A DNA stretch of 64,000 nt from Methanomassiliicoccaceae archaeon. Its GTDB lineage: Archaea > Thermoplasmatota > Thermoplasmata > Methanomassiliicoccales > Methanomethylophilaceae. This document shows positions 1 to 64,000 of the stretch, piece after piece. The notes beneath the pieces are model-generated. The model was not told where the DNA came from and ran no database searches. It saw nothing but the letters and a program-made list of their open reading frames with translations. The position numbers were made by a program, and so were the translations under genes. The stretch spans positions 1 to 64,000 of the forward strand of contig JAEEOP010000038.1 in NCBI GenBank assembly GCA_016284295.1, given 5' to 3'. Numbering within the stretch: position 1 is the stretch's first letter; each line of letters starts with the position of its first letter.

Positions 1-103
1 CGTCGGCATCGTTGATCTGCTCCTGTGCAAGAACAGCGACTCCGGCGAATGCCATCGCGAGGACCGCGAGCACTGCCAAAAACTTAGTCGTTTTTGCATT
101 CAT
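1..103 (-). CDS. Secreted or surface protein, N-terminus only
   Basis: Only the first 34 codons lie in the window; the rest is beyond position 1. The visible part is a signal peptide: a short basic start (MNAKTTKF), a hydrophobic core rich in Leu, Ala and Val, then an Ala-Gln junction. The same MNAK leader begins the large surface protein at 8187-11570, so both probably use the same export route and may belong to one family of cell-surface proteins. A ribosome binding site (AGGAG on the minus strand, about 8 nt before the ATG) supports the start at 103. The mature domain and so the function cannot be seen. Confidence 0.7.
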   Translation of the reverse strand, partial: MNAKTTKFLAVLAVLAMAFAGVAVLAQEQINDAD

Positions 104-546
104 TCAAATTTCTCCTTTTTTGCATAGCTACTCGGCCTCTGAACCGGGTAACCCTCCAGAACACTGGAAGGAGATGTCGAAAATCCTCAGCCCATACTTC
201 CGGATCCCATCACCCTAACGATGGACCCGGGGGCCTTTTGCTATCGGCGTCACATCTATCTACGCCCGTAGGCCCCTTATTTCCTCAAAGGCGATGATAG
301 ACGTGACGGATGTTCTATCCTTGGAACCGTATTAAAGGGGTCAAAAAGTTAGATGAAAAATATCAGCTGCACGGTGCACACGCTATTACACCTTTTGTGT
401 TACAATATGTACGCACATTATGATTGCGTCATTATTGTTCAGCATTAATATGAATCTAACAATCATAGACTTCCTATGAATCTGGATTGTACTCAAACCT
501 GTCTGTCTTAACCAGACTTAAAACTTCATGCGAATTTGATGTGTGT
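104..546. other. Intergenic region with divergent promoters, no gene seen
   Basis: This 443-base stretch separates the secreted protein on the minus strand from the regulator on the plus strand. No open frame with gene-like composition is seen. It holds an imperfect hairpin at 153-171, in the likely leader of the minus-strand gene. The part from about 340 is AT-rich and contains the promoter of the downstream regulator. No RNA gene was recognised. Confidence 0.5.
501..524 (+). promoter_or_regulatory. Promoter with inverted repeat before regulator gene
   Basis: A TATA-like element (ACTTAAAAC, about 516-524) lies about 25 nt before the ATG at 547, the spacing expected for a leaderless archaeal transcript. 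An inverted repeat GTCTG-N7-CAGAC (501-517) overlaps its upstream edge. A repeat here could be an operator for the winged-helix protein encoded downstream (autoregulation). That is inference from position only. Confidence 0.35.
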
Positions 547-1008
547 ATGGCATATAGGCTTCAATCTGACAGCACCAATCCTGTAGGGAGTCCAAGGGTG
601 GGGGGCGACCGCACCACCATACCCATAGGCGCAAGCCTAGACGCCCGCAGCAACGTCAACAAAGAGCCGAACTCCTTCGACGAACTCCCTCCGGACGTGC
701 AGAAGATCCTGGCCGACCGCAGGAAGCTCAAGTCCGAGAACCGCACGCTAATGGACGCCCTGGAAGGGAAGTACGTCCTGAGCCTGATCCTCTACCTTGA
801 CAAGATGTCCCCGGTGCTGAAAAGCGATGTTTACAACGACATCTCCCGCAGCAGCGGGATGGCCACGAAGCTCGAGGACCTGGAGAATCTGGGGATAATC
901 AAGATATTCCACACCGCCAGGACGATCTCCAACGTCATCGTCATGACCGACAAGGGCCGCGAGGCCGCCGAGAAGATCAAGGAACTCATCGACATCGTGG
1001 AGTCCTGA
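547..1008 (+). CDS. Winged-helix DNA-binding protein, probable transcription regulator
   Basis: A 153-residue protein. The first 50 residues are polar and probably disordered. A short charged stretch with a DRRKLKSEN helix follows, then a C-terminal winged-helix domain of about 80 residues (from EGKYVLSLILYL) with a recognition-helix region and a beta wing (IKIFHTARTISNVIVMTDKG), as in MarR/ArsR-like regulators. The frame is open back to a TTG at 487, but the ATG at 547 is preferred because a TATA-like element sits about 25 nt upstream and no ribosome binding site precedes either start. It stands alone. The target is unknown; an inverted repeat over its own promoter suggests autoregulation. 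Confidence 0.6.
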   Translation: MAYRLQSDSTNPVGSPRVGGDRTTIPIGASLDARSNVNKEPNSFDELPPDVQKILADRRKLKSENRTLMDALEGKYVLSLILYLDKMSPVLKSDVYNDISRSSGMATKLEDLENLGIIKIFHTARTISNVIVMTDKGREAAEKIKELIDIVES

Positions 1009-1235
1009 AGGGCCACCTTCTCATCAAATTCAGGATCGCTCACTTTTGCAGGCATCCCGGCACACACATTGCATCGCCGACCGCCCCCTACATATCTGGC
1101 TGGCCATCCGACACATCAGTCAGAAATTCAGACTGTCGGCAGTCCTGCCCGGAACTAGCCGGTCCGTAGTACGACAATACGTCATGGCCAGCGGTCGGCA
1201 ACGCTTTAATAGCGGCCCGGATTTCGCGCGGGTTT

Positions 1236-2957
1236 ATGAACAAATCAACGGGGTTCACCCCCAATGCATTGACCCTGGTGACGATACTGCTGTCTTCCAT
1301 GGTCATCCTGATGGGCGCCGCCGCGGTCGCCCCGGCCCTGAACTACATAGGGCAGGAGTTCGGCATAGACGACGGTTCAATGACCGCCCTGATCATCGCC
1401 TTGCCCGCCCTGTCGGTGGCGGTGTTCGGTTTCCTCATGGGTTTCCTCGCCGACCGCTTCGGGAAGGCGAAGATTCTGCTGCTCTCACTCATCATCTTCA
1501 CGGCAATGGGTGTGCTGCCGTTCTTCCTGCATGACTTCACGCAGATCCTCATTTGCCGTTTCCTCCTCGGAATAGGGCTTACGGGAATATCGTCCACCAG
1601 CACCGCCCTCATCGGGGAGTACTGGAGCGGCAGGGACCGTGTCAAGGTCATCGGATACCAGTCGGCCGCCATAGGGGTCGGTACACTGATCCTGGAGACC
1701 ATCGGAGGTAGCCTCGCCGACATCGGATGGAACTACCCCTTCCTGATCTATCTGATAGGCGCAGTGATCATAGTCACTGCCCTGTTCTCGGTCAGGGAGC
1801 CCGCGCATAACGGCGCGGGCATGGACGATGCGGCGGAAGCGGACATCCCCGGCAGGGGCCGCAAGATCGCCTTCTGCTATTTCGCGGTGTTCGCGGAGAT
1901 GTTCCTGATGTTCTCCATGCCCACGAACTTCTCCTACTACATACCCCAGATCTCCGAGGAGCTGGTGAGCTCCGCCGGCCTTCTGGCGGGAGTGCTCCTG
2001 GGGATTACGGGTGTCGCCCAGGCCGGTTTCAGCCTGGTATACAGCCGTTCCGCGGCCAAGCTCAGCGAAGGGATGGCCTACACCTACGCCTTCCTGATGA
2101 TGGCCGTCGGTATGGTCCTCATGTACGTCCCCGGGATGCTCGAAGACACCACACTGATCCTGGCGGTGCTGGTGATCAGCATGGTCCTCGTGGGATTCAG
2201 CCTTGGGCTGCTGATGCCCACCGTCATCGGAGCGCTCTCTAGGCTCTCCACGGCCAGGACCTCAGGGAAGGTCATGGGAGGGTATGCGGTTTTCCTGAAC
2301 ATCGCGACGTTCTCATCCGGTATCATCATCCCCGCGGTATACGTGGCGCTCGGATCCAGGTACATGAACGTGTTCGGGATGCTGGCCGCCGTAGCATTCG
2401 TCCTGTTCCTCGTCCTCCTGGTCAAAGGACTCCTCGAGAAGAGAAGATCCGGAACGACGGAATCCGCCACCGTCCTCACTGAGACTGTGAAGGCCGAGAG
2501 GCCCATTTCAGATGACTTCAGCATGTACTCCACCATCCTGGTCCCCACCGACGGGTCGGAGAACAGCAACTTCGCCGTCAACAATGCGATAAACATCGCG
2601 AAGAAGAACAGATCTTCGATCACAGCCATGTTCGTGATCGATGTGGAGAGGTATGCCGGATTGAGCGAAGGGATGTTCGTGGCCGAGAAGATGAGGGAGG
2701 CCGGTTTGGAGACATCCAAGGACGCCCTCGACTACGTCGTTGGGCTCGCCAGGGAGAACGGGATAGACGTCACTACGAAGGTCGTGTTCGGACGTCCGGC
2801 CGAGGAGATCGTCAACGAATCCAGGAACGCGGACCTCGTCGTCTGCGGATCGCTGGGACGCACCAACCTCAACAGGGCTCTGATGGGCTCCGTAGCGGAG
2901 ACCGTGGTCAGGATGGCGTACTGCCCCGTGCTGGTCTGCCGCAAGACATCGGAATGA
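1236..2957 (+). CDS. MFS transporter fused to a universal stress protein domain
   Basis: A 573-residue fusion. Residues about 10-405 form a 12-helix major facilitator transporter; the loop after helix 2 has the family motif (GFLADRFGKAK). Residues about 430-573 are a complete UspA domain beginning at MYSTILVPTDGS and ending with the nucleotide-binding pattern G-x2-G-x9-G-S (GSLGRTNLNRALMGS), which suggests it can bind ATP. The linker between them is short and charged. The transporter part resembles drug or metabolite exporters, but the substrate cannot be told. The Usp domain may gate transport in response to energy state (inference). A TATA-like element at about 1209-1217 gives a leaderless transcript starting at the ATG. 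Two strong hairpins follow the gene. Confidence 0.85.
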   Translation: MNKSTGFTPNALTLVTILLSSMVILMGAAAVAPALNYIGQEFGIDDGSMTALIIALPALSVAVFGFLMGFLADRFGKAKILLLSLIIFTAMGVLPFFLHDFTQILICRFLLGIGLTGISSTSTALIGEYWSGRDRVKVIGYQSAAIGVGTLILETIGGSLADIGWNYPFLIYLIGAVIIVTALFSVREPAHNGAGMDDAAEADIPGRGRKIAFCYFAVFAEMFLMFSMPTNFSYYIPQISEELVSSAGLLAGVLLGITGVAQAGFSLVYSRSAAKLSEGMAYTYAFLMMAVGMVLMYVPGMLEDTTLILAVLVISMVLVGFSLGLLMPTVIGALSRLSTARTSGKVMGGYAVFLNIATFSSGIIIPAVYVALGSRYMNVFGMLAAVAFVLFLVLLVKGLLEKRRSGTTESATVLTETVKAERPISDDFSMYSTILVPTDGSENSNFAVNNAINIAKKNRSSITAMFVIDVERYAGLSEGMFVAEKMREAGLETSKDALDYVVGLARENGIDVTTKVVFGRPAEEIVNESRNADLVVCGSLGRTNLNRALMGSVAETVVRMAYCPVLVCRKTSE

Positions 2958-2976
2958 TCCCTGCGGGGATCATTCC
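2951..2976 (+). terminator. Hairpin overlapping the stop codon of the MFS-Usp gene
   Basis: A perfect 11-bp stem (2951-2961 with 2966-2976) and a TGCG loop. The TGA stop codon (2955-2957) lies inside the left arm. It is the first of two tandem hairpins and probably protects or ends the transcript. Confidence 0.55.
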
Positions 2977-2990
2977 ACCTTCAAACTCTT

Positions 2991-3019
2991 CGGATGCTGC
3001 GGTTCTTCCGCAGCATCCG
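2991..3019 (+). terminator. Second hairpin after the MFS-Usp gene
   Basis: A perfect 12-bp stem (2991-3002 with 3008-3019) and a TTCTT loop, 14 nt after the first hairpin. No long U-tract follows directly, although the next 30 nt are T-rich and also carry the promoter of the next gene (TTTTTATTACC). Likely terminator or insulator. Confidence 0.55.
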
Positions 3020-3075
3020 AGGGAACTTAACGATGTTTTTATTACCGCATATGATACAGATTCTAAGGTGTCTGA

Positions 3076-3258
3076 ATGAGTGACAGAGATATCATTTTGG
3101 AAGCCATGAAGAAGGCCGGAGAGCCCCTCAACGCCGGAAAGGTGGCAGAGCTCACAGGTCTCGACAGGAAAGCGGTGGACAAGGCGTTCGCCGAGATGAA
3201 GAAGGACGGTACCATCGTCTCACCTGTCAGGTGCAAGTGGGAACCCGCCGACAAATGA
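3076..3258 (+). CDS. Small winged-helix protein
   Basis: A 60-residue protein made of little more than one winged-helix domain: helix 1 ([11 protein letters not shown]), a helix-turn-helix ([25 protein letters not shown]) and a short strand ([12 protein letters not shown]). A ribosome binding site (AAGGTG) lies 7 nt before the ATG, and a T-rich promoter stretch lies further up. Its last codons overlap the ATG of the following metallo-beta-lactamase/rubredoxin gene (ATGA), so the two are translationally coupled. It may regulate its own operon or serve as a small DNA-binding partner. Similar minimal helix-turn-helix proteins are common in methanogens and most are uncharacterised. Confidence 0.75.
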
Positions 3259-4226
3259 GCAGTGGTCAGATGAAGATCCAAGCCGTGAGGCTGTACGAGA
3301 AAGGGTTCATGACGCAGGGCTTCGCCATGGGCGGAGAGGAGGGCCCGGAGGCCTTCGACCCTGCGGTCAAATACCGCTCCAGCCTCCAGAACTACGTCAT
3401 CGACACGGGCGACGAGGTCATCCTCGTCGACACCGGGATGCCATTGGAGACCCCCGATGCGGTCCCCGATGACAAGACGGTCATCTACATGGGCAGCAGG
3501 GTGGAGGACTACGTCTCGTCCCTGAAGGACCTGGGCTACACGCCCGACCAGGTAACTCGCATCCTGATCACGCACAAGCACGACGACCACACCGGGGAGA
3601 TCCGCAGCTTCCCCAACGCCAAGGTGTACATATCCCCGGAGGACGCGGATGCGCTGGAACTCACCGGGGACAACATCATCAGGGTGTCGTACAGCGACGG
3701 CCCGTACCACAACTTCCCCGCCTGCACCAAGATCAGGGACGGCATCTATCTGATAGAGGCCAAGGGCCACACCAAGGGCAACAGCATCGTCGTCGCAGAG
3801 AATGACGGCGTCTACTACATGATGCACGGCGACATCACCTACACCGACGAGGCGCTCTACGCCAACAAGCTGTCCGTCGTCTACGAGGACAGGGCCGCCG
3901 CCAGGGAGACCCTGGACAGGATCCGCGAGTTCATATCCAAGAACCCCACGGTGTACCTCTCCACGCATACCCCCCTCGGCCCCGAGAACCTGGAGAACAG
4001 GAAGATCATCGACCTCGCCAACCCACCGGAGTCCATCCCCGTCGGGGAGATCGTCTACAAGACGGCCACCGGCAAGTACATCTGCTCCATATGCGGGTAC
4101 GTGTACGACCCTGCGGTCGGGGACCCCAAGAACGGTATCCCTCCGGGGACCGCCTTCGAGGACCTGCCGGACGATTGGCACTGCCCCAGGTGCAAGAACG
4201 ACAAGACCAAGTTCAACAGGGCCTGA
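3255..4226 (+). CDS. Metallo-beta-lactamase fold protein fused to rubredoxin
   Basis: A 323-residue fusion. Residues about 1-260 are a metallo-beta-lactamase fold with the metal motif HKHDDH (H107, H109, D111, H112) and later ligand candidates in MHGDI and STHTP. Residues about 273-323 are a complete rubredoxin, with its iron cysteines in ICSICGY and HCPRCK. The order resembles flavo-di-iron O2/NO reductases in having an MBL core plus rubredoxin, but no flavodoxin domain is seen, and the MBL part is closer to N-acyl homoserine lactonase/glyoxalase II-type hydrolases. A redox or oxygen-defence role is inferred. The start at 3255 overlaps the upstream stop; the ATG at 3270 is an alternative. 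Confidence 0.8.
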
Positions 4227-4236
4227 CCATCCAAAC

Positions 4237-4252
4237 GATGCCTCCGGGCATC
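4237..4252 (+). terminator. Terminator after the MBL-rubredoxin gene
   Basis: A 6-bp stem GATGCC/GGCATC with a TCCG loop, followed by the T-rich run TTCCTTCTTTTACTT. It sits 10 nt after the stop codon. Confidence 0.6.
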
Positions 4253-4340
4253 TTCCTTCTTTTACTTCATCACATACCCTTCCCGTAGTACCATCGGACA
4301 GCGGTAAATATCAGCAGACGGATAGTCGGATGATTAATCC

Positions 4341-7300
4341 ATGCAGAGGATATCCGTAACATTCCTGGCCACCTCGAACCAGATCGACATGATGACGCAA
4401 GCCGCATCCAGATACGACTTCATAGGATTGGATGCGTACAACCTGGCGAGGCTCACACTGGATGAAGCGGTCTCCGAGATTAGGCAGCATGACAGCCCGG
4501 ACCTGCTGGTCATCACCATGCCGAGCGTGGCGGATTTCGATCTGTTCAGGAACGGGGTGGAATCCATCGGCGCCAGGACCATCCTCTCAGTTGGCAAGGA
4601 CCCCAGGCTCTGGATGCTCAACACCGTGGACAAGGAACTGGCCAAGGGAGCTTACGAATACATCTCCAACAGCGGACAGGAGAACTACGACCGCCTGATG
4701 GATTACCTTCTGAACAGACTGTTCTCATACGATGTGGAAATCAGACCCCACATCGAGGTCCCATGGCACGGGTTGGTCGATCTGAATTCCAACACCGTCC
4801 ATCAGGACATGGACTCATACAGGAAGGAGTACGGATGGGACGATTCCAGACCGTCGGTGGGAATCACCCTCTCCCGCGAGGCCTGGGCGGCTGACAACCT
4901 CGGCATGAGGAGATTCCTCTTCAAGAGCCTCGAAAACGCAGGGATGAACGTGGTGTGCCTTATGAGCAAGCCCAAGGACGACCCATCCCTCGGCGCCTGG
5001 GGATTCGCATCCTCGTTCTACCATATGCTCACACAGGACGGAAGACCTCTGATAGACTCCTTCATAATCAACTCGTACATGCTGGACGAGAGGATCGACA
5101 CCGGCGAAGGATCCGTCACGCTGGGGGAGCTGTTCAGACAGCTCAACATACCCGTCTTCTGCCCGATGGAGCTCCGCGGCATGACCTACGACGACTGGGT
5201 AACATCCAACGGCATCGGTTCCCTCGAAACTACCAGGATCACGGTCCCCGAGATCAGAGGATACATCGAACCCATACCGATGAGCGTGATGATCGAGGAA
5301 TCCACGCTCTCGGACTACGCCCCCATAGAGGAAAGATGCAGGAAGATAGCGTCCAGGATCCGCAGCAGGACCATGCTCGGGTACAAGGCGAACAAGGACA
5401 AGAGACTGGCGATCATGCTCAACATAGGCCCCTGCTCCACCGTGGAGGCCACATTGGGCCTCGCCCATGACCTGGATTCCATGGAGAGCACAGTGAGGAT
5501 ACTACGCCGTCTGAAGTATGAAGGGTACGATGTCGAAGTCCCAGAATCGGGAGAGGCGCTAAGGGACATGTTCCTGCAGAAGCGCGCCTACCCGGAGTTC
5601 AGATGGACATCGGTGGACGACACCGTGGATTCCAAGGGGTCCGTCTACGAGATGGATGCCGACGAGTACCGCAGGATGTTCGATTCGCTGGACCGGAAGA
5701 ACCGCGACGATGTCGTCAGGGTCTGGGGCGAGCCTCCCGGAGAGGGGATGCTCCACGACGGAAGGATCATCATTGCCGGCCTGAGGTTCGGCAACGCGCT
5801 GGTCATGATACAGCCCAAGCGCGGATGCGTCGGAAGGGAATGCAGCGGGAAGTACTGCAAGGTCCTCACCGACCCTATATGCCCGCCGAACCACCACTAT
5901 CTTGCGACCTATCTGTACCTGGACAGGATCTGGAAGGCGGATGCGTACATCGGCATCGGCTCCCACGGATCCCTGGAGGGACTGCCCGGGAAGAGGAACG
6001 GGCTGTCGGGGACATGCTATCCCGACATCTGCATCGGATCCATGCCGAACCTGTACGTGTTCGATGCGTGCGACCTCGTCCACGCCAGCATAGCGAAGCG
6101 CAGGGCGCACGCCACGATGTTCGGGCACATGCCTTCGGTATCGTCCAAGCTCAGGATGGACGAGGGCCTCAGGAGGCTCTCAGACGTTCTCGGTTCCTTC
6201 AACCCGCTGGACGAGGACCAGGCATACATCTCATCGTACAGGGAAGAGCTCAAGGATGCCTTCGACGAGAGCAACATCATACTCACCATCGATTGGGACG
6301 GACCGATCGACAACATCATCTCCACGCTGAGGGCGCATGTGTCGTCCATATCGTCCACAATGGTGGAGGGAGCCGGCCACGTCTACGGAGAGATGCCTGA
6401 CCATGACACCGAGGTCGCCATGATCGCGGAATATCTAGTCTACGATCATCCGGACCTCGCCTACGAGGAGCTGACATTCCTTGCGGAGAAGGTCCTGTCC
6501 GGGGAAGCCGCGGAGGACATCGCAGACGGTTTCCAAGGTCATGACAGGGGCGAGATCCTCGGAATAGTGAATGATTCTTCGCAGTTCATCGCCTCGGTCC
6601 GCGAGAGCAACGAGATGGATTCACTCGTCAACGCTCTGGAAGGCGGGTTCACCGTGCCCGGTCCCGCAGGGAACGTCCTGAGAGGCAAGGGAGACATCTA
6701 CCCCACCGGAAGGAACCTCTATGGGATGAACCCAGCGCTGCTCCCCACCAAGGTGTCCTATGCCGTAGGACGCGACCTTGCGGACAAGCTCCTCGGAAGA
6801 TATCTGGAGGATACCGGGGAATACCCCGAGGAGATCGCGCTCTCATGGATGAGCAACGACCTGACCATCGCGGACGGAGAACTCATAGGCCAGATCATGG
6901 CGCTAATAGGAGTCGAACCCGTCTGGTCGTCAGACGGCAGGATCACGGATTTCAAGATCGTCCCCTTGGAGGAGATGGACCATCCCCGTATCGATGTCAT
7001 CGTCCGTCCCGCAGGGACGGTAATATCAGTCTTCAAGGACAGGCTGGACCTTGTGGACAGCATGCTGACGGCCGTCGCCCAGCTGGACGAACCCATCGAA
7101 AGGAACTACCTCCATGCGCACATGCTTGACTCCGTCATGTCCGGCGCTTCCATAGAGGAGGCGACGTCCAGGATCTTCGGAATAGGCCCGGGAATGGGCT
7201 CTGGGCTGTACTATGCGGTCATGGCGTCCGCCTGGGAGACCGATGCGGACCTCGCCAACATCTTCCTGAACAACAACGGATACGCCTATGGCGTCGGGAA

Positions 7301-7997
7301 GGAGGGCAAGCCCATGCACGGTCAGTTCGGCTACCAGCTGTCGAAGATGTCCACCACGTTCAACAAGATCGCCTCCGATGACAAGGACCTGCTCCTCAGC
7401 GGGGCTTTCTTCACCTCCCAGGGAGGCTTGGCGCTCACATCCGAGCACCTCACCGGGAAGAAGGTCCGTGCTTACTACGGCGACACCCGCTCCAAGAGCA
7501 CGACATCCGTCAGGACCCTCTCCGACGAGATAGACCGTCTGACGAGGGCGAAGGTCCTGAACCCTGATTGGATCAGGATGAACATGGATGCCGGATACAA
7601 GGGCGGCACCGCCATGATGAGCGCGGTCCAGAAGCTGTACGGATGGAAGATCACATCCAAGGACGTCGATGACAAGGTCTTCGACGGCATCGTCCGCGAG
7701 TACATCGAGAACGACAAGGTGAGGGAGTTCCTCAGCAAGGAGAACCCCTTCGCCTTCGAGGACCTGGAGAGGAGGATGCTGGAGCTTGAGACCAGGGGCC
7801 TGTGGACCACCGACGAGGATACGCTGAAGTCCCTCAAGGAGTCCTATCTCACCCTGGAAGGGGACCTGGAAGGCTTCACCGACGACCCGGACTGCCAGAG
7901 AGGGGAAGTCATAGTCACACGCATGACCGACGAGTACTCCATCGGCAGGGACATGGAGAGGACCAGGGCGGAGATCGACAAGAGGCTCGGCAGATGA
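4341..7997 (+). CDS. cobN: CobN/BchH-type chelatase large subunit
   Basis: A 1,218-residue protein, the usual length for the large, tetrapyrrole-binding subunit of cobalt or magnesium chelatases. The family core around residues 470-620 is clear: an RFGNALVMIQPKRG stretch, a CPPNHHYLATYLYL stretch, then GIGSHGSLEGLPGK (usually FGTHGSLEWLPGK) and IAKRRAHATM. The C-terminal part keeps the WESDADL-like and GYGVGK-like segments (AWETDADL, YAYGVGKEGK). In the cobalamin pathway this subunit inserts cobalt with AAA+ partners (CobS/CobT or ChlI/ChlD); none is in the window. The role could be cobalamin synthesis or another tetrapyrrole. The sequence is divergent, so cobalt specificity is likely but not proved. 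A TATA-like element (GTAAATATC) lies about 30 nt upstream. Confidence 0.8.
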   Translation: MQRISVTFLATSNQIDMMTQAASRYDFIGLDAYNLARLTLDEAVSEIRQHDSPDLLVITMPSVADFDLFRNGVESIGARTILSVGKDPRLWMLNTVDKELAKGAYEYISNSGQENYDRLMDYLLNRLFSYDVEIRPHIEVPWHGLVDLNSNTVHQDMDSYRKEYGWDDSRPSVGITLSREAWAADNLGMRRFLFKSLENAGMNVVCLMSKPKDDPSLGAWGFASSFYHMLTQDGRPLIDSFIINSYMLDERIDTGEGSVTLGELFRQLNIPVFCPMELRGMTYDDWVTSNGIGSLETTRITVPEIRGYIEPIPMSVMIEESTLSDYAPIEERCRKIASRIRSRTMLGYKANKDKRLAIMLNIGPCSTVEATLGLAHDLDSMESTVRILRRLKYEGYDVEVPESGEALRDMFLQKRAYPEFRWTSVDDTVDSKGSVYEMDADEYRRMFDSLDRKNRDDVVRVWGEPPGEGMLHDGRIIIAGLRFGNALVMIQPKRGCVGRECSGKYCKVLTDPICPPNHHYLATYLYLDRIWKADAYIGIGSHGSLEGLPGKRNGLSGTCYPDICIGSMPNLYVFDACDLVHASIAKRRAHATMFGHMPSVSSKLRMDEGLRRLSDVLGSFNPLDEDQAYISSYREELKDAFDESNIILTIDWDGPIDNIISTLRAHVSSISSTMVEGAGHVYGEMPDHDTEVAMIAEYLVYDHPDLAYEELTFLAEKVLSGEAAEDIADGFQGHDRGEILGIVNDSSQFIASVRESNEMDSLVNALEGGFTVPGPAGNVLRGKGDIYPTGRNLYGMNPALLPTKVSYAVGRDLADKLLGRYLEDTGEYPEEIALSWMSNDLTIADGELIGQIMALIGVEPVWSSDGRITDFKIVPLEEMDHPRIDVIVRPAGTVISVFKDRLDLVDSMLTAVAQLDEPIERNYLHAHMLDSVMSGASIEEATSRIFGIGPGMGSGLYYAVMASAWETDADLANIFLNNNGYAYGVGKEGKPMHGQFGYQLSKMSTTFNKIASDDKDLLLSGAFFTSQGGLALTSEHLTGKKVRAYYGDTRSKSTTSVRTLSDEIDRLTRAKVLNPDWIRMNMDAGYKGGTAMMSAVQKLYGWKITSKDVDDKVFDGIVREYIENDKVREFLSKENPFAFEDLERRMLELETRGLWTTDEDTLKSLKESYLTLEGDLEGFTDDPDCQRGEVIVTRMTDEYSIGRDMERTRAEIDKRLGR

Positions 7998-8138
7998 CCG
8001 GACCTGCTTCGGCCTGATCCCCTCTCCCTTTTGCTTATTCTACCGGTGCCGAACAGCGCCAGCTCTCCACGAGATTGCAATATCGATGCCTCAGCAGGCA
8101 TCATTCGCATCACAGTTCTGTCAGAAGTATGGAAAGTC

Positions 8139-8160
8139 GGGTCCCCCTTTCGGGGGGCCC
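8139..8160. terminator. Bidirectional terminator between cobN and the surface protein gene
   Basis: A 9-bp stem (8139-8147 with 8152-8160, one G-T pair) and a TTTC loop, between two converging genes. T-rich sequence (TGTTTCATATCG) follows on the plus side. It can serve both directions. Confidence 0.6.
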
Positions 8161-8186
8161 TGTTTCATATCGTTCTCTCACTCGGA

Positions 8187-11100
8187 TCAGGATCTGTTGA
8201 GCCTGAGGAGGAGGACGACTGCGACAAGACCGACGACGATGACCAGGACGAGCATCAGGATGGTCGAGATGGACCAATCATCGGACTGCTTGTCGATGAC
8301 CACGACGGGGTCGGAGGGATCCACGTGGACGACGACGTCGCCGGTGGCTGCCTCTGCTCCGGAGACCTGAAGGTGGTAGGGGATTCCCAAGATGGAGTCA
8401 GGGGTTCCCTCGGCCTTGAGGGTTCCGTCGGTGAGCTCGGTGACCTTTCCGTCCTCGACGAGGGACACCTTTGCGGTTCCGGTGTATCCGTTGGCGAGGG
8501 TGACGGTGATCTTGTAGTCACCGGCCTTCACGCTGGCGTAGTAGGTGTTGTTTCCGATGTCGGAGTGGGACATGATTACGCCGTTGATGGCGACGTTCTG
8601 GACTCCGTAGTCGGCGACGATCGTGAGGTGGTAGATCTCGTACAGGATGAATGCGTAGACCGCGGGGTACTCTCCGAAGGCTGCATCGTCGGCGGGGACT
8701 CCGTCCTCGGTGACCCATCCTCCGAGCCAGGCGTTCTTGACGGTGATCTTGATCTGGCTGTTGACGGCTGCGGTGTCGGCGACTGCGTATACGGTCACGA
8801 CTTCCTTGTCTCCCTCCCCGTAGAAGACGGTGGGGGAGAGTGCGGGATCCTCGGTGATGGACTCGGGAATGTCCGACTCGGGCTTGAAGATAGCGTATTC
8901 GTAGATCTCGAAGTTTCCGTCGACGCGTCCGGAGTCGCTGGGGTTTCCGTTCTTGTCGACTCCGACGAACATGAACTCGGCCATGACAAGACCGGTCGCA
9001 CCGTCCCTCTCTACGACCTTGACGTTACCCATGACGTTCAGGGTCTCGGTCTCGACTGTCGCCGAGGGGTTGACGGAGAGGTATCCCATGACATCGAGGT
9101 TGGTGATGACCGACTGACCGGACTCGCCCCTGTCATCGACCAGGACGTCTCCGTTGATGACAACGGATTCAGCGTTGAGGTCGTAGACGATGGGGTTTCC
9201 GGAAAGTGCGAGGTTGGTCTTGGCTCCGAGGATGTCTCCAGTGACGAAGAGGGACTCGTAGTCGTCCTCGTAGGATTCCCTTACCATGAGTCCGGTGTCT
9301 CCGGCTCCGGTTCCGTTGACGGTGGCGGTGGCCTCCCCGTTGGAGATGATTCCGCTGAAGGACTTTCCGTCGAGGATGTAGACGACTGCCATGTCGACGT
9401 AGATGTTGCTGGCGTTGAGGTCTGTCTCGACGACCATCGCGACGAGCTGCTTGGTCTCCTCGGTGTTGACTCCCTCGAGGTTGAGGTCGCCGATCATCAT
9501 TCCATCGTTGGCCCTGACATAGAATCCAGGGATTGTGGTGGGGTAATCGTTGATGACGACAGCGTCGTACTCCTCGACTCCCTCGACAGCGTTGGCGACG
9601 GGCTCGATGTACCATGTCGTGGCCTTCTTGGTTGTGATGCTGTAGTACGCTCCCTCGGAGATGTACTCGTTGCCGGCATCGGTGATGAATTCGAAGGGTG
9701 CATCGCTCTTGGCGACACCGTTGATGACGACCTCGGAGGCTGCTGCCTTGTCGGTCTTCTCTCCGACGATGATTGCGGAATCGGAATCGACATCGAAGAT
9801 ACCGTTGTCGATGATCTTCCAGGGTGCCTTGACGGTGACGTCGTAGGCGTTGGTGGCCAGGGTGACCTCCTCGGGGATGACAAGGTCCGCTCCGTCGACG
9901 ACGATGTCCCTCTTGAGGTTGACTGTCTCGCCGGCCTGGGCCTCCTCGAGTGCGGTGTAGACGTTGGTGTACTTGACCCATCCGTCGCGGACGAGCTTTC
10001 CGTCTGCGTCGGTCTCATAGATCACGACATCGGCTGCGATGACGTTCTTGACGTTGGAGGGGACATTGAGCTGGTTCTCGATGAGGAGTGTTCCTACGAC
10101 ATCGATCTTGTTGCCCTCGATGGAGGGGATACCGGTGATGGTCGCTCCCTCGGCGATGGTCAGGGTGTCTCCCGGTCCGTCACCGATGACGAGTTGGACT
10201 GCGCCTGCGAGGTCGAGCTTGGATCCTGCGGGCATGGAGGAATCCTCGGCCTTGACGGTCTGGGTTCCCAGAACGTACAGGACGGACTTGTCTGCCGCCT
10301 GTGCGATGGCTGCGTCGATGTCGACGTAGTAGTGGTCCCCGTTGATGTACCTGGTGGCGTTGATTCCGGTCTCAGAGTTGATCCTGACGTCGTTGACAAT
10401 CATTCCCTCTCCGACCACATCGATGATTCCCGTGGAACCGTCGTTCTCGAAGGTTCCGTTCCTTGCATCGATTTTTCCGGTCACGAGGAGGTTTTCGTCG
10501 TTGGAGAACGTGACGTTCTCTCCGATGACGAGGCTCTCGTCGACGATGATGTTGCTGGAGAGTTGCACGGCGGCCATTCCGTAGATGCCCTCGGGCTGGT
10601 CCTCGGTGGACTCGGAGATGTACTCCTTGGTGATGTCGACGTTACCGGAGACCTGCGTCATGGCGACCTTGTCCTTGGTGACGGCCGCGACCTTGAGTCC
10701 GGTGAAGGTGGCCTCGACGTGTGCGTTCTTGTCCTCTCCTGCGGGAGTGATAGGGGATGCCGCCAGTCCGACACCGACTGCTGCGGTCTCGCCCTGGTAG
10801 ACGAGAAGGGTTGCGATGCCCAGCATTGTGTTGCCGCTGATGACGATCTTGTTGACGTTGAGCACTCCGGAGTCCTTGAGTGTGATTTCACTTCCGAGTG
10901 AATCCTGGTTGTAGATGACCTCGGAGTCGTAGGTAAGTGTTCCCTGGACCGTGATCTCAAGGGACTTGAGGAGTCCGTAGACAGTGACTGTAGCGCCTGC
11001 GGCGATTACCATCTCGGAATCATTGTAGGTGCTGAGGCAACCGGTGTCCTGGACGACCGCGGTGGATCCCTGAGCCATCGTGATGTTTCCGTAGACGTCG

Positions 11101-11570
11101 ACCTGTCCCTCGATGTCGAGGGTTCCGTTGACGGTGGCTGCTCCGGAGTAGAACTTGCCATCGTAATCTCCGCCGAACTGGAGGAGTCCTCCATCCTTTC
11201 CGGCCTCTTTGACGATGATCGTTCCGTCGATCTGCGCTTCTCCGTAGATGATGAGGTTGGCGTCGGAATCGATGGTCAGCGTGGCCCCTGCGGGGACGAC
11301 GAGCTTTCCGAAGACCTCGACATATGCGCCGTTGGTAAGTGTCCAGTAGTCCTTGACTGTGACGATCTGTGTCTCGTCGAAGATGTTCCTGGAGGAATAC
11401 TCTCCAGTCACCTCCGTCTCTTTATAATCAATTTCCTTGACCTCTCCCTCTTCCGCGAGAACTTCGTCCGCTTCTGCGGCGTCGTTCCCTGTGGCGGGGA
11501 TTAGGACAAGCGAGGACATGGCGAGCACTGCGAGGATCGCCATGACCAGTGTGAGCTTCTTTGCATTCAT
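8187..11570 (-). CDS. Large cell-surface adhesin-like protein with C-terminal membrane anchor
   Basis: A 1,127-residue protein. The N-terminus is a signal peptide (MNAKKLTLVMAILAVLAM). The body is a long run of short strand-turn units rich in Thr, Val, Gly, Asp and Asn, with recurring patterns such as GTLTIDSDANLIIYGEAQIDGT, typical of right-handed beta-helix surface proteins. The C-terminus is one membrane helix (about 1097-1119) and a short basic tail (RLNRS), so it is anchored with the body outside. Composition is highly acidic. Adhesin-like proteins of this kind are common in gut and rumen methanogens and may bind host, bacterial or matrix surfaces. A near-perfect ribosome binding site (AGGAGG) precedes the ATG. 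The precise ligand is unknown. Confidence 0.8.
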   Translation of the reverse strand: MNAKKLTLVMAILAVLAMSSLVLIPATGNDAAEADEVLAEEGEVKEIDYKETEVTGEYSSRNIFDETQIVTVKDYWTLTNGAYVEVFGKLVVPAGATLTIDSDANLIIYGEAQIDGTIIVKEAGKDGGLLQFGGDYDGKFYSGAATVNGTLDIEGQVDVYGNITMAQGSTAVVQDTGCLSTYNDSEMVIAAGATVTVYGLLKSLEITVQGTLTYDSEVIYNQDSLGSEITLKDSGVLNVNKIVISGNTMLGIATLLVYQGETAAVGVGLAASPITPAGEDKNAHVEATFTGLKVAAVTKDKVAMTQVSGNVDITKEYISESTEDQPEGIYGMAAVQLSSNIIVDESLVIGENVTFSNDENLLVTGKIDARNGTFENDGSTGIIDVVGEGMIVNDVRINSETGINATRYINGDHYYVDIDAAIAQAADKSVLYVLGTQTVKAEDSSMPAGSKLDLAGAVQLVIGDGPGDTLTIAEGATITGIPSIEGNKIDVVGTLLIENQLNVPSNVKNVIAADVVIYETDADGKLVRDGWVKYTNVYTALEEAQAGETVNLKRDIVVDGADLVIPEEVTLATNAYDVTVKAPWKIIDNGIFDVDSDSAIIVGEKTDKAAASEVVINGVAKSDAPFEFITDAGNEYISEGAYYSITTKKATTWYIEPVANAVEGVEEYDAVVINDYPTTIPGFYVRANDGMMIGDLNLEGVNTEETKQLVAMVVETDLNASNIYVDMAVVYILDGKSFSGIISNGEATATVNGTGAGDTGLMVRESYEDDYESLFVTGDILGAKTNLALSGNPIVYDLNAESVVINGDVLVDDRGESGQSVITNLDVMGYLSVNPSATVETETLNVMGNVKVVERDGATGLVMAEFMFVGVDKNGNPSDSGRVDGNFEIYEYAIFKPESDIPESITEDPALSPTVFYGEGDKEVVTVYAVADTAAVNSQIKITVKNAWLGGWVTEDGVPADDAAFGEYPAVYAFILYEIYHLTIVADYGVQNVAINGVIMSHSDIGNNTYYASVKAGDYKITVTLANGYTGTAKVSLVEDGKVTELTDGTLKAEGTPDSILGIPYHLQVSGAEAATGDVVVHVDPSDPVVVIDKQSDDWSISTILMLVLVIVVGLVAVVLLLRLNRS

Positions 11571-11577
11571 AGGTTAA

Positions 11578-11603
11578 CCTCCTCTCAGGCCGGACAGCGG
11601 CCT
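11578..11603 (-). promoter_or_regulatory. Leader hairpin and strong ribosome binding site of the surface protein gene
   Basis: On the minus strand AGGAGG (11578-11583) lies 7 nt before the ATG at 11570. Directly upstream is a 6-bp hairpin, AGGCCG/CGGCCT, with a 5-nt loop (11587-11603). A TATA-like TTTACATATT occurs near 11690, so the leader is about 100 nt long. That is unusual here, where many genes look leaderless, and suggests translational control or high expression. Confidence 0.45.
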
Positions 11604-11765
11604 TTTCGAGTGGATCATGCATCTTCCCTCAGAGTGCGCGCGGAGCATGTCCGCAGAGGGTTCAGCATATCACTGGACCGTCGTGACACGTTCTAATATG
11701 TAAACTTCTCGGTCGGTTAATCATAAAATGAACAAATGAAAAGTGGTCTGAGGAAGCGCTGTGGC

Positions 11766-12914
11766 TCATTCGCCCTTCTTCTTCACGTAGATCCTATCCA
11801 CCCTCGAGACGTTAGACATGGCGATTATTATGGGGTCCGCGGTGCCTTTCACGACGTCCGAACGCAGGCGGGAGTAGTTCGGCATCGATATGGAATCGTA
11901 CTCCCCGATCTCCTTGAGCCTCTTGATGACCTGTGTCTTGTCCTGGGGCAGCTCGGCCTTGCTCTCATGCCTTATCAGGATCTTCCCCTCGTCACCGACC
12001 AGGGACATGTACCCGTTGCTGTCCGCGAAGGACACTATCCTAGCTTTGAGAGCATCCTGCTCCGCGTCCAGGAGCTCGATTCTGTTCCTGAGGGCCTGCT
12101 TCTTGGATTCCAGCTCCAGATACTGGTTGGTCAGCTCCACGCCCTCGTCCGGGCCGGATTTCCTGACGGAAAGCTCATGCAGGAAGCGGGGGCATCTGGA
12201 CTGGTACGGGCATATCTGGCAATAATCGGACTCCCTGGGAAGGGGGTCCTTCGACGATGAGATCTGGGAGATCTGCTGGGATACTAAGGTGGCCGCCCTC
12301 TCGCAGTCGCTGCGGTAGGCCGTCACATCCGTGCACAGGTCGGCTACGAGGAACGACCACCTCATCACCACCTCCCTCGCCGAGAGGTTGTCCATGGCCC
12401 ACAGGGCGCAGACCCTCATCTCCAGGTCGTCCTCCAGCTGCTCCTTCGACATGACCTCCGGGCCCGTGACGTACCTGGTTATGTATGCGGTGGTCCCGCG
12501 CCTGCCGACCTCCTCTATCGTGATCGCTATGCTGTTCTTCCCGGGGAGTTCCACGGTGCCCTCCATCCTGGAGGCAACGATGTCCACGGCCCCGAAGCGG
12601 GAGGATTGGCGTATGAAGTTCCTGATGCACTTCTCGCCGATGCGGATGTAGCCCATCGTGTCCTCCCTGATTGGATTGTAGACCTTGGCCACAGCGGAAT
12701 CCCACTCGCTCCAGAACATGTCCAGGACCTTGTCTTCCTTCATCCTGTCCCCGAGTATGCGGGCCTTGGAGAAGCGGTGGATCGTGTTCCTGACGGAACG
12801 ATCAAGGCATTCCTGGAGCGTCAGCTTGTCCGGGAAAGCCTCCGTCCTGTCCAGTTTGAAGGCGTAAGGGCATCTGCGGAAGATGCGCAGGTCCTCGAAA
12901 GTTGTCATCGCCAT
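11766..12914 (-). CDS. PD-(D/E)XK-like iron-sulfur protein, probably catalytically dead
   Basis: A 382-residue protein with the layout of AddB/Cas4/RecB-type nuclease domains carrying a 4Fe-4S cluster: one N-terminal cysteine (RRC15PYAFKL) and a C-terminal triad C232-x2-C235-x5-C241 (YCQICPYQSRCPRF). The stretch that should hold the nuclease motif (usually DYKTG) reads ITRYVTG at about 145-151, lacking the acidic residue and the lysine. A coiled region (about 260-300) and a C-terminal basic tail follow. It may bind DNA or sense iron-sulfur status rather than cut. No CRISPR or recombination genes are near. The start is the first of two ATGs (12914 or 12908). Promoter and neighbours give no further clue. 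Confidence 0.6.
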   Translation of the reverse strand: MAMTTFEDLRIFRRCPYAFKLDRTEAFPDKLTLQECLDRSVRNTIHRFSKARILGDRMKEDKVLDMFWSEWDSAVAKVYNPIREDTMGYIRIGEKCIRNFIRQSSRFGAVDIVASRMEGTVELPGKNSIAITIEEVGRRGTTAYITRYVTGPEVMSKEQLEDDLEMRVCALWAMDNLSAREVVMRWSFLVADLCTDVTAYRSDCERAATLVSQQISQISSSKDPLPRESDYCQICPYQSRCPRFLHELSVRKSGPDEGVELTNQYLELESKKQALRNRIELLDAEQDALKARIVSFADSNGYMSLVGDEGKILIRHESKAELPQDKTQVIKRLKEIGEYDSISMPNYSRLRSDVVKGTADPIIIAMSNVSRVDRIYVKKKGE

Positions 12915-12968
12915 GGTGACATCCGTTCCTTGAGTGAATTCGAAATAAGTATCCGATCCGCGACCTTA

Positions 12969-13544
12969 TCAGAGGTCCTTGACATCCATCACGAGACTCT
13001 TGCAGATGATTCCGACCTTCGCCCTCATGTCGACCTCGACTGGATGGTCGATTTTCAGGGTCTTCTCAGCAGATAACCTGTTCTTCGGGCTCTCCAGCCT
13101 AGCCCTGTGCTCGCCCCTGTCCACGATGGTTCTGTACCTCATGGCCGGTCCAAGCGGGACGATGGTGCCGTCCAGGTCCAGCTTGCATCCCCAGTTGAGT
13201 AGCATGGGATCCCATGCGAATCCGATTATGATACCGTCATCCTCGCCCATCAGCGAGACAGCCATGGAATATGCGTAATCCCTGTCGGCGGCCTTGACGG
13301 AGCAGTTCCCCTTGGCCAGCCAGGCTTGGGGACTCCTAGGGTGGTCCTCTGTGAGCTTGTCGGCCATTCTCTTGGCCAGATCGATGTTTCCCGAGCCCGT
13401 AGCCTCGGTGACCCTGCCCAGGAGCGTGTCGAAAGACACGGTGTCGACACCTGATTTTATAAGCATCCCGCAGAATTCGCACTTGGAATCCCCGTTAGAC
13501 AGCTGTGTTAGCATCGCTCCGCATGAAGGACAGTTGTTGCTCAT
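12969..13544 (-). CDS. Zinc-ribbon protein of unknown function
   Basis: A 191-residue protein. The N-terminus is a zinc ribbon (CPSCG at 5-9 and CEFCG about 15 residues later). A helical segment (LLGRVTEATGSGNIDLAKRM...) resembling a TPR-like half repeat follows, then a C-terminal beta-rich domain with PH-like or YvbH-like spacing. The frame is open further upstream, but the ATG at 13544 places the zinc ribbon at the N-terminus as is usual, and it avoids overlap with the divergent PH-domain gene. The gene pair is divergent, with only 56 nt between the starts. The domain content suggests a scaffold or sensor; function unknown. Confidence 0.65.
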   Translation of the reverse strand: MSNNCPSCGAMLTQLSNGDSKCEFCGMLIKSGVDTVSFDTLLGRVTEATGSGNIDLAKRMADKLTEDHPRSPQAWLAKGNCSVKAADRDYAYSMAVSLMGEDDGIIIGFAWDPMLLNWGCKLDLDGTIVPLGPAMRYRTIVDRGEHRARLESPKNRLSAEKTLKIDHPVEVDMRAKVGIICKSLVMDVKDL

Positions 13545-13600
13545 GACCTGTAATCCACCATCCTCTTCAAATAACCATAGTGCGATTCGCAACCGATACC

Positions 13601-13993
13601 ATGGGAATCAGCTTCGATACCGACATCAATTTCGACCTGACGCCTATCGACCCGACGTCGGTCAACAAGAACATCTACGCATTACTGATAGACGGCGAAC
13701 AGATAGTGGATGCCTTCAAGACGGTGAGGGACCAGGTTGTCTTCACCAACAAGAGGGTCATCTTCGTCGACGTCAAAGGGATCACAGGAAAGAAACAGTT
13801 CTTCACGAACATGCCCTACAAGATGATCCAATACTACGACGTGCAGACTCCCGGGTTCGCGGAAATCATCTCGGACTCAGAGATGGACCTCCATTTCGCC
13901 AACGGACACACGGCCCACTTCGAGTTCAAGGGCAAATGCAAGATCCTCGACATCTGCAAGAACCTCTCCAAGTATTGTCTCGAGATAGACTGA
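13601..13993 (+). CDS. Bacterial-type PH domain protein
   Basis: A 130-residue protein that appears to be a single PH-like domain. Its strands fit the bPH family seen in YvbH/DUF1696 proteins: GEQIVDAFKTVRDQVVFTNKRVIFVDVKG, then KKQFFTNMPYKMIQYYDVQTPG and a C-terminal helix (CKILDICKNLSKYCL). Such domains form ring-like oligomers or bind membranes in bacteria, but the exact role is unknown. The start at 13601 follows a short leader; an in-frame start exists at 13580. It is divergent from the zinc-ribbon gene and ends in a good terminator hairpin. Confidence 0.75.
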   Translation: MGISFDTDINFDLTPIDPTSVNKNIYALLIDGEQIVDAFKTVRDQVVFTNKRVIFVDVKGITGKKQFFTNMPYKMIQYYDVQTPGFAEIISDSEMDLHFANGHTAHFEFKGKCKILDICKNLSKYCLEID

Positions 13994-14005
13994 TACTCTT
14001 CACAA

Positions 14006-14022
14006 GCTGGCCTATGGCCAGC
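14006..14022 (+). terminator. Terminator after the PH-domain gene
   Basis: A perfect 7-bp stem GCTGGCC/GGCCAGC with a TAT loop, followed by GTCCTTTCCTTTTTC. It starts 13 nt after the stop codon. Confidence 0.65.
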
Positions 14023-14124
14023 GTCCTTTCCTTTTTCATCTTGATGCTCAAAAATATTCATAGTGCATCATATTGCATCATAAATTACTATACTTTAAGT
14101 ATTAAATATTCAGTTCTAAGAAGT

Positions 14125-15264
14125 ATGAGCAAAGACCAGTCAATGAGACTCGGTTCCTTCGACGTGCTGAAAGGGTTCATCATCTTCGCTATTGTAATGC
14201 TGCACCTGATATTCACCAACAAGGATACAGTCGGCGATCAGGCGGTCACCGAAACCGCCCTAGTTCTTCAGATAGTATACATCGGCCTGATGTCGTTCTT
14301 CGTCATATCAGGATACTTCTACAGGCCGGACAGGGGATTCATGCACAACATCAGTTCCCGTGTCAAACAGCTCGTGATCGCAATCGCAATCTGCACCGTG
14401 GTCCTCACGGGTATCCTTTTTGTCTGGGAATACGCCTTCGGGACAAACGCCGGACTCGATGGCATCCTGACCTCGTTCCAGTACGGATTCGGATTGAATA
14501 AGGCCTTCATGGACCCTAGTACTACCATACCGTTCCCGATATGCGGACCCGAAGTGGGATACTACTTCCTCTGGGCCATGATGATGGCGTTCATAATATT
14601 CTACGGACTTGCCGACTACGTCATGAAGGATGCGTGGAAGGTCATCGCCACCGTGGTCGCACTCCTTGTCATAGCATGCGTCTGGACCCAGTTCGTCAAC
14701 GTCAGGCTGCCCTTCTTCATCGACCTCGCACCAATGGGTGCGGCGCTGATGTTCGCCGGAGCCTGGCTCGCCAAACTGGACCTGGGTGGGACCATAGAGA
14801 GGTTCGAGTTCAGGACCAAGGGATTCTGGCTACCCCTCCTGATCTGTCTCGTGTGCGGAGTAGTGCTGTGCTTCTTCTTCCACCCCGACATCAAGTTCGA
14901 TGAGGAGATCTACGGGGCATACGGCGGATACTCCGTATTCCCGTACTTCCTGGAGGCTGTCTTCATGGTGGTAGTCTACCTCTACCTTGCGAAATTCCTG
15001 TCGATTATTCCCCTTCTGGGAAAGGCTCTGGCGAAGGTCGGAAAGCACACCCTGGGCATACTGCTGCTCCATGGGTTCGTGGCGAAGATGATCATCACAC
15101 CGGTCTGGCCGATAACCGACCTTAGCTGGTTCCCCTCGATGCCTATGGGGGCCAGGGTAGCCATCGGTTTCGCAACGTTGATCATATGCGTCCTGATCTG
15201 TCACTTCGGCCCCAAGGTGGTCGCGAACCTCCGCAAGGGAAAGAAAGAAGAGAACCCGCAGTGA
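14125..15264 (+). CDS. Acyltransferase 3 family membrane protein
   Basis: A 379-residue integral membrane protein of the acyltransferase-3 family, which moves acetyl or other acyl groups onto sugars or lipids at the cell surface. The typical N-terminal motif is present (SFDVLKGFIIFAIVMLHL, with the expected His), then about ten hydrophobic helices and a cytoplasmic basic tail (RKGKKEENPQ). The frame is open far upstream over another gene, but the ATG at 14125 is chosen because it puts the family motif near the N-terminus and follows a very AT-rich promoter (TTTAAGTATTAAATATT). It probably modifies surface polysaccharide or lipid. The substrate is not visible. Confidence 0.8.
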   Translation: MSKDQSMRLGSFDVLKGFIIFAIVMLHLIFTNKDTVGDQAVTETALVLQIVYIGLMSFFVISGYFYRPDRGFMHNISSRVKQLVIAIAICTVVLTGILFVWEYAFGTNAGLDGILTSFQYGFGLNKAFMDPSTTIPFPICGPEVGYYFLWAMMMAFIIFYGLADYVMKDAWKVIATVVALLVIACVWTQFVNVRLPFFIDLAPMGAALMFAGAWLAKLDLGGTIERFEFRTKGFWLPLLICLVCGVVLCFFFHPDIKFDEEIYGAYGGYSVFPYFLEAVFMVVVYLYLAKFLSIIPLLGKALAKVGKHTLGILLLHGFVAKMIITPVWPITDLSWFPSMPMGARVAIGFATLIICVLICHFGPKVVANLRKGKKEENPQ

Positions 15265-15284
15265 CGATCCTCCGAACCATCTTA

Positions 15285-15307
15285 CCGGGGCCGGATGACG
15301 GTCCCGG
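15285..15307 (+). terminator. Possible terminator after the acyltransferase gene
   Basis: An 8-bp stem CCGGGGCC/GGTCCCGG (one G-T pair) with a 7-nt loop, 20 nt after the stop codon, followed by GATCATTTCTAC. Weak U-tract. Confidence 0.4.
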
Positions 15308-15438
15308 GATCATTTCTACATCGAATTGGGACACAACAGACGGTTGCCGCTGCACATACTGTTATCAAGCGACCCGAGAAGTATTTACGAGTGGAAAAGA
15401 AGGGGTCCCCCACAAGGAGACATGTATGAAGAAGTGAG

Positions 15439-15513
15439 TGGTCCCGCTGAGATTTGAACTCAGGACCTTCCGGTTATCAGCCGGACGCTCAAACCGTGCT
15501 AAGCTACGGGACC
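15439..15513 (-). tRNA. tRNA-Ile (GAU anticodon)
   Basis: A full cloverleaf can be folded on the minus strand: a 7-bp acceptor stem GGTCCCG/CGGGACC, D arm, a 5-bp anticodon stem TCCGG/CCGGA with loop CTGATAA (anticodon GAT), and a T arm CTGAG/CTCAG with loop TTCAAAT. The discriminator base is A, and CCA is not encoded, as usual in archaea. No intron is seen. The anticodon reads AUC and AUU (isoleucine). Confidence 0.95.
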
Positions 15514-15713
15514 AACAGAACGGATGATAGATAAGTCGCATATAAACCTTACTTTTCTCGACCTGGCCGTCTGGGTGGCCGAGGGCAAAGACGCCCTTGC
15601 CGTCCAGAATGCTGGCGGTACACATGTCCGGACCGTTCCAATCGCATATGGCGCCCCTGACGGCCCAACCGAGCGGTAGAGCATTATTTATCGGCCAACC
15701 CATACCCTCACGT

Positions 15714-16181
15714 ATGGAACCTGAATACCAGGAATCGCGCATGATACTCCCGAAGAACCTTGCGATAATCCTATCGCTGGTCCTGGCGGCCACCTGGCTG
15801 TCCATCGTGGTGACCAGATACGTCTACTACTCCGGAATCCCGGAATCGGCCATCATCATCGTCGGCGTCGTGGTCATAATAGCGGTCATCCTGGCGTTCG
15901 TCCTCAGGTTCAGGGTAACGGTGTACCCCGACAGGATAGACATAATGTACATCATACGTACCACGTCCATCCCCAAGGAACAGGTCATCGACACCAGGGT
16001 CGGCGAGCTGAACGTCATCAAAAACTACTCCAACTGGACACTCAAGGGCGTGAAGTACCATACATACTCGGCCATCGGTGAGGACATGGGCATCGGACTC
16101 AAGGTCACCGGCAAGAGGGTATACTACCTCTCATCCAAGGACCCGCAGGCCATAGCGGACCTGCTCCCCAAGGAGGAATGA
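15714..16181 (+). CDS. Small membrane protein with a PH-like domain
   Basis: A 155-residue protein. Two hydrophobic helices at about 15-33 and 41-62 form a hairpin in the membrane. The rest is a soluble domain of about 85 residues (FRVTVYPDRIDIMYIIRTTSIPKEQVIDTRVGEL...) like the bPH2/YdbT-type PH domains found behind paired membrane helices. The ATG at 15714 is favoured by a TATA-like GCATTATTTATCGG centred about 28 nt upstream (leaderless). The stop overlaps the ATG of the next gene, so the two are co-translated. Role unknown; the family is often linked to membrane homeostasis. Confidence 0.65.
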   Translation: MEPEYQESRMILPKNLAIILSLVLAATWLSIVVTRYVYYSGIPESAIIIVGVVVIIAVILAFVLRFRVTVYPDRIDIMYIIRTTSIPKEQVIDTRVGELNVIKNYSNWTLKGVKYHTYSAIGEDMGIGLKVTGKRVYYLSSKDPQAIADLLPKEE

Positions 16182-16624
16182 GCATGCAGACGTCCTTCCA
16201 TTGGATCAGGGTGCAGACCTTCTGCTACGCCACGGAGAGGCAGGACCTCATAGAGGACACGCTGAAGGAGCTCCTCGGGGAGATCGAGTTCGAGGAGGAG
16301 ATCAGCGAGAGCGAGCACGGGAACACCATGATGATCCTGGAGACCAGGGTCACCAAGCAGAGGGAGTTCACCGAGCTCTTCTCCAAACTGAGCGATGAGG
16401 TCCTGGATTACATCCTCGAGGACATCGACAACCGCGTCGACGAGGACGACATGTTCTACATCCGCCTGGACAAGCAGAAGGCGGTCCAAGGCATCTACGA
16501 GATCGCCCATCACGGCGATGTCATATCCATATTCGGAAAGGTCCAGGCCCACCCTGCGAAGAAGGAAGTGGCCGTCAGGGTCCTGAGGGAATTCGTGGAA
16601 GGCATCAAGGCTGCTCGTTCTTGA
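16178..16624 (+). CDS. COG1325-type RNA-binding protein
   Basis: A 148-residue protein that matches the archaeal COG1325 group, long annotated as a predicted exosome subunit or RNA-binding protein. It is a two-layer alpha/beta fold (FHWIRVQTFCYATERQDLIEDTLKELLG..., ending with AHPAKKEVAVRVLREFVEGI). It probably acts in RNA handling in the cytoplasm, but the biochemical role is not established. It overlaps the preceding gene by 4 nt and its end overlaps the converging CNNM-type gene by 20 nt, so no terminator is present between them. Confidence 0.7.
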   Translation: MSMQTSFHWIRVQTFCYATERQDLIEDTLKELLGEIEFEEEISESEHGNTMMILETRVTKQREFTELFSKLSDEVLDYILEDIDNRVDEDDMFYIRLDKQKAVQGIYEIAHHGDVISIFGKVQAHPAKKEVAVRVLREFVEGIKAARS

Positions 16625-17852
16625 CCGTTATCGAGCAGTCCAGCACACGGTGGCCCTTCACCGATTTGACCTCGATGGTGGCGTTGTCGAGATCCACAAC
16701 ATCGCCTTTGGTCGGGGCCCTCTGCAGCTTGTACATTATGAATCCTGAGACCGAAGGCTCGTCGTACTCCTCCCTGTCGATGTGGATGCCTATGTTGTCC
16801 ATCACATCGTCCAAATTGGCGGCTCCCTTCACGATGTACCTTCCGCCGGTCGTGGCGCTGACGTCCTGCTGGATATAATCGCTCTCGTCCCAGATCTCTC
16901 CGACGAGCTCCTCCAGGAGATCCTCCAGGGTGATTATGCCCCTGGTGCCGCCGTAAGAGTCCAATACCACCGCGAGATGGATCTTCGACTTCTGGAGCTC
17001 GCTCAGCGCATTGGCCACACTGACCGTCTCGGGAATGTACTTCACAGGCATCAGTATGTCGCGAATGGAGAACGAAACCCCAAGCGCGGTGTTGGTGAAG
17101 TAGTTCTTCGCGTAGACCACGCCGATGATGTTGTCGATCGTATCGTCGTATACCGGGATCCTCGAGAAACCGGACGAGGTTATGACCTTCCCGAGCTCCT
17201 CCACGGACTCTTCCACCTCGATGGCGACGATGTCCACCCTGTGGACGTACACCTCTGCAACAGTGATGTCGTCCAGGCGCATGGCGTTCTTGATGAGCTC
17301 GCTCTCGCTCTTCTCCAGAACACCGTCGGACTGGATCTCGTCAATCATCACTTCCAGCTCATCCTCGGTGATGGGCTTCTCCTCGGTGCTCCCGACGAAA
17401 GCGGTCACCTTCATGAAGAACCATGAGATCGGCGTGAATACTACTATGATCCAATGGATCAGCGTGCAGACCGCCATGCAGACCTTCTCGGGCGCCTTCT
17501 TCGCATACGATTTGGGTGCGATCTCGCCGAAGATCAGCAGGAGCAGGGTCATTATGACCGTGGTGGCCAACGCTCCGGTCTCCGCTCCCAGAAGGATGGC
17601 GAACATCGTGGTGGCGATGGTGGTGCCGGCGATGTTGACAAGATTGTTCCCTATCAGGATGGTCGTCAGGAACTTGTTGTAGTTCCCGATGATGTCAAGG
17701 GTCCTCTGGGCCTTCTTGTTGCCCTCGTTGGCCAGCTTCTTCAGCTTGATTTCGTTGACGCTGGTGAAAGCGGTCTCGGACATGGAGAAGAATGCTGAGA
17801 CTATGATAAGCAGGACTATGGCTACGGCGTACGCTATAACTATAGGTTCCAT
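16605..17852 (-). CDS. CNNM/CorC-type membrane protein with CBS domains
   Basis: A 415-residue protein of the hemolysin-C/CorC/CNNM group, tied to Mg2+ or other divalent-cation transport. Residues about 1-150 are a DUF21 membrane domain with three to four helices and the conserved FSMSETAF and FGEIAPKSYAKK motifs. Two CBS domains (about 200-320) follow, with the usual VHRVDIVAIEV and ITLEDLLEELVGEIWDE segments, and then a CorC_HlyC C-terminal domain. The architecture is complete. CBS domains probably sense nucleotide or Mg-ATP. It is divergent from the isochorismatase-fold gene with about 115 nt between starts. Confidence 0.85.
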   Translation of the reverse strand: MEPIVIAYAVAIVLLIIVSAFFSMSETAFTSVNEIKLKKLANEGNKKAQRTLDIIGNYNKFLTTILIGNNLVNIAGTTIATTMFAILLGAETGALATTVIMTLLLLIFGEIAPKSYAKKAPEKVCMAVCTLIHWIIVVFTPISWFFMKVTAFVGSTEEKPITEDELEVMIDEIQSDGVLEKSESELIKNAMRLDDITVAEVYVHRVDIVAIEVEESVEELGKVITSSGFSRIPVYDDTIDNIIGVVYAKNYFTNTALGVSFSIRDILMPVKYIPETVSVANALSELQKSKIHLAVVLDSYGGTRGIITLEDLLEELVGEIWDESDYIQQDVSATTGGRYIVKGAANLDDVMDNIGIHIDREEYDEPSVSGFIMYKLQRAPTKGDVVDLDNATIEVKSVKGHRVLDCSITVKNEQP

Positions 17853-17968
17853 CTCTCAGACACACATCCTATCGCGGACTCCGAAATACATCCGATCCAT
17901 CCTGATTGCTAGGACATATGTGCCGATGTCTAATAACAATATCGTTTTCTACGTACACACATTCATGT

Positions 17969-18484
17969 ATGAGCATGAAGGCACTGGTCGTCATCGGCTA
18001 TCAGAACGATATGGTCTCCGGCCCCATGGGGCACCCGTATGCGAAGATGATCGAGAAGAACATCTGCGACAGGATCGAGTCATATCTCAGGACCAACGGC
18101 GACCTATTCTTCCTGATAAACCTGTTCGAGGACGACTACGAGAGGACTGCGGAAGGGAAGAGGAACCCCGTGAGGCACTGCATCCGCGGCACGCACGGTG
18201 CCGACCTCTACGGAAGGCTCAACGATTACTCCCCCATGGCCCGCATCATCAGGAAGGAGACGGGTGGGTCCTCGGACCTCCTCACCGCTCTAAAGCATTA
18301 CGACGAGGTGGAGCTTTGCGGTCTGGACACCGTCACCGACGTCCTTCCCAACGCCTTACTGGCGAGGGCGGCTAACCCCTCCGCCAAGGTTACCGTGATG
18401 CAGAACTGCGTCGCCGCCAAGGACTCCATGCTGGCCGAGGAGGCCATGGACATCCTCGTCGCCAACGGCGTCAACGTATTATGA
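17969..18484 (+). CDS. Isochorismatase-fold protein lacking the catalytic cysteine
   Basis: A 171-residue protein of the isochorismatase/nicotinamidase superfamily. The N-terminal strand with the conserved Asp (ALVVIGYQND14) and the RGTHGADL loop (73-80) are present. The strand after TVTD (121-124) should carry the catalytic cysteine (usually TDxCV) but reads TDVLP, with Leu126 in its place. A cysteine at 147 is in the following strand, not at the active site by alignment. It is therefore probably not a working nicotinamidase, or uses a different chemistry. The ATG at 17969 is chosen; an in-frame ATG at 17975 is close. Function unknown. Confidence 0.7.
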   Translation: MSMKALVVIGYQNDMVSGPMGHPYAKMIEKNICDRIESYLRTNGDLFFLINLFEDDYERTAEGKRNPVRHCIRGTHGADLYGRLNDYSPMARIIRKETGGSSDLLTALKHYDEVELCGLDTVTDVLPNALLARAANPSAKVTVMQNCVAAKDSMLAEEAMDILVANGVNVL

Positions 18485-19027
18485 TCAATCCGGAAGGTTG
18501 TCCCTGACGCTGTTGATCCTCTTGACCGCCTGGATGTACTTCTCGTGCTCCGCATCGGCGGCCTTCTTGCAATCGAGGAACTGCTCGTGGCAGACCTGCG
18601 CCTGCTTCCTGAGCTCGTCCGCCTCGTCGTAAAGGAGATGCATCTTCTGGTGGACGACCTGGCCGCTATTGTTGGACTTGACCATCTGCTGGTGGTAGGT
18701 CTCCGCCATCTGCTTTGCTCCGCTGATGTCTCCTAGACCGCCGCGCTCCCTCATCATCCTGGCCTTGTCGTTCCACTCGTCCCTCTTGGCCTTGGCCTCC
18801 TGGGCGGTGAGGTTGTAGTCGTCCCTCTGGTCCTTCAGGGCCCTGGCCTCGGACGAGAGCCTCCTGGCCCTCTCCTGCAGCTTATCCCTCTTCTCGGCAA
18901 GGACGTCCGCCTGCTGGTGGTACCTGTCGCGCTCGGCCTTGTGGTTCGCGGCCTCCTTGTTGAGTTCCTTCAGGATATCGTCCAGGGTCCTGAGGTCCTG
19001 CTCTATTGCATCAGAAATCTCGCTCAT
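18485..19027 (-). CDS. Coiled-coil protein
   Basis: A 180-residue, highly charged protein predicted to be almost wholly coiled coil, with repeating Leu/Ala heptads from residue 5 to about 105, a short break (GGLGDISGAK), then a second helix to the end. It resembles the archaeal COG1340 coiled-coil group. These have no defined reaction; structural or chromosome-associated roles have been suggested. The start at 19027 is preferred over a longer open frame because upstream residues are not coil-like. It is divergent from the 78-residue Cys-rich gene and its stop abuts that of the isochorismatase-fold gene (convergent). Confidence 0.65.
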   Translation of the reverse strand: MSEISDAIEQDLRTLDDILKELNKEAANHKAERDRYHQQADVLAEKRDKLQERARRLSSEARALKDQRDDYNLTAQEAKAKRDEWNDKARMMRERGGLGDISGAKQMAETYHQQMVKSNNSGQVVHQKMHLLYDEADELRKQAQVCHEQFLDCKKAADAEHEKYIQAVKRINSVRDNLPD

Positions 19028-19069
19028 GTGACGAAAAGGATAATGAACAACACCGATATATTCTGAACG

Positions 19070-19306
19070 ATGACGAACGAGGCCTACCGCAAGTGCAAGA
19101 CATGCAGGTTCTGCAACCACAGGGACGAAGTATGGGCCTGCGTGATGAATTCGAGATCCACAGCACCGGAGTCGACCTGCGACAGGTACCGTCCCGGATG
19201 CTGCGAGAACTGCTCCAGATACGACGGTTCCATATGCGCCCTGACCGGCGAGGAGAAGTACGAACTGGACGTCTGCACCGAGTACGATCCCTCAGGTACC
19301 CTCTGA
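19070..19306 (+). CDS. Ten-cysteine mini-protein with a tandem repeat
   Basis: A 78-residue protein with ten cysteines (9, 12, 15, 24, 37, 44, 45, 48, 56, 69). Two halves repeat the same spacing: C-x2-C-x(n)-C...C-x2-Y-x-P (CRFC...AC...CDRYRP and CENC...IC...CTEYDP). Each half could bind one Zn2+ or iron-sulfur cluster. No signal peptide is seen, so it is probably cytoplasmic. It ends 15 nt inside the converging DUF5685-like gene. I do not recognise a named family; a metal-binding or redox role is inferred from the cysteines only. Confidence 0.6.
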   Translation: MTNEAYRKCKTCRFCNHRDEVWACVMNSRSTAPESTCDRYRPGCCENCSRYDGSICALTGEEKYELDVCTEYDPSGTL

Positions 19307-20203
19307 CATCCTCTGCTTCCTGTTGGAGAGGACGTTCTTGACACTTGTTCTGGCTGTGGAACTTCCCATCATGACCTTCTTGGCCGAATCCGGGATACCC
19401 ATGTAGACGATGTTGTCGCAGATGCCTGTTCCGGCCCTCATCAGCGGCCTCACCTTGGAATAGGACGTCTGAAGGCTGCCAATCTCCCCGTTGAGCATCT
19501 CCGATAGCTCATAGACGTGCTTCATTCTGAAGTCCGCCGCGTTCGTGTAGCCTGTTTCGGGCAGCAACGGATTGTATGTGCCTTCAGTGAAGTCCTCGTC
19601 CAGGTCGTCTATCGCATCCATCAGGTACACCACCGTGCTCAGCTCCCTGAAGACGTTATCGAGATCCTCGCTGGCGTGCTCCCCTGCGATGTCCCTGAGC
19701 GCACCTATCAGGCCGTTCCCGAAGGTCCTGCCCATCAGGACGGCATCCTTGCAGCCCTGCTGTTCCAGACCCCTCAGCCTGCCGAACCCCTCACCGACCA
19801 TCCTGTCATACTCCGGGTAGAGGGAGACGGCCTTCTCTATCGCTCCTTTCAATGCCGTAGATGCAGCCTTGGACTTCAGCGACGGCTTGTCCGCATCGTC
19901 ATCCTTCAGCTCCCATTTGGTGAGGATCAGGGTGTATCCCGCCATCCTCCTCATGAGGTCCGAATCGGCCTTCGGCCTGTCCAGGACGCATATCCTCTTC
20001 GTCGTGCCCTCAAAATCCAGGACATCCCCCGCTATGGAATTCAGCAGGATCGTGTTGAAGGTCATGTCATAATTGACGGTCAGGGTGCTCCTGAGGTTGA
20101 ACCCCTGCCTCAGCTGATGGCATCCCTCGCAGTAGTACCTCCGGTAGAGCCTGTTGTCCGCAGGCGAGAGCCTGTTGTAGTAAGGGAGGGTGTACCCCAG
20201 CAT
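19292..20203 (-). CDS. DUF5685-like protein
   Basis: A 303-residue protein. The N-terminus (MLGYTLPYYNRL... then YYCEGCHQL) matches the opening of DUF5685 proteins, which have a conserved GY-x2-PY and a YC-x2-C. An acidic motif (MDAIDDLDEDF) in the middle resembles the metal-binding Asp clusters of all-helical prenyl-transferase folds. The start at 20203 is chosen so that the family motif is N-terminal; a GTG at 20224 is the longer alternative. The biochemical role of the family is unknown. It is divergent from the Cys-rich peptide gene, with 145 nt between starts, so they may share a promoter region. Confidence 0.6.
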   Translation of the reverse strand: MLGYTLPYYNRLSPADNRLYRRYYCEGCHQLRQGFNLRSTLTVNYDMTFNTILLNSIAGDVLDFEGTTKRICVLDRPKADSDLMRRMAGYTLILTKWELKDDDADKPSLKSKAASTALKGAIEKAVSLYPEYDRMVGEGFGRLRGLEQQGCKDAVLMGRTFGNGLIGALRDIAGEHASEDLDNVFRELSTVVYLMDAIDDLDEDFTEGTYNPLLPETGYTNAADFRMKHVYELSEMLNGEIGSLQTSYSKVRPLMRAGTGICDNIVYMGIPDSAKKVMMGSSTARTSVKNVLSNRKQRMSEGT

Positions 20204-20287
20204 GACTTCTCTATCGACGGTCACGGATAAAGTTTATCGCAGCGCAGGCCAGCGATACGTCGTTAATGGGATTGTACCATCCGTCAA

Positions 20288-20342
20288 ATATTATATAGGG
20301 CGAAATTGTTAGCCAGAATATCAGAACATCACTGATAAGGTG
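20288..20342 (+). promoter_or_regulatory. Promoter and ribosome binding site of the Cys-rich peptide operon
   Basis: A strong TATA element (ATATTATATA, 20288-20297) and a ribosome binding site (AAGGTGA, 20336-20342) 6 nt before the ATG at 20349. The expected transcript start near 20320 gives a short leader of about 30 nt. A proper ribosome binding site selects the ATG over the in-frame GTG at 20340, and suggests strong translation of the peptide. Confidence 0.65.
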
Positions 20343-20348
20343 AACTTA

Positions 20349-20657
20349 ATGTCCTACGATGCAGAATCCATTGAAAAACTGACAGCAATGTATGAGAGCC
20401 AATCCCCTAACGCATTCATCGCATTCTCCATGGAGGGTCTTCCCCAGGACAACGAGCATGCGGAGCGTTTTGACAAGGGTGCGGACGCGGAGCACAGCGA
20501 ACTCAGCAAGTGCGACTACTGCTGCTGCAGCGACAAGGGATACTGCAACTCATGGGGATGGCACCTCTGTGTCATCGGAACCGTCGTGGTCCTCGTGGCC
20601 TGCTGTTGCTATGCGACGGATGGCTTCTTCGGAGCCTGGCCCTACTGGCCGTTCTGA
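20349..20657 (+). CDS. Nine-cysteine peptide, candidate RiPP precursor
   Basis: A 102-residue peptide with two very different halves. Residues 1-53 are acidic and hydrophilic and carry no cysteine (a leader-like region). Residues 54-102 hold nine cysteines in 33 residues (55, 58, 59, 60, 66, 74, 85, 86, 87), including two CCC triplets. A hydrophobic stretch WHLCVIGTVVVLVACCCY spans 71-88, followed by an aromatic tail (FFGAWPYWPF). A radical SAM/SPASM enzyme follows 51 nt downstream on the same strand. This leader-core layout beside a SPASM enzyme fits a precursor for thioether-bridged peptides (sactipeptide or ranthipeptide type). No family is recognised. The alternative is a small Cys-rich membrane protein whose cysteines bind metal. 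Confidence 0.65.
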   Translation: MSYDAESIEKLTAMYESQSPNAFIAFSMEGLPQDNEHAERFDKGADAEHSELSKCDYCCCSDKGYCNSWGWHLCVIGTVVVLVACCCYATDGFFGAWPYWPF

Positions 20658-20672
20658 GATTGACGATCATCT

Positions 20673-20698
20673 CCGCCGCGTTGCATCGTGCGCGGCGG
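20673..20698 (+). promoter_or_regulatory. Stem-loop between the peptide gene and the radical SAM gene
   Basis: A perfect 8-bp inverted repeat CCGCCGCG/CGCGGCGG with a 10-nt loop, lying wholly between the peptide stop codon and the ATG of the enzyme. A GTG in frame with the enzyme (20688) is in the loop. It likely acts as a partial terminator or processing site that keeps precursor made in excess over enzyme (inference). Confidence 0.55.
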
Positions 20699-20708
20699 GA
20701 CCACCATC

Positions 20709-21830
20709 ATGAAACCCCATATCACCATAGTCATCAAACCCACACTTTTCTGCAACATCGACTGCAAACACTGCTATCACGAACCTTCCGAGAGGATCAA
20801 AGGCAACATCTCCCTGGACAGGGTCGAGAAACTCATCCGCATGGCATCCGAGGAATACCAGACCGCATGGTTCATCTGGCACGGAGGGGAACCCTTGACG
20901 CTGCCGATGTCGTTCTACAAGGAGGCCATCGGCATGGAGGAGAGGTACTTCGGCAAGGATTCCATGCGCTACGGGAACACCATCAACACCAACGGCACCC
21001 TTCTGAACAGGAGGCTGATGGCGTACTGCAGGGAGAAGAAGATCAACGTCGGAGTGTCCTACGAGGGGCCGTACAATAGCATTCTCAGGGAGGAGGATGT
21101 TGAGAAGACGCTGAAGACCCTGTCCGCCAAGGAGAACATGTACTCAGTGAGCGCTGCCGTATCCAAGGATACTGCGACCAAGCAGAAGGAGATCTACGAG
21201 TACTTCAGGGACAAGGACATAACCGTGTCCCTCTCCCCTGTAATCCCCGCAGGATGCGGAAAATGCTACGTCCCGGACACAGAGGAGTTCATCCAGGGGA
21301 GCATAGACGCCTTCGACGAATGGATGTACGACAACACGTCCAGGGTGCCCCTGATGCCCCATTATCTGTACATCCAGAACTATCTCGGCAACCCGGTCCC
21401 CTCGGACTGCGCCCATACATCCTGCCTGACCAAATGGATCTGCATGTACCCCGACGGGTCACTGTATCCATGCGCCAAGGCTTGTCCGAAGGAGTTCTGC
21501 CTCGGTAACATAGACGATATATCATCCATAGCGGATGCCTTCAAGTCCGAAGGGTTCAGGAACATCATAGCGGGATCGATCAAAAGGCGCGAGAAATGCG
21601 CCTATTGCGAGATCTACGATTTCTGCAACGGAGGGTGCAGCGTGGATGCCTGCTACGAGAACGGCCTGGAGGAGAACGGCGGCCAATCATGCGTCGCTTA
21701 CAAGAGGATATTCGCCCACGTGGCATCCGAGATCCAGCACATACTGGACGAGAAACCCGATATGGACCGCTACAACCCGTTCATAAAAGAAGCGGTGATC
21801 GGGAAGCTGATCAATCCGAAGAACGTCTAA
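20709..21830 (+). CDS. Radical SAM/SPASM peptide-modifying enzyme
   Basis: A 373-residue radical SAM enzyme with a C-terminal SPASM domain. The first 4Fe-4S site is the canonical C-x3-C-x2-C (FCNIDCKHC, about 12-19), and FIWHGGEP gives the GGE motif that binds the SAM amino group. The SPASM part carries about ten cysteines (CLTKWICMYPDGSLYPC, CAYCEIYDFCNGGC) that can hold two extra clusters, as in anaerobic sulfatase-maturing and sactipeptide enzymes. No RRE-like peptide-binding domain is obvious. It is next to the nine-Cys peptide and probably modifies it, perhaps by thioether crosslinks. ATG 20709 is preferred; GTG 20688 gives 7 more residues. Convergent with cysK, 21 nt apart. Confidence 0.85.
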   Translation: MKPHITIVIKPTLFCNIDCKHCYHEPSERIKGNISLDRVEKLIRMASEEYQTAWFIWHGGEPLTLPMSFYKEAIGMEERYFGKDSMRYGNTINTNGTLLNRRLMAYCREKKINVGVSYEGPYNSILREEDVEKTLKTLSAKENMYSVSAAVSKDTATKQKEIYEYFRDKDITVSLSPVIPAGCGKCYVPDTEEFIQGSIDAFDEWMYDNTSRVPLMPHYLYIQNYLGNPVPSDCAHTSCLTKWICMYPDGSLYPCAKACPKEFCLGNIDDISSIADAFKSEGFRNIIAGSIKRREKCAYCEIYDFCNGGCSVDACYENGLEENGGQSCVAYKRIFAHVASEIQHILDEKPDMDRYNPFIKEAVIGKLINPKNV

Positions 21831-21851
21831 CCGGCCCCCGACCGCCTTCGA

Positions 21852-22757
21852 TCAATCGTATATCCCGGTGCTCATGTACTTCTCGCCGCCGTCCGGGAGA
21901 ATCGCCAGTATGATCTTATCGGGTTCCTTCTCGGACAGGTCCAGAGCGGCCTTCACGGCCGAACCTGAGGATATTCCGCAGAATATGCCCTCCTCCCTGG
22001 CCATCCTGACCGCAGTGGAGATGGCATCGTCGCCCTTGACCTGGACGACATCATAAAGGAGATCCCTGTCGAAGATGCTCGGGATGAAGTTCGCACCGAT
22101 GCCCTGGATCTTGTGCGGACCGGCCTTCCCCTCGGTGACCAGGGGGCTCTCGGCAGGCTCCACGCCTATGACCTTCGCTTTTGCACCGGCATCCTTGAAT
22201 GCCATCGCGAGACCGCAGGCGGTACCGGCGGTGCCGAAAGCGGAGATCACATAATCAACATCAGGCAGGTCCCTCAGGATCTCCTTCCCTGTTCCGACAC
22301 GGTGGGCCACGGCGTTCATCGGGTTGTCGAACTGCCCGCAGACCCATCCCCCGACCTTCTCGGCGATCTCGTCGGCCTTCCTTATCGCGCCTGCCATGCC
22401 CTCCGCACCAGGAGTGAGCACGACCTCTGCGCCGTAGGCCCTCATCGACTGTATGCGCTCCTTGGACATCGTGTCAGGCATGACGATGACCGCATTGTAC
22501 CCTCTTACGGCGGCGATCATGGCTATCGCTATGCCGGTGTTCCCGGATGTGGGCTCCACTATGGTGCCCCCTTCTTTCAGGACACCCCTGGCGACCGCAT
22601 CGTCTATCATCGACAGGACGGCGCGGTCCTTGATGGAGCCTCCAGGGTTCCCCCTCTCGACCTTGACGTAGACCCTGGTCCCCGCCTTGGGCAACCTGTT
22701 CAGACGTACTATGGGCGTTTCTCCGATCGTTTCAGTGATGTCCCTGTAAACTGCCAT
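21852..22757 (-). CDS. cysK: Cysteine synthase (O-acetylserine sulfhydrylase)
   Basis: A 301-residue PLP enzyme that makes cysteine from O-acetylserine (or O-phosphoserine) and sulfide. The PLP lysine is in GNPGGSIKDRA (Lys43), the substrate loop is PTSGNTG, the phosphate-binding glycine loop is SAFGTAGTACG (usually GTGGT), and the C-terminal Ser loop is CGISSGSA. Length and order are those of CysK. It converges on the radical SAM gene, 21 nt apart. Whether it serves general cysteine supply or is linked to the Cys-rich peptide cannot be said. An AGGTG motif lies just before the ATG. Cystathionine beta-synthase is a less likely reading, because the protein lacks a CBS domain. Confidence 0.9.
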   Translation of the reverse strand: MAVYRDITETIGETPIVRLNRLPKAGTRVYVKVERGNPGGSIKDRAVLSMIDDAVARGVLKEGGTIVEPTSGNTGIAIAMIAAVRGYNAVIVMPDTMSKERIQSMRAYGAEVVLTPGAEGMAGAIRKADEIAEKVGGWVCGQFDNPMNAVAHRVGTGKEILRDLPDVDYVISAFGTAGTACGLAMAFKDAGAKAKVIGVEPAESPLVTEGKAGPHKIQGIGANFIPSIFDRDLLYDVVQVKGDDAISTAVRMAREEGIFCGISSGSAVKAALDLSEKEPDKIILAILPDGGEKYMSTGIYD

Positions 22758-22851
22758 GTCACCTGTGAGCGACGAAACCGTATTTCACGCTTATCCAGAG
22801 GATGGGGCAGGCATCGTCCAACCTAAATACGAGCACCGATGATTACGAATC

Positions 22852-24234
22852 ATGGACTATACGGATTCGGAGGTAACGGCGGTCAGGCTTGCATGCTACC
22901 TGTCCGGATTCATAGCCCCTCTTCTGAGCACGATGATGAACCTGTCCCTGGTGAACATCGGCGAGGAGTTCGGCACAGGCTCGCACGACCTGGCCTACAT
23001 CAATTCTGCATTCCTGTTAGCATCGGTCATCTTCATGGTGCCCTTCGCCAAGCTCTCGGACATCATAGGAAAAAAGATGATGTTCATAATCGGGCTCCAG
23101 ATCCTTGTAGCAGGGTGCGTCGTGGCATCCATATCGCCCTCATTCTGGTGGATCATCATCGGAAGGGCCATCATAGGGGTCGGAGCGGCATCGATGGCGA
23201 CAGTCAGCATATCCTTGCTGACCGACGTCGTCCCCAAGGAGCACAGGGGCTCCGCCATGGGATATCAGACCATGTTCATTTACATGGGCCTGGCCCTCGG
23301 GCCTGCCATAGGCGGCACCCTCAACGACCTCATCGGATGGAGGCTCCTCTTCCTGCTCCCCATCCCGCTGGCCGTAGCTTCGATACTGATTCTGAAGTTC
23401 AGGTTCAAGACCGATATCGCCACCGACAGGGACGGTATCCTTGATACAAGGGGATCCGTCCTGTACGGTCTGGCGGTGCTGTTCAGCATGGCCGGAGTGA
23501 TGAACCTGCCCAACACATGGGCGATAGTCTCCCTCGTGGCGGGACTGATCCTTCTGGTCCTGTTCGTCAGGAGCCAGAGGAACAACGAGCACTGCATCCT
23601 CGACATCAGCCTGTTCAGGATATGGGCGTTCAGCGGATCGTGCATAGCGACGTTCATGAGCTACGCAGCATCGTTCTCCGTCTCGTTCTTCATGGCTCTG
23701 TACCTGCAGAGCATCGGACAGCTGTCCGCCACACAGGCCGGGCTGCTGATGATCGTCCAGCCGGTGATCCAATGCTTCTTCACCCCGTTCGTCGGGAAGC
23801 TCACCGACAGGCTGGAGAAGAAGGCCGTGCTCCCCACATTGGGGATGATAATAACTGGTATCGGGATACTCACCCTGATCTTCTACAATATGAACACGAC
23901 GCTGGAGACAGTGATGGTCACGATGCTGCTGATCGGATTCGGCTTCGCGCTGTTCTCGGCACCGAACACCACGCTCATCATGTCCTCTGTCCCGAAGACT
24001 CATACCAGCGAGGCATCGGGCATGATGGCGGTAATGAGGCAGACGGGGATGATGGTCAGCATGGGCATTGCGATGCTGTTCATATCGACGATAATGGGCT
24101 CCATGGACAACCTAGGACCGGACACCTACGGGCTGTTCCTGGAGGTCATGAAGTACTCGTTCTCGGTCTGCTTCGTGATGTGCATCGTCGGAGCGGTAAC
24201 CTCTGCAGTTAGAGGAACTCCTAAAAAATTTTAA
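22852..24234 (+). CDS. MFS transporter of the 14-helix drug/proton antiporter type
   Basis: A 460-residue membrane protein with about 14 hydrophobic helices. It has MFS motif A (AKLSDIIGKKMM, about 63-74) and motif C-like GYQTMFIYMGLALGPAIGGTL (about 137-157), as in the DHA2 family (EmrB/QacA-like). It probably exports toxic or bile-like compounds using the proton gradient; the substrate is inferred only from the family. It is divergent from cysK (94 nt). A TATA-like element (CCTAAATACG) lies about 27 nt before the ATG, so the transcript is probably leaderless. It ends in TAA, rare in this window. Confidence 0.85.
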   Translation: MDYTDSEVTAVRLACYLSGFIAPLLSTMMNLSLVNIGEEFGTGSHDLAYINSAFLLASVIFMVPFAKLSDIIGKKMMFIIGLQILVAGCVVASISPSFWWIIIGRAIIGVGAASMATVSISLLTDVVPKEHRGSAMGYQTMFIYMGLALGPAIGGTLNDLIGWRLLFLLPIPLAVASILILKFRFKTDIATDRDGILDTRGSVLYGLAVLFSMAGVMNLPNTWAIVSLVAGLILLVLFVRSQRNNEHCILDISLFRIWAFSGSCIATFMSYAASFSVSFFMALYLQSIGQLSATQAGLLMIVQPVIQCFFTPFVGKLTDRLEKKAVLPTLGMIITGIGILTLIFYNMNTTLETVMVTMLLIGFGFALFSAPNTTLIMSSVPKTHTSEASGMMAVMRQTGMMVSMGIAMLFISTIMGSMDNLGPDTYGLFLEVMKYSFSVCFVMCIVGAVTSAVRGTPKKF

Positions 24235-24285
24235 ATACAACTGCTCGAAAACAATCAATTTATACGAAATATTCGATAAAACTAC

Positions 24286-25323
24286 ATGGATGATGCAGCT
24301 AAGAGCAACTACGATTTCCAGAAGGTCATCGCGGTTGTTGGCTTCACCTTGATGGCAATCAAATTCGTAGCTTACTACCTCACAGGCTCGATGGCCATCC
24401 TCACAGATGCATTGGAATCCATAGTCAACGTCGTCGCGGCGTTCGTCGGACTCTATGCTTTGTATCTGTCAGCGCAGCCCGCCGACAGGTCCCACCCCTT
24501 CGGGCACGGGAAGATCGAGAACATCTCCGCCATCATCGAAGGCAGCATGATCGTCGTCGCCGGCGGACTCATCATCTACGAATCCGTACTTGCGTTCTTC
24601 AACCCCCCTGAGATCAGGCAGCTGGACATCGGTCTTGTGATCATCGCAGCGGCCGCACTTGTGAACTACCTGGTGGGAAGGAGGGCCATCTCCAAAGGCA
24701 AGAAGACCAGGTCCCCAGCGCTTGTAGCAAGCGGGAAGCACCTCTGCTCCGACACATACTCCTCTGTGGGGATCATAATCGGTCTGCTGGTGGTCTATGT
24801 GGCGTTCGCACTGGGCTACGACGCGGCCTGGTTGGACGCGTCCATTGCGGTGGTGTTCGGAGCGATCATAGCCTTCACCGGGATCAAGGTCATCAAGCAG
24901 AGCATCGACGACTCCATGGACAGGACCGACGAGGCCCTCGTCAAAGAGATAGCCGACATCCTCAACGAGTACAGGCACGACGACTGGATCGACATCTACG
25001 GTCTTAGGATCATCAAATACGGCCACGGAGTTTTCGTCGACATGCACCTGGTCCTCCCCACTTACCTCCCCCTGAATCTCGCCCATGAGGAGCAGCACCA
25101 GCTGGAAACGGCCCTCATGAGGAGGTTCGGCAACGATGTCGAGGTATCCATCACACCCATGCCCTGCCACGGGCTCTTCTGCAGATACTGCGACAGGAAC
25201 TGCTTCAACAGGACCGAGGATTTCGAGAAGCACCTCAAGTGGACCCCGGAGATGCTCATGGCCAGGAAGATTCACGTACCGCCCAAGGTCATCATGATCC
25301 AGGACATCAAGGACCAGCAGTGA
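24286..25323 (+). CDS. Cation diffusion facilitator (metal exporter) with a Cys-rich tail
   Basis: A 345-residue CDF family transporter that exports divalent metal (Zn2+, Fe2+, Mn2+, Co2+ or Cd2+) by proton exchange. Six helices fill residues 12-200, with metal-site residues in LTDALESIVN (helix 2) and HLCSD (helix 5) and the HPFGHGKIE loop. The cytoplasmic domain (about 210-290) is normal. The C-terminus has an extra tail with CHGLFCRYCDRNCF, four cysteines that could bind or sense metal. A TATA-like TTTATACGAAA lies about 27 nt before the ATG. It follows the MFS gene by 51 nt but likely has its own promoter. Confidence 0.85.
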   Translation: MDDAAKSNYDFQKVIAVVGFTLMAIKFVAYYLTGSMAILTDALESIVNVVAAFVGLYALYLSAQPADRSHPFGHGKIENISAIIEGSMIVVAGGLIIYESVLAFFNPPEIRQLDIGLVIIAAAALVNYLVGRRAISKGKKTRSPALVASGKHLCSDTYSSVGIIIGLLVVYVAFALGYDAAWLDASIAVVFGAIIAFTGIKVIKQSIDDSMDRTDEALVKEIADILNEYRHDDWIDIYGLRIIKYGHGVFVDMHLVLPTYLPLNLAHEEQHQLETALMRRFGNDVEVSITPMPCHGLFCRYCDRNCFNRTEDFEKHLKWTPEMLMARKIHVPPKVIMIQDIKDQQ

Positions 25324-25362
25324 ACGAATATCCATAAATGCCAGACAGCCGATACTCCGGAC

Positions 25363-25941
25363 ATGGCATCGGAAACACCTGCTGAGATCACGGCCGTCGG
25401 ACTTGAGGAATGGTTCGGTTCATTGAATGACATGGACAAGGTCAAGGTCAAGAGATATCTGAACTGCATCGACACCACATCGAAGCAGAACTTCCTCGTG
25501 GACCTGATGAAGCGCTCGTCCGATGACCACAACTACAAGTTATCCGTGATGGCAGGCAAGTACGCATTGTCGCATGAGCTCACCGATTACGACAAATTCG
25601 TCGTCACCGAGGCGTACATCGACGGACTCTTCGGCGCTGAGGATTTCGAGGAGACCAAGGTCCAGTGCTGCAACAACCTTGATCTGTACCCATCGGTCAA
25701 GGACAGGTACATCGACGAGCAGGGCGGAGAATTGCCTAAGACGATCTACTGCCGCAACAGGCTGATCGATGTGATGGTCGGTGTCGACGGCGACTACGAC
25801 GGGGCCACCGAGGCCCTTGAGGAATTCGTGAAGATCGGCATCCTGGATGCGTCGGAGCTCGACTACAGGAAGCAGAGCCTGAAGATCCACAAGATGCAGA
25901 GGACCTTCGACGGTATATTCTCCCTCAGTCCGAAGAAGTGA
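25363..25941 (+). CDS. Hypothetical helical protein
   Basis: A 192-residue soluble protein that I do not recognise. It is acidic, with predicted helices throughout, no signal peptide or membrane segment, and three or four scattered cysteines (one CC pair, VQCCNNLDL). Regular helix lengths suggest an alpha-solenoid or TPR-like fold, but no clear repeat is seen. A TATA-like CCATAAATGCC lies about 27 nt upstream, so it is probably leaderless and transcribed alone. Its last 17 nt overlap the converging NIF3-like gene. Confidence 0.65.
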   Translation: MASETPAEITAVGLEEWFGSLNDMDKVKVKRYLNCIDTTSKQNFLVDLMKRSSDDHNYKLSVMAGKYALSHELTDYDKFVVTEAYIDGLFGAEDFEETKVQCCNNLDLYPSVKDRYIDEQGGELPKTIYCRNRLIDVMVGVDGDYDGATEALEEFVKIGILDASELDYRKQSLKIHKMQRTFDGIFSLSPKK

Positions 25942-26281
25942 GCAGCTCCTTCCAGGCGTACATCGGTATGACGTCGATGGCAGGCTCCTCGTAAGGATGC
26001 GCATCCCTGATTGCCCTGAGGACGGACTTTAGGTCCTTCTCCCTCACGGCGAACTCTAGCCTGACCTCGTCGGCGACCTCTATCTTACCTACAGTCCCAA
26101 TATACGGATCGGAACCTTCCAGAGGACGCCATGTACCTTTGACGGGCCAATAATTGAATGTATGGTCGTAGCCCGGATACAGCGGATCCATGGAATCGTC
26201 GATAGCCGCCATCATCCTTTCCAGGAATTCAGGCGGAAGGTTGACGGCTATCTTGAAGACATCAGGCCCTGCTTGCATCAT
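25925..26281 (-). CDS. Stand-alone NIF3-insert (YqfO/CutA-like) domain protein
   Basis: A 118-residue protein resembling the domain inserted in bacterial NIF3/YqfO proteins and the free-standing COG3323 group: a WRPLEGSDPYIGTVGKIE stretch, then VRLEFAVREKDLKSVLRAI and the signature DAHPYEEPAIDVIPM. The fold is ferredoxin-like, related to PII and CutA. A metal or nucleotide-binding role has been suggested but no reaction is known. The start at 26281 (ATG ATG) overlaps the end of the PHP gene, so it is the last gene of the ABCE1-PHP-NIF3-like operon. Confidence 0.7.
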   Translation of the reverse strand: MMQAGPDVFKIAVNLPPEFLERMMAAIDDSMDPLYPGYDHTFNYWPVKGTWRPLEGSDPYIGTVGKIEVADEVRLEFAVREKDLKSVLRAIRDAHPYEEPAIDVIPMYAWKELLTSSD

Positions 26282-27209
26282 ATTCCTTGATGATCCTGTC
26301 GATGTTCTCAAGGCGCTGGGGGATCTGCTTCCTCATCTTCCTGGCCCCGATCGCAAGATACTCTGTGCTCAGGACAGTGGCGAGACCGGCCATCCAAGGC
26401 GTGGCGTAAGCGTACGCAGCGAATATCCCTGTGGCCTTCTTCAGGTCGTTGATGCTGAGGATCTTCTCGATGAGGTGGTCGTCCGGCACCTGCTTCAGCT
26501 CCCCTTTCAGGGCCTTCTTCAGAAGCTTGGCGCCGCCCAATGCGACCTCTATGCTCCACTGCACCTGCCCCAGCACGGGGGACGGCACTCCCATGGACTT
26601 GGTGGTCCTGTTGAGGATGGACTTCCTGAAGTCCTCCGCCGTGGTGCCCTCGAACTCCGTCCAGTTGTAACCGGAGGTATAGATCGAGTGCGCATCCGAA
26701 CCGGACATCTCGGCCCATCTCTTGGGATATCTGTCCATGACCATCTTCGCGAACATGTTGGAATAGGAATCCGGATGTCCGCCGTTGATCGTCTCGAATC
26801 CGTCGATGTCCAGGGTCAGGATCTTCTCCTTGAGTCCGAAGACGTGGTAGCTGAAAGGATGCGGGGCGATGACTATCCCGCCCTGGGAGCGGATGATGTC
26901 CACGGTCTCCTCGACAGGCAGATGCTCCGGTATCCTCTCGTTGAGGAACAGACCGATGATCTCCCCGTCCTTGGAGGTGACCTCCTCCCCGACGATGACC
27001 TCGATGTCATCGAACTTCTTCGCGTACTCCTGCGCCAGGAAACCTGCCCTGGTCTCATCGTGGTCCGTGATCGCGATGACGTCCATGCCGTTCTTCCTTC
27101 CCTGGTCCACCTGTGTCTCCGGCGATATCACGGATTCGGGGAACTTCATGACCCCGAGCTTCGAGAATCCGGAGTACTGCGTGTGCAGATGCGTGTCGGC
27201 TTTTCCCAT
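26262..27209 (-). CDS. PHP-domain phosphoesterase
   Basis: A 315-residue protein of the PHP family (metal-dependent phosphoesterases). Motifs in order are HLHTQYSG (two His), ITDHDET (Asp-His), a GEEVTS glutamate, APHPFSYHVFG (His) and GSDAHS near residue 175. All the metal-ligand positions are kept, so it is probably active. The C-terminal third (about 205-315) is a helical region outside the usual PHP domain. The start at 27209 follows a GGAGG ribosome binding site by 7 nt; ATG 27227, overlapping the ABCE1 stop, is the alternative. The substrate is unknown (nucleotide, histidinol-phosphate-like or other). Confidence 0.75.
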   Translation of the reverse strand: MGKADTHLHTQYSGFSKLGVMKFPESVISPETQVDQGRKNGMDVIAITDHDETRAGFLAQEYAKKFDDIEVIVGEEVTSKDGEIIGLFLNERIPEHLPVEETVDIIRSQGGIVIAPHPFSYHVFGLKEKILTLDIDGFETINGGHPDSYSNMFAKMVMDRYPKRWAEMSGSDAHSIYTSGYNWTEFEGTTAEDFRKSILNRTTKSMGVPSPVLGQVQWSIEVALGGAKLLKKALKGELKQVPDDHLIEKILSINDLKKATGIFAAYAYATPWMAGLATVLSTEYLAIGARKMRKQIPQRLENIDRIIKEYDASRA

Positions 27210-27223
27210 CTCTTCGCCTCCAT

Positions 27224-29017
27224 TCATTGACCTGTAGTCTGTGCCGAATTATCGGAGTAATAGTATTCTCCCTTGGATTTCTGCTCCCTGTCCAGCCTGG
27301 ACTCGGGCTTGTTTATCCTCGGGCGGTGGGAATCGGCATCCCTCCTGAATGTGATGTTCACAGCGGCAAGGAACTTGTTCATTCCCTCGCGCATATCGAA
27401 AGGTCCCTCTCCGACACCGTGGTGCCCGGGATCGCCTCCGAAGACCATCATGGAATCCGAGACCATGTCCAGGAAGTAGATGTCGTGGTCGACGATCATT
27501 CCGCTGCGGCCGGTCTTCTCCATCATCCTCCTGATCGTCTTGGCGGCGTTCATCCTCTGGTTGGAATCCAAATATGCGGAAGGCTCATCGAAGAGGTACA
27601 TGTCGGCCTCGGTCGCCAGGCACATGGTGATGGCGACTCTCTGGAGCTCTCCTCCCGAGAGGTTCTTGACCTGCTTGTCCATGAGATGCTTGATGCCCAG
27701 GGGCTCCAGCACCTCTCCGTTGAAGAAGCTGGTGTTGACGGTATCGTAATACTTCATGAACAGCAGGTCCTGCACCGTGCCGTCGAAATCCGCAGAGATG
27801 TACTGCGGTTTGTATGCGACCTTGATCTTGTTGTCCATCTCTCCGGAATCAGGCTCTATCGCGCCTGCAAGCATCTTGACGAACGTGGTCTTACCGGTCG
27901 CGTTGGGTCCGACGATACCGATCGACTCTCCGATCTTCACGGCCCCACCGGTGATGTCAAGCTCGAACTCTCCGAAGTCCTTCTTGAGGTTCTTGAACGA
28001 TATGATGTCGGCCGTCTGCCAGTCGGCCCTGGGAGGCGATGCCTCGAACTCGATGGGCCTCTCCCTGAACCTGATGTTCTCCTCGGGGAGGTATCCGTCG
28101 AGGTAGACGTTGATGGCGGTCCTGACCTGCCTGGCCATGGTGAATACACCGTAGGCGCCTTCGGTACCGTAGACGACGTTGACATTGTCTGCTAGGAAAT
28201 CCAGGATGGCCAAGTCGTGTTCGATGACCATGACCTGCTTCTCCGCGCTGAGGGCCTTGATGAGCCTCGCCATCTTCACCCTCTGATAGATATCAAGATA
28301 TGATGTAGGCTCGTCGAAGAAGTAGACATCCGCATCCTTCATCATCGTGGCCGCCATGGCCAAACGCTGCAACTCTCCTCCGGACAGCTTGGACAATTCC
28401 CTGTCCAGGACCTCGGTGAGGTCGAAGAGCTCGGCGGCCTCCTCCAATGTCATGCGCTCCTGCACCTTGGACAGGAGGTCCCTGACGACTCCGTTGGATG
28501 CCTTGGGAAGGAGGTCGACGTACTGCGGCTTGATCGCGGTCTTGATCTTCCCCTCGTAGACGTTCTTGAGATGCTCGTGCAGTTCCGTTCCCGCGAAGTG
28601 CTTCAGCACCTCCTCCTTGCTGGGAGGGTTCTCGTAATTGCCGAGGTTGGGGACCTCCGCACCGGAGAGCATCTTGATAGCAGTGGATTTTCCGATTCCG
28701 TTCGGTCCGAGGATACCCGTCACGAATCCCTTCTTGGGCACGGGCAGCCTGTACAGGCGGAAGCTGTTCTCGCCGTACTGGTGGATCATCTGCTCCTTGA
28801 GCTCGTCCGCCAGACCGATGATCTTGATAGCATCGAAGGTGCACTTGTTGACGCATATTCCGCATCCCTGGCAGAGCTCCTCTGAGATGATGGGCTTGCC
28901 CTTCTCGCCGAAGGTGACGCACTCTACGCCAGTCCTGTTCAGAGGACAGAATTTCTCGCATTCGTGGTTACATTTCCTGTTCTGACACCTGTCGATCAGG
29001 AGCGCTGCTATCCGCAT
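27224..29017 (-). CDS. abce1: ABCE1/Rli1 ribosome-recycling ATPase
   Basis: A 597-residue soluble twin-ATPase that splits ribosomes after termination in archaea and eukaryotes. The N-terminal 70 residues hold eight cysteines for two 4Fe-4S clusters (CQNRKCNHEC and CQGCGICVNKC). Two nucleotide-binding domains follow, each with Walker A (GPNGIGKST and GPNATGKTT), LSGGELQR signature and Walker B (FFDEPTSYLD and LFDEPSAYLD). A helix-turn hinge lies between them and a C-terminal tail follows. The start at 29017 places the cysteine domain at the N-terminus as in all homologues. Promoter: TTATATATAGG on the minus strand. It overlaps the PHP gene and heads the operon. Confidence 0.95.
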   Translation of the reverse strand: MRIAALLIDRCQNRKCNHECEKFCPLNRTGVECVTFGEKGKPIISEELCQGCGICVNKCTFDAIKIIGLADELKEQMIHQYGENSFRLYRLPVPKKGFVTGILGPNGIGKSTAIKMLSGAEVPNLGNYENPPSKEEVLKHFAGTELHEHLKNVYEGKIKTAIKPQYVDLLPKASNGVVRDLLSKVQERMTLEEAAELFDLTEVLDRELSKLSGGELQRLAMAATMMKDADVYFFDEPTSYLDIYQRVKMARLIKALSAEKQVMVIEHDLAILDFLADNVNVVYGTEGAYGVFTMARQVRTAINVYLDGYLPEENIRFRERPIEFEASPPRADWQTADIISFKNLKKDFGEFELDITGGAVKIGESIGIVGPNATGKTTFVKMLAGAIEPDSGEMDNKIKVAYKPQYISADFDGTVQDLLFMKYYDTVNTSFFNGEVLEPLGIKHLMDKQVKNLSGGELQRVAITMCLATEADMYLFDEPSAYLDSNQRMNAAKTIRRMMEKTGRSGMIVDHDIYFLDMVSDSMMVFGGDPGHHGVGEGPFDMREGMNKFLAAVNITFRRDADSHRPRINKPESRLDREQKSKGEYYYSDNSAQTTGQ

Positions 29018-29161
29018 GAGTGCTGGAATAGGTGGTCCTATATATAACAATAGAAAACAGGAACGGATTAACGGTGTTACCGAATCGTGCACCCAGCACT
29101 GGCTGTTTCCGGCTCCTGCCTTATATAACATGTATATAGGTGAGGGGGTGTGGGGAGGTCC
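29018..29161. promoter_or_regulatory. Divergent promoter region between ABCE1 and MATE genes
   Basis: Two separate TATA elements are seen: TATATATAAC at about 29038-29047 for ABCE1 (minus) and TTATATAACATGTATATAGG at about 29120-29139 for the MATE gene (plus). The plus-strand gene also has a GGGGAGG ribosome binding site. Confidence 0.55.
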
Positions 29162-30541
29162 ATGGCCGAAGGAACGGAGGGAGTGAAGGTCCTACTGGGC
29201 GATCAGAGGAAGGGTGTTATTGCCCTGAGCATACCCATAGCGATAGCCCTCTTCGTCCAGAACCTCAACAACATCGTGGACAGCTTCTGGGTCTCGGACC
29301 TGGGGCAGGACCCGATGGCCGCATTGGGAATCATCTATCCGCTTTACTGCATCCTCATCGGTATAGGGAACGGTGTCGGTATTGGTGTTTCGGCGGCGAT
29401 AGCCCGCAACATAGGGATGAAGAACCATGACGACGCCAACGGAGTGGCGGCCCAGAGTCTTGTCCTCACCCTGATCATATCCGTGGTGATGTCGATCGTG
29501 CTGGTCCTCTCCGCAGGACCGATCATAGACATCATGGGAGGATCATCCATGCGCGACGCGTGCATGTCGTACGGCATGCCCATCTATCTGGGAGCATTCT
29601 TCATCATCCTCAGCGGAGTCATGTCCGGTATGCTCCGCGGAGAGGGGGCCGCGAAGAGATCCATGGCCATCCAGGTCGTCGGCGCCATGGTCAACATCAT
29701 CCTGGACCCCGTGATGATCTTCTGGATGGACATGGGCGTAGCGGGAGCCGCATGGGCCACGGTCATAGCATTCATCATCTCGTCCCTGATGGGATTCTAC
29801 TGGTACCTCAGGAGCAAGGACATGTACATCCGCTTCGAGAGGAAGAGCTTCAAGCCCAACATGAGGCTCATGAAGGAGATCCTGAGCGTCGGTCTCCCAG
29901 AGTCCGTAGAGCTCACAGTGATGAACTTCTTCAACGTGTTCCTGAACTTCTTCGTGATAATGTGCTCCGGGAACGATGGGCTTGCGGTCTACACCATGGT
30001 GTGGAGGATCGGATACCTTGCGGCGATACCCGCTCAGGCGATGGGCGGCGCCATGGTCGCCGTGTGCTCCGCGGAGTACGGCATGAAGGAGTTCGACATG
30101 ATCAGGGATGCGTACAAGTTCACGATCAAGAGGTCTATGATCCACTTGATAGCCCTCTGCCTGCTGTTCGCGGCCCTGAGCATACCTATAGCGGACGTGT
30201 TCCTCCGTACCGACGACATGATCCACATGCACAACGACATGGTCATCTTCTCGCTGGAGATGGCAGCTTTCCTGCCTGCGTTCTCCATGGTGTATGTCGG
30301 TTCGGCCCTGATGCAGTCGCTGGAGAAGGCCGGGCAGGCCATGCTCAACACGCTGGTCAGGAACATCGTGGTCACCATCGCATATGCGATCGTTGCCTAC
30401 TGCACCACGTCAGGGCTATTCGGCATCGGCATAGCGCTGATCATCGTCGAGGTCCTGGGCGGAATAGCCATGGTCGTCCATGGAAAGATCGTTCTGGACA
30501 GGGTCGAGAGAAGGGAGACGGCCAAGGCCGCCACCCAATGA
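29162..30541 (+). CDS. MATE family efflux transporter
   Basis: A 459-residue, 12-helix transporter of the multidrug and toxin extrusion family, which pumps cationic compounds out using Na+ or H+. Two pseudo-repeats are seen: PIAIALFVQNLNNIVDSFWVSD at the N-terminus and SVGLPESVELTVMNFFNVFLN in the middle. The polar pattern and GMPIYLGAFFIILSGVMSGMLRGEG are those of the archaeal NorM/DinF branch. The ATG at 29162 is preceded by GGGGAGG at a proper distance; an upstream GTG at 29150 is possible. It ends in a strong bidirectional terminator. Its substrate is unknown. Confidence 0.9.
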   Translation: MAEGTEGVKVLLGDQRKGVIALSIPIAIALFVQNLNNIVDSFWVSDLGQDPMAALGIIYPLYCILIGIGNGVGIGVSAAIARNIGMKNHDDANGVAAQSLVLTLIISVVMSIVLVLSAGPIIDIMGGSSMRDACMSYGMPIYLGAFFIILSGVMSGMLRGEGAAKRSMAIQVVGAMVNIILDPVMIFWMDMGVAGAAWATVIAFIISSLMGFYWYLRSKDMYIRFERKSFKPNMRLMKEILSVGLPESVELTVMNFFNVFLNFFVIMCSGNDGLAVYTMVWRIGYLAAIPAQAMGGAMVAVCSAEYGMKEFDMIRDAYKFTIKRSMIHLIALCLLFAALSIPIADVFLRTDDMIHMHNDMVIFSLEMAAFLPAFSMVYVGSALMQSLEKAGQAMLNTLVRNIVVTIAYAIVAYCTTSGLFGIGIALIIVEVLGGIAMVVHGKIVLDRVERRETAKAATQ

Positions 30542-30578
30542 CCGTTCTGACCTCATCAGAACATATGAATGGAAGATT

Positions 30579-30608
30579 CCGGCCTCGGAAGAAAGGATCC
30601 GAGGCCGG
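30579..30608. terminator. Bidirectional terminator between the MATE gene and uptake system 1
   Basis: A perfect 11-bp stem CCGGCCTCGGA/TCCGAGGCCGG with an 8-nt loop, followed on the plus side by ATGATTGTTTCTTTTGG. It lies between converging transcripts. Confidence 0.75.
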
Positions 30609-30625
30609 ATGATTGTTTCTTTTGG

Positions 30626-31690
30626 TCAATACCAGACTTTCTTGGCTCCCCTGATCAGGAGTATGATGAACATGGGTCCTCCGATGACCGATGTGATCAC
30701 TCCGACAGGCACGCTGGAGACCATGAACTTGGTCACACAGTCGCATGCTATCAGGATCAGCGCACCGGTAGCGGCCGAGCAAGGTATCAGATACTTCAGG
30801 TTGGAACCCACGAGTATCCTGGCCACATGAGGTGCTATCAGACCCATGAAACCGATGGTGCCCACATATCCCACGATGGTGGCGGTCAGCACGGCCACGA
30901 TGATGAGGGAAATCGTGCGTATCAGCTTCGTCCTCACACCCATGGACTTGGCACCGTTGTCGCCGGTGGTCATTATGGTCATCTGATGACCGAGGAACAT
31001 TATGAGGATCGTGCATCCAAGGGTCATCCCCGCGACGATCCAGACGTTGTCCCAACGGGCGTCGACGAGGGTACCGACGTTCCACATGTACAGCTGCTCC
31101 ACGGCCTCCGGATCCGCCGAAAGCGTCATGATGGATGTCGCCGCACGGAACACGTACATCACCGCCACTCCTGCGAGGATGGTTGTGGTAGGCGTCATGT
31201 TCTTGCGTCTAGATATCAGGACGATCGCGGCAGTAGGGATCAGAGCGAACAGGGATGCATTTAGCGTGATGTCCAGGGAGTAGTTGCCCGTTGGAATCAG
31301 AGCGAACCCCATCATGAAGAACAGGGCGACTCCGAAGGATGCTCCCGACGCGACTCCGGTCGTGTAAGGGTCCGCGATGGGGTTGCGGAGCATGCTCTGC
31401 ATGACCACGCCTCCGACGGCCAGACCGGCCCCGACGAACACGGCCATTATCGCCCTGGGCGAGAAGTAGTCCCAAACGATCAGATCGTAGTAGTATACCC
31501 CGTATTCATGACCGCTCAGATGGGCCACCAGCACATTCCAGGTGACATCGAACGACAGCCCGGTGTAATGGTTGACGAAGATGCTGAAGAACGATATCAA
31601 CGCGGCGACCGCCAGGATGACCAGGGAGATTATGGTCTTCTTCCTGCTGATCTGCCTGTACGTCCTCTCGAGGACCGACATCTCCTCCAT
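30626..31690 (-). CDS. FecCD-type permease, uptake system 1 (second permease)
   Basis: A 354-residue permease of the FecCD/BtuC family, which imports iron-siderophores, haem or corrinoids as a dimer in the membrane. About nine to ten hydrophobic helices; family landmarks are the RAIMAVFVGAGLAVGGVVMQSMLRNPIADPYTTGVASG segment (about 73-110) and the late GTIGFMGLIAPHVARILVG coupling helix (about 265-283). The start (ATG, 31690) overlaps the upstream permease's stop and is preceded by a GGGAGGG ribosome binding site. It likely pairs with the permease at 31690-32781 as a heterodimer. The exact substrate is not visible. Confidence 0.85.
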   Translation of the reverse strand: MEEMSVLERTYRQISRKKTIISLVILAVAALISFFSIFVNHYTGLSFDVTWNVLVAHLSGHEYGVYYYDLIVWDYFSPRAIMAVFVGAGLAVGGVVMQSMLRNPIADPYTTGVASGASFGVALFFMMGFALIPTGNYSLDITLNASLFALIPTAAIVLISRRKNMTPTTTILAGVAVMYVFRAATSIMTLSADPEAVEQLYMWNVGTLVDARWDNVWIVAGMTLGCTILIMFLGHQMTIMTTGDNGAKSMGVRTKLIRTISLIIVAVLTATIVGYVGTIGFMGLIAPHVARILVGSNLKYLIPCSAATGALILIACDCVTKFMVSSVPVGVITSVIGGPMFIILLIRGAKKVWY

Positions 31691-32781
31691 CAGTATCCCT
31701 CCCCGTACCTCTTCTTCTTGAGGATCATGTACAGGAAGACGGGTGCTCCGATGATGGATGCTATCAGTCCCACACGCAGCTCATCGGGGTACACGACGAC
31801 GCGCGACAGCAGATCCGCGACGAGAAGGAATGCGGCTCCCGCTGCCATGGATGCCGGGATCAGATACCTGTTGTCCCCTCCGATGGCCATGCGGACCACA
31901 TGCGGTGCCACAAGACCGACGAAACCGATGATTCCCGAGAAGCTGATCATTCCCGCGACGCTGATGGCCACGATGATCATCAAGATGGTACGGAAGTTGT
32001 CCACATCCAGCCCCAGGCTGGAAGCGCTGTCGTCGCCCAGCGAGAGCAGGTTCAGTTTCCTGCTCATGAGCAGCATGATCGCCGATGAAAGGGCGACGAG
32101 GATCAGGGGGATGGGGATCTCCGACCAATCGGTGTTGGTGAAGGTACCGATCTGCCAGAGGAAGGCGTTCTTGAGGGTGTCCGCATCGGTGGACACCATG
32201 ATCAGGGTCTCCATACCGCTGAAGAGGTATGAGAGCGCCACTCCGACGAGGATTGTCACCGCCGGTGACATGTTGATCACCCTGGAGAGCATGATTATGA
32301 CGATGGCCGGGATGAGACCTCCGAAGAATGCGTTGGTCACGATCCCGAGGGAACCTGAGATACCGGAGAGCGTGAATCCCATGACTATGGCCGCCACGGC
32401 CCCGAAGCATGCTCCGTCGGACAGACCTGTGGTGTACGGGTCCGCCAGAGGGTTGTTCAGCAGGGCCTGCATGACGACTCCGCACGATGCCAGTCCGGCA
32501 CCGACTATTATGGCCATAAAGACACGGGGGGTGTAGACGGTCCAAATGGCGTAGTCGTTCACCCATTCGTCCGAACCGACTATGTATGTGGTGCCTATGA
32601 TGTGATTGAAGAAGTAGGACATGGCCTCCACGAAGCCCAGCCCCCTTCCGTTGAACATCAGCGAGACACCGATGAGAATGATTATGATTGCAACCAATGC
32701 GATGATAAGCAGGATCTTGCGCGAAGTGTATCTGTTGTATTGCTCCTCGAGCTTTTCCAGACCGTAAGGATCGTCGCCCAT
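31690..32781 (-). CDS. FecCD-type permease, uptake system 1 (first permease)
   Basis: A 363-residue member of the same family as its downstream neighbour but clearly different in sequence, so the importer probably uses two unlike permeases. The N-terminal 25 residues (DPYGLEKLEEQYNRYTSRK) are charged and cytoplasmic, then about ten helices. Conserved segments are VVMQALLNNPLADPYTTGLSDGACFG and SGIIGFVGLVAPHVVRMAIGGDNRYLIP. The ATG follows a GAGGTG ribosome binding site. It lies 9 nt after the ATPase gene's stop and overlaps the next gene by 1 nt. Confidence 0.85.
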   Translation of the reverse strand: MGDDPYGLEKLEEQYNRYTSRKILLIIALVAIIIILIGVSLMFNGRGLGFVEAMSYFFNHIIGTTYIVGSDEWVNDYAIWTVYTPRVFMAIIVGAGLASCGVVMQALLNNPLADPYTTGLSDGACFGAVAAIVMGFTLSGISGSLGIVTNAFFGGLIPAIVIIMLSRVINMSPAVTILVGVALSYLFSGMETLIMVSTDADTLKNAFLWQIGTFTNTDWSEIPIPLILVALSSAIMLLMSRKLNLLSLGDDSASSLGLDVDNFRTILMIIVAISVAGMISFSGIIGFVGLVAPHVVRMAIGGDNRYLIPASMAAGAAFLLVADLLSRVVVYPDELRVGLIASIIGAPVFLYMILKKKRYGEGY

Positions 32782-32790
32782 CCTCGCACC

Positions 32791-33609
32791 TCATGGAATG
32801 CTGACGGAGAACTCCTTGTTCTCCCCACGGCTTACGAACTCCGGATCCTTGGGGATCATGAACGGACGATCGTCCCTGATTATGATCTCCGATTCAACAT
32901 CGTACACATGCCTGATGTTGTCCTCGTTGATGACCTCCTCGGGAGTCCCTACGGCATAGATGCTGCCTTTGGACATCATTATGATGTTGTCCGAGTACTT
33001 GGAGGCCAGGTTCAGGTCGTGGCTGATCATGATGACCATAATGTCCTTCTTCACGGAGAGATCCTTGAGCAGACGTATGACATCCATCTGATGCCTGATG
33101 TCCAGGTTCGCGGTGGGCTCGTCCAGCAGAAGGATTTCGGGCTCCTGCGCGATACCGCGGGCCAGCATGACCCTCTGATGCTGTCCGGCCGAGAGCTCGT
33201 TGAACTGCCTCATGGCCAGATCGGAGACGTCCATCATCCTCATCGCCTCCTCGACGACTATCATGTCCTCGTGGAGAGACTTCCATTTGTGATGGGGGTT
33301 GCGTCCCATCAGAACGGTATCCACGACGGTCATCGGGAATGAATCCCCAGATGTGTACGGGACATACCCTATCTTCTTGGCCAGGTCCTTGGGACGGTAC
33401 TCCGTCACGTTCTGGTCGTCGACCAGGACCGTTCCCTTGGTGGGCGACAGGATGCGGTCTATGCAGTGGATCAATGTCGACTTCCCGACACCGTTCGGAC
33501 CTATGATCGAGATCAGCTGAGCCCCTTTCAGCGAGATGCTGATGTCCTTCAGGATGAGCGCATCCTTGGAGTACTCGAAATGCAGATCGTCGATATCGAT
33601 TTGAGTCAT
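32791..33609 (-). CDS. FecE-type ATPase, uptake system 1
   Basis: A 272-residue ATP-binding subunit. Walker A is GPNGVGKST, the signature is LSAGQHQRVMLARG (the common Gly-Gly is Ala-Gly), Walker B is LLLDEPTANLD and the switch histidine is in ISHDLN. This sequence style belongs to the iron-siderophore/B12 importer branch. The ATG at 33609 is used; a TTG three codons upstream is possible. A stem-loop separates it from the binding-protein gene, which is first in the operon. It supplies energy to the two permeases. Confidence 0.9.
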   Translation of the reverse strand: MTQIDIDDLHFEYSKDALILKDISISLKGAQLISIIGPNGVGKSTLIHCIDRILSPTKGTVLVDDQNVTEYRPKDLAKKIGYVPYTSGDSFPMTVVDTVLMGRNPHHKWKSLHEDMIVVEEAMRMMDVSDLAMRQFNELSAGQHQRVMLARGIAQEPEILLLDEPTANLDIRHQMDVIRLLKDLSVKKDIMVIMISHDLNLASKYSDNIIMMSKGSIYAVGTPEEVINEDNIRHVYDVESEIIIRDDRPFMIPKDPEFVSRGENKEFSVSIP

Positions 33610-33622
33610 GTTAATCAAGAAT

Positions 33623-33641
33623 GGAGGGGGTCGCCCCCTCC
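33623..33641 (-). promoter_or_regulatory. Stem-loop after the system 1 binding-protein gene
   Basis: A perfect 8-bp stem GGAGGGGG/CCCCCTCC with a 3-nt loop fills the 37-nt gap between the binding-protein stop codon and the ATPase start. One of four such elements in this window; likely a partial terminator or mRNA-stability element. Confidence 0.6.
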
Positions 33642-33646
33642 TGGTT

Positions 33647-34948
33647 TCAGAAGTTCTTGAGCTCCTCTGTGGTCCAGAGGATCTTGTAGTCCTTCACATC
33701 GACCTTGCTGCTGGTGAACTGGTCCATGTAGTCCTGGAGCAGCGAGACGCACCATCCCTTGTCGAAGCAGTCCTCATACATGATCTCTGCCATGTATGCG
33801 AGCCTCACAGGGAGAGGTATGGTTCCGTTGATCAGGTAGTACTGGTCTGCCTTGTAAGCGGCGGTCTCGGAGAAGTTCTTCTTGATCGCGTTCACGGTGG
33901 ACGTGGTAGGCGAATCGCCGAAGACTGTGGACGAGATGTGGATCAGGTACTGCGGGTTGTACTTGGGGTCCAGGAGCCAGGTGTTGTCGGATCCGTCGGG
34001 GAACTTCTTGGTGTTCTGCGCGAAGTCCGCGAGGTTGTTTCCTCCGGCTGCGATGGTCGCCTTGTAGTAGTCCGAGGTGGTTCCGCTGACGGAGTTGGAC
34101 ATGACGACGTTCATGATGGTGGCAGTTCCGAACTTGTTGCCTTCCTTGGTCTTGATGGTGTCCTCGACCTTCTGGCTGAAGTCGATGAATGCCTTGGCGT
34201 TGCTCTCCTGTCCGACGAGGATTCCCATCGTGGCGATGGCCTGGAGGCATTCCTTGGTGTTATCCACGCTGAACTGCATGAATGTGGCACCCTTTTCCTT
34301 GTACAGGGAACGGTAGCTGTCGGCTCCGTATCCCTCGAGACCGGAGATCTCGGTGATGATCGCATCGAAGTCCGCTGCTGCGAGCTTGGTACGGTCGTCG
34401 TCCGTGGGCGAGGTATTGAGGATGAGGATCTTTCCGCTCGCCCTCAGGTCGTAGAGGTCCTTGTCCAAGACGGGGGAGATGTACTTGTTGGTGGCGTTTC
34501 CGACCATGACCGTATGCAGGTCGAGGACGGAGATCAGGACCCTCATGTTTGTTCCACCGCTGGCGACGATCTTGGTCAGCGGGAAGTTGGACTCGACGAC
34601 TGTGATCTTGTCCGCAGCGTCGAACTGGATGACGTGGACCTTCATCTTCTCCTTCTTGATCATCTTCTGGAGCATTTCCTTGTCCGCTTCGGTCACCTTA
34701 CCGTCGTAGTTGGTGTCGGCGAGGGGATACTTGGACAGGAGCGACTGGTCCTTGATGACCGCGTCTATGATGTCGATATCTGTCTGATCGAGCTTCGTGT
34801 CACCGTCGGCGTTTCCGTAGACGAGACCGTACTCGTTGACTTCGCTGGGGATGCTCTTGCCTCCCTGGTTCATCAGCACTACGGCCGCGGCTACAGCAAC
34901 GATCGCCACGACGATGATGACGATTATTGCTAATTTCTTAGAATCCAT
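33647..34948 (-). CDS. Membrane-anchored binding protein with dockerin-like domain, uptake system 1
   Basis: A 433-residue protein in three parts. Residues 6-26 are an uncleaved membrane anchor. Residues about 45-97 are a dockerin-like pair of calcium loops: NADGDTKLDQTD and DTNYDGKVTEAD, each followed by a short helix, with the YPLAD link between. Residues about 105-433 are a class III periplasmic binding-protein fold (FepB/BtuF-like) with a long central helix. It should catch the ligand outside and pass it to the permeases. A dockerin module between anchor and binding domain is unusual; it may bind a cohesin on the cell surface or act as a calcium-stiffened stalk. Start 34948 has GAGGGA upstream. 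Confidence 0.8.
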   Translation of the reverse strand: MDSKKLAIIVIIVVAIVAVAAAVVLMNQGGKSIPSEVNEYGLVYGNADGDTKLDQTDIDIIDAVIKDQSLLSKYPLADTNYDGKVTEADKEMLQKMIKKEKMKVHVIQFDAADKITVVESNFPLTKIVASGGTNMRVLISVLDLHTVMVGNATNKYISPVLDKDLYDLRASGKILILNTSPTDDDRTKLAAADFDAIITEISGLEGYGADSYRSLYKEKGATFMQFSVDNTKECLQAIATMGILVGQESNAKAFIDFSQKVEDTIKTKEGNKFGTATIMNVVMSNSVSGTTSDYYKATIAAGGNNLADFAQNTKKFPDGSDNTWLLDPKYNPQYLIHISSTVFGDSPTTSTVNAIKKNFSETAAYKADQYYLINGTIPLPVRLAYMAEIMYEDCFDKGWCVSLLQDYMDQFTSSKVDVKDYKILWTTEELKNF

Positions 34949-34962
34949 TGAATCCCTCATTG

Positions 34963-34979
34963 TTGGACGTAATGTCCAA
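34963..34979 (-). promoter_or_regulatory. Inverted repeat before the system 1 binding-protein gene
   Basis: TTGGAC-N5-GTCCAA, a perfect 6-bp inverted repeat, lies about 15 nt before the start codon. That is near the expected transcript start, since a TATA-like TAAATAAGG occurs around 35007. It is a candidate operator for a metal- or ligand-sensing repressor. Confidence 0.4.
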
Positions 34980-35148
34980 TATCTCTGTCGTACAAAAAAT
35001 ACCTTATTTAGTACTTTTTAACGAAGTTTAATATACCGATAAATGTTCAAGATTTTTACCTATCAACACCTATTTCTAGGCATTTTTTACCGAATTCGAC
35101 CCAATCTGATTGACCTTGCCACACCCGTGCACATATTATCGACAAAGG

Positions 35149-35988
35149 TCAGGGTCCTGCCTCGACTTCCTGCTGCTTACCGACTTCGACATCGTCGGCT
35201 CTGCGGATGTCCTCGTTCATCGGGATGGCGTCCTTCAGGATCACATGGGGGGCCCCGTCATCATCGATAATCTTCGATTTGACACCGTAGACGACCCTCA
35301 GGTTATCCTCCGTGATGACCTCCTGCGGGGTTCCGACAGCGTAGATGGTCCCGTCGTTCAGCATGATGATCTCGTCGGCGTACTTGGCTGCAATGTTGAT
35401 GTCGTGGCTGATCATGATCACCAGCATGTTCTTGTCATAGGCCAGAGACTTGAGCATCTTGGTGACATCCAGCTGGTGCCTCACATCCAGATTGGACGTC
35501 GGCTCATCCAGCAAGAGGATCTTGGGTTCCTGCACCAGGCCCCTCGCGAGCATGACCTTCTGGTGCTGTCCGGCAGAAAGTTCGCTGAACGACCTCATGG
35601 CGAGATGCTCTATACCCAGCCTCTTCAGCGTCTCGTACACGAGGTCGAGGTCCGAGTCCAAAGACTTCCATTTGCTGTGAGGATGGCGTCCCATCAGGAC
35701 CGTGTCCACCACGGACAGCGGGAACGTGTCGTTCGCCGAATAGGGAACATATCCGACCTCTTTGGCCAGATCCTTGATCGTGGTCTCCTTCACATCCTTC
35801 CCGTCGATGAACACCGTCCCCTTGGTAGGGGTCAGGATCTTGTTGATGCAATGTATGAGCGTGGATTTCCCCACACCGTTGGGCCCCAGTATGGATACGA
35901 ACCTGGGCCCTTCAAGCTCCAGGCTGACATCGTGCAGCACGGGTGTGCTCGTGTACGAGAAGTCTATTCCGTCGATCTTCAGATGCAA
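35149..35988 (-). CDS. FecE-type ATPase, uptake system 2
   Basis: A 279-residue ATPase of the siderophore/B12 importer branch with Walker A GPNGVGKST, signature LSAGQHQKVMLARG, Walker B LLLDEPTSNLD and switch ISHDIN. It is close to the ATPase at 60232-61062 over the full length (both share VDTVLMGRHPHS and a D-S-D-L-D helix), showing cassette duplication. The start is a TTG at 35988, directly preceded by a GGAGGTG ribosome binding site at 5 nt. The acidic C-terminal tail (RRADDVEVGKQQEVEAGP) is extra. It is the last gene of the system 2 operon. Confidence 0.9.
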   Translation of the reverse strand: MHLKIDGIDFSYTSTPVLHDVSLELEGPRFVSILGPNGVGKSTLIHCINKILTPTKGTVFIDGKDVKETTIKDLAKEVGYVPYSANDTFPLSVVDTVLMGRHPHSKWKSLDSDLDLVYETLKRLGIEHLAMRSFSELSAGQHQKVMLARGLVQEPKILLLDEPTSNLDVRHQLDVTKMLKSLAYDKNMLVIMISHDINIAAKYADEIIMLNDGTIYAVGTPQEVITEDNLRVVYGVKSKIIDDDGAPHVILKDAIPMNEDIRRADDVEVGKQQEVEAGP

Positions 35989-36045
35989 TTGGACACCTCC
36001 ATTGCGACATCTCCTTTGTTTCTATCATTGAATTGTAACATGCGA

Positions 36046-37125
36046 TCACATCCATGCGCTCTTCCTCTGCCTGACGAGGATCCATATGAACAGCGGTCCG
36101 CCGACCATGGAGCTTATCACACCGACCGGGAGACCGTCAGGGCCGGATACCTTGGCGACGGTGTCGGCCAGGATGATGAAGGCCGAGCCGAATGCGGCGG
36201 CCGCCGGGATCAGATACCTGTTGTCCGATCCGACGAATATCCTTGCAACATGAGGTCCGACCAGGCCGATGAATCCGATCGTACCGGTGAAGCTCACCGT
36301 GGTCGCCGTCAGGAGGGACGCCAATACCAGCGTGACCATCCTCGTCTTCTGCGCCTCGACACCCATGGTCTGCGAGGGCTTGTCCCCGGCGTACATGACG
36401 TTGAGCCTCTTGTAGAAGAACCACAAGAGGATGCACAGGGCGATCACCAGCGGTGCGATGACGGGCAGATGATCCCAGCGGATCCTGTCCAGCGAACCGA
36501 CCCTCCATGCATAGGCATCTGCCATGGTCTCCGCCGGCGCCGTGACCATGATTATCTGCGTGATGGAGCTGAACATGAACAGTATGGCGATACCCGTGAG
36601 GATCATCAGGCCGGGAGTCATCTTCTTGAACCTGCCGATGACCACGATTATCGCGACGGGGAGAAGGGAGAACAGGAACGAGTTCCCGACCATGCCCCAG
36701 ATCCCCGAAAGGAACGGTATGAGGGATATGCCGAACACTATGCTCAGTATGGCGCCCATGAACGCCCCCGAGGATATCCCCATGGTGTACGGCTCCGCCA
36801 AGGGGTTGCGGAAGTCGTTCTGCATTATGACTCCCGCTATGGACAGAGAACATCCCACCAGTATGGCGCCCAGCGCCCTGGGGACACGGTACTCCCAGAT
36901 GTAGAGGTCCGCCGTCTCGTCGCGGATGTTGCCGGTCAGATGATCTATGAAGACCTGGAGCGAGTCGAACAGCGATATGTGATAAGTGCCGAAGCCGATC
37001 GTGATGAAGAACGATGCGACGGCCAGCACCGTGAATGCGATTATGAAGAGGACATTGAGCCTGCGCTTGCGATAGTAGTCGGCCTTAGTGCCCGTTACGT
37101 TGGATGACCTGTTACCGAAGGTCAA
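36046..37125 (-). CDS. FecCD-type permease, uptake system 2 (second permease)
   Basis: A 359-residue permease with about ten helices. Landmarks are VIMQNDFRNPLAEPYTMGISSGAFMG and GTIGFIGLVGPHVARIFVGSDNRYLIP. The reading frame is open far upstream over other genes; the start is taken as the TTG at 37125, which overlaps the TGA of the previous gene in the string TATTGA. The same TTG/TGA overlap is found at the equivalent place in system 5 (59064), supporting this choice. A basic N-terminus (YYRKRRLN) precedes helix 1. It likely pairs with the permease at 37122-38204. Confidence 0.8.
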   Translation of the reverse strand: MTFGNRSSNVTGTKADYYRKRRLNVLFIIAFTVLAVASFFITIGFGTYHISLFDSLQVFIDHLTGNIRDETADLYIWEYRVPRALGAILVGCSLSIAGVIMQNDFRNPLAEPYTMGISSGAFMGAILSIVFGISLIPFLSGIWGMVGNSFLFSLLPVAIIVVIGRFKKMTPGLMILTGIAILFMFSSITQIIMVTAPAETMADAYAWRVGSLDRIRWDHLPVIAPLVIALCILLWFFYKRLNVMYAGDKPSQTMGVEAQKTRMVTLVLASLLTATTVSFTGTIGFIGLVGPHVARIFVGSDNRYLIPAAAAFGSAFIILADTVAKVSGPDGLPVGVISSMVGGPLFIWILVRQRKSAWM

Positions 37126-38204
37126 TAGATCGCCCCCGCGCGTTTGCTCTGAACGACTATGAGGATGAAGAACACTGGGCTTCCTATCAGGCTCAGTATG
37201 ACTCCTACGGGAATAGTCACGATCACCGACGCCAGATAATCGGCCACCAGCAGGAAGAAAGCGCCGACGGCCATGGATATCGGGATCACGAACTTGTTGT
37301 CGGATCCGACCACGAGACGGACGATGTGCGGTGCCACTAGACCGACGAAACCCAGTATCCCTGTGAATGAGACTATGGCGGCGGTCATCAGCGCCATGAG
37401 GCCGAGACAGAGCATCCTGAACCTCTGGACGTCTATCCCCAGGCTGGTAGCGCTGTTCTCGCCCAAGGTCATGATGTTGAGCTGGCTCGATGCACGTAGA
37501 ACGAACACCGTTCCGATGACTGTGATTATGAGCATCAGGGGTATCGATGACCAGGTCATTCCGTCGAGGGATCCGATCTGCCACATGTACGCGGACTTGA
37601 GCGTGTCCGCATCCGTGGTCACCATCATGTAGGTGATCATTGAGTTGAAGAAATACGAAATCGCCGTACCCAGAAGGATCAGTGTGGCAGGTGTCGCATG
37701 GATACGGTTGGAGACCAGTATGATTATGGCCGCAGGGACCAGCGCCCCTATGAAGGCGTTGACAACGATCCCAGTCTCGCCACCGACAGTGGCGAATGTC
37801 ACTCCCATGATGATGGCGGCGACCGCTCCGAAAGCCGCTCCGGACGAGATACCGGTGCTGTACGGGTCGGCCAGAGGGTTGTTCATGACGGACTGCATGA
37901 GCGTACCGCATACGGCCAGCGATGCCCCGGCTATGATGGCTGCTAGGGCGTGAGGGATCGCAGAATTCCAGATATAGCGGTCGGCCCACCAGTACAGCGA
38001 GCGGGGCTCGAATTCCTGGCCGGTTATGTGCCCCCATATGACCTCGTACGCCTGCCAGAGCTCGATACCGGGATACACCGACAAGGAGAAGAACCCCACG
38101 AAGAGCACCACGCCTATCACACATGCGACGAACAACATGGTCTTCTTGAACATCTGACGATGATATTCCGATATGACTTGCTCCTTTGTCTGATACTCGG
38201 CCAT
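37122..38204 (-). CDS. FecCD-type permease, uptake system 2 (first permease)
   Basis: A 360-residue permease with about ten helices; family landmarks are CGTLMQSVMNNPLADPYSTGISSGAAFG and TGILGFVGLVAPHIVRLVVGSDNKFVIP. An aromatic extracellular loop (SLYWWADRYIWN, about 82-93) is shared with the system 5 homologue (57973-59067). The ATG at 38204 has AAGGTG 6 nt upstream; a TTG at 38219 is the longer option. It follows the binding-protein gene after a stem-loop, and ends overlapping the next permease. Confidence 0.85.
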   Translation of the reverse strand: MAEYQTKEQVISEYHRQMFKKTMLFVACVIGVVLFVGFFSLSVYPGIELWQAYEVIWGHITGQEFEPRSLYWWADRYIWNSAIPHALAAIIAGASLAVCGTLMQSVMNNPLADPYSTGISSGAAFGAVAAIIMGVTFATVGGETGIVVNAFIGALVPAAIIILVSNRIHATPATLILLGTAISYFFNSMITYMMVTTDADTLKSAYMWQIGSLDGMTWSSIPLMLIITVIGTVFVLRASSQLNIMTLGENSATSLGIDVQRFRMLCLGLMALMTAAIVSFTGILGFVGLVAPHIVRLVVGSDNKFVIPISMAVGAFFLLVADYLASVIVTIPVGVILSLIGSPVFFILIVVQSKRAGAIY

Positions 38205-38225
38205 CTGGACACCTTGCAAGATTGT

Positions 38226-38243
38226 GAGGGGCTAGCGCCCCTC
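38226..38243 (-). promoter_or_regulatory. Stem-loop after the system 2 binding-protein gene
   Basis: A perfect 7-bp stem GAGGGGC/GCCCCTC with a TAGC loop, 8 nt after the binding-protein stop codon and before the permease ribosome binding site. The same stem sequence occurs in system 5 (57944-57960). Confidence 0.6.
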
Positions 38244-38251
38244 GATTAAGA

Positions 38252-39622
38252 TCAGCCCTTGGCTGCTTTGTAGTCCTCGTAGTCGAAGTACGGGATGACC
38301 GTGTCACGGGTCTGCTCCCTCAGAGGGTTGAGCTTCATGTCGACGAAGTCCTTGAGGATTCCATCGGCCCAATCCATCGAGAAGAGATCTCCGTAGAGAC
38401 CGTGGGCGGCGTATGCGACCTTGACTGCTCCGGGGAGGAGGTTGTTGACGTAGAACAGCTTGTCCTCGAATCCCTTGAAACACTCCTGGGAGCTTACTCC
38501 CTTGGAGGATACGTACTCCCACGTTCCGACGATCTCTTCCTTGATATCGGCGGCTGTGAGGTTCCAATCCATCGAACGAACGTTGACAAGGGCGTTCACA
38601 TCCTTGTAGTTGGACAGGGACTCGGGGCCTGTCATAGCGACGCTGCTGCTTCCCTTGTACTTCTCGGCGAACTCGGAGTTGATCTTGTAGTAGGGGATTC
38701 CTCCGGCGGATGCACCGATGTAGTTGAAGGTGGAATCGTTCTGTGCGATGTAGATACGCATGGTGAACGATATGTAGGAGTCCTTGGTCCTGTTCTTCAG
38801 CTTGCCGTCGATGTAATCGATGATATCCCAGGACTTCTTCGCATAGTTGATGGCGTTCTTCTCGCAGTCGCCTCCGAAGAGGAATCCGAGCGTGAGAACG
38901 GTGGTGATCTCATCCGTCGCATCCGCGGAGGAGTAGATCAGTGCGGGGATGCCTGCGGCCTCCATATCGGCCATACGGGCGTCCGTGAACTGGGCGATAC
39001 CGCTATAGTCGATCAGGACGGCTCCGACTCCTCCCTGAGACTTGAGGTCGGCGTCGAGCTTGGTGAAGTTGCTCCATGCCGCATCGGAGATCGTCCTGGA
39101 CGATCCCTTGAGGTCCACTCCCTTGGAGAGGCCTCCCTCGGCGAAATCATAGGACTTACTGAAGTATCCGGCGATGTAGTCGGCCGCTCCCGCGTAGAGG
39201 GCGGGGAGCTGCATGTTGGTGGCGTAGGTGACGACGTTCCTCAGGGGGTACTTGACCACCTGTGTGGTCGTCTCTCCATTGTTGTCCTGGCAGACGACGT
39301 AGACGCTGGTTCCGGTCTTCCTGTCGAGGAGGTCCTGGAGCAGTGACTTGTCCGTGGCGTCGACCTTTCCGTCGGCGTTCACATCTGCGAGGGGGTAGTC
39401 CTTCAGTGCCTTCTTACCGTCCATGACCTCGTTGAAGAGGGTCATGTCCTTGCTGTCTATTGTGTAGTTACCGTCGACATTACCGCGGATCTGCAACTGA
39501 GTCTGGATGTTCTCGTTGGGATCCGTGTTGTTATTGTTGTTGTTCATCAGAAGAACGGCTGCTGCGACAGCCACGATGGCAACGACGACGACAACCAACA
39601 CGATTGCGATCTTCTTATCCAT
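38252..39622 (-). CDS. Membrane-anchored binding protein with dockerin-like domain, uptake system 2
   Basis: A 456-residue protein. Residues 5-26 form a membrane anchor, followed by an Asn-rich linker. Residues about 47-100 are the dockerin-like pair (GNVDGNYTIDSKD and DVNADGKVDATD), and about 105-456 a FepB/BtuF-like binding fold. The segment QNDSTFNYIGASAGGIPYYK is almost repeated in the system 5 binding protein (QNDSTYNNTGAAAGGIPYYK), so the two cassettes are paralogous and may share related ligands. A GGAGTG ribosome binding site precedes the ATG. It leads the operon binding protein, permease, permease, ATPase. Confidence 0.8.
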   Translation of the reverse strand: MDKKIAIVLVVVVVAIVAVAAAVLLMNNNNNNTDPNENIQTQLQIRGNVDGNYTIDSKDMTLFNEVMDGKKALKDYPLADVNADGKVDATDKSLLQDLLDRKTGTSVYVVCQDNNGETTTQVVKYPLRNVVTYATNMQLPALYAGAADYIAGYFSKSYDFAEGGLSKGVDLKGSSRTISDAAWSNFTKLDADLKSQGGVGAVLIDYSGIAQFTDARMADMEAAGIPALIYSSADATDEITTVLTLGFLFGGDCEKNAINYAKKSWDIIDYIDGKLKNRTKDSYISFTMRIYIAQNDSTFNYIGASAGGIPYYKINSEFAEKYKGSSSVAMTGPESLSNYKDVNALVNVRSMDWNLTAADIKEEIVGTWEYVSSKGVSSQECFKGFEDKLFYVNNLLPGAVKVAYAAHGLYGDLFSMDWADGILKDFVDMKLNPLREQTRDTVIPYFDYEDYKAAKG

Positions 39623-39773
39623 TGTAACACTCCGAACATAATTAACAGCGTAAACTCCTGCTAATTACGAGGTTGGAGTTCGTAGATTCTACACCATATA
39701 AAATAATTGGCGCATCCATCCAACCTTATGGTCAAATTTAACACCCTTTTATAAATACGGCTACGAAAAAGAC

Positions 39774-39786
39774 CTGGCAGGGCCAG
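39774..39786 (-). terminator. Terminator after the system 3 ATPase gene
   Basis: On the minus strand a 5-bp stem CTGGC/GCCAG with a 3-nt loop is followed by GTCTTTTTCG. It lies about 120 nt after the ATPase stop. The AT-rich sequence around it carries the system 2 promoter (ATTTTATATGG, about 39700). Confidence 0.45.
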
Positions 39787-39904
39787 ATGGATAGATCCAA
39801 TCTCACCGGGCCAAATAGACCGTGTATGATTATAGTATTACTAATTTTAAATTCGTATTACTATGGATCTATATGCTCCACATCAGCAGACAGCACACCT
39901 TTCT

Positions 39905-40696
39905 TCACGGACCTATGCGCTCCACGTCCTCCGGGTCCTCCCGGATGTGGATGTACAGCTCACCGTTGCTCTCCACAACCTCGGACTCCACATCGTACAC
40001 CGCACGGATGCTGTCGGGCGTGATGACCTCCTGTGGCGGTCCGCTTGCGTATACGTGGGCATCCTTGATCATTACGACATGATCCGCATACCTCATGGCG
40101 AGGTTCAGATCGTGCAGCGCCACCAGAACACCTGCATCCCTCTCCCTCATGAGAGTCCTCATGGTGCGGAGCGTGTTCAGCTGGTTGCGGAGGTCCAGAG
40201 CACTTGTGGGTTCATCCAGGATGTAATATCTCGGCTCCTGCGCGATCGCACGGGCCAGAATGACCTTCTGTATCTGACCTCCCGACAGGTCCTGGATGTT
40301 CTTATCGATCAATTGCTCCACACCCATCTGCTCGATCGCCCTGGCGGCGACCTCGAAATCGTTCTTGGAATAGGACCAGCCCATGTACGGCGCCCTGCCG
40401 ATGAGGATGGCATCGAACACCTGCATGTAATCCGACGGGGCGTACTTCTGCGGAACGTATCCGAGATAGGTGGCGAACTCCTTCGGGTCGATGTCCGAGA
40501 TGTCCTCGCCGTCGGCGATGATGCGCCCTTTGCGGGGCTTCATGATGTTGCAGACGGTCTTGATCAGGGTAGATTTGCCGGATCCGTTCGGTCCCAGCAC
40601 CGCGACCATCTTCCCCTGAGGCACCTCTATGTCGATGTCCTGCAGGACGGTGCGGCTGCCGTAGCCCTGCTCCAGACCCTCTATCACAAGGCTCAC
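39905..40696 (-). CDS. FecE-type ATPase, uptake system 3
   Basis: A 263-residue ATPase with Walker A GPNGSGKST, signature LSGGQIQKVILARA, Walker B YILDEPTSALD and switch ALHDLN. It has the common GG signature and QKYAP Q-loop region, unlike the AG-type ATPases of the other four systems, so system 3 is a different lineage. The start is a GTG overlapping the permease's TGA. It is the last gene of a three-gene operon with one permease, which must work as a homodimer. Confidence 0.9.
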   Translation of the reverse strand: MSLVIEGLEQGYGSRTVLQDIDIEVPQGKMVAVLGPNGSGKSTLIKTVCNIMKPRKGRIIADGEDISDIDPKEFATYLGYVPQKYAPSDYMQVFDAILIGRAPYMGWSYSKNDFEVAARAIEQMGVEQLIDKNIQDLSGGQIQKVILARAIAQEPRYYILDEPTSALDLRNQLNTLRTMRTLMRERDAGVLVALHDLNLAMRYADHVVMIKDAHVYASGPPQEVITPDSIRAVYDVESEVVESNGELYIHIREDPEDVERIGP

Positions 40697-41844
40697 ATTA
40701 CCACATCCCTCTTCTTGCGTCCGATCAGCCAGATGAAGAAGATTCCTCCGAAGAGATACATGAATATGCCTATAGGAAGGACCTCGGGCGCGAACAGCGT
40801 GCGCGACAGTATATCTGACACCAGAAGGACCACGGATCCGGTCACCGCCGCGGCGGGGAGCAGATACCTTGTGTCATTACCGATTATCATCCTGCTTATG
40901 TGGGGCGCCATCAGACCGATGAATCCGATGACACCGGTGAAAGCGATGCACACGCAGGTGATCAGCGTGGCGACGATCAGGCCGTGGTTGCGGATCTTCG
41001 GCACATTCACCCCCAGGCTCTTGGCCACATCGTCCCCTGCGGCCATGACGTTGATCTTCGGGGCCAGATACTCCATGTACAACATGCACAGGATCACCGG
41101 CGGGAGGACTATGAGCACGGTGCTTATCGTCACGCCGTTCAGCGACCCCAGCAGCCAGAACGTGATCTCGCTCAGTGCCTCGTCATCCGACATGTACTTG
41201 CCGAACGACACCCCGGCCTGGAAGAGGTATCCTATGATCACACCGGCAAGGATGACCGTTGATTTGGACACATCCGACCTCCTCGCCAGGAACAGCACGA
41301 ACATGACGCTGGCCAATCCCACGAGGAATGCGAAGAGCATCACCAGCAGGTTCCTGGTGTAGAATATGTTCCCGAAGATGTAGATGTAGCTGGTCGCGGC
41401 CCCGAAGAGCATCGGCCAGAAAATGATGCCTATCACTGCACCGAACGCCGCCGCTGAGGACACTCCGAGCGTGAACGGGCTCACCAGAGGATTCCTCAGT
41501 ATGCCCTGCATAACGGCACCCGCGACACCGAGCGCTGCACCGGTGATGATAGCCATGAGCGCCTTCGGCAGCCTGCTCTGGAGGACAATCAGACTGTAGG
41601 TCTCGTTCTCGGGCCCCTCTATGAAAGGGAATATGGAATGGAGTATGACTTTCACCGTATCCGAGAACGGTATGTCCACGGAGCCCAGGCTCAGGGCGGC
41701 TATGAACAGGACCACGGTGACCACCGCGCATCCCAGGATGTACAGCCTCTTCCTGGCCACGGAGGATTCGTAGACCTCCTCGATGCTGCTCTTCTTCTCC
41801 AGTTCCCTCAACCTTGAGGCCAGACCGCTCTCGTCGGACATCAT
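40693..41844 (-). CDS. BtuC/FecCD-type permease, uptake system 3
   Basis: A 383-residue permease. A charged N-terminus of about 30 residues (SRLRELEKKSSIEEVYESSVARKR) comes before the first helix, and about ten helices follow. Landmarks are AVMQGILRNPLVSPFTLGVSSAAAFG and TGVIGFIGLMAPHISRMIIGNDTRYLLP. The insertion FGAATSYIYIFGNIFYTRNL between helices is longer than in the other systems. ATG 41844 is preferred over longer readings, with GGATGG a little upstream; ATG 41841 is equal. As the only permease it should form a homodimer, like BtuC. Confidence 0.85.
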   Translation of the reverse strand: MMSDESGLASRLRELEKKSSIEEVYESSVARKRLYILGCAVVTVVLFIAALSLGSVDIPFSDTVKVILHSIFPFIEGPENETYSLIVLQSRLPKALMAIITGAALGVAGAVMQGILRNPLVSPFTLGVSSAAAFGAVIGIIFWPMLFGAATSYIYIFGNIFYTRNLLVMLFAFLVGLASVMFVLFLARRSDVSKSTVILAGVIIGYLFQAGVSFGKYMSDDEALSEITFWLLGSLNGVTISTVLIVLPPVILCMLYMEYLAPKINVMAAGDDVAKSLGVNVPKIRNHGLIVATLITCVCIAFTGVIGFIGLMAPHISRMIIGNDTRYLLPAAAVTGSVVLLVSDILSRTLFAPEVLPIGIFMYLFGGIFFIWLIGRKKRDVVM

Positions 41845-41867
41845 GCACCATCCTATTATCATGAAAA

Positions 41868-41883
41868 GGGGGGCGAACCCCCC
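41868..41883 (-). promoter_or_regulatory. Stem-loop after the system 3 binding-protein gene
   Basis: On the minus strand GGGGGG-TTCG-CCCCCC, a six-GC stem capped by a stable UUCG-type tetraloop, followed by CTTTTC-type sequence (TTTT). It is the most terminator-like of the four post-binding-protein hairpins, yet the permease starts only 24 nt later, so read-through must be partial. Confidence 0.65.
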
Positions 41884-41894
41884 GAAGCGTTTGT

Positions 41895-43685
41895 TCAGCT
41901 CGAAGGCACGTTCAGGAGGACTTCCGTGTAGGAGTTCTTGAATCCGTACTTCGTGTTGAAGTCGTTGGCCAGCTTCACCAGGTCGTAGAAGCCGGTGTCG
42001 AATCCGAAGGCCTTGGCGAAGGCCAGGATACCGATGTAGTCGCGGCATCCGGACATGATATCCGTCTCGAACACGAACGCTCCGCCGTTCTTGGTCACGT
42101 TCAGGTCCTTGCCGTACTTCGCGTAGTTGGTGTTGTAGTACCTGTCATAGTTCGCCTGGAGGTCTCCGTCAACCGATGCGGAGGTCCTGAGGAACAGATA
42201 GTCCAGCTTGCCCTCCTGGTCGTAGTTGAAGATGGTCTCTCCCTGGATGACGCAGAAGGTCTTCGCTCCCTTGTCCCCGGCGAGTTCGACGGTGGCATCC
42301 ACTCCGTCGATGGAGAGGAGGTTCTTTCCCATCTCGGAGGAGATCGAGTAGTAGTTCATTCCCTTGCCGCTGTCGGACGCAGTGGAGAGGCATGCGAGGA
42401 AGGTGTCCGTGTGGGTGGCCCCTTTGGCGGCGTTCTTCGCGTAGTTGACGACCTCGTCGTAGGTCTTCTTGTAATCTTTCAGCCTGTCCTGGCCTGCACC
42501 GGTGATGTCGACGAAGAGCTGGGCGTCGCTCAGCATGCTCTCGCCGTATCCGTTCAGAGCGATGCACTTGATCCCGTAGACGGATTCCAGCTCGGCCTGG
42601 ACGGCGGTGGGAAGTCCCATGGACTTGGGGTTGATGACGTATGCGCAGCCGGAGTTCGCGATGGTCTCGGCCTGTGCGGTCTTGTAGGGTCCGACGTTGG
42701 TCTTCTTGGAGAGCTCGTCGTTGAGGACGGCGTTCTCGAAGGCTCCGTCGCACATGGAGATGATGTACTTCTCAAGTCCGAGGATCTGGGCCCACTCGGC
42801 CTGATTGGAACTCACGAGGCACAGGGGGCTTCCCTTCGCGAGCGTGATGACGTTGCCCACTGCGTCGGTGACGGTGACGTACTCGTTCTCCTTGATCGGG
42901 ACCGAGGGCGCATCCCCGTACTTTCCGTAGTAGATGCACATCCTGTCGTAGTCGGACGTCTTCGTGTCGGACATTCCCTTGTCGTTGAGGATCCACTCGG
43001 TCTTGGTGCTGTTGAGGACGTACTGCTGCCAGTAGTACCAGTCGTCGCCGGACTTCTTCATGTCGAGGTCGTCGTCGAAGATCCAGTCGATTCCCCCGGC
43101 GTTGGGGTTGTAGGGGATCTTGTAAGTGTCCATGGCATTCTTGAAGGCGTCCATCATCGTCGTTCCCTTGCCGTTGTACGCGGCCCAGAATCCGGTTGAG
43201 GACTGGATGTAGAACATCGTGTCGTTGCTGTTGGTCCTCACGACCTTCTCGGAGAGCGCGGGGACGTTGTCGGGCAGGTCGCCGGACTCGTCGAAGATGA
43301 GCGCGAGGGTCTGGGATCCCTTGATGTTGTTTATGGCCAGGTCGCTGAGGGCCAGACCGGTGTCCTTGTAGTAGTAGAGCTGCCAGTACTTGGCATAGCC
43401 GGCAGGGTTGGCGAGCCCGTTGATAGAGTTGACTATCTTGGAATCGGCACCCATGTTGCCGACCTCGTACTCGTATCCTAGCTTGTCCATGGCGTTCGTG
43501 AAGGCGTCGAAGGCGTTCGATCCGCTTCCTTCGGCCCAGAAGTACACGCCCTCATCATCCTCGACGAGGAATGAGACGGTGCTCTTGTCGCCACCGCCGT
43601 TGGACATGACCATGTAGGCACCGATCGCAGCGATGGCGATGATGACGACCACTGCCACGATCAGTATTGTCTTGTTCTTCTCCAT
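41895..43685 (-). CDS. Binding protein with two DUF4430-like domains, uptake system 3
   Basis: A 596-residue protein. Residues 7-28 are a membrane anchor. Two DUF4430-like domains follow (about 36-112 and 126-232): each has a strand set, a helix of the type GSNAFDAFTNAMDKLGYEYE or GTTMMDAFKNAMDTYKIPY, and a YWQ motif (KYWQLYYYKDTG, YYWQQYVLNSTK). DUF4430 is related to the C-terminal cobalamin-binding domain of transcobalamin and intrinsic factor. Residues about 245-590 are a BtuF-like binding fold. Together this suggests capture of corrinoids at the surface (inference). Start 43685 has GGAGTGA upstream. Confidence 0.8.
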   Translation of the reverse strand: MEKNKTILIVAVVVIIAIAAIGAYMVMSNGGGDKSTVSFLVEDDEGVYFWAEGSGSNAFDAFTNAMDKLGYEYEVGNMGADSKIVNSINGLANPAGYAKYWQLYYYKDTGLALSDLAINNIKGSQTLALIFDESGDLPDNVPALSEKVVRTNSNDTMFYIQSSTGFWAAYNGKGTTMMDAFKNAMDTYKIPYNPNAGGIDWIFDDDLDMKKSGDDWYYWQQYVLNSTKTEWILNDKGMSDTKTSDYDRMCIYYGKYGDAPSVPIKENEYVTVTDAVGNVITLAKGSPLCLVSSNQAEWAQILGLEKYIISMCDGAFENAVLNDELSKKTNVGPYKTAQAETIANSGCAYVINPKSMGLPTAVQAELESVYGIKCIALNGYGESMLSDAQLFVDITGAGQDRLKDYKKTYDEVVNYAKNAAKGATHTDTFLACLSTASDSGKGMNYYSISSEMGKNLLSIDGVDATVELAGDKGAKTFCVIQGETIFNYDQEGKLDYLFLRTSASVDGDLQANYDRYYNTNYAKYGKDLNVTKNGGAFVFETDIMSGCRDYIGILAFAKAFGFDTGFYDLVKLANDFNTKYGFKNSYTEVLLNVPSS

Positions 43686-43829
43686 TTCAATCACTCCGTT
43701 TTTGGGTTGGCGATGCCAGCCAAAACTGATTCCTGAGGATGCTGAACATTATATTTTAATATAGCCTAAATCGAATTAGTAATATCTAAATATAATGTAT
43801 TAATACTGTTAAATGTCCATTGTAATCCC

Positions 43830-43847
43830 AGTTCCCGAAAGGGAACT
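43830..43847 (-). terminator. Terminator after the system 4 permease genes
   Basis: A perfect 7-bp stem AGTTCCC/GGGAACT with a 4-nt loop (GAAA on the plus strand), about 35 nt after the permease stop on the minus strand. It separates the system 4 permeases from the system 3 promoter. Confidence 0.5.
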
Positions 43848-43881
43848 ACTTTTTCTTCCACTCGCCAGATAAATTGAGAAC

Positions 43882-44841
43882 TCAGATCGTGGCCTTCTTG
43901 GACCTCTTGACGAGCATGTACAGGAACAGGGGGCTTCCTATCACCGCTGTCAGGACCCCGACCGGGACGCCTGTGGATCCGACCACCCTGCACAGGCAGT
44001 CGCATACGAGGAGGAACATGCCTCCGAACGTGGCAGATGCCAGAAGAAGATACCTGTTGTCGGAACCTATCAGCACCCTGATGAGCTGGGGCGCCACCAG
44101 TCCCACGAAACCTATGATCCCGGCGAAGCTGACCATGACCGACGTCATGAACGACACGATGACGAGGCAGATGATACGGGTCTTCCAGGGATTTGTCCCC
44201 ATGGTCAGGGCGGGCTTGTCCCCCACGGACAGGAGGTTCAGGTCGGTCCTGAAGCTGTACAGAGCTATGCCGCAGACGATAACTACGGCGAAAAGGAGAA
44301 GAACATCCCACATCGTGCCTCCCGAGAGGGACCCCAGCTGCCAGAGGTACAGCTTCTCCATCTGCTGAGGCGTGGCCATGACCTTCAGCATCTGCGTCAG
44401 TGCACTGAAGATGTACATCACGCCTATCCCCAGGAGGATCATGGTCGTGGCCGTTATCCTCTTGTAGACGGAGAAGGCCAGGATCAGGAACGCAGGCACT
44501 AGCGAGAACAGGAATGCGTTGGCCACAAGTCCTGTGGATCCGCCGAGCGGCAGGATGCTGATGCCCAGCACGACGAAGACGGATGCCCCGAACGCGGCAC
44601 CGGATGACACTCCGGTCGTATACGGGTCTGCCAGAGGGTTGTGGAGCATGCTCTGCATAACAGCTCCGGCTATCGCCAGGCCGGCGCCCACGATCACGGC
44701 CTTCAGGCCTCTCGGTATCCTCTCGTCGAATACGATCCTCTCCGGGATCGAACCGTTGGGGCCTTCCGTGAAGTATTGGACGATGATGCCGATGGCATCG
44801 AAGAAGTTTACATGGTACTTCCCCACGCCTATGGAGAGCAA
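43882..44841 (-). CDS. FecCD-type permease, uptake system 4 (second permease), start unclear
   Basis: At least 319 residues of a FecCD-type permease, with AVMQSMLHNPLADPYTTGVSSGAAFG and AGIIGFVGLVAPQLIRVLIGSDNRYLLL. The TTG at 44841 would cut off the usual basic N-terminus and half of helix 1. The same frame stays open upstream and encodes exactly such a sequence (RIIRRYSTEDGAESYLRY, then RFKKRLIIGFLIAAVAILL), but contains no ATG, GTG or TTG. The ATG at 44972 that overlaps the previous stop is one base out of frame. Either the sequence has a one-base error or frameshift near 44960, or an unusual start is used. The GxxAPQL loop replaces the common APHV. Confidence 0.7.
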   Translation of the reverse strand: MLSIGVGKYHVNFFDAIGIIVQYFTEGPNGSIPERIVFDERIPRGLKAVIVGAGLAIAGAVMQSMLHNPLADPYTTGVSSGAAFGASVFVVLGISILPLGGSTGLVANAFLFSLVPAFLILAFSVYKRITATTMILLGIGVMYIFSALTQMLKVMATPQQMEKLYLWQLGSLSGGTMWDVLLLFAVVIVCGIALYSFRTDLNLLSVGDKPALTMGTNPWKTRIICLVIVSFMTSVMVSFAGIIGFVGLVAPQLIRVLIGSDNRYLLLASATFGGMFLLVCDCLCRVVGSTGVPVGVLTAVIGSPLFLYMLVKRSKKATI

Positions 44842-44965
44842 CAGGATCGCGACCGCCGCAATCAGGAACCCTATGATCAGCCTTTTCTTGAATCTGGTGT
44901 ATCTCAGATAGGATTCGGCACCGTCCTCTGTGGAGTATCTTCTGATGATCCTGTCGGTGAACGTG

Positions 44966-46060
44966 TCACCATGCCCCCTTGAACTGGGCGTTGCGGCGCA
45001 CGATGAGGTAGATGAACACCGGCGAACCGATCAATGCGATGACGGTACCTACGGGGAGGAGGTCCGTCGTGAGCAGCCTGGCCGCCGAATCGGCGCACAG
45101 CAGAAGAAGGGCACCTGCCACCAGTGATGCCGGCAGCACGAAACGGTTGTCGCTTCCTATCACCGACCTGACCACATGCGGCGCGATCAACCCGATGAAA
45201 CCGATGATACCTACAAACGAAACCACGGACATGGTCATCAACGCCAGGAGGCACATGGCGAGTATCCTGAACCTGTCCGCGTCCACGCCCATGGTCTTGG
45301 CGCTGTCCTCCCCCAATGTGAGGACGTTGAACTTCCAAGATGCGGCATAGAGGAGGATACCTCCGACCACGAGCATGAACGCCATGAGGTAGAGGTCCCT
45401 CCACTCGACGTTGACCATGCTCCCGATCTCCCACAGGTAGGCGGCCTGGATGGAACCCTCGTCCGCACCAAGATACACCAGCGTGGTCAGTGATCCGAAG
45501 AATTGCGATATCGCCACACCAATCAGGATCAGCGTGACATGCGTCAGTCTGACCATCTTCGATATCATGAGGACGACGACAACGGGCATGAGCCCGAATA
45601 TGAATGCGTTAATCGTGATCCCGTAGACACCCACGTTGGACATCAGAGAGAATCCCAGAATGATTGCCAAAGTGGCTCCGAATCCAGCTCCGGATGATAT
45701 TCCCAGGGTGTACGGCGACGCCAAAGGGTTGTTCATGAGGCTCTGGACAGCCGCACCGCAGATGGCCAGTATCGCACCAGCCACACACGATATCACGATA
45801 CGGGGCAGCCTAACTTCGACGATCACGTAATCGTCCCACCATTCCGATGTCCCTGGCTCATATGTGGCACCCATCATGTGGTCCCACATTATCCCCGGTA
45901 TGGACCAGACGTCCACAGGCCTACCGCCCATCGAGGCGGAAAGGCATAGGACTGCGAATATGGCGATGACGAGAAGGATGATGAATATGACCTTCCTCGT
46001 GAGCGAGGCGTTGTACTCCTCGACAACGCTTAGTCCCTCCTCGCTCACCACATACTGCAT
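44966..46060 (-). CDS. FecCD-type permease, uptake system 4 (first permease)
   Basis: A 364-residue permease, about ten helices, with AAVQSLMNNPLASPYTLGISSGAGFG and VGIIGFIGLIAPHVVRSVIGSDNRFVLP. The N-terminus is acidic (SEEGLSVVEEYNASLTRK). The frame is open upstream over the divergent ATPase gene; the ATG at 46060 is chosen because it sits about 28 nt from the shared TATA element. Its partner permease lies directly downstream, while its ATPase and binding protein are encoded divergently at 46115-48252. Confidence 0.85.
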   Translation of the reverse strand: MQYVVSEEGLSVVEEYNASLTRKVIFIILLVIAIFAVLCLSASMGGRPVDVWSIPGIMWDHMMGATYEPGTSEWWDDYVIVEVRLPRIVISCVAGAILAICGAAVQSLMNNPLASPYTLGISSGAGFGATLAIILGFSLMSNVGVYGITINAFIFGLMPVVVVLMISKMVRLTHVTLILIGVAISQFFGSLTTLVYLGADEGSIQAAYLWEIGSMVNVEWRDLYLMAFMLVVGGILLYAASWKFNVLTLGEDSAKTMGVDADRFRILAMCLLALMTMSVVSFVGIIGFIGLIAPHVVRSVIGSDNRFVLPASLVAGALLLLCADSAARLLTTDLLPVGTVIALIGSPVFIYLIVRRNAQFKGAW

Positions 46061-46082
46061 GAGTTGGATATATTCTCCAATG

Positions 46083-46094
46083 TTATTTATAGAG
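46083..46094. promoter_or_regulatory. Bidirectional TATA element of uptake system 4
   Basis: TTATTTATAG reads as a TATA box on the plus strand and CTATAAATAA on the minus strand. Its centre is about 27 nt from the plus-strand ATG (46115) and 28 nt from the minus-strand ATG (46060), the right distance for leaderless transcripts both ways. The entire intergenic region is 54 nt. Confidence 0.6.
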
Positions 46095-46114
46095 TAATCG
46101 TTTTGTTCGGGAAC

Positions 46115-46936
46115 ATGGAGCAGTACGATCTGGACATCAAGGATCTGGGTTTCGGGTACAACGCTGACTCCAAGGTCCTGCAGGAGATCGATCTGAAGGT
46201 CGGCGGACCTCAGCTTATATCGATTATCGGCCCGAACGGCGTGGGCAAATCCACATTCATCTACTGCCTCAACAAGATCCTCACCCCTTCCGAGGGAACG
46301 GTCATGATCCAAGGGGACGATGTCAACGACATCTCCATCAAGGAGCTTTCCAAGAAGATGGGGTTCGTCCCGCATGCGACCAGCGACGTCTTCCCGATGA
46401 CCGTCATGGACACAGTCCTCATGGGAAGGCACCCCCACTCCGGCCGCAAGATAACCAACGAGGATGTCATGGAAGCGTACGAGATCCTGAAGCTCCTAGA
46501 CATAGGGGAGTTCGCCATGCGCCCGTTCGACCAGCTGTCCGCAGGCCAGCACCAGAAGGTCGTCCTGGCCCGGGGGCTGGCGCAGAGGCCGAAGATCCTC
46601 CTGCTCGACGAGCCCACGTCCAATCTGGACATCAAGCATCAGATGGACGTGACCAGGATCCTCAAGGATCTGTCCGTGAAGGAGTCCATGACCGTCATCA
46701 TGATCAGCCACGACCTGAACATCGCATCCAGGTACTCGGACCGCATCATAATGATGTTCGACAAGGGCATCTACAGGATGGGCACCCCCAAGGAGGTAAT
46801 CACCGAGGAGAACATCAGGCACGTGTACAAGGTAGAATCAAAGGTGGTCATGGATGAGGGCAGGCCGTACGTCATCCTGCGCGACCCCAAGTTCGATCCC
46901 AACCAGTCCACAGAGGGCTCCGTCTGCGAATTCTGA
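46115..46936 (+). CDS. FecE-type ATPase, uptake system 4
   Basis: A 273-residue ATPase with Walker A GPNGVGKST, signature LSAGQHQKVVLARG, Walker B LLLDEPTSNLD and switch ISHDLN. It is closest in style to the system 1 ATPase (VDTVLMGRNPH/MDTVLMGRHPH). The frame is open back to 46064, but ATG 46115 fits the TATA spacing and family start. It is followed by the binding-protein gene and is divergent from the two permeases it should energise. Confidence 0.9.
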   Translation: MEQYDLDIKDLGFGYNADSKVLQEIDLKVGGPQLISIIGPNGVGKSTFIYCLNKILTPSEGTVMIQGDDVNDISIKELSKKMGFVPHATSDVFPMTVMDTVLMGRHPHSGRKITNEDVMEAYEILKLLDIGEFAMRPFDQLSAGQHQKVVLARGLAQRPKILLLDEPTSNLDIKHQMDVTRILKDLSVKESMTVIMISHDLNIASRYSDRIIMMFDKGIYRMGTPKEVITEENIRHVYKVESKVVMDEGRPYVILRDPKFDPNQSTEGSVCEF

Positions 46937-46939
46937 GAT

Positions 46940-46958
46940 TGTTTCGGCAATCGAAACA
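46940..46958 (+). promoter_or_regulatory. Inverted repeat abutting the TATA box of the system 4 binding-protein gene
   Basis: TGTTTCG-N5-CGAAACA, a perfect 7-bp inverted repeat, directly followed by GTTTAAAGTC (TATA-like, about 27 nt before the ATG at 46990). The location at the BRE/TATA edge suits an operator. It could also be a weak terminator for the ATPase gene, whose stop is only 3 nt upstream. Confidence 0.45.
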
Positions 46959-46989
46959 GTTTAAAGTCGGATAATACATCCAACGTTCT

Positions 46990-48252
46990 ATGGCATTATC
47001 CAACAAGGCTATCGCGATAATCATCGTTGCCATCATAGCCGTGGCCGGGGTCGCCGCATACGTCCTGCTCACTGCCGAGGACACCTCCTGGCAGAAGAAC
47101 ATCACAGGACGTCTGGAGGTCTACGGGAACGCTAATGGCGACGATCACATCGACAACGACGATGTGAAGGCCCTCAACTCATTCATCAAATCCGGCTGGG
47201 ACGAAGAGAAGTACCCCTTCGCCGATGCGAACCAGGACGGAAAGATCACCCAAGCCGACGTCGACATGGTGCAAGGCATCATAGACGGGAAGACGACCAA
47301 CGTCTACTACATCAACGGTAACGGAGACCTAAAGACCTGTAAGTACCCCGTGACCGGGCTCGTGGTCGGCGGTACCGCTGTCCACCCCGTGATCAACGCC
47401 ACCGGCGCCTACAAGGAGGCTGTCGCTCTGACCGGCAAATCCGGATCCGTCGACGAGACCCTCAACAAGAACACGTACAACCTCCCGTCCGTCGGTTCCA
47501 AGGCATACCTGATCGACATCGAGGCGCTGTCCAAATACAAGGTCGATGCCGTCTTCACATTGAACACATCCGTCTACGACGACATCGAGGAAGCCCTCTC
47601 CAAGACGAACATCTCGTGCATCAGGATCAACCCCGATGACACCGACAAGTCCCTCCAGACCTTCCTCCTCGTCGGATTCCTGACGAAGCATACCGATCAG
47701 GTCGACAAGATCGTCAGCTTCTACGACAAGTACATGGATACGATCGAGAAGAACGTCAAGAAGATCAAGACGCAGAAGACGACTGTCACCATGTACTCCT
47801 ACAGCATGTGCGGTGTCAACTACTATCTCACCAAGAACACCGTGTCCGCGGGAGCAAAGAACCTCTCCGACTTCACCGACAACACCAAGAAGATCAAGGA
47901 CAACCCTGAATGGGCCGCCGAGGACAAGTATCAGGCGGAGTACATCATCCAATTCACCGGAATGGACTTCTACTGGGCCCCCACCAAGGAGGAGATGAAG
48001 GAGGAGTTCGAGTACTACGGCCAGTACTACACGCTGATGAAGACGTACCCCAACAAATACGTCGTCTTCAACAAGGACCTGCCTGACATCGCCAGGATCG
48101 CCCTTGTCGCCAACTACCTGTATCCCGAGGAGTTCGGATCCACATTCGCCAAGGACCTCATTACCGAGATGGTCAAGGTCTTCTACCCGTACATCGAAGA
48201 CTTCGATTACGGCAAGATGTGCAATGTGATTACGTACGACATGGCATACTGA
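46990..48252 (+). CDS. Membrane-anchored binding protein with dockerin-like domain, uptake system 4
   Basis: A 420-residue protein: membrane anchor at about 7-28, dockerin-like pair at about 46-98 (NANGDDHIDNDD and DANQDGKITQAD, with the YPFAD link), and a FepB/BtuF-like binding fold to the end. The first loop is weaker than the second. It lies 53 nt after the ATPase gene but has its own TATA-like element and inverted repeat, so it can be made without the ATPase. It ends in a good terminator. The likely partners are the permeases at 43882-46060. Confidence 0.8.
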   Translation: MALSNKAIAIIIVAIIAVAGVAAYVLLTAEDTSWQKNITGRLEVYGNANGDDHIDNDDVKALNSFIKSGWDEEKYPFADANQDGKITQADVDMVQGIIDGKTTNVYYINGNGDLKTCKYPVTGLVVGGTAVHPVINATGAYKEAVALTGKSGSVDETLNKNTYNLPSVGSKAYLIDIEALSKYKVDAVFTLNTSVYDDIEEALSKTNISCIRINPDDTDKSLQTFLLVGFLTKHTDQVDKIVSFYDKYMDTIEKNVKKIKTQKTTVTMYSYSMCGVNYYLTKNTVSAGAKNLSDFTDNTKKIKDNPEWAAEDKYQAEYIIQFTGMDFYWAPTKEEMKEEFEYYGQYYTLMKTYPNKYVVFNKDLPDIARIALVANYLYPEEFGSTFAKDLITEMVKVFYPYIEDFDYGKMCNVITYDMAY

Positions 48253-48262
48253 TCATCCAAAC

Positions 48263-48288
48263 AGGTCCGTGCGCAACAGCGCGGACCT
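48263..48288 (+). terminator. Terminator after the system 4 binding-protein gene
   Basis: A stem of about 10 bp (AGGTCCG...CGGACCT plus an inner T-G, G-C and C-G) with a 6-nt loop, followed by ACTTTCCTTCT. It begins 11 nt after the stop codon. Confidence 0.65.
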
Positions 48289-48343
48289 ACTTTCCTTCTA
48301 GACGATTATGAAAAAGACCCGTGGATGACCACGGGAATTGGTT

Positions 48344-49525
48344 TCAGATGCACTCCTTCAGGAGCTTGGTGAAGACATCCTTCTGCGCATCGTTGATGAT
48401 GAGCGGAGGGATGAGACGCACGGTGTTGCCGTGGCAGACATTGACCAAGACGCCGTTGTCGCGGCAGTGCTTCTGGACCGCTGCGGCGGTCTCGTTGGAA
48501 TCCATCTCGACACCGATGATGAGACCGCATCCGCGGACCTCCTTAATCTTGTCGGATTTGATACCTTTGAGGTCTGCAATCCATCTCGCACCTAGGTCGT
48601 GGGAGTTCTGCACCAGGTTCTCCTTCTTCATGATGTCCAGCGTGGCGCATCCTGATGCGGTGACCAGGGGGTTCCCTCCGAAGGTGGTGCCATGGGTCCC
48701 AGGGGTCATGACCTTGGCGATGTCGTCCGTGGTGGTCACGGCACCGATGGGTGCACCTCCGCCCAGGGCCTTCGCCATGGTGATAACGTCCGGGATCACA
48801 TCGTAGTTCTGGATCCCGTACCAGGTCCCCATACGGCCGATACCGGTCTGGACCTCATCGACGATCATCAATACGCCGTTGTCGGTACAGATGTCGCGGA
48901 CGGCCTTGAAGAACTCCTTCGATGCCATGCGCACTCCGCCCTCCCCCTGGATCGGCTCCACTATGAGGGCCGCGGTGTCCTTGGAAACCATCTCCTTCAC
49001 CGACTCGATGTTCCCGTACTCGTAGTACTGGTACGCATCGCTGATCAGCGGCTCGAACGAGGCCTGATACTTGGTCTGGCCTGTCGCTCCGAGCGATGCG
49101 GCCGTCCTTCCATGGAAGCTGTTGAGCGCCGAGAGCACCTTGGAGCGTCCTGTGTATCTCACTGCGAGCTTCAGCGCACCCTCATTGGCCTCCGCACCGC
49201 TGTTGACGAACAGCGTGCGGTCCAGATCCCCGGGCGTTATGGAAGCGACCTTCTCCGCCAGTTTGGCCTGCTCCTCCACATAGTAGAGGTTCGACACATG
49301 GCAGAGCTTCGCCACCTGATCCTGCATCGCCTTCACCCAGTCCGGGTGGGCGTATCCGATCGAGTTCACAGCTATCCCGGCCACCAGGTCCAGATACTCT
49401 CTACCCTCGGTGTCGTAAAGATAGCATCCCTTCCCGTGCGTGAACGACAGGTCTATACGGCCGTAGTTCTGGAAGAGGTACTTGGAACTCATCTCCTTCA
49501 CTTCTTCGAATTTCATCTTGATCAT
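48344..49525 (-). CDS. argD: Acetylornithine aminotransferase
   Basis: A 393-residue class III aminotransferase that turns N-acetylglutamate semialdehyde into N-acetylornithine in arginine synthesis (and may serve lysine synthesis). PLP-site features are NSGAEANEGALKLA, SFHGRTAASLGATGQ, VDEVQTGIGRMG and the lysine in ITMAKALGGGAPIGA. The ATG at 49525 overlaps the argB stop (ATGA), so the two are coupled; ATG 49516 is a near alternative. It is the last gene of argC-argJ-argB-argD. Confidence 0.9.
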   Translation of the reverse strand: MIKMKFEEVKEMSSKYLFQNYGRIDLSFTHGKGCYLYDTEGREYLDLVAGIAVNSIGYAHPDWVKAMQDQVAKLCHVSNLYYVEEQAKLAEKVASITPGDLDRTLFVNSGAEANEGALKLAVRYTGRSKVLSALNSFHGRTAASLGATGQTKYQASFEPLISDAYQYYEYGNIESVKEMVSKDTAALIVEPIQGEGGVRMASKEFFKAVRDICTDNGVLMIVDEVQTGIGRMGTWYGIQNYDVIPDVITMAKALGGGAPIGAVTTTDDIAKVMTPGTHGTTFGGNPLVTASGCATLDIMKKENLVQNSHDLGARWIADLKGIKSDKIKEVRGCGLIIGVEMDSNETAAAVQKHCRDNGVLVNVCHGNTVRLIPPLIINDAQKDVFTKLLKECI

Positions 49526-50343
49526 CTCACTATGACTGTGCCGCGGAGGCTTCCTTCCTTCATCACATCCGCGACTATGCATTCGGGATCCGTCCCGTTG
49601 ACCATGCGGACGGTTCCCACTCCGGCGAGGATCGCCTTGCGGCAGGCCTCCACCTTAGGGACCATTCCTCCGGAGATCACTCCCTTCGCGATCAGGTCGT
49701 CTATCTCCTCGAGCGTGACCCTGTCCAATTTGGAATTTGGATCGTTGACATCCATCAGTATGCCGGGGACATCGGTGATTGCCAGCATCTCCTTGCAAGG
49801 AACGGATGCTGCTATGCCGGCCACCATGGTGTCGGCGTTGACGTTCAGCCTCCTGCCGTCCTTGTCCTTCCCGATGGGGTATATCACGGGGACTATGTCC
49901 TGCTCCAGCAGGTCCATGAGGGATGTGGGGTCGCATTCGCTGACCTCGCCCACGAGGCCTACGTCGACCTCCTTCTCCTCGCCGTCCTCGACGACCTTCA
50001 TCGGAGGCTTCTTCACGAACATGGCGCAGTGGTATCCGGGCATGCCTATGGCATCCACCCCCGCCTCGATGAGGCATCCCACAACATCCTTGTTCAGGTC
50101 CGAGAGGACCTTCTCGGTGACGTCCAGCGTCTCCGGGTCGGTGATTCTGATACCGGCCACCTTCTTGGGCTGCATGCCCCTCCTCTCCATCTCGGCGGAG
50201 ATCTCGGGACCTCCTCCGTGGACCAGGATGACCTTCGCGCCCTGAGACCTCATCTGCGCGATCTCCCTGCAGAGACGCATCATGGCCTCCTTTCCGCGGA
50301 TGGCGTTCCCGCCGAACTTCATGACGTAGAGATCCATCTTCAT
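49522..50343 (-). CDS. argB: Acetylglutamate kinase
   Basis: A 273-residue amino-acid kinase that phosphorylates N-acetylglutamate. It has the glycine-rich VMKFGGNAIRG and LVHGGGPEIS at the N-terminus, and the substrate and nucleotide lysines in RRLNVNADTMVAGIA and KLDRVTLEEIDDLIAKGVISGGMVPKVEA. Length is typical. The ATG at 50343 overlaps the argJ stop by one base; ATG 50337 would also fit. No N-terminal arginine-sensing helix is obvious, so feedback by arginine is uncertain. Confidence 0.9.
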   Translation of the reverse strand: MKMDLYVMKFGGNAIRGKEAMMRLCREIAQMRSQGAKVILVHGGGPEISAEMERRGMQPKKVAGIRITDPETLDVTEKVLSDLNKDVVGCLIEAGVDAIGMPGYHCAMFVKKPPMKVVEDGEEKEVDVGLVGEVSECDPTSLMDLLEQDIVPVIYPIGKDKDGRRLNVNADTMVAGIAASVPCKEMLAITDVPGILMDVNDPNSKLDRVTLEEIDDLIAKGVISGGMVPKVEACRKAILAGVGTVRMVNGTDPECIVADVMKEGSLRGTVIVR

Positions 50344-51569
50344 CACGTCGAGTATTCCGCGTTGATGCGCACGTAGTCGTATGTCAGGTCGCATCCCCAC
50401 CCGGTGGCGGACTCCTTGCCGATACCGAGGTCCACGAGGATCGCCACCTCCTTGTTGTCCATCGCCATGCGGACGACCTCGACGGAGCGCTCGTCCTGGA
50501 AGACCGGCGCACCCGAATCCAGGATCGGGACCTCCATGTCGCCGCCCTTTATGGTTAGGCGGACATCCTCGAGGTTGAACTTGCATCCGCTGTTGCCCAG
50601 GGCCATCATGATACGTCCGTAGTTGGGATCGGATCCGAATATGGCGGACTTGACCAGCGGGGAGTTGATTATAGTCTTCACCAGCTTGGTGGCATCCTCT
50701 TTGGTGTCGGCGCCGGTGACCCTGACCTCGATGAGCTTGGTTGCTCCCTCTCCGTCCGCGGCCACGGTGCGTGCGATCTTCGTCATTACGAAGTCCAACG
50801 CATTGTAGAACTCCGGATCGTCGTCCGCGCACTTGCCTCCGGCCATTCCGTTGGCCAGGAGAATGCTGGTGTCGTTGGTGGACTGGTCGCCGTCGACGGA
50901 GACCATGTTCAGGGATCCGTCGAGGATGCTCTGCCACTTCTCGCGGAACGCGGGGGACAGGTTCGCATCCGTGGTGATCAGCGAGAGCGTGGTGCCGTGG
51001 AGGACCTTCATATGGGGGGCGATCATCCCGCTTCCCTTGCATATCGCTCCGATGTACACCAGTGTTCCGTCGGTGAGGCGCACGCGCACGGCGCACTCCT
51101 TCTTGATCGTATCGGTGGTCATTATGGCCTCTGCCAGATTGGCATCAGCCTGACGGCCGTCGAACAGCTCCCTTGCCGCACGGGAGATCCCGTAGCGGAC
51201 CTTGTGCATGTCCATGAAGCGTCCGATCAGACCTGTGGACATCACACCGACGTTCAGCGGGTCCAGTCCGAGCTCGGTGGCCGTGACCTTCTTCATCTCC
51301 AGCGCATCCTCGATTCCGCGGCGGCCCGTGAGGGCGTTCGCGTTACCGCTGTTCACGACGACTGCCTGAAGCTTGTCGGCGTTCTCCCTCATCATCACCT
51401 GCACCGGTGCGGCCTTCACGTTGTTGCTGGTGTATCCGACGCATGCCGTCGCAGGCACCTCTGAATAGAGCAATGCCAGGTCCAGGGAGCGGTACTTAAC
51501 TCCGCTGTGGACTCCTGCTGCCTTGAAACCCTGCGGGGTCGTGACCCCTCCGTCTATTACCTCTACCAT
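50343..51569 (-). CDS. argJ: Glutamate N-acetyltransferase / ornithine acetyltransferase
   Basis: A 408-residue ArgJ, which moves the acetyl group from acetylornithine to glutamate (cyclic pathway) and may also use acetyl-CoA. The precursor is self-cleaved into two chains: the KGSGMIAPHMKVLHGTTLSL region holds the nucleophile Thr (about 193 or 194). Other motifs are VVNSGNANALTG and GDQSTNDTS. The usual APNMATML is altered to APHMKVLHGTTL, so the exact cleavage site should be checked. It lies 3 nt after argC and overlaps argB. Confidence 0.9.
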   Translation of the reverse strand: MVEVIDGGVTTPQGFKAAGVHSGVKYRSLDLALLYSEVPATACVGYTSNNVKAAPVQVMMRENADKLQAVVVNSGNANALTGRRGIEDALEMKKVTATELGLDPLNVGVMSTGLIGRFMDMHKVRYGISRAARELFDGRQADANLAEAIMTTDTIKKECAVRVRLTDGTLVYIGAICKGSGMIAPHMKVLHGTTLSLITTDANLSPAFREKWQSILDGSLNMVSVDGDQSTNDTSILLANGMAGGKCADDDPEFYNALDFVMTKIARTVAADGEGATKLIEVRVTGADTKEDATKLVKTIINSPLVKSAIFGSDPNYGRIMMALGNSGCKFNLEDVRLTIKGGDMEVPILDSGAPVFQDERSVEVVRMAMDNKEVAILVDLGIGKESATGWGCDLTYDYVRINAEYST

Positions 51570-51572
51570 ATC

Positions 51573-52592
51573 TCATACCCCCAATCCGGGTAGGTTCAAT
51601 CCTTCCTTCTCGTCCAGGCCCAGCATCAGGTTCATGCACTGCACGGCCTGTCCGGATGCCCCTTTGACGAGGTTGTCCAGCACGCCGAACGCGACGACCT
51701 TGTCGCCGATCAGCTTGGACGCCACCTGCGCGTGGTTGGAAGCCACCACCGCGCGGATTGACGGCTCGGGGACGTAATGGACGAACGTCTCCTTGCCGTA
51801 CTGTCTTTCATATATCGAATCCAGGTCCTCCTGGGTCGCATCCTTCTTCAGCGAGAAGTAGCACGAGGAGAGTATCCCGCGGACTATGGGCAGGAGCTGG
51901 GGCACGAATGTGACCTTCGAGTGCGAACCTGCGAACATGTCCACCGCCATCTCGATCTCGGGCGTGTGGCGGTGCTTGCCCACGCTGTACGGGATGATCG
52001 TCTCGCCGCATGTGGAGTGATGCGTGCGCTCGGTGGGGACCATGCCTGCGCCGGAGGTTCCGGACTTAGCATCCACGATCACATCCTCATTGACAAGACC
52101 CGTTCTGATGAGAGGAGCGCATGCCAGGATGGCCGACGTGGCGTAGCATCCGGGGTTGGCGACCAGGTCCGCGCCCTTTATCTTGTCGCGGAAGAACTCC
52201 GGCAGGCCGTACACGGCCTTCCCGAGATTCTCGACATCGGTGTGCTCGTGGCCGTACCACTTCTGATAGACATCCACATCGTGGAAGCGGTAGTCCCCGG
52301 ACAGGTCGATGGCCTTGATGCCCTGCTCCATGAGCTGAGGGATCTCCTTCATGGCCACTCCGTGGGGCGTGGCGACGAATACGAAGTCGAGGTCCCTGGT
52401 CTCTGAGATGCTCTGGGTGAATTCCAGGTCGCCCACGTATCCCTTCAGATAGGTGTGCACGTCCGAAACCTTGCGGCCGGCATTCTGGCGCGAGGTCAGC
52501 GCTGCGATCTCCACGTCGGGATGCGTGCACAGGATGCGCGAAAGCTCCCCTCCTGTGTAACCGGTACCTCCTATGATCCCTACTTTGAACAT
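51573..52592 (-). CDS. argC: N-acetyl-gamma-glutamyl-phosphate reductase
   Basis: A 339-residue NADPH-dependent reductase. The Rossmann motif is GIIGGTGYTGGEL (6-18), the catalytic Cys149 is in NPGCYAT, and the second-domain signature is GTSGAGMVPTERTHHS and the SVGKHRHTPEI stretch. It is the first gene of the minus-strand arg operon, with an AGAGGAG ribosome binding site before the ATG. A TATA-like TTAATATAG lies about 50 nt upstream. It makes N-acetylglutamate semialdehyde. Confidence 0.95.
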   Translation of the reverse strand: MFKVGIIGGTGYTGGELSRILCTHPDVEIAALTSRQNAGRKVSDVHTYLKGYVGDLEFTQSISETRDLDFVFVATPHGVAMKEIPQLMEQGIKAIDLSGDYRFHDVDVYQKWYGHEHTDVENLGKAVYGLPEFFRDKIKGADLVANPGCYATSAILACAPLIRTGLVNEDVIVDAKSGTSGAGMVPTERTHHSTCGETIIPYSVGKHRHTPEIEMAVDMFAGSHSKVTFVPQLLPIVRGILSSCYFSLKKDATQEDLDSIYERQYGKETFVHYVPEPSIRAVVASNHAQVASKLIGDKVVAFGVLDNLVKGASGQAVQCMNLMLGLDEKEGLNLPGLGV

Positions 52593-52859
52593 ATGATCTC
52601 CTCTGATGTGTCGTCAACGCCCATGTTTTCCTCTATATTAAGAATGATGTCATATCTCGAACAAAAATGTAAGATAGCCGACAGCAGGTCCTGACGATGA
52701 TACACCCGACGTAAGCCAGACAGAAAACCGGAGCTGTTTTCAGAGGCTGTTCAGACCTGGAAACCGCACAGGTCGGGCATAGAATGCAGCGTTTACTTCG
52801 TGTATGGATCGGATTCCGAATCCCTGAAAGGATGATGTCTCTGTTCGGACACTTCATGG

Positions 52860-53351
52860 CTAGCGATCCGTCCCAGAGTTGACGCTGTCCAGAGTGAGCT
52901 TTCCGTACGACATGTAGATGACTCCGCCCTTGTCCTCGTTTCCGCCTCCCATCTCACCGTTCTTGATCGTGACTGTGGCACCTTCTATCACGAACAGGCG
53001 TCCGCTGTCGTACCCCATACCTCCGCGGCCCCTGCCCAGGGTGAATCCTGCCAGGTCGATGGTCAGATCCCTGCCCTCGCCGAACTCCTCGGGATCCCTG
53101 TCGGATGAGTCGAATATGTCGTTGGCCAATACGATGGTCGTTCCGCTGGCGGCGCTGCCGAGAGCATCCTGCAGCTCGTCCCAGTTGGTGACGGTGACGT
53201 TCGTGCCGTCGGCATCGGAACCGTCCGTGCCCAGGATGACCGCGGCGGAGACCATCATGATGGCCGCCATCGCCACGATCAGAACCAATGAGCGGAGATC
53301 CGTTCCGGCCCTCGGCCAGAATGCCGATTGATACGCTTTCCTGTCTGTCAT
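52860..53351 (-). CDS. Short adhesin-like protein, probably truncated
   Basis: A 163-residue protein. A basic N-terminus and one membrane helix (about 22-42, LVLIVAMAAIMMVSAAVIL) act as signal or anchor. A Ser/Gly/Asp-rich region then begins like a beta-helix surface protein (TVTNWDELQDAL, TIVLANDI, LTIDLAGFTLG, VTIKNGEMGGG, KLTLDSVNSG). The protein stops after only two or three coils, while related adhesins run for many. It ends in TAG, the only TAG stop of a reported gene here. It is probably the remnant of a longer surface protein. No similar coding sequence was found in the 240 nt downstream. Confidence 0.5.
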   Translation of the reverse strand: MTDRKAYQSAFWPRAGTDLRSLVLIVAMAAIMMVSAAVILGTDGSDADGTNVTVTNWDELQDALGSAASGTTIVLANDIFDSSDRDPEEFGEGRDLTIDLAGFTLGRGRGGMGYDSGRLFVIEGATVTIKNGEMGGGNEDKGGVIYMSYGKLTLDSVNSGTDR

Positions 53352-53564
53352 TTGCATATTACGCAGTTGAATCGACGTGTGAATAAAGGTTGCAACGGGG
53401 ATGCTCATAGGAAGTACAATCGCAGAACGATGCCCGGTCATGCGATTGATTGTTGTAAGAACGGTCCTGGCCCAGACGATCGATACCGTCCGGCCACGCG
53501 CACACGCGTGCCCGAGTCCTCGTATTTGTTTTATAAGGGAAAACTAATCGTTGGGAAGGTTAGC

Positions 53565-54866
53565 ATGGCAGCAGCTAAGAAGACAACAACGAAGAAGGCT
53601 AGCACAGCCAAGAAAGCCGTGAACGAATCCAAGCAGAGGGAGAAGGTCGTACTGGCCTACTCCGGAGGACTCGACACGTCTGTCGATATCCACTGGTTGC
53701 AGGAGAACTATAATGTCGACGTCATCGCCATCGCGGTCAACGTCGGACAGCCGCCCAGCAAGGACGACATCGTAGCACGTGCGCTCAGGAACGGAGCCAT
53801 CAAGGCCGATTTCATCGATGTGAGGAAGGAGTTCGTCGAGGACTACATCTGGCCCGCACTCAAGGCGAATGCCATGTATCAGAACGTCTACCCCCTGAGC
53901 ACGGCCGTCGCAAGGCCCCTCATCACCAAGGTCCTCGCGGATGTCGCGAAGAAGGAGGGCGCCACATACATCGCCCACGGATGCACAGCGAAGGGTAACG
54001 ACCAGGTCAGGTTCGATGTCGGACTGATCTCCCAGAACCCCGACCTCAAGATCATCGCCCCCATGAGGGAATGGATCACCACGAGAGAGGAGGAGATCGA
54101 CTACGCCAAGAAGAACGGCATCGAGATCATCGTCAAGAAATCCAGCCCCTATTCCCGTGACGAGAACCTCTGGGGCAACTCATGCGAGTGCGGAGTCCTG
54201 GAGGACCCCTGGGAGGAGCCTCCCGCAGGAGTCTGGGCATACACCGTCGACCCCGCGAAGGCACCCGCCGCACCCAAGTACATCGAGATCGGATTCGAGA
54301 AGGGAATCCCCGTCTGCCTCGACGGAGAGAGGATGGACGGAGTCAAGCTCATCGAGACCCTCAACGAGCTCGCAGGCAAGTACGGTGTCGGAAGGATCGA
54401 CCACGTCGAGGACCGTCTCGTCGGTATCAAGAGCCGCGAAACCTACGAGTGCCCCGCGGCGATCACGCTGATCACCGCCCACAGGGCCCTCGAGGCTCTC
54501 ACCCTGCCCAAGGACACGCTGGAGTTCAAGCGCATCATCGAGCAGAAGTTCAGCCAGCTCATCTACGACGGACTCTGGTATGAGGGTCTCCGCGAGAACC
54601 TCCAGGCATTCGTCGATTCGAGCCAGGAGTACGTCACCGGTATCGTCAGGATCAAGCTCTACAAGGGAACCGCGACTGTTGTCGGAAGGAAGTCGCCCTA
54701 CTCGCTCTACGACGTGGGACTCAGCACCTACGCGAAGGGAGACGAGTTCGACCACAACTCCGCGGTCGGATTCATCTACTGCTGGGGACTCCCCGGAAAG
54801 ACCGCGGCCAAGGCGCACGCGTCCGCTCCGAAGAAGAAGACCAGAAAGACCCCTGAGAAGAAGTGA
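53565..54866 (+). CDS. argG: Argininosuccinate synthase with Lys-rich tails
   Basis: A 433-residue enzyme that joins citrulline and aspartate with ATP. The ATP-site motif is VVLAYSGGLDTSV (about 28-40), citrulline and aspartate sites lie in HGCTAKGNDQVRFD and SPYSRDENLWG. Homologues have about 400 residues; this one has an N-terminal extension (MAAAKKTTTKKASTAKKAVN) and a C-terminal one (SAPKKKTRKTPEKK), both rich in Lys, Ala and Thr as in histone H1 tails. A ribosome binding site (AAGGT) precedes the ATG at 53565, and TATA-like TTTTATAAGG lies about 30 nt upstream. It is co-transcribed with argH. Confidence 0.95.
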   Translation: MAAAKKTTTKKASTAKKAVNESKQREKVVLAYSGGLDTSVDIHWLQENYNVDVIAIAVNVGQPPSKDDIVARALRNGAIKADFIDVRKEFVEDYIWPALKANAMYQNVYPLSTAVARPLITKVLADVAKKEGATYIAHGCTAKGNDQVRFDVGLISQNPDLKIIAPMREWITTREEEIDYAKKNGIEIIVKKSSPYSRDENLWGNSCECGVLEDPWEEPPAGVWAYTVDPAKAPAAPKYIEIGFEKGIPVCLDGERMDGVKLIETLNELAGKYGVGRIDHVEDRLVGIKSRETYECPAAITLITAHRALEALTLPKDTLEFKRIIEQKFSQLIYDGLWYEGLRENLQAFVDSSQEYVTGIVRIKLYKGTATVVGRKSPYSLYDVGLSTYAKGDEFDHNSAVGFIYCWGLPGKTAAKAHASAPKKKTRKTPEKK

Positions 54867-54870
54867 TCCA

Positions 54871-56313
54871 TTGAAGCAAGCCCTCTGGTCCGGCAGGTTC
54901 AAAGACAAGATGGACGACTCCACGCTGGACTTCACATCCTCCCTGGATGTGGATTCCAGGATGGCGTTCTACGACGTCATGGGTTCGCTGGCGCACGTCA
55001 ACATGCTCAAGGCATGCTCGATCCTGCCCGCGGACGACGTCGACAGCATCATCAAGGGTCTGAAGGACATCCTCAGGGAGATCGAGGACGGGACCTTCGA
55101 GCTCGACTTCAAGCTCGAGGACATCCACACGAACATCGAGTTCTCCCTGACGGAGAGGATCGGACCGGCGGGTGGCAAACTGCACACAGGCAGGAGCAGG
55201 AACGACCAGGTCGCCGTGGACTTCAGGATGTACCTGAGGGACAAGGCCCTGGCCGCCTGCACCGCCATCGAAGGGCTGATAACCAGCCTGCTGAAGATCG
55301 CAGAAGAGAATCCGGACACCATCATGCCCGGATTCACCCACATGCAGCATGCGCAGCCGGTCACGCTGGCGCAGCACATGCTTGCATACGTATTCAAATT
55401 CACGAGGGACACCGACAGGTTCCTCGACGCTTTCCAGAGGATGAACAAGTGCCCTCTGGGGTCCGCAGCCCTCGCCGGCACCACCTATCCCATCGACAGG
55501 TTCATGACCGCCCAGGCGCTGGGATTCAAAGAGCCCACGGAGAACTCCATGGACTCGGTGAGCGACAGGGACTTCGTCAACGAGCTCGCGTTCTGCGCCG
55601 CACAGACGCAGCTGCACCTGTCGTCGCTGTGCGAGGAGCTGGTCCTCTGGTCGTCCCAGGAGTTCGCGTTCATAGAAATGGACGACAAGTACACCACCGG
55701 ATCGTCCATCATGCCCCAGAAGAAGAATCCGGACATAGCGGAGCTCGTCAGAGGGAAGACCGGAAGTGTCGTCGGCTCGCTCATGACCATGATCGTCCTC
55801 ACCAAGGGCCTCCCGCTCACGTACAACCGCGACCTGCAGGAGGACAAGAGGCCGGTCATGGATTCCATGGACACGGTCATCAGGTGCCTTCAGATAATGG
55901 CGAAGGTCATCGCCACCACCACGTTCAAGAAGGACAGGATGCTGGAGGTCACCAGCAGGGGGCAGATCAACGCCACGGACCTTGCGGACTACCTGGTCAC
56001 CAAGGACATACCCTTCCGTGAGGCCCACGCCATCGTAGGCGCAGCCGTAAGGGAGAGCATAGAGTCCGGCGTGAACCTGGAGGACATGCCCCTGGAGAAG
56101 CTCAAGACGTTCTCCGACAGGATCGAATCCGACGTGTACGACTTCATCCCCGTATCCAGATGCGCCGAGAGGAGGGAATCCTACGGCGGAACGGCACCTT
56201 CATCCACGGACATCCAGATGTCCAAGGCAATCGAACAGCTGATGCTCCATGAGGACGTCATCCGTCAGGAGACACAGCTCATCGAGGGATGCTGGAAAGA
56301 CCTCCTGGAGTGA
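54871..56313 (+). CDS. argH: Argininosuccinate lyase
   Basis: A 480-residue enzyme of the fumarase/aspartase superfamily that splits argininosuccinate into arginine and fumarate. It has WSGRF at the N-terminus, HTGRSRNDQVAVDFRM, HMQHAQPVTLAQHML and the superfamily signature GSSIMPQKKNPDIAELVRG. The start is a TTG at 54871, 4 nt after the argG stop; it gives the usual MKQALWSGRF beginning. Translation is probably coupled to argG. Confidence 0.95.
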   Translation: MKQALWSGRFKDKMDDSTLDFTSSLDVDSRMAFYDVMGSLAHVNMLKACSILPADDVDSIIKGLKDILREIEDGTFELDFKLEDIHTNIEFSLTERIGPAGGKLHTGRSRNDQVAVDFRMYLRDKALAACTAIEGLITSLLKIAEENPDTIMPGFTHMQHAQPVTLAQHMLAYVFKFTRDTDRFLDAFQRMNKCPLGSAALAGTTYPIDRFMTAQALGFKEPTENSMDSVSDRDFVNELAFCAAQTQLHLSSLCEELVLWSSQEFAFIEMDDKYTTGSSIMPQKKNPDIAELVRGKTGSVVGSLMTMIVLTKGLPLTYNRDLQEDKRPVMDSMDTVIRCLQIMAKVIATTTFKKDRMLEVTSRGQINATDLADYLVTKDIPFREAHAIVGAAVRESIESGVNLEDMPLEKLKTFSDRIESDVYDFIPVSRCAERRESYGGTAPSSTDIQMSKAIEQLMLHEDVIRQETQLIEGCWKDLLE

Positions 56314-56555
56314 ACCACCTCGCCGCGGTAACGTACACTTTTTCGAAAGGCCCGCTTACGAGAACTGCCATTTTGGTCTTTCTCGCCTGTGACGGCCCCA
56401 GCGACATCCGACCCCGCACTTATCGCGGCCCATTGTTATCGAACAAATTGTATGCTTTTTGACTATTAGTAACACGAATAATTTTTTATTGCTATTCATG
56501 GATGCATGCGACAACTCAGTTCCGTCCTCGGATGAAAAGAAAAGGAGAGAATCGC

Positions 56556-57935
56556 TTGGATAAGAAAACAATGACCATCATAGCTGTGGTGGCAATCGTG
56601 GCAATAGTTATTGTGGCGGTCGCTGTAGTCTCGATGAACCCGCAGAAGGACACCTCGAAATCTGATGTCAGATATGCGCTTCAGGTAATGGGGAATGCCG
56701 ATGAGGACACGACCATCACCAGCAAAGATGTGACAATCATCGAAGAAATAATCGCAGGTAGTCTGAGCTTCAAGGACTACCCGTACGCTGACGCCAACAA
56801 CGACGGCAAAGTCGATAAGGCGGACGTGGATCTCATGAAGAATATCATGGAAAGGAAGAACGGTACCAAAATGTATGTCGTAAACGTGGACGTCTCCTCC
56901 GCCGACCAGTCGAAATATGTGAGCGAGGTCACTTACCCTCTCAGCAAGATAGTGCCTTACGGCGTGAACATTGTCGAACCCATCGTCGCCATAGATGGCG
57001 GCAAGAACGTGGCCGGATACTTCGCGAAGGGATACCCCGTTCAGGAGGCATCGATGATGGGCGAGGACCTGAAAGGAGGGTCCAGATCCATCGGGGATGC
57101 GGCATGGAAGAACTTCTTGACACTAGACTCAAAGGTACATGTGGATGCATTCGTCATCTCGTACGACAACAGGGCTCAGCTCCTCGATACCTACGTTGAT
57201 GATCTCGTCGCAGCAAGTATCCCCCTCATCTGCTACGCAGCGGCCAACCCCGACGGGGAGGTCACCGCCGCCTTGACCATCGGATTCCTGATGGGAGGCG
57301 AAAGCGAGAAACTCGGAAAGAAGTACGCAGACATCTACGAGAACGTCCTCGACAAGGTGGACACCGTGACTAAGAAGAAAGCCGAGGCGGACATGAGCAA
57401 CTACTTGTCCATGATCATGTACTCGTCGATCTGCCAGAACGACTCCACATACAACAACACCGGGGCCGCGGCAGGAGGGATCCCCTACTACAAGGTCGAC
57501 AGCGATTTCGCACAGCTCTACAAAGGAACCGGATCCACGGCCCTTTCGACCGTCGAGGGATTGTCGAACATCCATGCAGACAAGGTCCTCAACTACAGGT
57601 CGATCGACCAGATCACCTCCTCGTCCGTCGTCAAGAAAGAGATCATTGAGACCTGGGAACATGAGAACAGCAAGAAGATCAGCGCCAAGATGCTCTTCGA
57701 GCATGCCGACTTCGACAACGATGACTTCTACTTCATCAACAACGTCCTGGCTTCCCCCATCAAGGTAGCCTATTCGGCACATATCCTGTACTCCGACTCC
57801 CTCTCCAAGGAGTGGGCGAATTCGATACTCCAGGAGTTCATCGATTCGGGATTCACATCCTACAAGGGCAAGACCATTACCGAGAACTTCATCACGATCT
57901 TCAACTACCAGGACTACTTGGATGCAAAGGCCTGA
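56556..57935 (+). CDS. Membrane-anchored binding protein with dockerin-like domain, uptake system 5
   Basis: A 459-residue protein with anchor (5-27), dockerin-like pair at about 46-98 (NADEDTTITSKD, weak, and DANNDGKVDKAD, good) and a FepB/BtuF-like binding fold. It is clearly paralogous to the system 2 protein (shared MDKK start, YP-x-AD link, QNDSTYN and GGIPYYK stretches). The start is a TTG at 56556, which follows a strong AAGGAGAG ribosome binding site by 6 nt and matches the paralogue's start; ATG 56532 and ATG 56502 are alternatives. The first calcium loop has Glu for Gly, so one site may be weak. Confidence 0.8.
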   Translation: MDKKTMTIIAVVAIVAIVIVAVAVVSMNPQKDTSKSDVRYALQVMGNADEDTTITSKDVTIIEEIIAGSLSFKDYPYADANNDGKVDKADVDLMKNIMERKNGTKMYVVNVDVSSADQSKYVSEVTYPLSKIVPYGVNIVEPIVAIDGGKNVAGYFAKGYPVQEASMMGEDLKGGSRSIGDAAWKNFLTLDSKVHVDAFVISYDNRAQLLDTYVDDLVAASIPLICYAAANPDGEVTAALTIGFLMGGESEKLGKKYADIYENVLDKVDTVTKKKAEADMSNYLSMIMYSSICQNDSTYNNTGAAAGGIPYYKVDSDFAQLYKGTGSTALSTVEGLSNIHADKVLNYRSIDQITSSSVVKKEIIETWEHENSKKISAKMLFEHADFDNDDFYFINNVLASPIKVAYSAHILYSDSLSKEWANSILQEFIDSGFTSYKGKTITENFITIFNYQDYLDAKA

Positions 57936-57943
57936 ATGAAATG

Positions 57944-57960
57944 AGGGGCATCGCCCCTCG
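57944..57960 (+). promoter_or_regulatory. Stem-loop after the system 5 binding-protein gene
   Basis: A perfect 7-bp stem GAGGGGC/GCCCCTC with an ATC loop, 8 nt after the stop codon and 12 nt before the permease ATG. The stem is identical to that of system 2 (38226-38243), although the loops differ. Confidence 0.65.
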
Positions 57961-57972
57961 CCCTTTCCTATC

Positions 57973-59067
57973 ATGAGCGAAATAGTGATCACCCGGACCA
58001 GGGAGCAACTCAAGAGGGAGTACTACAAAGCGCTCTCCAGGAAGCTCATACTCCTTACGGTCTGCATCACCGGGATACTCCTCTTCATAGGGCTGTTCTC
58101 CCTTTCAGTGTTCGATTCCATCTCACTCGGCGAAACGTACGAGATAATATGGAACCACATAGTCGGGAACAACGATTACGAACCGAGGAGCCTCGAATGG
58201 TGGGCTGACCGTTACATCTGGAACAGATCCATCCCGCATATCCTTGTGGCGATCATCGCAGGATGCTGCCTATCCATATGCGGAGCGCTCATGCAATCAT
58301 TGATGTCCAATCCTTTGGCCGATCCGTACACAACGGGCATTTCCTCCGGTGCCTGCTTCGGCGCCGTCACCGCCATTATCGCGGGAATCACCTTCAGTTC
58401 CATCACAGGGGAGATGGGGATAGTAACCAACGCTTTCATTGGTGCGATGATACCCGCCCTGATCATCATCCTGATATCTGCTCGCATACGCATGACACCT
58501 GCGACGATCATCCTGATTGGAACCGGGATCTCGTATTTCTTCAATTCGATGGTGACGTATCTGATGATATCCACGGATGCGGACACTCTGAAAACGGCAT
58601 ACATTTGGCAGGTAGGGAGCCTTGACGGGATGACTTGGGCTTCCGTGCCGCTCATGTTCACAGTCACCCTCGTAGGTTCCATCCTGGTGCTGCTCTCGTG
58701 GAGGCAGCTGAACCTCATGTCCTTGGGGGAAGAGAGCGCGGTGAGCCTGGGTCTGGACGTCCAGAAGTTCAGGATCCTCTGTCTAATCCTCATGTCCCTC
58801 ATGACCGCCGGGGTGGTGACCTACGTCGGCATCATAGGATTTGTCGGCCTGGTAGCACCGCATATCGTGAGGCTGGTGATCGGAGGGGACAACAAGTACG
58901 TCATACCTCTGTCAATGGCTGTGGGAACCCTGCTGCTCCTGTTCGCCGATTATGTGGCAATACAATTCGCTAATCTGCCGGTGGGGGTGGTCATGAGCCT
59001 CATCGGAAGCCCGGTGTTCCTCATACTGATCCTCTACAACCACAAGAGCAGGGGGGTGCTGTATTGA
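57973..59067 (+). CDS. FecCD-type permease, uptake system 5 (first permease)
   Basis: A 364-residue permease with about ten helices; it has CGALMQSLMSNPLADPYTTGISSGACFG and VGIIGFVGLVAPHIVRLVIGGDNKYVIP. The loop LEWWADRYIWN matches the SLYWWADRYIWN loop of system 2, so these are orthologous positions in a duplicated cassette. No good ribosome binding site is seen before ATG 57973 apart from a C-rich stretch; the stem-loop just upstream may affect initiation. Likely a heterodimer partner of the next gene. Confidence 0.85.
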   Translation: MSEIVITRTREQLKREYYKALSRKLILLTVCITGILLFIGLFSLSVFDSISLGETYEIIWNHIVGNNDYEPRSLEWWADRYIWNRSIPHILVAIIAGCCLSICGALMQSLMSNPLADPYTTGISSGACFGAVTAIIAGITFSSITGEMGIVTNAFIGAMIPALIIILISARIRMTPATIILIGTGISYFFNSMVTYLMISTDADTLKTAYIWQVGSLDGMTWASVPLMFTVTLVGSILVLLSWRQLNLMSLGEESAVSLGLDVQKFRILCLILMSLMTAGVVTYVGIIGFVGLVAPHIVRLVIGGDNKYVIPLSMAVGTLLLLFADYVAIQFANLPVGVVMSLIGSPVFLILILYNHKSRGVLY

Positions 59068-60125
59068 ACAGGATCGAAGAGGCGAAGAAGGAGTACAAGG
59101 CAGCAGAACGTAAGAAACTGATGCTGATCTTGGTGTTCGTCGTGCTCGTGGCGATAACCGTACCCATCACGCTCGGGTTCGGCGTCTACAAGATAAGCCT
59201 GGTCGACTCCATAATCACCTTCATCCAGCATATCACAGGCAACATCACCAACCCGAAGGCGGACACCTTCATCTGGAATGTGCGCCTCCCGCGTGCTCTG
59301 GGGGCGATTACCATCGGAGCCGGGCTCTCCGTGGCCGGGGCGGTGATGCAGAACGATTTCAAGAACCCCTTGGCCGAACCCTACACCATGGGGATATCCT
59401 CCGGAGCGTTCTTCGGAGTCGTCATTGTCATCGTATCCGGGGCATGCATCATCCCGGGGCTTACCGGACAGTCAGCCTACATGGTCAACGCATTCGTCTT
59501 CTCGATCATACCCATCGTGCTGATCCTATTGGTAGCCAAATTCAGAAAGGTCACGCCTGTGGCCATGATATTGATAGGGATAGCGGTCATGTTCCTGTTC
59601 AACTCCATATCCCAGGTCATGCTCCTGGCATCCACGGCCGAGAACCTGGCAGATGCCTACAGCTGGAGAGTCGGGAACACATCCAGGATAGGCTGGTCCG
59701 AGCTTCCGCTTCTCATAGCGGTCACCGTCGTGGCCATCTGTCTGGTTTGGACCCTCTCCAGGAAACTGGACGTAATGTATGCCGGCGACCGCGGGGCCCA
59801 ATCCCTGGGAATCAGGCCCAACAGGCTCAGGATAGCCTCCATGACGATCGTCTCGCTGATGACCGCCGCCATCGTATCCGTATCGGGAACGATAGGGTTC
59901 ATAGGGCTTGTCGGCCCCCACATAGCAAGGATGTTCGTGGGATCGAACAACAAATACCTGATACCGGCATCCGCTGCATTCGGAGCACTGTTCATCGCAG
60001 TCACGGACACCATCGCCAAAGTGACCGGCCCGGACGGGCTCCCAGTCGGGGTCATCAGCTCGCTCGTAGGCGGACCCCTGTTCGTATACATCCTGATAAA
60101 ATGCAGGAGCAAGGTGTGGATGTGA
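59064..60125 (+). CDS. FecCD-type permease, uptake system 5 (second permease)
   Basis: A 353-residue permease with AVMQNDFKNPLAEPYTMGISSGAFFG and GTIGFIGLVGPHIARMFVGSNNKYLIP, nearly the same landmarks as the system 2 second permease. The start is a TTG at 59064 overlapping the previous TGA in TATTGA, exactly as in system 2. A basic N-terminus (KKEYKAAERKK) precedes helix 1. Translation is probably coupled to the first permease, keeping the two subunits equal. Confidence 0.85.
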   Translation: MNRIEEAKKEYKAAERKKLMLILVFVVLVAITVPITLGFGVYKISLVDSIITFIQHITGNITNPKADTFIWNVRLPRALGAITIGAGLSVAGAVMQNDFKNPLAEPYTMGISSGAFFGVVIVIVSGACIIPGLTGQSAYMVNAFVFSIIPIVLILLVAKFRKVTPVAMILIGIAVMFLFNSISQVMLLASTAENLADAYSWRVGNTSRIGWSELPLLIAVTVVAICLVWTLSRKLDVMYAGDRGAQSLGIRPNRLRIASMTIVSLMTAAIVSVSGTIGFIGLVGPHIARMFVGSNNKYLIPASAAFGALFIAVTDTIAKVTGPDGLPVGVISSLVGGPLFVYILIKCRSKVWM

Positions 60126-60127
60126 AC

Positions 60128-60235
60128 ATGTGCACACAGAAGACGATCGATGGAGCGGTTGCATGTCCGATACAGTCGAGAAACCTCTTTGCAATAGAAT
60201 CAAACGACCCTGAGAACGTGGGTGAGGCAAGATGA
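60128..60235 (+). CDS. Possible 35-residue ORF between permease and ATPase
   Basis: A small open frame that starts with ATG 2 nt after the permease stop and ends in TGA overlapping the ATPase ATG (ATGA). The sequence is polar, with two cysteines (MCTQKT, ACPIQ), and matches nothing I know. Its value may lie in coupling ATPase translation to the permeases across the 106-nt gap rather than in the peptide. No counterpart exists in system 2. Weak evidence. Confidence 0.25.
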   Translation: MCTQKTIDGAVACPIQSRNLFAIESNDPENVGEAR

Positions 60236-61062
60236 TCATAGACATCCAAGGTTTGAAATTCGCATACACGAGCGTCCCCGTGCTCAATGAAGTCACGGTA
60301 ACGATCGAGGGACCGAAGTTCGTCTCGATATTGGGGCCCAACGGAGTGGGTAAATCGACACTCATCCACTGCATAAACAAGATCCTCCAACCCACCGGCG
60401 GAACGGTGATGATAGACGGGGAGAGCGTCACGGACATCACCGTCAAGGAGATGGCGAAGATCGTGGGATACGTCCCCTACTCCGCAAACGATTCCTTCCC
60501 CCTGTCCGTTGTGGATACCGTCCTTATGGGGAGACATCCCCACAGCACCAGGAAATCGCTCGATTCAGATCTGGATGTCGTATACGAGGTGCTGGATAAG
60601 CTCGGCATATTGGATCTGGCCATGCGCCCGTTCAACGAGCTGTCTGCTGGACAGCATCAGAAGGTTATGCTCGCAAGAGGTCTGGCACAGGAGCCGCGGA
60701 TTCTCCTGCTGGACGAACCCACGTCGAATCTGGATGTCCGTCACCAACTCGATGTGGCCAAGATGTTGAAGGCCCTGTCCCGCGAAAAGGACATCCTAGT
60801 CATCATGATATGCCATGACATCAACATCGCGGCGAAATACTCTGATGAGATAATCCTCCTCAGCAGAGGTACGATCTACTCCACCGGCGTTCCGAAAGAG
60901 GTCATCACGGAGAAGAGCCTAAGGGAGGTGTACGGAGTGAAATCTGTGATCATCGATGACGACGGCTCCCCTCACGTGATCCTGAAGGATTCCATCTCGG
61001 AAGCGGAGACTGAGGAGGGCCCCGTGAGAATCGCCGTCGACAGGGAAGGACAGATAATCTGA
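60232..61062 (+). CDS. FecE-type ATPase, uptake system 5
   Basis: A 276-residue ATPase with Walker A GPNGVGKST, signature LSAGQHQKVMLARG, Walker B LLLDEPTSNLD and switch ICHDIN (Cys for the usual Ser). It is close to the system 2 ATPase throughout, including VPYSAND and VDTVLMGRHPHS. GTGAGGCAAG before the ATG may serve as ribosome binding site. It is the last gene of the system 5 operon. Confidence 0.9.
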   Translation: MIIDIQGLKFAYTSVPVLNEVTVTIEGPKFVSILGPNGVGKSTLIHCINKILQPTGGTVMIDGESVTDITVKEMAKIVGYVPYSANDSFPLSVVDTVLMGRHPHSTRKSLDSDLDVVYEVLDKLGILDLAMRPFNELSAGQHQKVMLARGLAQEPRILLLDEPTSNLDVRHQLDVAKMLKALSREKDILVIMICHDINIAAKYSDEIILLSRGTIYSTGVPKEVITEKSLREVYGVKSVIIDDDGSPHVILKDSISEAETEEGPVRIAVDREGQII

Positions 61063-61107
61063 GCCCAGCCAGCATCAGATCCGTTGCTGAACGCGGACGG
61101 ATTGCGG

Positions 61108-61473
61108 TCAGTCGTAGTCTACGCGATCGTTCTCCTTGATCTCGTACTTTATGCCCGCAGCGGTGAGCATCTCGCTGATCTTGTCAGCTATGGGCTTCAG
61201 TTCGGAGCTTTTGCTGTAGGTCTTAAGGTAGAATTCCTTGGAGTCCATGGGGAATACGAGCCTGATCTTACCCTTCCTGTTGTATCCCTCGGGCTTCCTG
61301 TTGAGTTCGAGATCGGTCATGTTGAGTTCGATCAGCATCTGAAGGAGTTCCTCTTCCTCGGGCATCTGGTCGATGGACTCCAGGAACATCTTCAGGATGT
61401 CGGGGAACACAGGGACCAGATCCTTGTAATCAGTCTTTCCTTTGAGCACAAAATGAATGCTGCTGACCTTCAT
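61108..61473 (-). CDS. Hypothetical protein
   Basis: A 121-residue soluble protein that I do not recognise. It has a beta strand start (KVSSIHFVLKGK), a long helix with acidic residues (MFLESIDQMPEEEELLQMLIELN), two strands (KIRLVFPMDSKEFYLKTY) and a C-terminal helix. The start is well supported: AAGGAG ribosome binding site 6 nt before the ATG and TTTATATAACG promoter further up. It converges on the system 5 ATPase gene. Confidence 0.7.
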   Translation of the reverse strand: MKVSSIHFVLKGKTDYKDLVPVFPDILKMFLESIDQMPEEEELLQMLIELNMTDLELNRKPEGYNRKGKIRLVFPMDSKEFYLKTYSKSSELKPIADKISEMLTAAGIKYEIKENDRVDYD

Positions 61474-61638
61474 CGGTGCTCCTTAGTAAAAATTCGTTAT
61501 ATAAACTGTTCCTCGGGGCGAAACCATCGCTGGATGAACGGCTCCCTGGACCGGCATCAGGCCCTTGAATGCGTGCGGAATGATGGTCACTTCTGAACAA
61601 CCATCACTTTATAATGTACTTATTATTAGAAGAGAGCA

Positions 61639-62925
61639 ATGAGAACAGCTCTTACAGTGGCAGGTTCCGACTCCATAGGGGGCGCAGGTATCCAGGTGGA
61701 TATCAAGGCCATGTCCGTGGTCGGCGTCCACGCCACATCCGTTATCACCGCCGTCACGGCCCAGAACACGCAGGGAGTCGACGGCATCTTCCCCATGCCT
61801 GAGGAATTCATCCAGGCCCAGCTCGAAGCGGTGTTGAAGGACTGCGACATCAAAGCGGTCAAAACCGGTATGCTCTACAGTTCCGATATAGTGGAGACCG
61901 TAGCGGACATCCTCGAGGACCATGACGTCCCCCTTATCGTCGATCCGGTCATGATCTCGGGCACAGGATGCTCGCTCTGCGAGGATGATTTCGTCAGGTC
62001 GTTGAAGAGGAAACTGCTTCCCATATGCGAACTGGTCACCCCCAACAGGTATGAGGCGGAGGTCCTGGCCGGCATGAAGATCAGAGACGAGGACGACATA
62101 ACCCTCGCCTGCGAACTCATAGGCAAGCAGGGATCGTCCGTGCTCCTGAAAGGAGGGCACATGAAAGGCCCCAAGGTGGTGGACTACCTCTACCTGTCAT
62201 CCGAGTTCAACAAGCTGGAGTATCCCCGTCTGCAGAAGGCAGGACACGGCAGCGGATGCTGCCTCTCGGCGTTCATCACGGCGAATATGGCCAAGGGCCT
62301 CGACATCGTCAACGCGGTGATGAAGTCCAGGGACCTCATCCAGGAGTCCATCGCCACACAGTACGCGATCGGACACGGCGACGTCGTGGTCAACCCCATG
62401 GTGAAGATGAAAGGGGAATCCGACAAGTTCGGAGTCCTTGATGCGCTGGACAACGCGGCCAACAAGATCGTTGACATCGTTCCCGACGAGTTCGTCCCCA
62501 AATCCGGGATGAACATCGCCTACGCCCTGAAGGACGCCGCGGGACCCGAGGAGATGGCCGCCATCGACAAGAGGATGACCGTCCACAACGGTATCCTCAG
62601 GAAGAACGGCCAGGCTAAGTTCGGAGCCGCCGAGCACCTGTCCTACGTCCTGATGGAGCTGATGAAGCACGACCCCGGATGCAGATGCATCATGAGCCTC
62701 GCCTACAGGAACGACATCATGGATGTGATGGAGGAGGTGGGCATGACCGCGGTCACCGTCGAGATGGCCAAGGACAAGATCGCGGAGGCCACCGCCAAGG
62801 CGATAGAGAAGGCCAATGGCATCCCGGACGCGATAGTCGACAAGGCCGGCAGGAAGGAGAGGATCATCAGGATCACAGCGAAGGATCCTGAGGAGATGCT
62901 GTCCAAATTGGAGAACATCCTGTGA
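61639..62925 (+). CDS. thiDN: HMP/HMP-P kinase fused to thiamine-phosphate synthase (ThiD-ThiN)
   Basis: A 428-residue bifunctional enzyme of thiamine synthesis found in archaea. Residues about 1-255 are ThiD (hydroxymethylpyrimidine and its phosphate kinase), with [17 protein letters not shown] at the N-terminus, DPVMISGTG in the middle and the anion-hole motif [11 protein letters not shown] (usually GTGCT). Residues about 265-428 are ThiN, which joins the pyrimidine and thiazole parts ([50 protein letters not shown]). TATA-like TTTATAATG lies about 28 nt before the ATG. It stands alone. Confidence 0.95.
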
Positions 62926-62968
62926 TGGATGTATCGTACATCTTATTAACAGCATTTATCATCCCCCG

Positions 62969-63844
62969 ATGGAAGATACAATGGCTGAAGATGGCGAAGG
63001 CATCATACGCGCCCAGGGCCTCGTGAAGAGGTTCGGCAAGCTCACTGCGGTCGATGGACTCGACATCTCCGTCAGCAAAGGCGAGATTTACGGATTCCTC
63101 GGACCCAACGGGGCCGGGAAGACAACGACCGTCCGCATGCTGACCACCATGGAGCTTCCCGACGAGGGAAGGGTCTGGATCGACGGTTACGACACCAAGA
63201 CGGAATTCATCAAGGCCCGCAGATGCGTCGGCGTCATCCAGCAGCAGAACAGCCTGGACAAGGACCTCACGGTCAGGGAGAACATCATCCACCACGCCCT
63301 GATGCAGAACCTCTCCCTGAAGGAGTCCAAGAAGCGCATGAAGGAGCTGAGCGACATCATGGAGCTCAACGACCGCATGGGATCCAAGGTCGAGACGCTG
63401 TCCGGAGGGTGGAAGAAGAGGGTGGCGATCGTCTGCTCCCTAATCCACAACCCCGACATCCTCTTCATGGACGAGCCCACCACTGGTCTGGATACCCAGT
63501 CCAGGAACCTCCTGTGGAAGATGATACGCAACATCAACAGGAAGGGCACGACCATATTCCTCACCACGCACTACATATTCGAGGCGGAATCCCTGTGCGA
63601 CCGCGTGGGGATCATCAACAAGGGGAAGCTCATAGCCGAGGGCACCCCCGAGGAGCTGAAGGAGAGGGTCGGCAACTTCGCATTGGTGGCGACCGCTCCA
63701 GACGGTAACGAGTCCATAACGTACTACAAGGACATGGACACGGCCAAGAAGGCCTCTCTGGACCTCCCGCATGACAACAGCATATCCATCCGTCCGACCA
63801 ACCTGGAGGACGTGTTCCTGGAGCTCACTGGGAGGAAGATCTGA
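62969..63844 (+). CDS. ABC-2 type exporter ATPase
   Basis: A 291-residue ATPase of the drug/daunorubicin-type (DrrA/CcmA-like) exporter branch. Walker A is GPNGAGKTT, signature LSGGWKKRVAIVCS (with Trp-Lys-Lys in place of the common x-x-Q-R), Walker B LFMDEPTTGLD and switch TTHYIFEAE. A C-terminal domain of about 70 residues is usual in this branch. Start ATG 62969; ATG 62981 is possible. It overlaps the next gene by one base, so it pairs with that permease. Substrate unknown. Confidence 0.9.
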   Translation: MEDTMAEDGEGIIRAQGLVKRFGKLTAVDGLDISVSKGEIYGFLGPNGAGKTTTVRMLTTMELPDEGRVWIDGYDTKTEFIKARRCVGVIQQQNSLDKDLTVRENIIHHALMQNLSLKESKKRMKELSDIMELNDRMGSKVETLSGGWKKRVAIVCSLIHNPDILFMDEPTTGLDTQSRNLLWKMIRNINRKGTTIFLTTHYIFEAESLCDRVGIINKGKLIAEGTPEELKERVGNFALVATAPDGNESITYYKDMDTAKKASLDLPHDNSISIRPTNLEDVFLELTGRKI

Positions 63845-64000
63845 TGCACAACATCCCTTCGGAGATAGTCAGGGTCGCGTACGGTGACCTGTGCTACATG
63901 AAGCATAACCTGGTCCAGACGCTCGTATCCACGCTGGTGGGACCGTTGCTTTATCTGCTGGCATTCGGATACGGTATGCGCGCCGGGGACACGGAGTACA
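63844..64000 (+). CDS. ABC-2 type exporter permease, N-terminus only
   Basis: The first 52 codons of a membrane protein; the rest is beyond the window. It begins MHNIPSEIVRVAYGDLCYMKHN and enters a hydrophobic helix (LVSTLVGPLLYLLAFGYGM), as ABC-2 permeases do. The ATG overlaps the ATPase stop (TGATG). It should form the membrane part of the exporter. Confidence 0.8.
   Translation, partial: MHNIPSEIVRVAYGDLCYMKHNLVQTLVSTLVGPLLYLLAFGYGMRAGDTEY

Follow-up and report, generated by a model that had tools for sequence, protein, structure and literature searches.

The Cys-rich peptide gene and the radical SAM/SPASM enzyme gene in the window, the whole stretch of 64,000 nucleotides analysed here, appear from gene content and order to be part of a family-wide three-gene cassette of the Methanomethylophilaceae, whose third member is a divergently oriented gene for a DUF5685 protein. 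The original prediction of a peptide and radical SAM system thus holds for the pair, which is real, but not for a system of two genes only, since DUF5685 is equally constant. The mechanism favoured here, tentatively and at a little under an even chance, is that of a RiPP-like, membrane-retained peptide modified by the radical SAM enzyme and by DUF5685, the latter perhaps a ComQ/PalQ-like prenyltransferase acting on the tail. The link between DUF5685, a gene missing from the original prediction, and C-terminal cysteine strings is a larger point than the RiPP-like reading. The gene set, its conservation and order, the motifs and the pairing of DUF5685 with Cys-rich tails are read directly from the sequences.

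The peptide gene (20349..20657, plus strand) encodes 102 residues that run from an acidic N-terminal half through a C-Y-CC motif, a hydrophobic stretch and a CCCY motif to a WPYWPF end. As had been predicted, one half is acidic and free of Cys and the other contains nine: all of them, including two CCC triplets, fall within residues 55-102, an arrangement with a probability of 7e-4 by placement alone for the last 48 residues, and the first 54 residues have no Cys and a net charge of -8. The hydrophobic stretch is likewise present, its 19-mer from residue 72 having a mean Kyte-Doolittle value of 2.13 that was matched by 2 of 2000 shuffles; in 28 peptide sequences the 19-residue mean ranges from 1.78 to 2.27. 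A membrane-resident product is plausible. The gene is protein-coding and under purifying selection: in a comparison of the window gene with 11 relatives (12 sequences, 66 pairs), codons with a single difference divide into 1447 synonymous and 694 non-synonymous in the reading frame, whereas the two shifted frames give 483:2018 and 457:1966, and changes fall on the third codon position (2391) more often than on the first (1075) or second (972). Across 62 distinct peptide cores, C55, C59, C60, C86, Y88, W100 and P101 are invariant, C85 (56/62), G92 (60/62) and the final Phe (55/62) are nearly constant, and position 99 is Tyr, Phe or Trp in 60. The CCC triplets are not conserved among relatives, C58 being Cys in 23 of the 62 cores and C87 in 50. 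At W97 of the WxYWPF end, three genera and some others have Tyr, those three with extra Cys nearby, while the two copies of genome G071 have Glu or Gly. The peptide has no NCBIfam match at E<=1 and no Pfam match above any cut-off, the J domain included, in keeping with the earlier remark that this precursor was not recognised.

The promoter and ribosome binding site ascribed to the peptide gene are also in place, as a TATA-like element (TTATATAG, 20291..20298, plus strand) and a Shine-Dalgarno sequence, GGTGA (20339..20343, plus strand); similar A/T boxes were seen by eye upstream of the relatives' peptide genes. Beside the Shine-Dalgarno sequence, an inverted repeat in the 5' UTR (ATCAG...CTGAT, 20320..20336, plus strand) forms a weaker stem. 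Such a leader stem reaches shuffle p<=0.05 in 11 of 35 distinct leaders, with differing stem sequences, and the other 24 fall short of that level. A second hairpin, with loop TGCATCGT, lies between the peptide and enzyme genes (20673..20698, plus strand). Among 13 relatives chosen by eye because they have the loop, with row L004 of the alignment out of register, 92.2% of cells are paired and 19 cells show double changes, each value being reached in 0 of 500 shuffles; two of the five measures are unexceptional, namely pairs with double change (65/500 shuffles) and pair types (280/500), and the folding energy is ordinary (z -0.85). The hairpin is absent in this form from relatives outside the 13. 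It was ruled out as a genome repeat, its pattern having one exact match in its own genome, and Rfam yielded no family for it, with one sub-threshold match (E 0.14) on the other strand. The intergenic hairpin and the stem beside the Shine-Dalgarno sequence might govern how much peptide is made relative to the enzyme.

The enzyme gene (20709..21830, plus strand; 373 aa) starts 51 nt after the peptide stop and on the same strand, exactly as described before. Its product scores above the cut-offs of Pfam Radical_SAM (44.7 bits, cut-off 29.5) and of the SPASM domain model TIGR04085 (37.7 bits, cut-off 27), and this generic SPASM domain is the sole model to reach its own cut-off among 25 of 61 matching NCBIfam models. 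No specific maturase family cut-off is reached among the same 25: the best model is dynobactin DynA (149.8 bits, cut-off 450), followed by a sulfatase maturase (140.9 bits, cut-off 349.45) and TIGR04083 (116.7 bits, cut-off 300), and GrrM/OscB, labelled as cyclophane-forming, is also among the matches listed. All of the 21 enzymes aligned keep the Cx3Cx2C motif, GGEP and the SPASM cysteines unchanged. By profile, the nearest solved structure is the anaerobic sulfatase maturase (anSME) 4k36 (E 1.4e-35), in which YPC is followed by Asp, the catalytic residue of anSME; at this position all 21 enzymes have Ala, Ser or Gly instead, and a role as anaerobic sulfatase maturase was ruled out for want of this Asp. 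No SPASM clade with a known unrelated substrate was thus found for the enzyme, given these models and the missing Asp. A reading as a defence system was likewise rejected, as PADLOC gave weak matches to viperin models only, and the PHROGs matches are to radical SAM or Fe-S families. Genome G032 is an exception: its single-copy enzyme has lost Cx3Cx2C, FIWTGFEG replaces FIWHGGEP and Pfam finds the SPASM domain only, while its peptide and DUF5685 genes are still open. On this one genome, the radical step would not always be needed.

With the peptide sequence alone as query, matches were found in 29 of 60 near genomes and in 28 of 31 within the genus. A peptide profile matched 68 of the 147 genomes of the order, all from the one family Methanomethylophilaceae, and an enzyme profile at E<=1e-80 matched 78. 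The 68 fall entirely within the 78, and no genome matched the peptide profile without also matching that of the enzyme. Ten enzyme genomes have no peptide profile match: in G006 the enzyme is cut off by the contig start, and the other nine, including G123, encode a diverged Cys-rich peptide ending in WPF directly upstream of the enzyme. Peptide and enzyme adjoin in 29 of 30 loci, the exception being a contig end. In a larger collection of 116 loci, many of which are the same contig fetched twice, 114 contain the enzyme, and 112 of these 114 have the peptide directly upstream, in all genera found; the two remaining enzyme loci are copies of a single contig (G085), in which the peptide frame, though present, has no stop at the usual place, and the two loci without the enzyme are both contig ends. 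The cassette is absent from nearly complete genomes such as G114 (97%) and G031 (96%), which suggests that it is dispensable.

The window belongs to a genome of 1.86 Mb, and its relatives are labelled Methanomethylophilaceae, Methanoplasma, Methanomassiliicoccaceae or Thermoplasmata, among others. The cassette carriers are mostly gut-associated archaea, with sources given, where stated, as ruminant rumen, omasum, colon or rectum and horse faeces; the species name of one relative points to termite. A viral or mobile origin was rejected, since a pattern-seeded search of a viral collection returned no relatives of the peptide or of DUF5685 and PHROGs holds no family for either. Four unverified faecal records named 'Bacteriophage sp.' do hold DUF5685 relatives. 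A literature search on Methanomassiliicoccales or Methanomethylophilaceae with radical SAM enzymes, or on TIGR04083, found nothing on point.

The ten other neighbours in the window, compared as the window's own set and with counts that are lower bounds because some contigs are short, have relatives in 4 to 27 of 40 loci. The gene converging on the enzyme (21852-22757, minus strand) encodes a PLP enzyme (PF00291, 244.6 bits) with a relative in 21 of the 40; the earlier name of cysteine synthase fits it as far as the sequence goes. A relative of the window's cation-efflux gene occurs in 27 of 40. Co-conservation is too weak for the PLP enzyme or the other neighbours to count as cassette members. 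The window's neighbours examined include no protease, in agreement with the earlier remark that none is adjacent.

The DUF5685 gene (19292..20224, minus strand) matches PF18937 with 140.5 bits and encodes CExC...C, DDxxD and DxxxDxxxD motifs. The conserved start is probably the Met at residue 8, about 20203, and the gene thus begins some 125-146 nt upstream of the peptide start in divergent orientation. D108, D112, D203, D207 and D211 are invariant in 31 aligned sequences. Present in 82 of the 147 genomes of the order, DUF5685 was found in 77 of the 78 enzyme genomes, G105 being the miss. Its near end lies no more than 650 nt from the enzyme start, divergently, in 38 of 40 loci; the remaining two, from genus g4, have it at 2.2 and 4 kb, and in G014 it is about 19 kb from the enzyme. 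Five genomes have DUF5685 and no enzyme match: in G069 and G091 the DUF5685 gene reaches the contig edge, G004 and the degenerate case G032 are two more, and G057 belongs to a different family and carries a bacterial-type copy. On these counts DUF5685 appears to be a partner as constant as the enzyme. It occurs in archaea, Bacillota, Actinomycetota and a Thermotoga control genome, and literature searches returned a single paper on it, which gives the name only, in a C. difficile list.

AlphaFold models were obtained for the window DUF5685 (31 alignment rows, pLDDT 88.8) and for a bacterial-type copy (28 rows, pLDDT 85.4), which are not independent, as their alignments share most sequences. In Foldseek searches against the PDB, prenyl-diphosphate or prenyl-transfer enzymes make up 46 of 50 and 50 of 50 matches listed, respectively, many being repeat entries of the same enzymes. 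The best E values are 0.037 for the window model and 0.0075 for the bacterial-type model, with TM up to 0.53, and neither model has a PDB match at E<=0.001. The Asp motifs end the fourth and eighth helices of the model; in trans-prenyl synthases they end helices D and H. Sequence homology with squalene or polyprenyl synthases was not detected: hhalign gave non-significant probabilities of 0.10 percent against the squalene and 0.53 percent against the polyprenyl synthases of the same order, and a control comparison with an unrelated radical SAM profile scored higher than both (1.54 percent). An isoprenoid-synthase-like fold is accordingly likely for DUF5685 but not settled, and because of the predicted fold and the Asp motifs the models suggest that it binds a prenyl diphosphate. 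Three polyprenyl synthase matches in the same genome make it likely that prenyl donors are at hand.

Outside the Methanomethylophilaceae, the 11 DUF5685 loci considered are all ten plasmid and phage-collection records found together with G057, and a C-terminal cysteine string accompanies DUF5685 in nine of them. In five (G057, Pusillibacter, Subdoligranulum and two faecal contigs) the gene directly downstream encodes a protein with a J domain identified by Pfam and a Cys-rich C-terminus, e.g. CCTQMLCLNLLCNCCCCGGGF, although the tail in G057 has only four Cys among its last 40 residues. In the four actinobacterial loci the cysteine string is on DUF5685 itself, as a hydrophilic tail (CDGCGCCDC) rich in Cys, Gly and Asp. 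The last two loci, both faecal contigs, have neither a tailed J-protein nor a DUF5685 cysteine string, and in both DUF5685 lacks CxxC, the third Cys and the middle Asp of motif 2, the other Asp residues being partly kept. In Subdoligranulum a transmembrane-protein gene follows the J-protein, and a relative with 37% identity directly follows DUF5685 in one of the tail-less contigs; the second has the same arrangement by eye. These two loci are related to each other, and their losses may therefore be one event. Among 180 non-overlapping ORFs of at least 100 aa, taken from the window and 13 loci picked for holding the system, six have at least seven Cys in their last 40 residues, and all six are DUF5685, an adjacent J-protein or the peptide; at four to five Cys the separation vanishes, a range that other ORFs share with two of the J-proteins (L139, L129) and two of the peptides. 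Through the longest-first filter, the top of this ranking lost the peptide of the window as well as the copies from Nocardia farcinica and Tsukamurella. Cys, not Trp, is the feature common to the other DUF5685 partners examined. The J-proteins that accompany DUF5685 in Bacillota and G057 resemble the eukaryotic cysteine-string J-protein CSP/DNAJC5, since they too combine a J domain with a terminal cysteine string; unlike that system, the Methanomethylophilaceae peptide has no J domain and the proposed modifier is DUF5685 rather than a palmitoyltransferase. Nothing on point was found in the literature on bacterial cysteine-string or Cys-rich DnaJ proteins.

In the mechanism favoured here, the 102-residue peptide would be the substrate, with an acidic half resembling a leader and, after it, a cysteine-string core that seeks the membrane and ends exactly at W-P-F. 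The radical SAM/SPASM enzyme would crosslink this core, either by a thioether at Cys or by an aromatic C-C or C-N link, and DUF5685 would act on the same C-terminal tail, as it apparently does on the cysteine strings of bacterial J-domain proteins. Its likeliest chemistry would be prenyl transfer from polyprenyl diphosphates, its conserved CxxC...C might serve as a thiol- or metal-handling site, and the modified product would stay in the membrane. Substrate role, crosslink, prenyl transfer and membrane location are what we infer for the three genes.

As a model for such a step, ComQ and PalQ are described as isoprene-synthase-superfamily enzymes that prenylate peptide Trp (PMC10853753, PMC13290415). 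PalQ modifies a C-terminal Trp, and in its model the peptide end enters the active site (PMC10853753). DUF5685 resembles ComQ-ComX and PalQ-PalX in its Asp-rich motifs, in the small peptide encoded alongside, whose Trp close to the C-terminus never varies, and probably in an isoprenoid-synthase-like fold, but it differs as a separate Pfam family with a CxxC...C feature and no detectable relation to the synthases compared, as well as in having cysteine strings as partners and, in the archaeal cassette, a radical SAM enzyme. The invariant W100 would fit Trp prenylation, whereas the Cys common to DUF5685 partners would fit S-alkylation, which would be new for an isoprenoid-synthase fold. A review notes that attachment of archaeol to the Cys of a C-terminal lipobox is on record for archaea (PMC13290415). 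Several observations speak against prenyl transfer: there is no fold match at E 0.001 and the profile comparison with synthases lies below the control, the hydrophilic actinobacterial tails resemble metal ligands more than lipid sites, and, according to the same review, all characterized ComQ-kind enzymes act on Trp (PMC13290415), while DUF5685 partners share Cys. Against the three-gene reading as a whole stand the G057 tail with its four Cys, the degenerate G032 enzyme and the missing neighbouring protease.

The original prediction pointed to thioether-forming systems, and a plain thioether RiPP, in which the enzyme links Cys to alpha or beta carbons and DUF5685 is a chaperone or regulator only, is an unlikely alternative. 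Like sactipeptides and ranthipeptides, the cassette joins a Cys-rich core to an adjacent SPASM enzyme, and TIGR04083, the third-best model, is a peptide-modifying SPASM family of methanogens whose partner family is a small Cys-rich peptide; however, the enzyme stays far below its cut-off, as below those of all maturases among the 25 models, the peptide is unmatched in NCBIfam, and DUF5685 is as constant as the enzyme, with motifs that track Cys tails elsewhere. The linkage of peptide and enzyme stands, but the thioether assignment is weakened, as the invariant positions include W100-P101 beside four Cys, and some of the nearest models, DynA and GrrM, stand for enzymes that make non-thioether crosslinks. 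The aromatic end could instead point to a cyclophane-type peptide, in which the enzyme joins aromatics of WxYWPF and the cysteines are lipidated or in disulfides. That W100 and P101 never vary, that position 99 is almost always aromatic and that DynA and the cyclophane-forming GrrM are among the models would agree with this, but the score against DynA is only a third of its cut-off and W97 gives way to Tyr, Glu or Gly, and it is considered distinctly unlikely.

A metal role for the DUF5685 CxxC...C and the strings is a serious rival, if still an improbable one: the membrane cysteine string would bind a metal or cluster, DUF5685 would load it, and the SPASM protein would tailor or bind the peptide. 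CxxC and the third Cys of DUF5685 are lost together with the Cys tail, the actinobacterial tails are rich in Cys, Gly and Asp, the SPASM part persists in G032 where the radical SAM motif is lost, and the cation-efflux relative recurs in 27 of 40 loci. The predicted fold of DUF5685, by contrast, resembles prenyl-diphosphate enzymes, and a hydrophobic Cys stretch with a WPF end is unlike usual metal sites. Finally, the retention of the degenerate G032 protein beside an intact peptide gene could mean that the peptide is an unmodified small membrane protein, a structural partner of a DUF5685/SPASM complex, but none of the 21 aligned enzymes departs from the radical SAM cysteines or GGEP, and this reading is very improbable.

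Returning to the RiPP-like reading with prenyl transfer, a wider and more doubtful proposal makes DUF5685 the founder of an enzyme class, prenyltransferases or others, that finishes C-terminal cysteine strings in two domains of life. Its targets would be J-domain chaperones in Bacillota, the tail of DUF5685 itself in Actinomycetota and, in the Methanomethylophilaceae, a free-standing membrane peptide; there a radical SAM enzyme would have been added, and the product would be both crosslinked and lipidated. DUF5685 is a family without known function, and its pairing with cysteine strings gives it a concrete substrate class, represented in the archaeal cassette by a short peptide that is easy to express. 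To our knowledge there is no case of radical SAM and isoprenoid chemistry joined on one peptide, and, if the proposal is true, a crosslinked and lipidated membrane peptide would join them; the DUF5685 class would then be a prokaryotic counterpart of the lipidation of cysteine-string proteins. Taken together, the cassette of these mostly gut-associated archaea points to an unstudied chemical finishing of Cys-rich protein ends.

Two RNA stems flank the peptide gene. The first lies in the 5' UTR (20320-20336, + strand), where it adjoins the Shine-Dalgarno sequence and shows compensatory changes among relatives; a stem reaches p<=0.05 in 11 of 35 leaders. The second is a hairpin with the loop TGCATCGT between the peptide and enzyme genes (20673-20698, + strand), which covariation supports in part.

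A Cys-rich ORF of 78 aa (19070-19306, + strand) overlaps with its end the 3' end of the DUF5685 gene; a relative is present in 25 of the 40 cassette loci compared, and a Pfam search of the ORF returned no family.

Three bacterial-type DUF5685 loci each have an upstream gene (L138:2077-2487, L139:401-796 and L129:6188-6646) for a small membrane protein whose end resembles a zinc ribbon (CPxC...CPKC), and no Pfam family exceeded the cut-off for the one of these three proteins that was searched. In G057, a genome of a different family, the gene for the J-domain protein with the Cys-string tail is followed by an Hsp70-like gene (L129:8863-10599), named by eye from its sequence.

Genome G071 carries two complete cassettes (L080 and L081) whose peptides have diverged. 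In genome G032, the SPASM protein (L130:7099-8247, - strand) has lost both the Cx3Cx2C and the GGEP motif and still adjoins the peptide and DUF5685 genes, which makes it a candidate radical SAM pseudo-enzyme.
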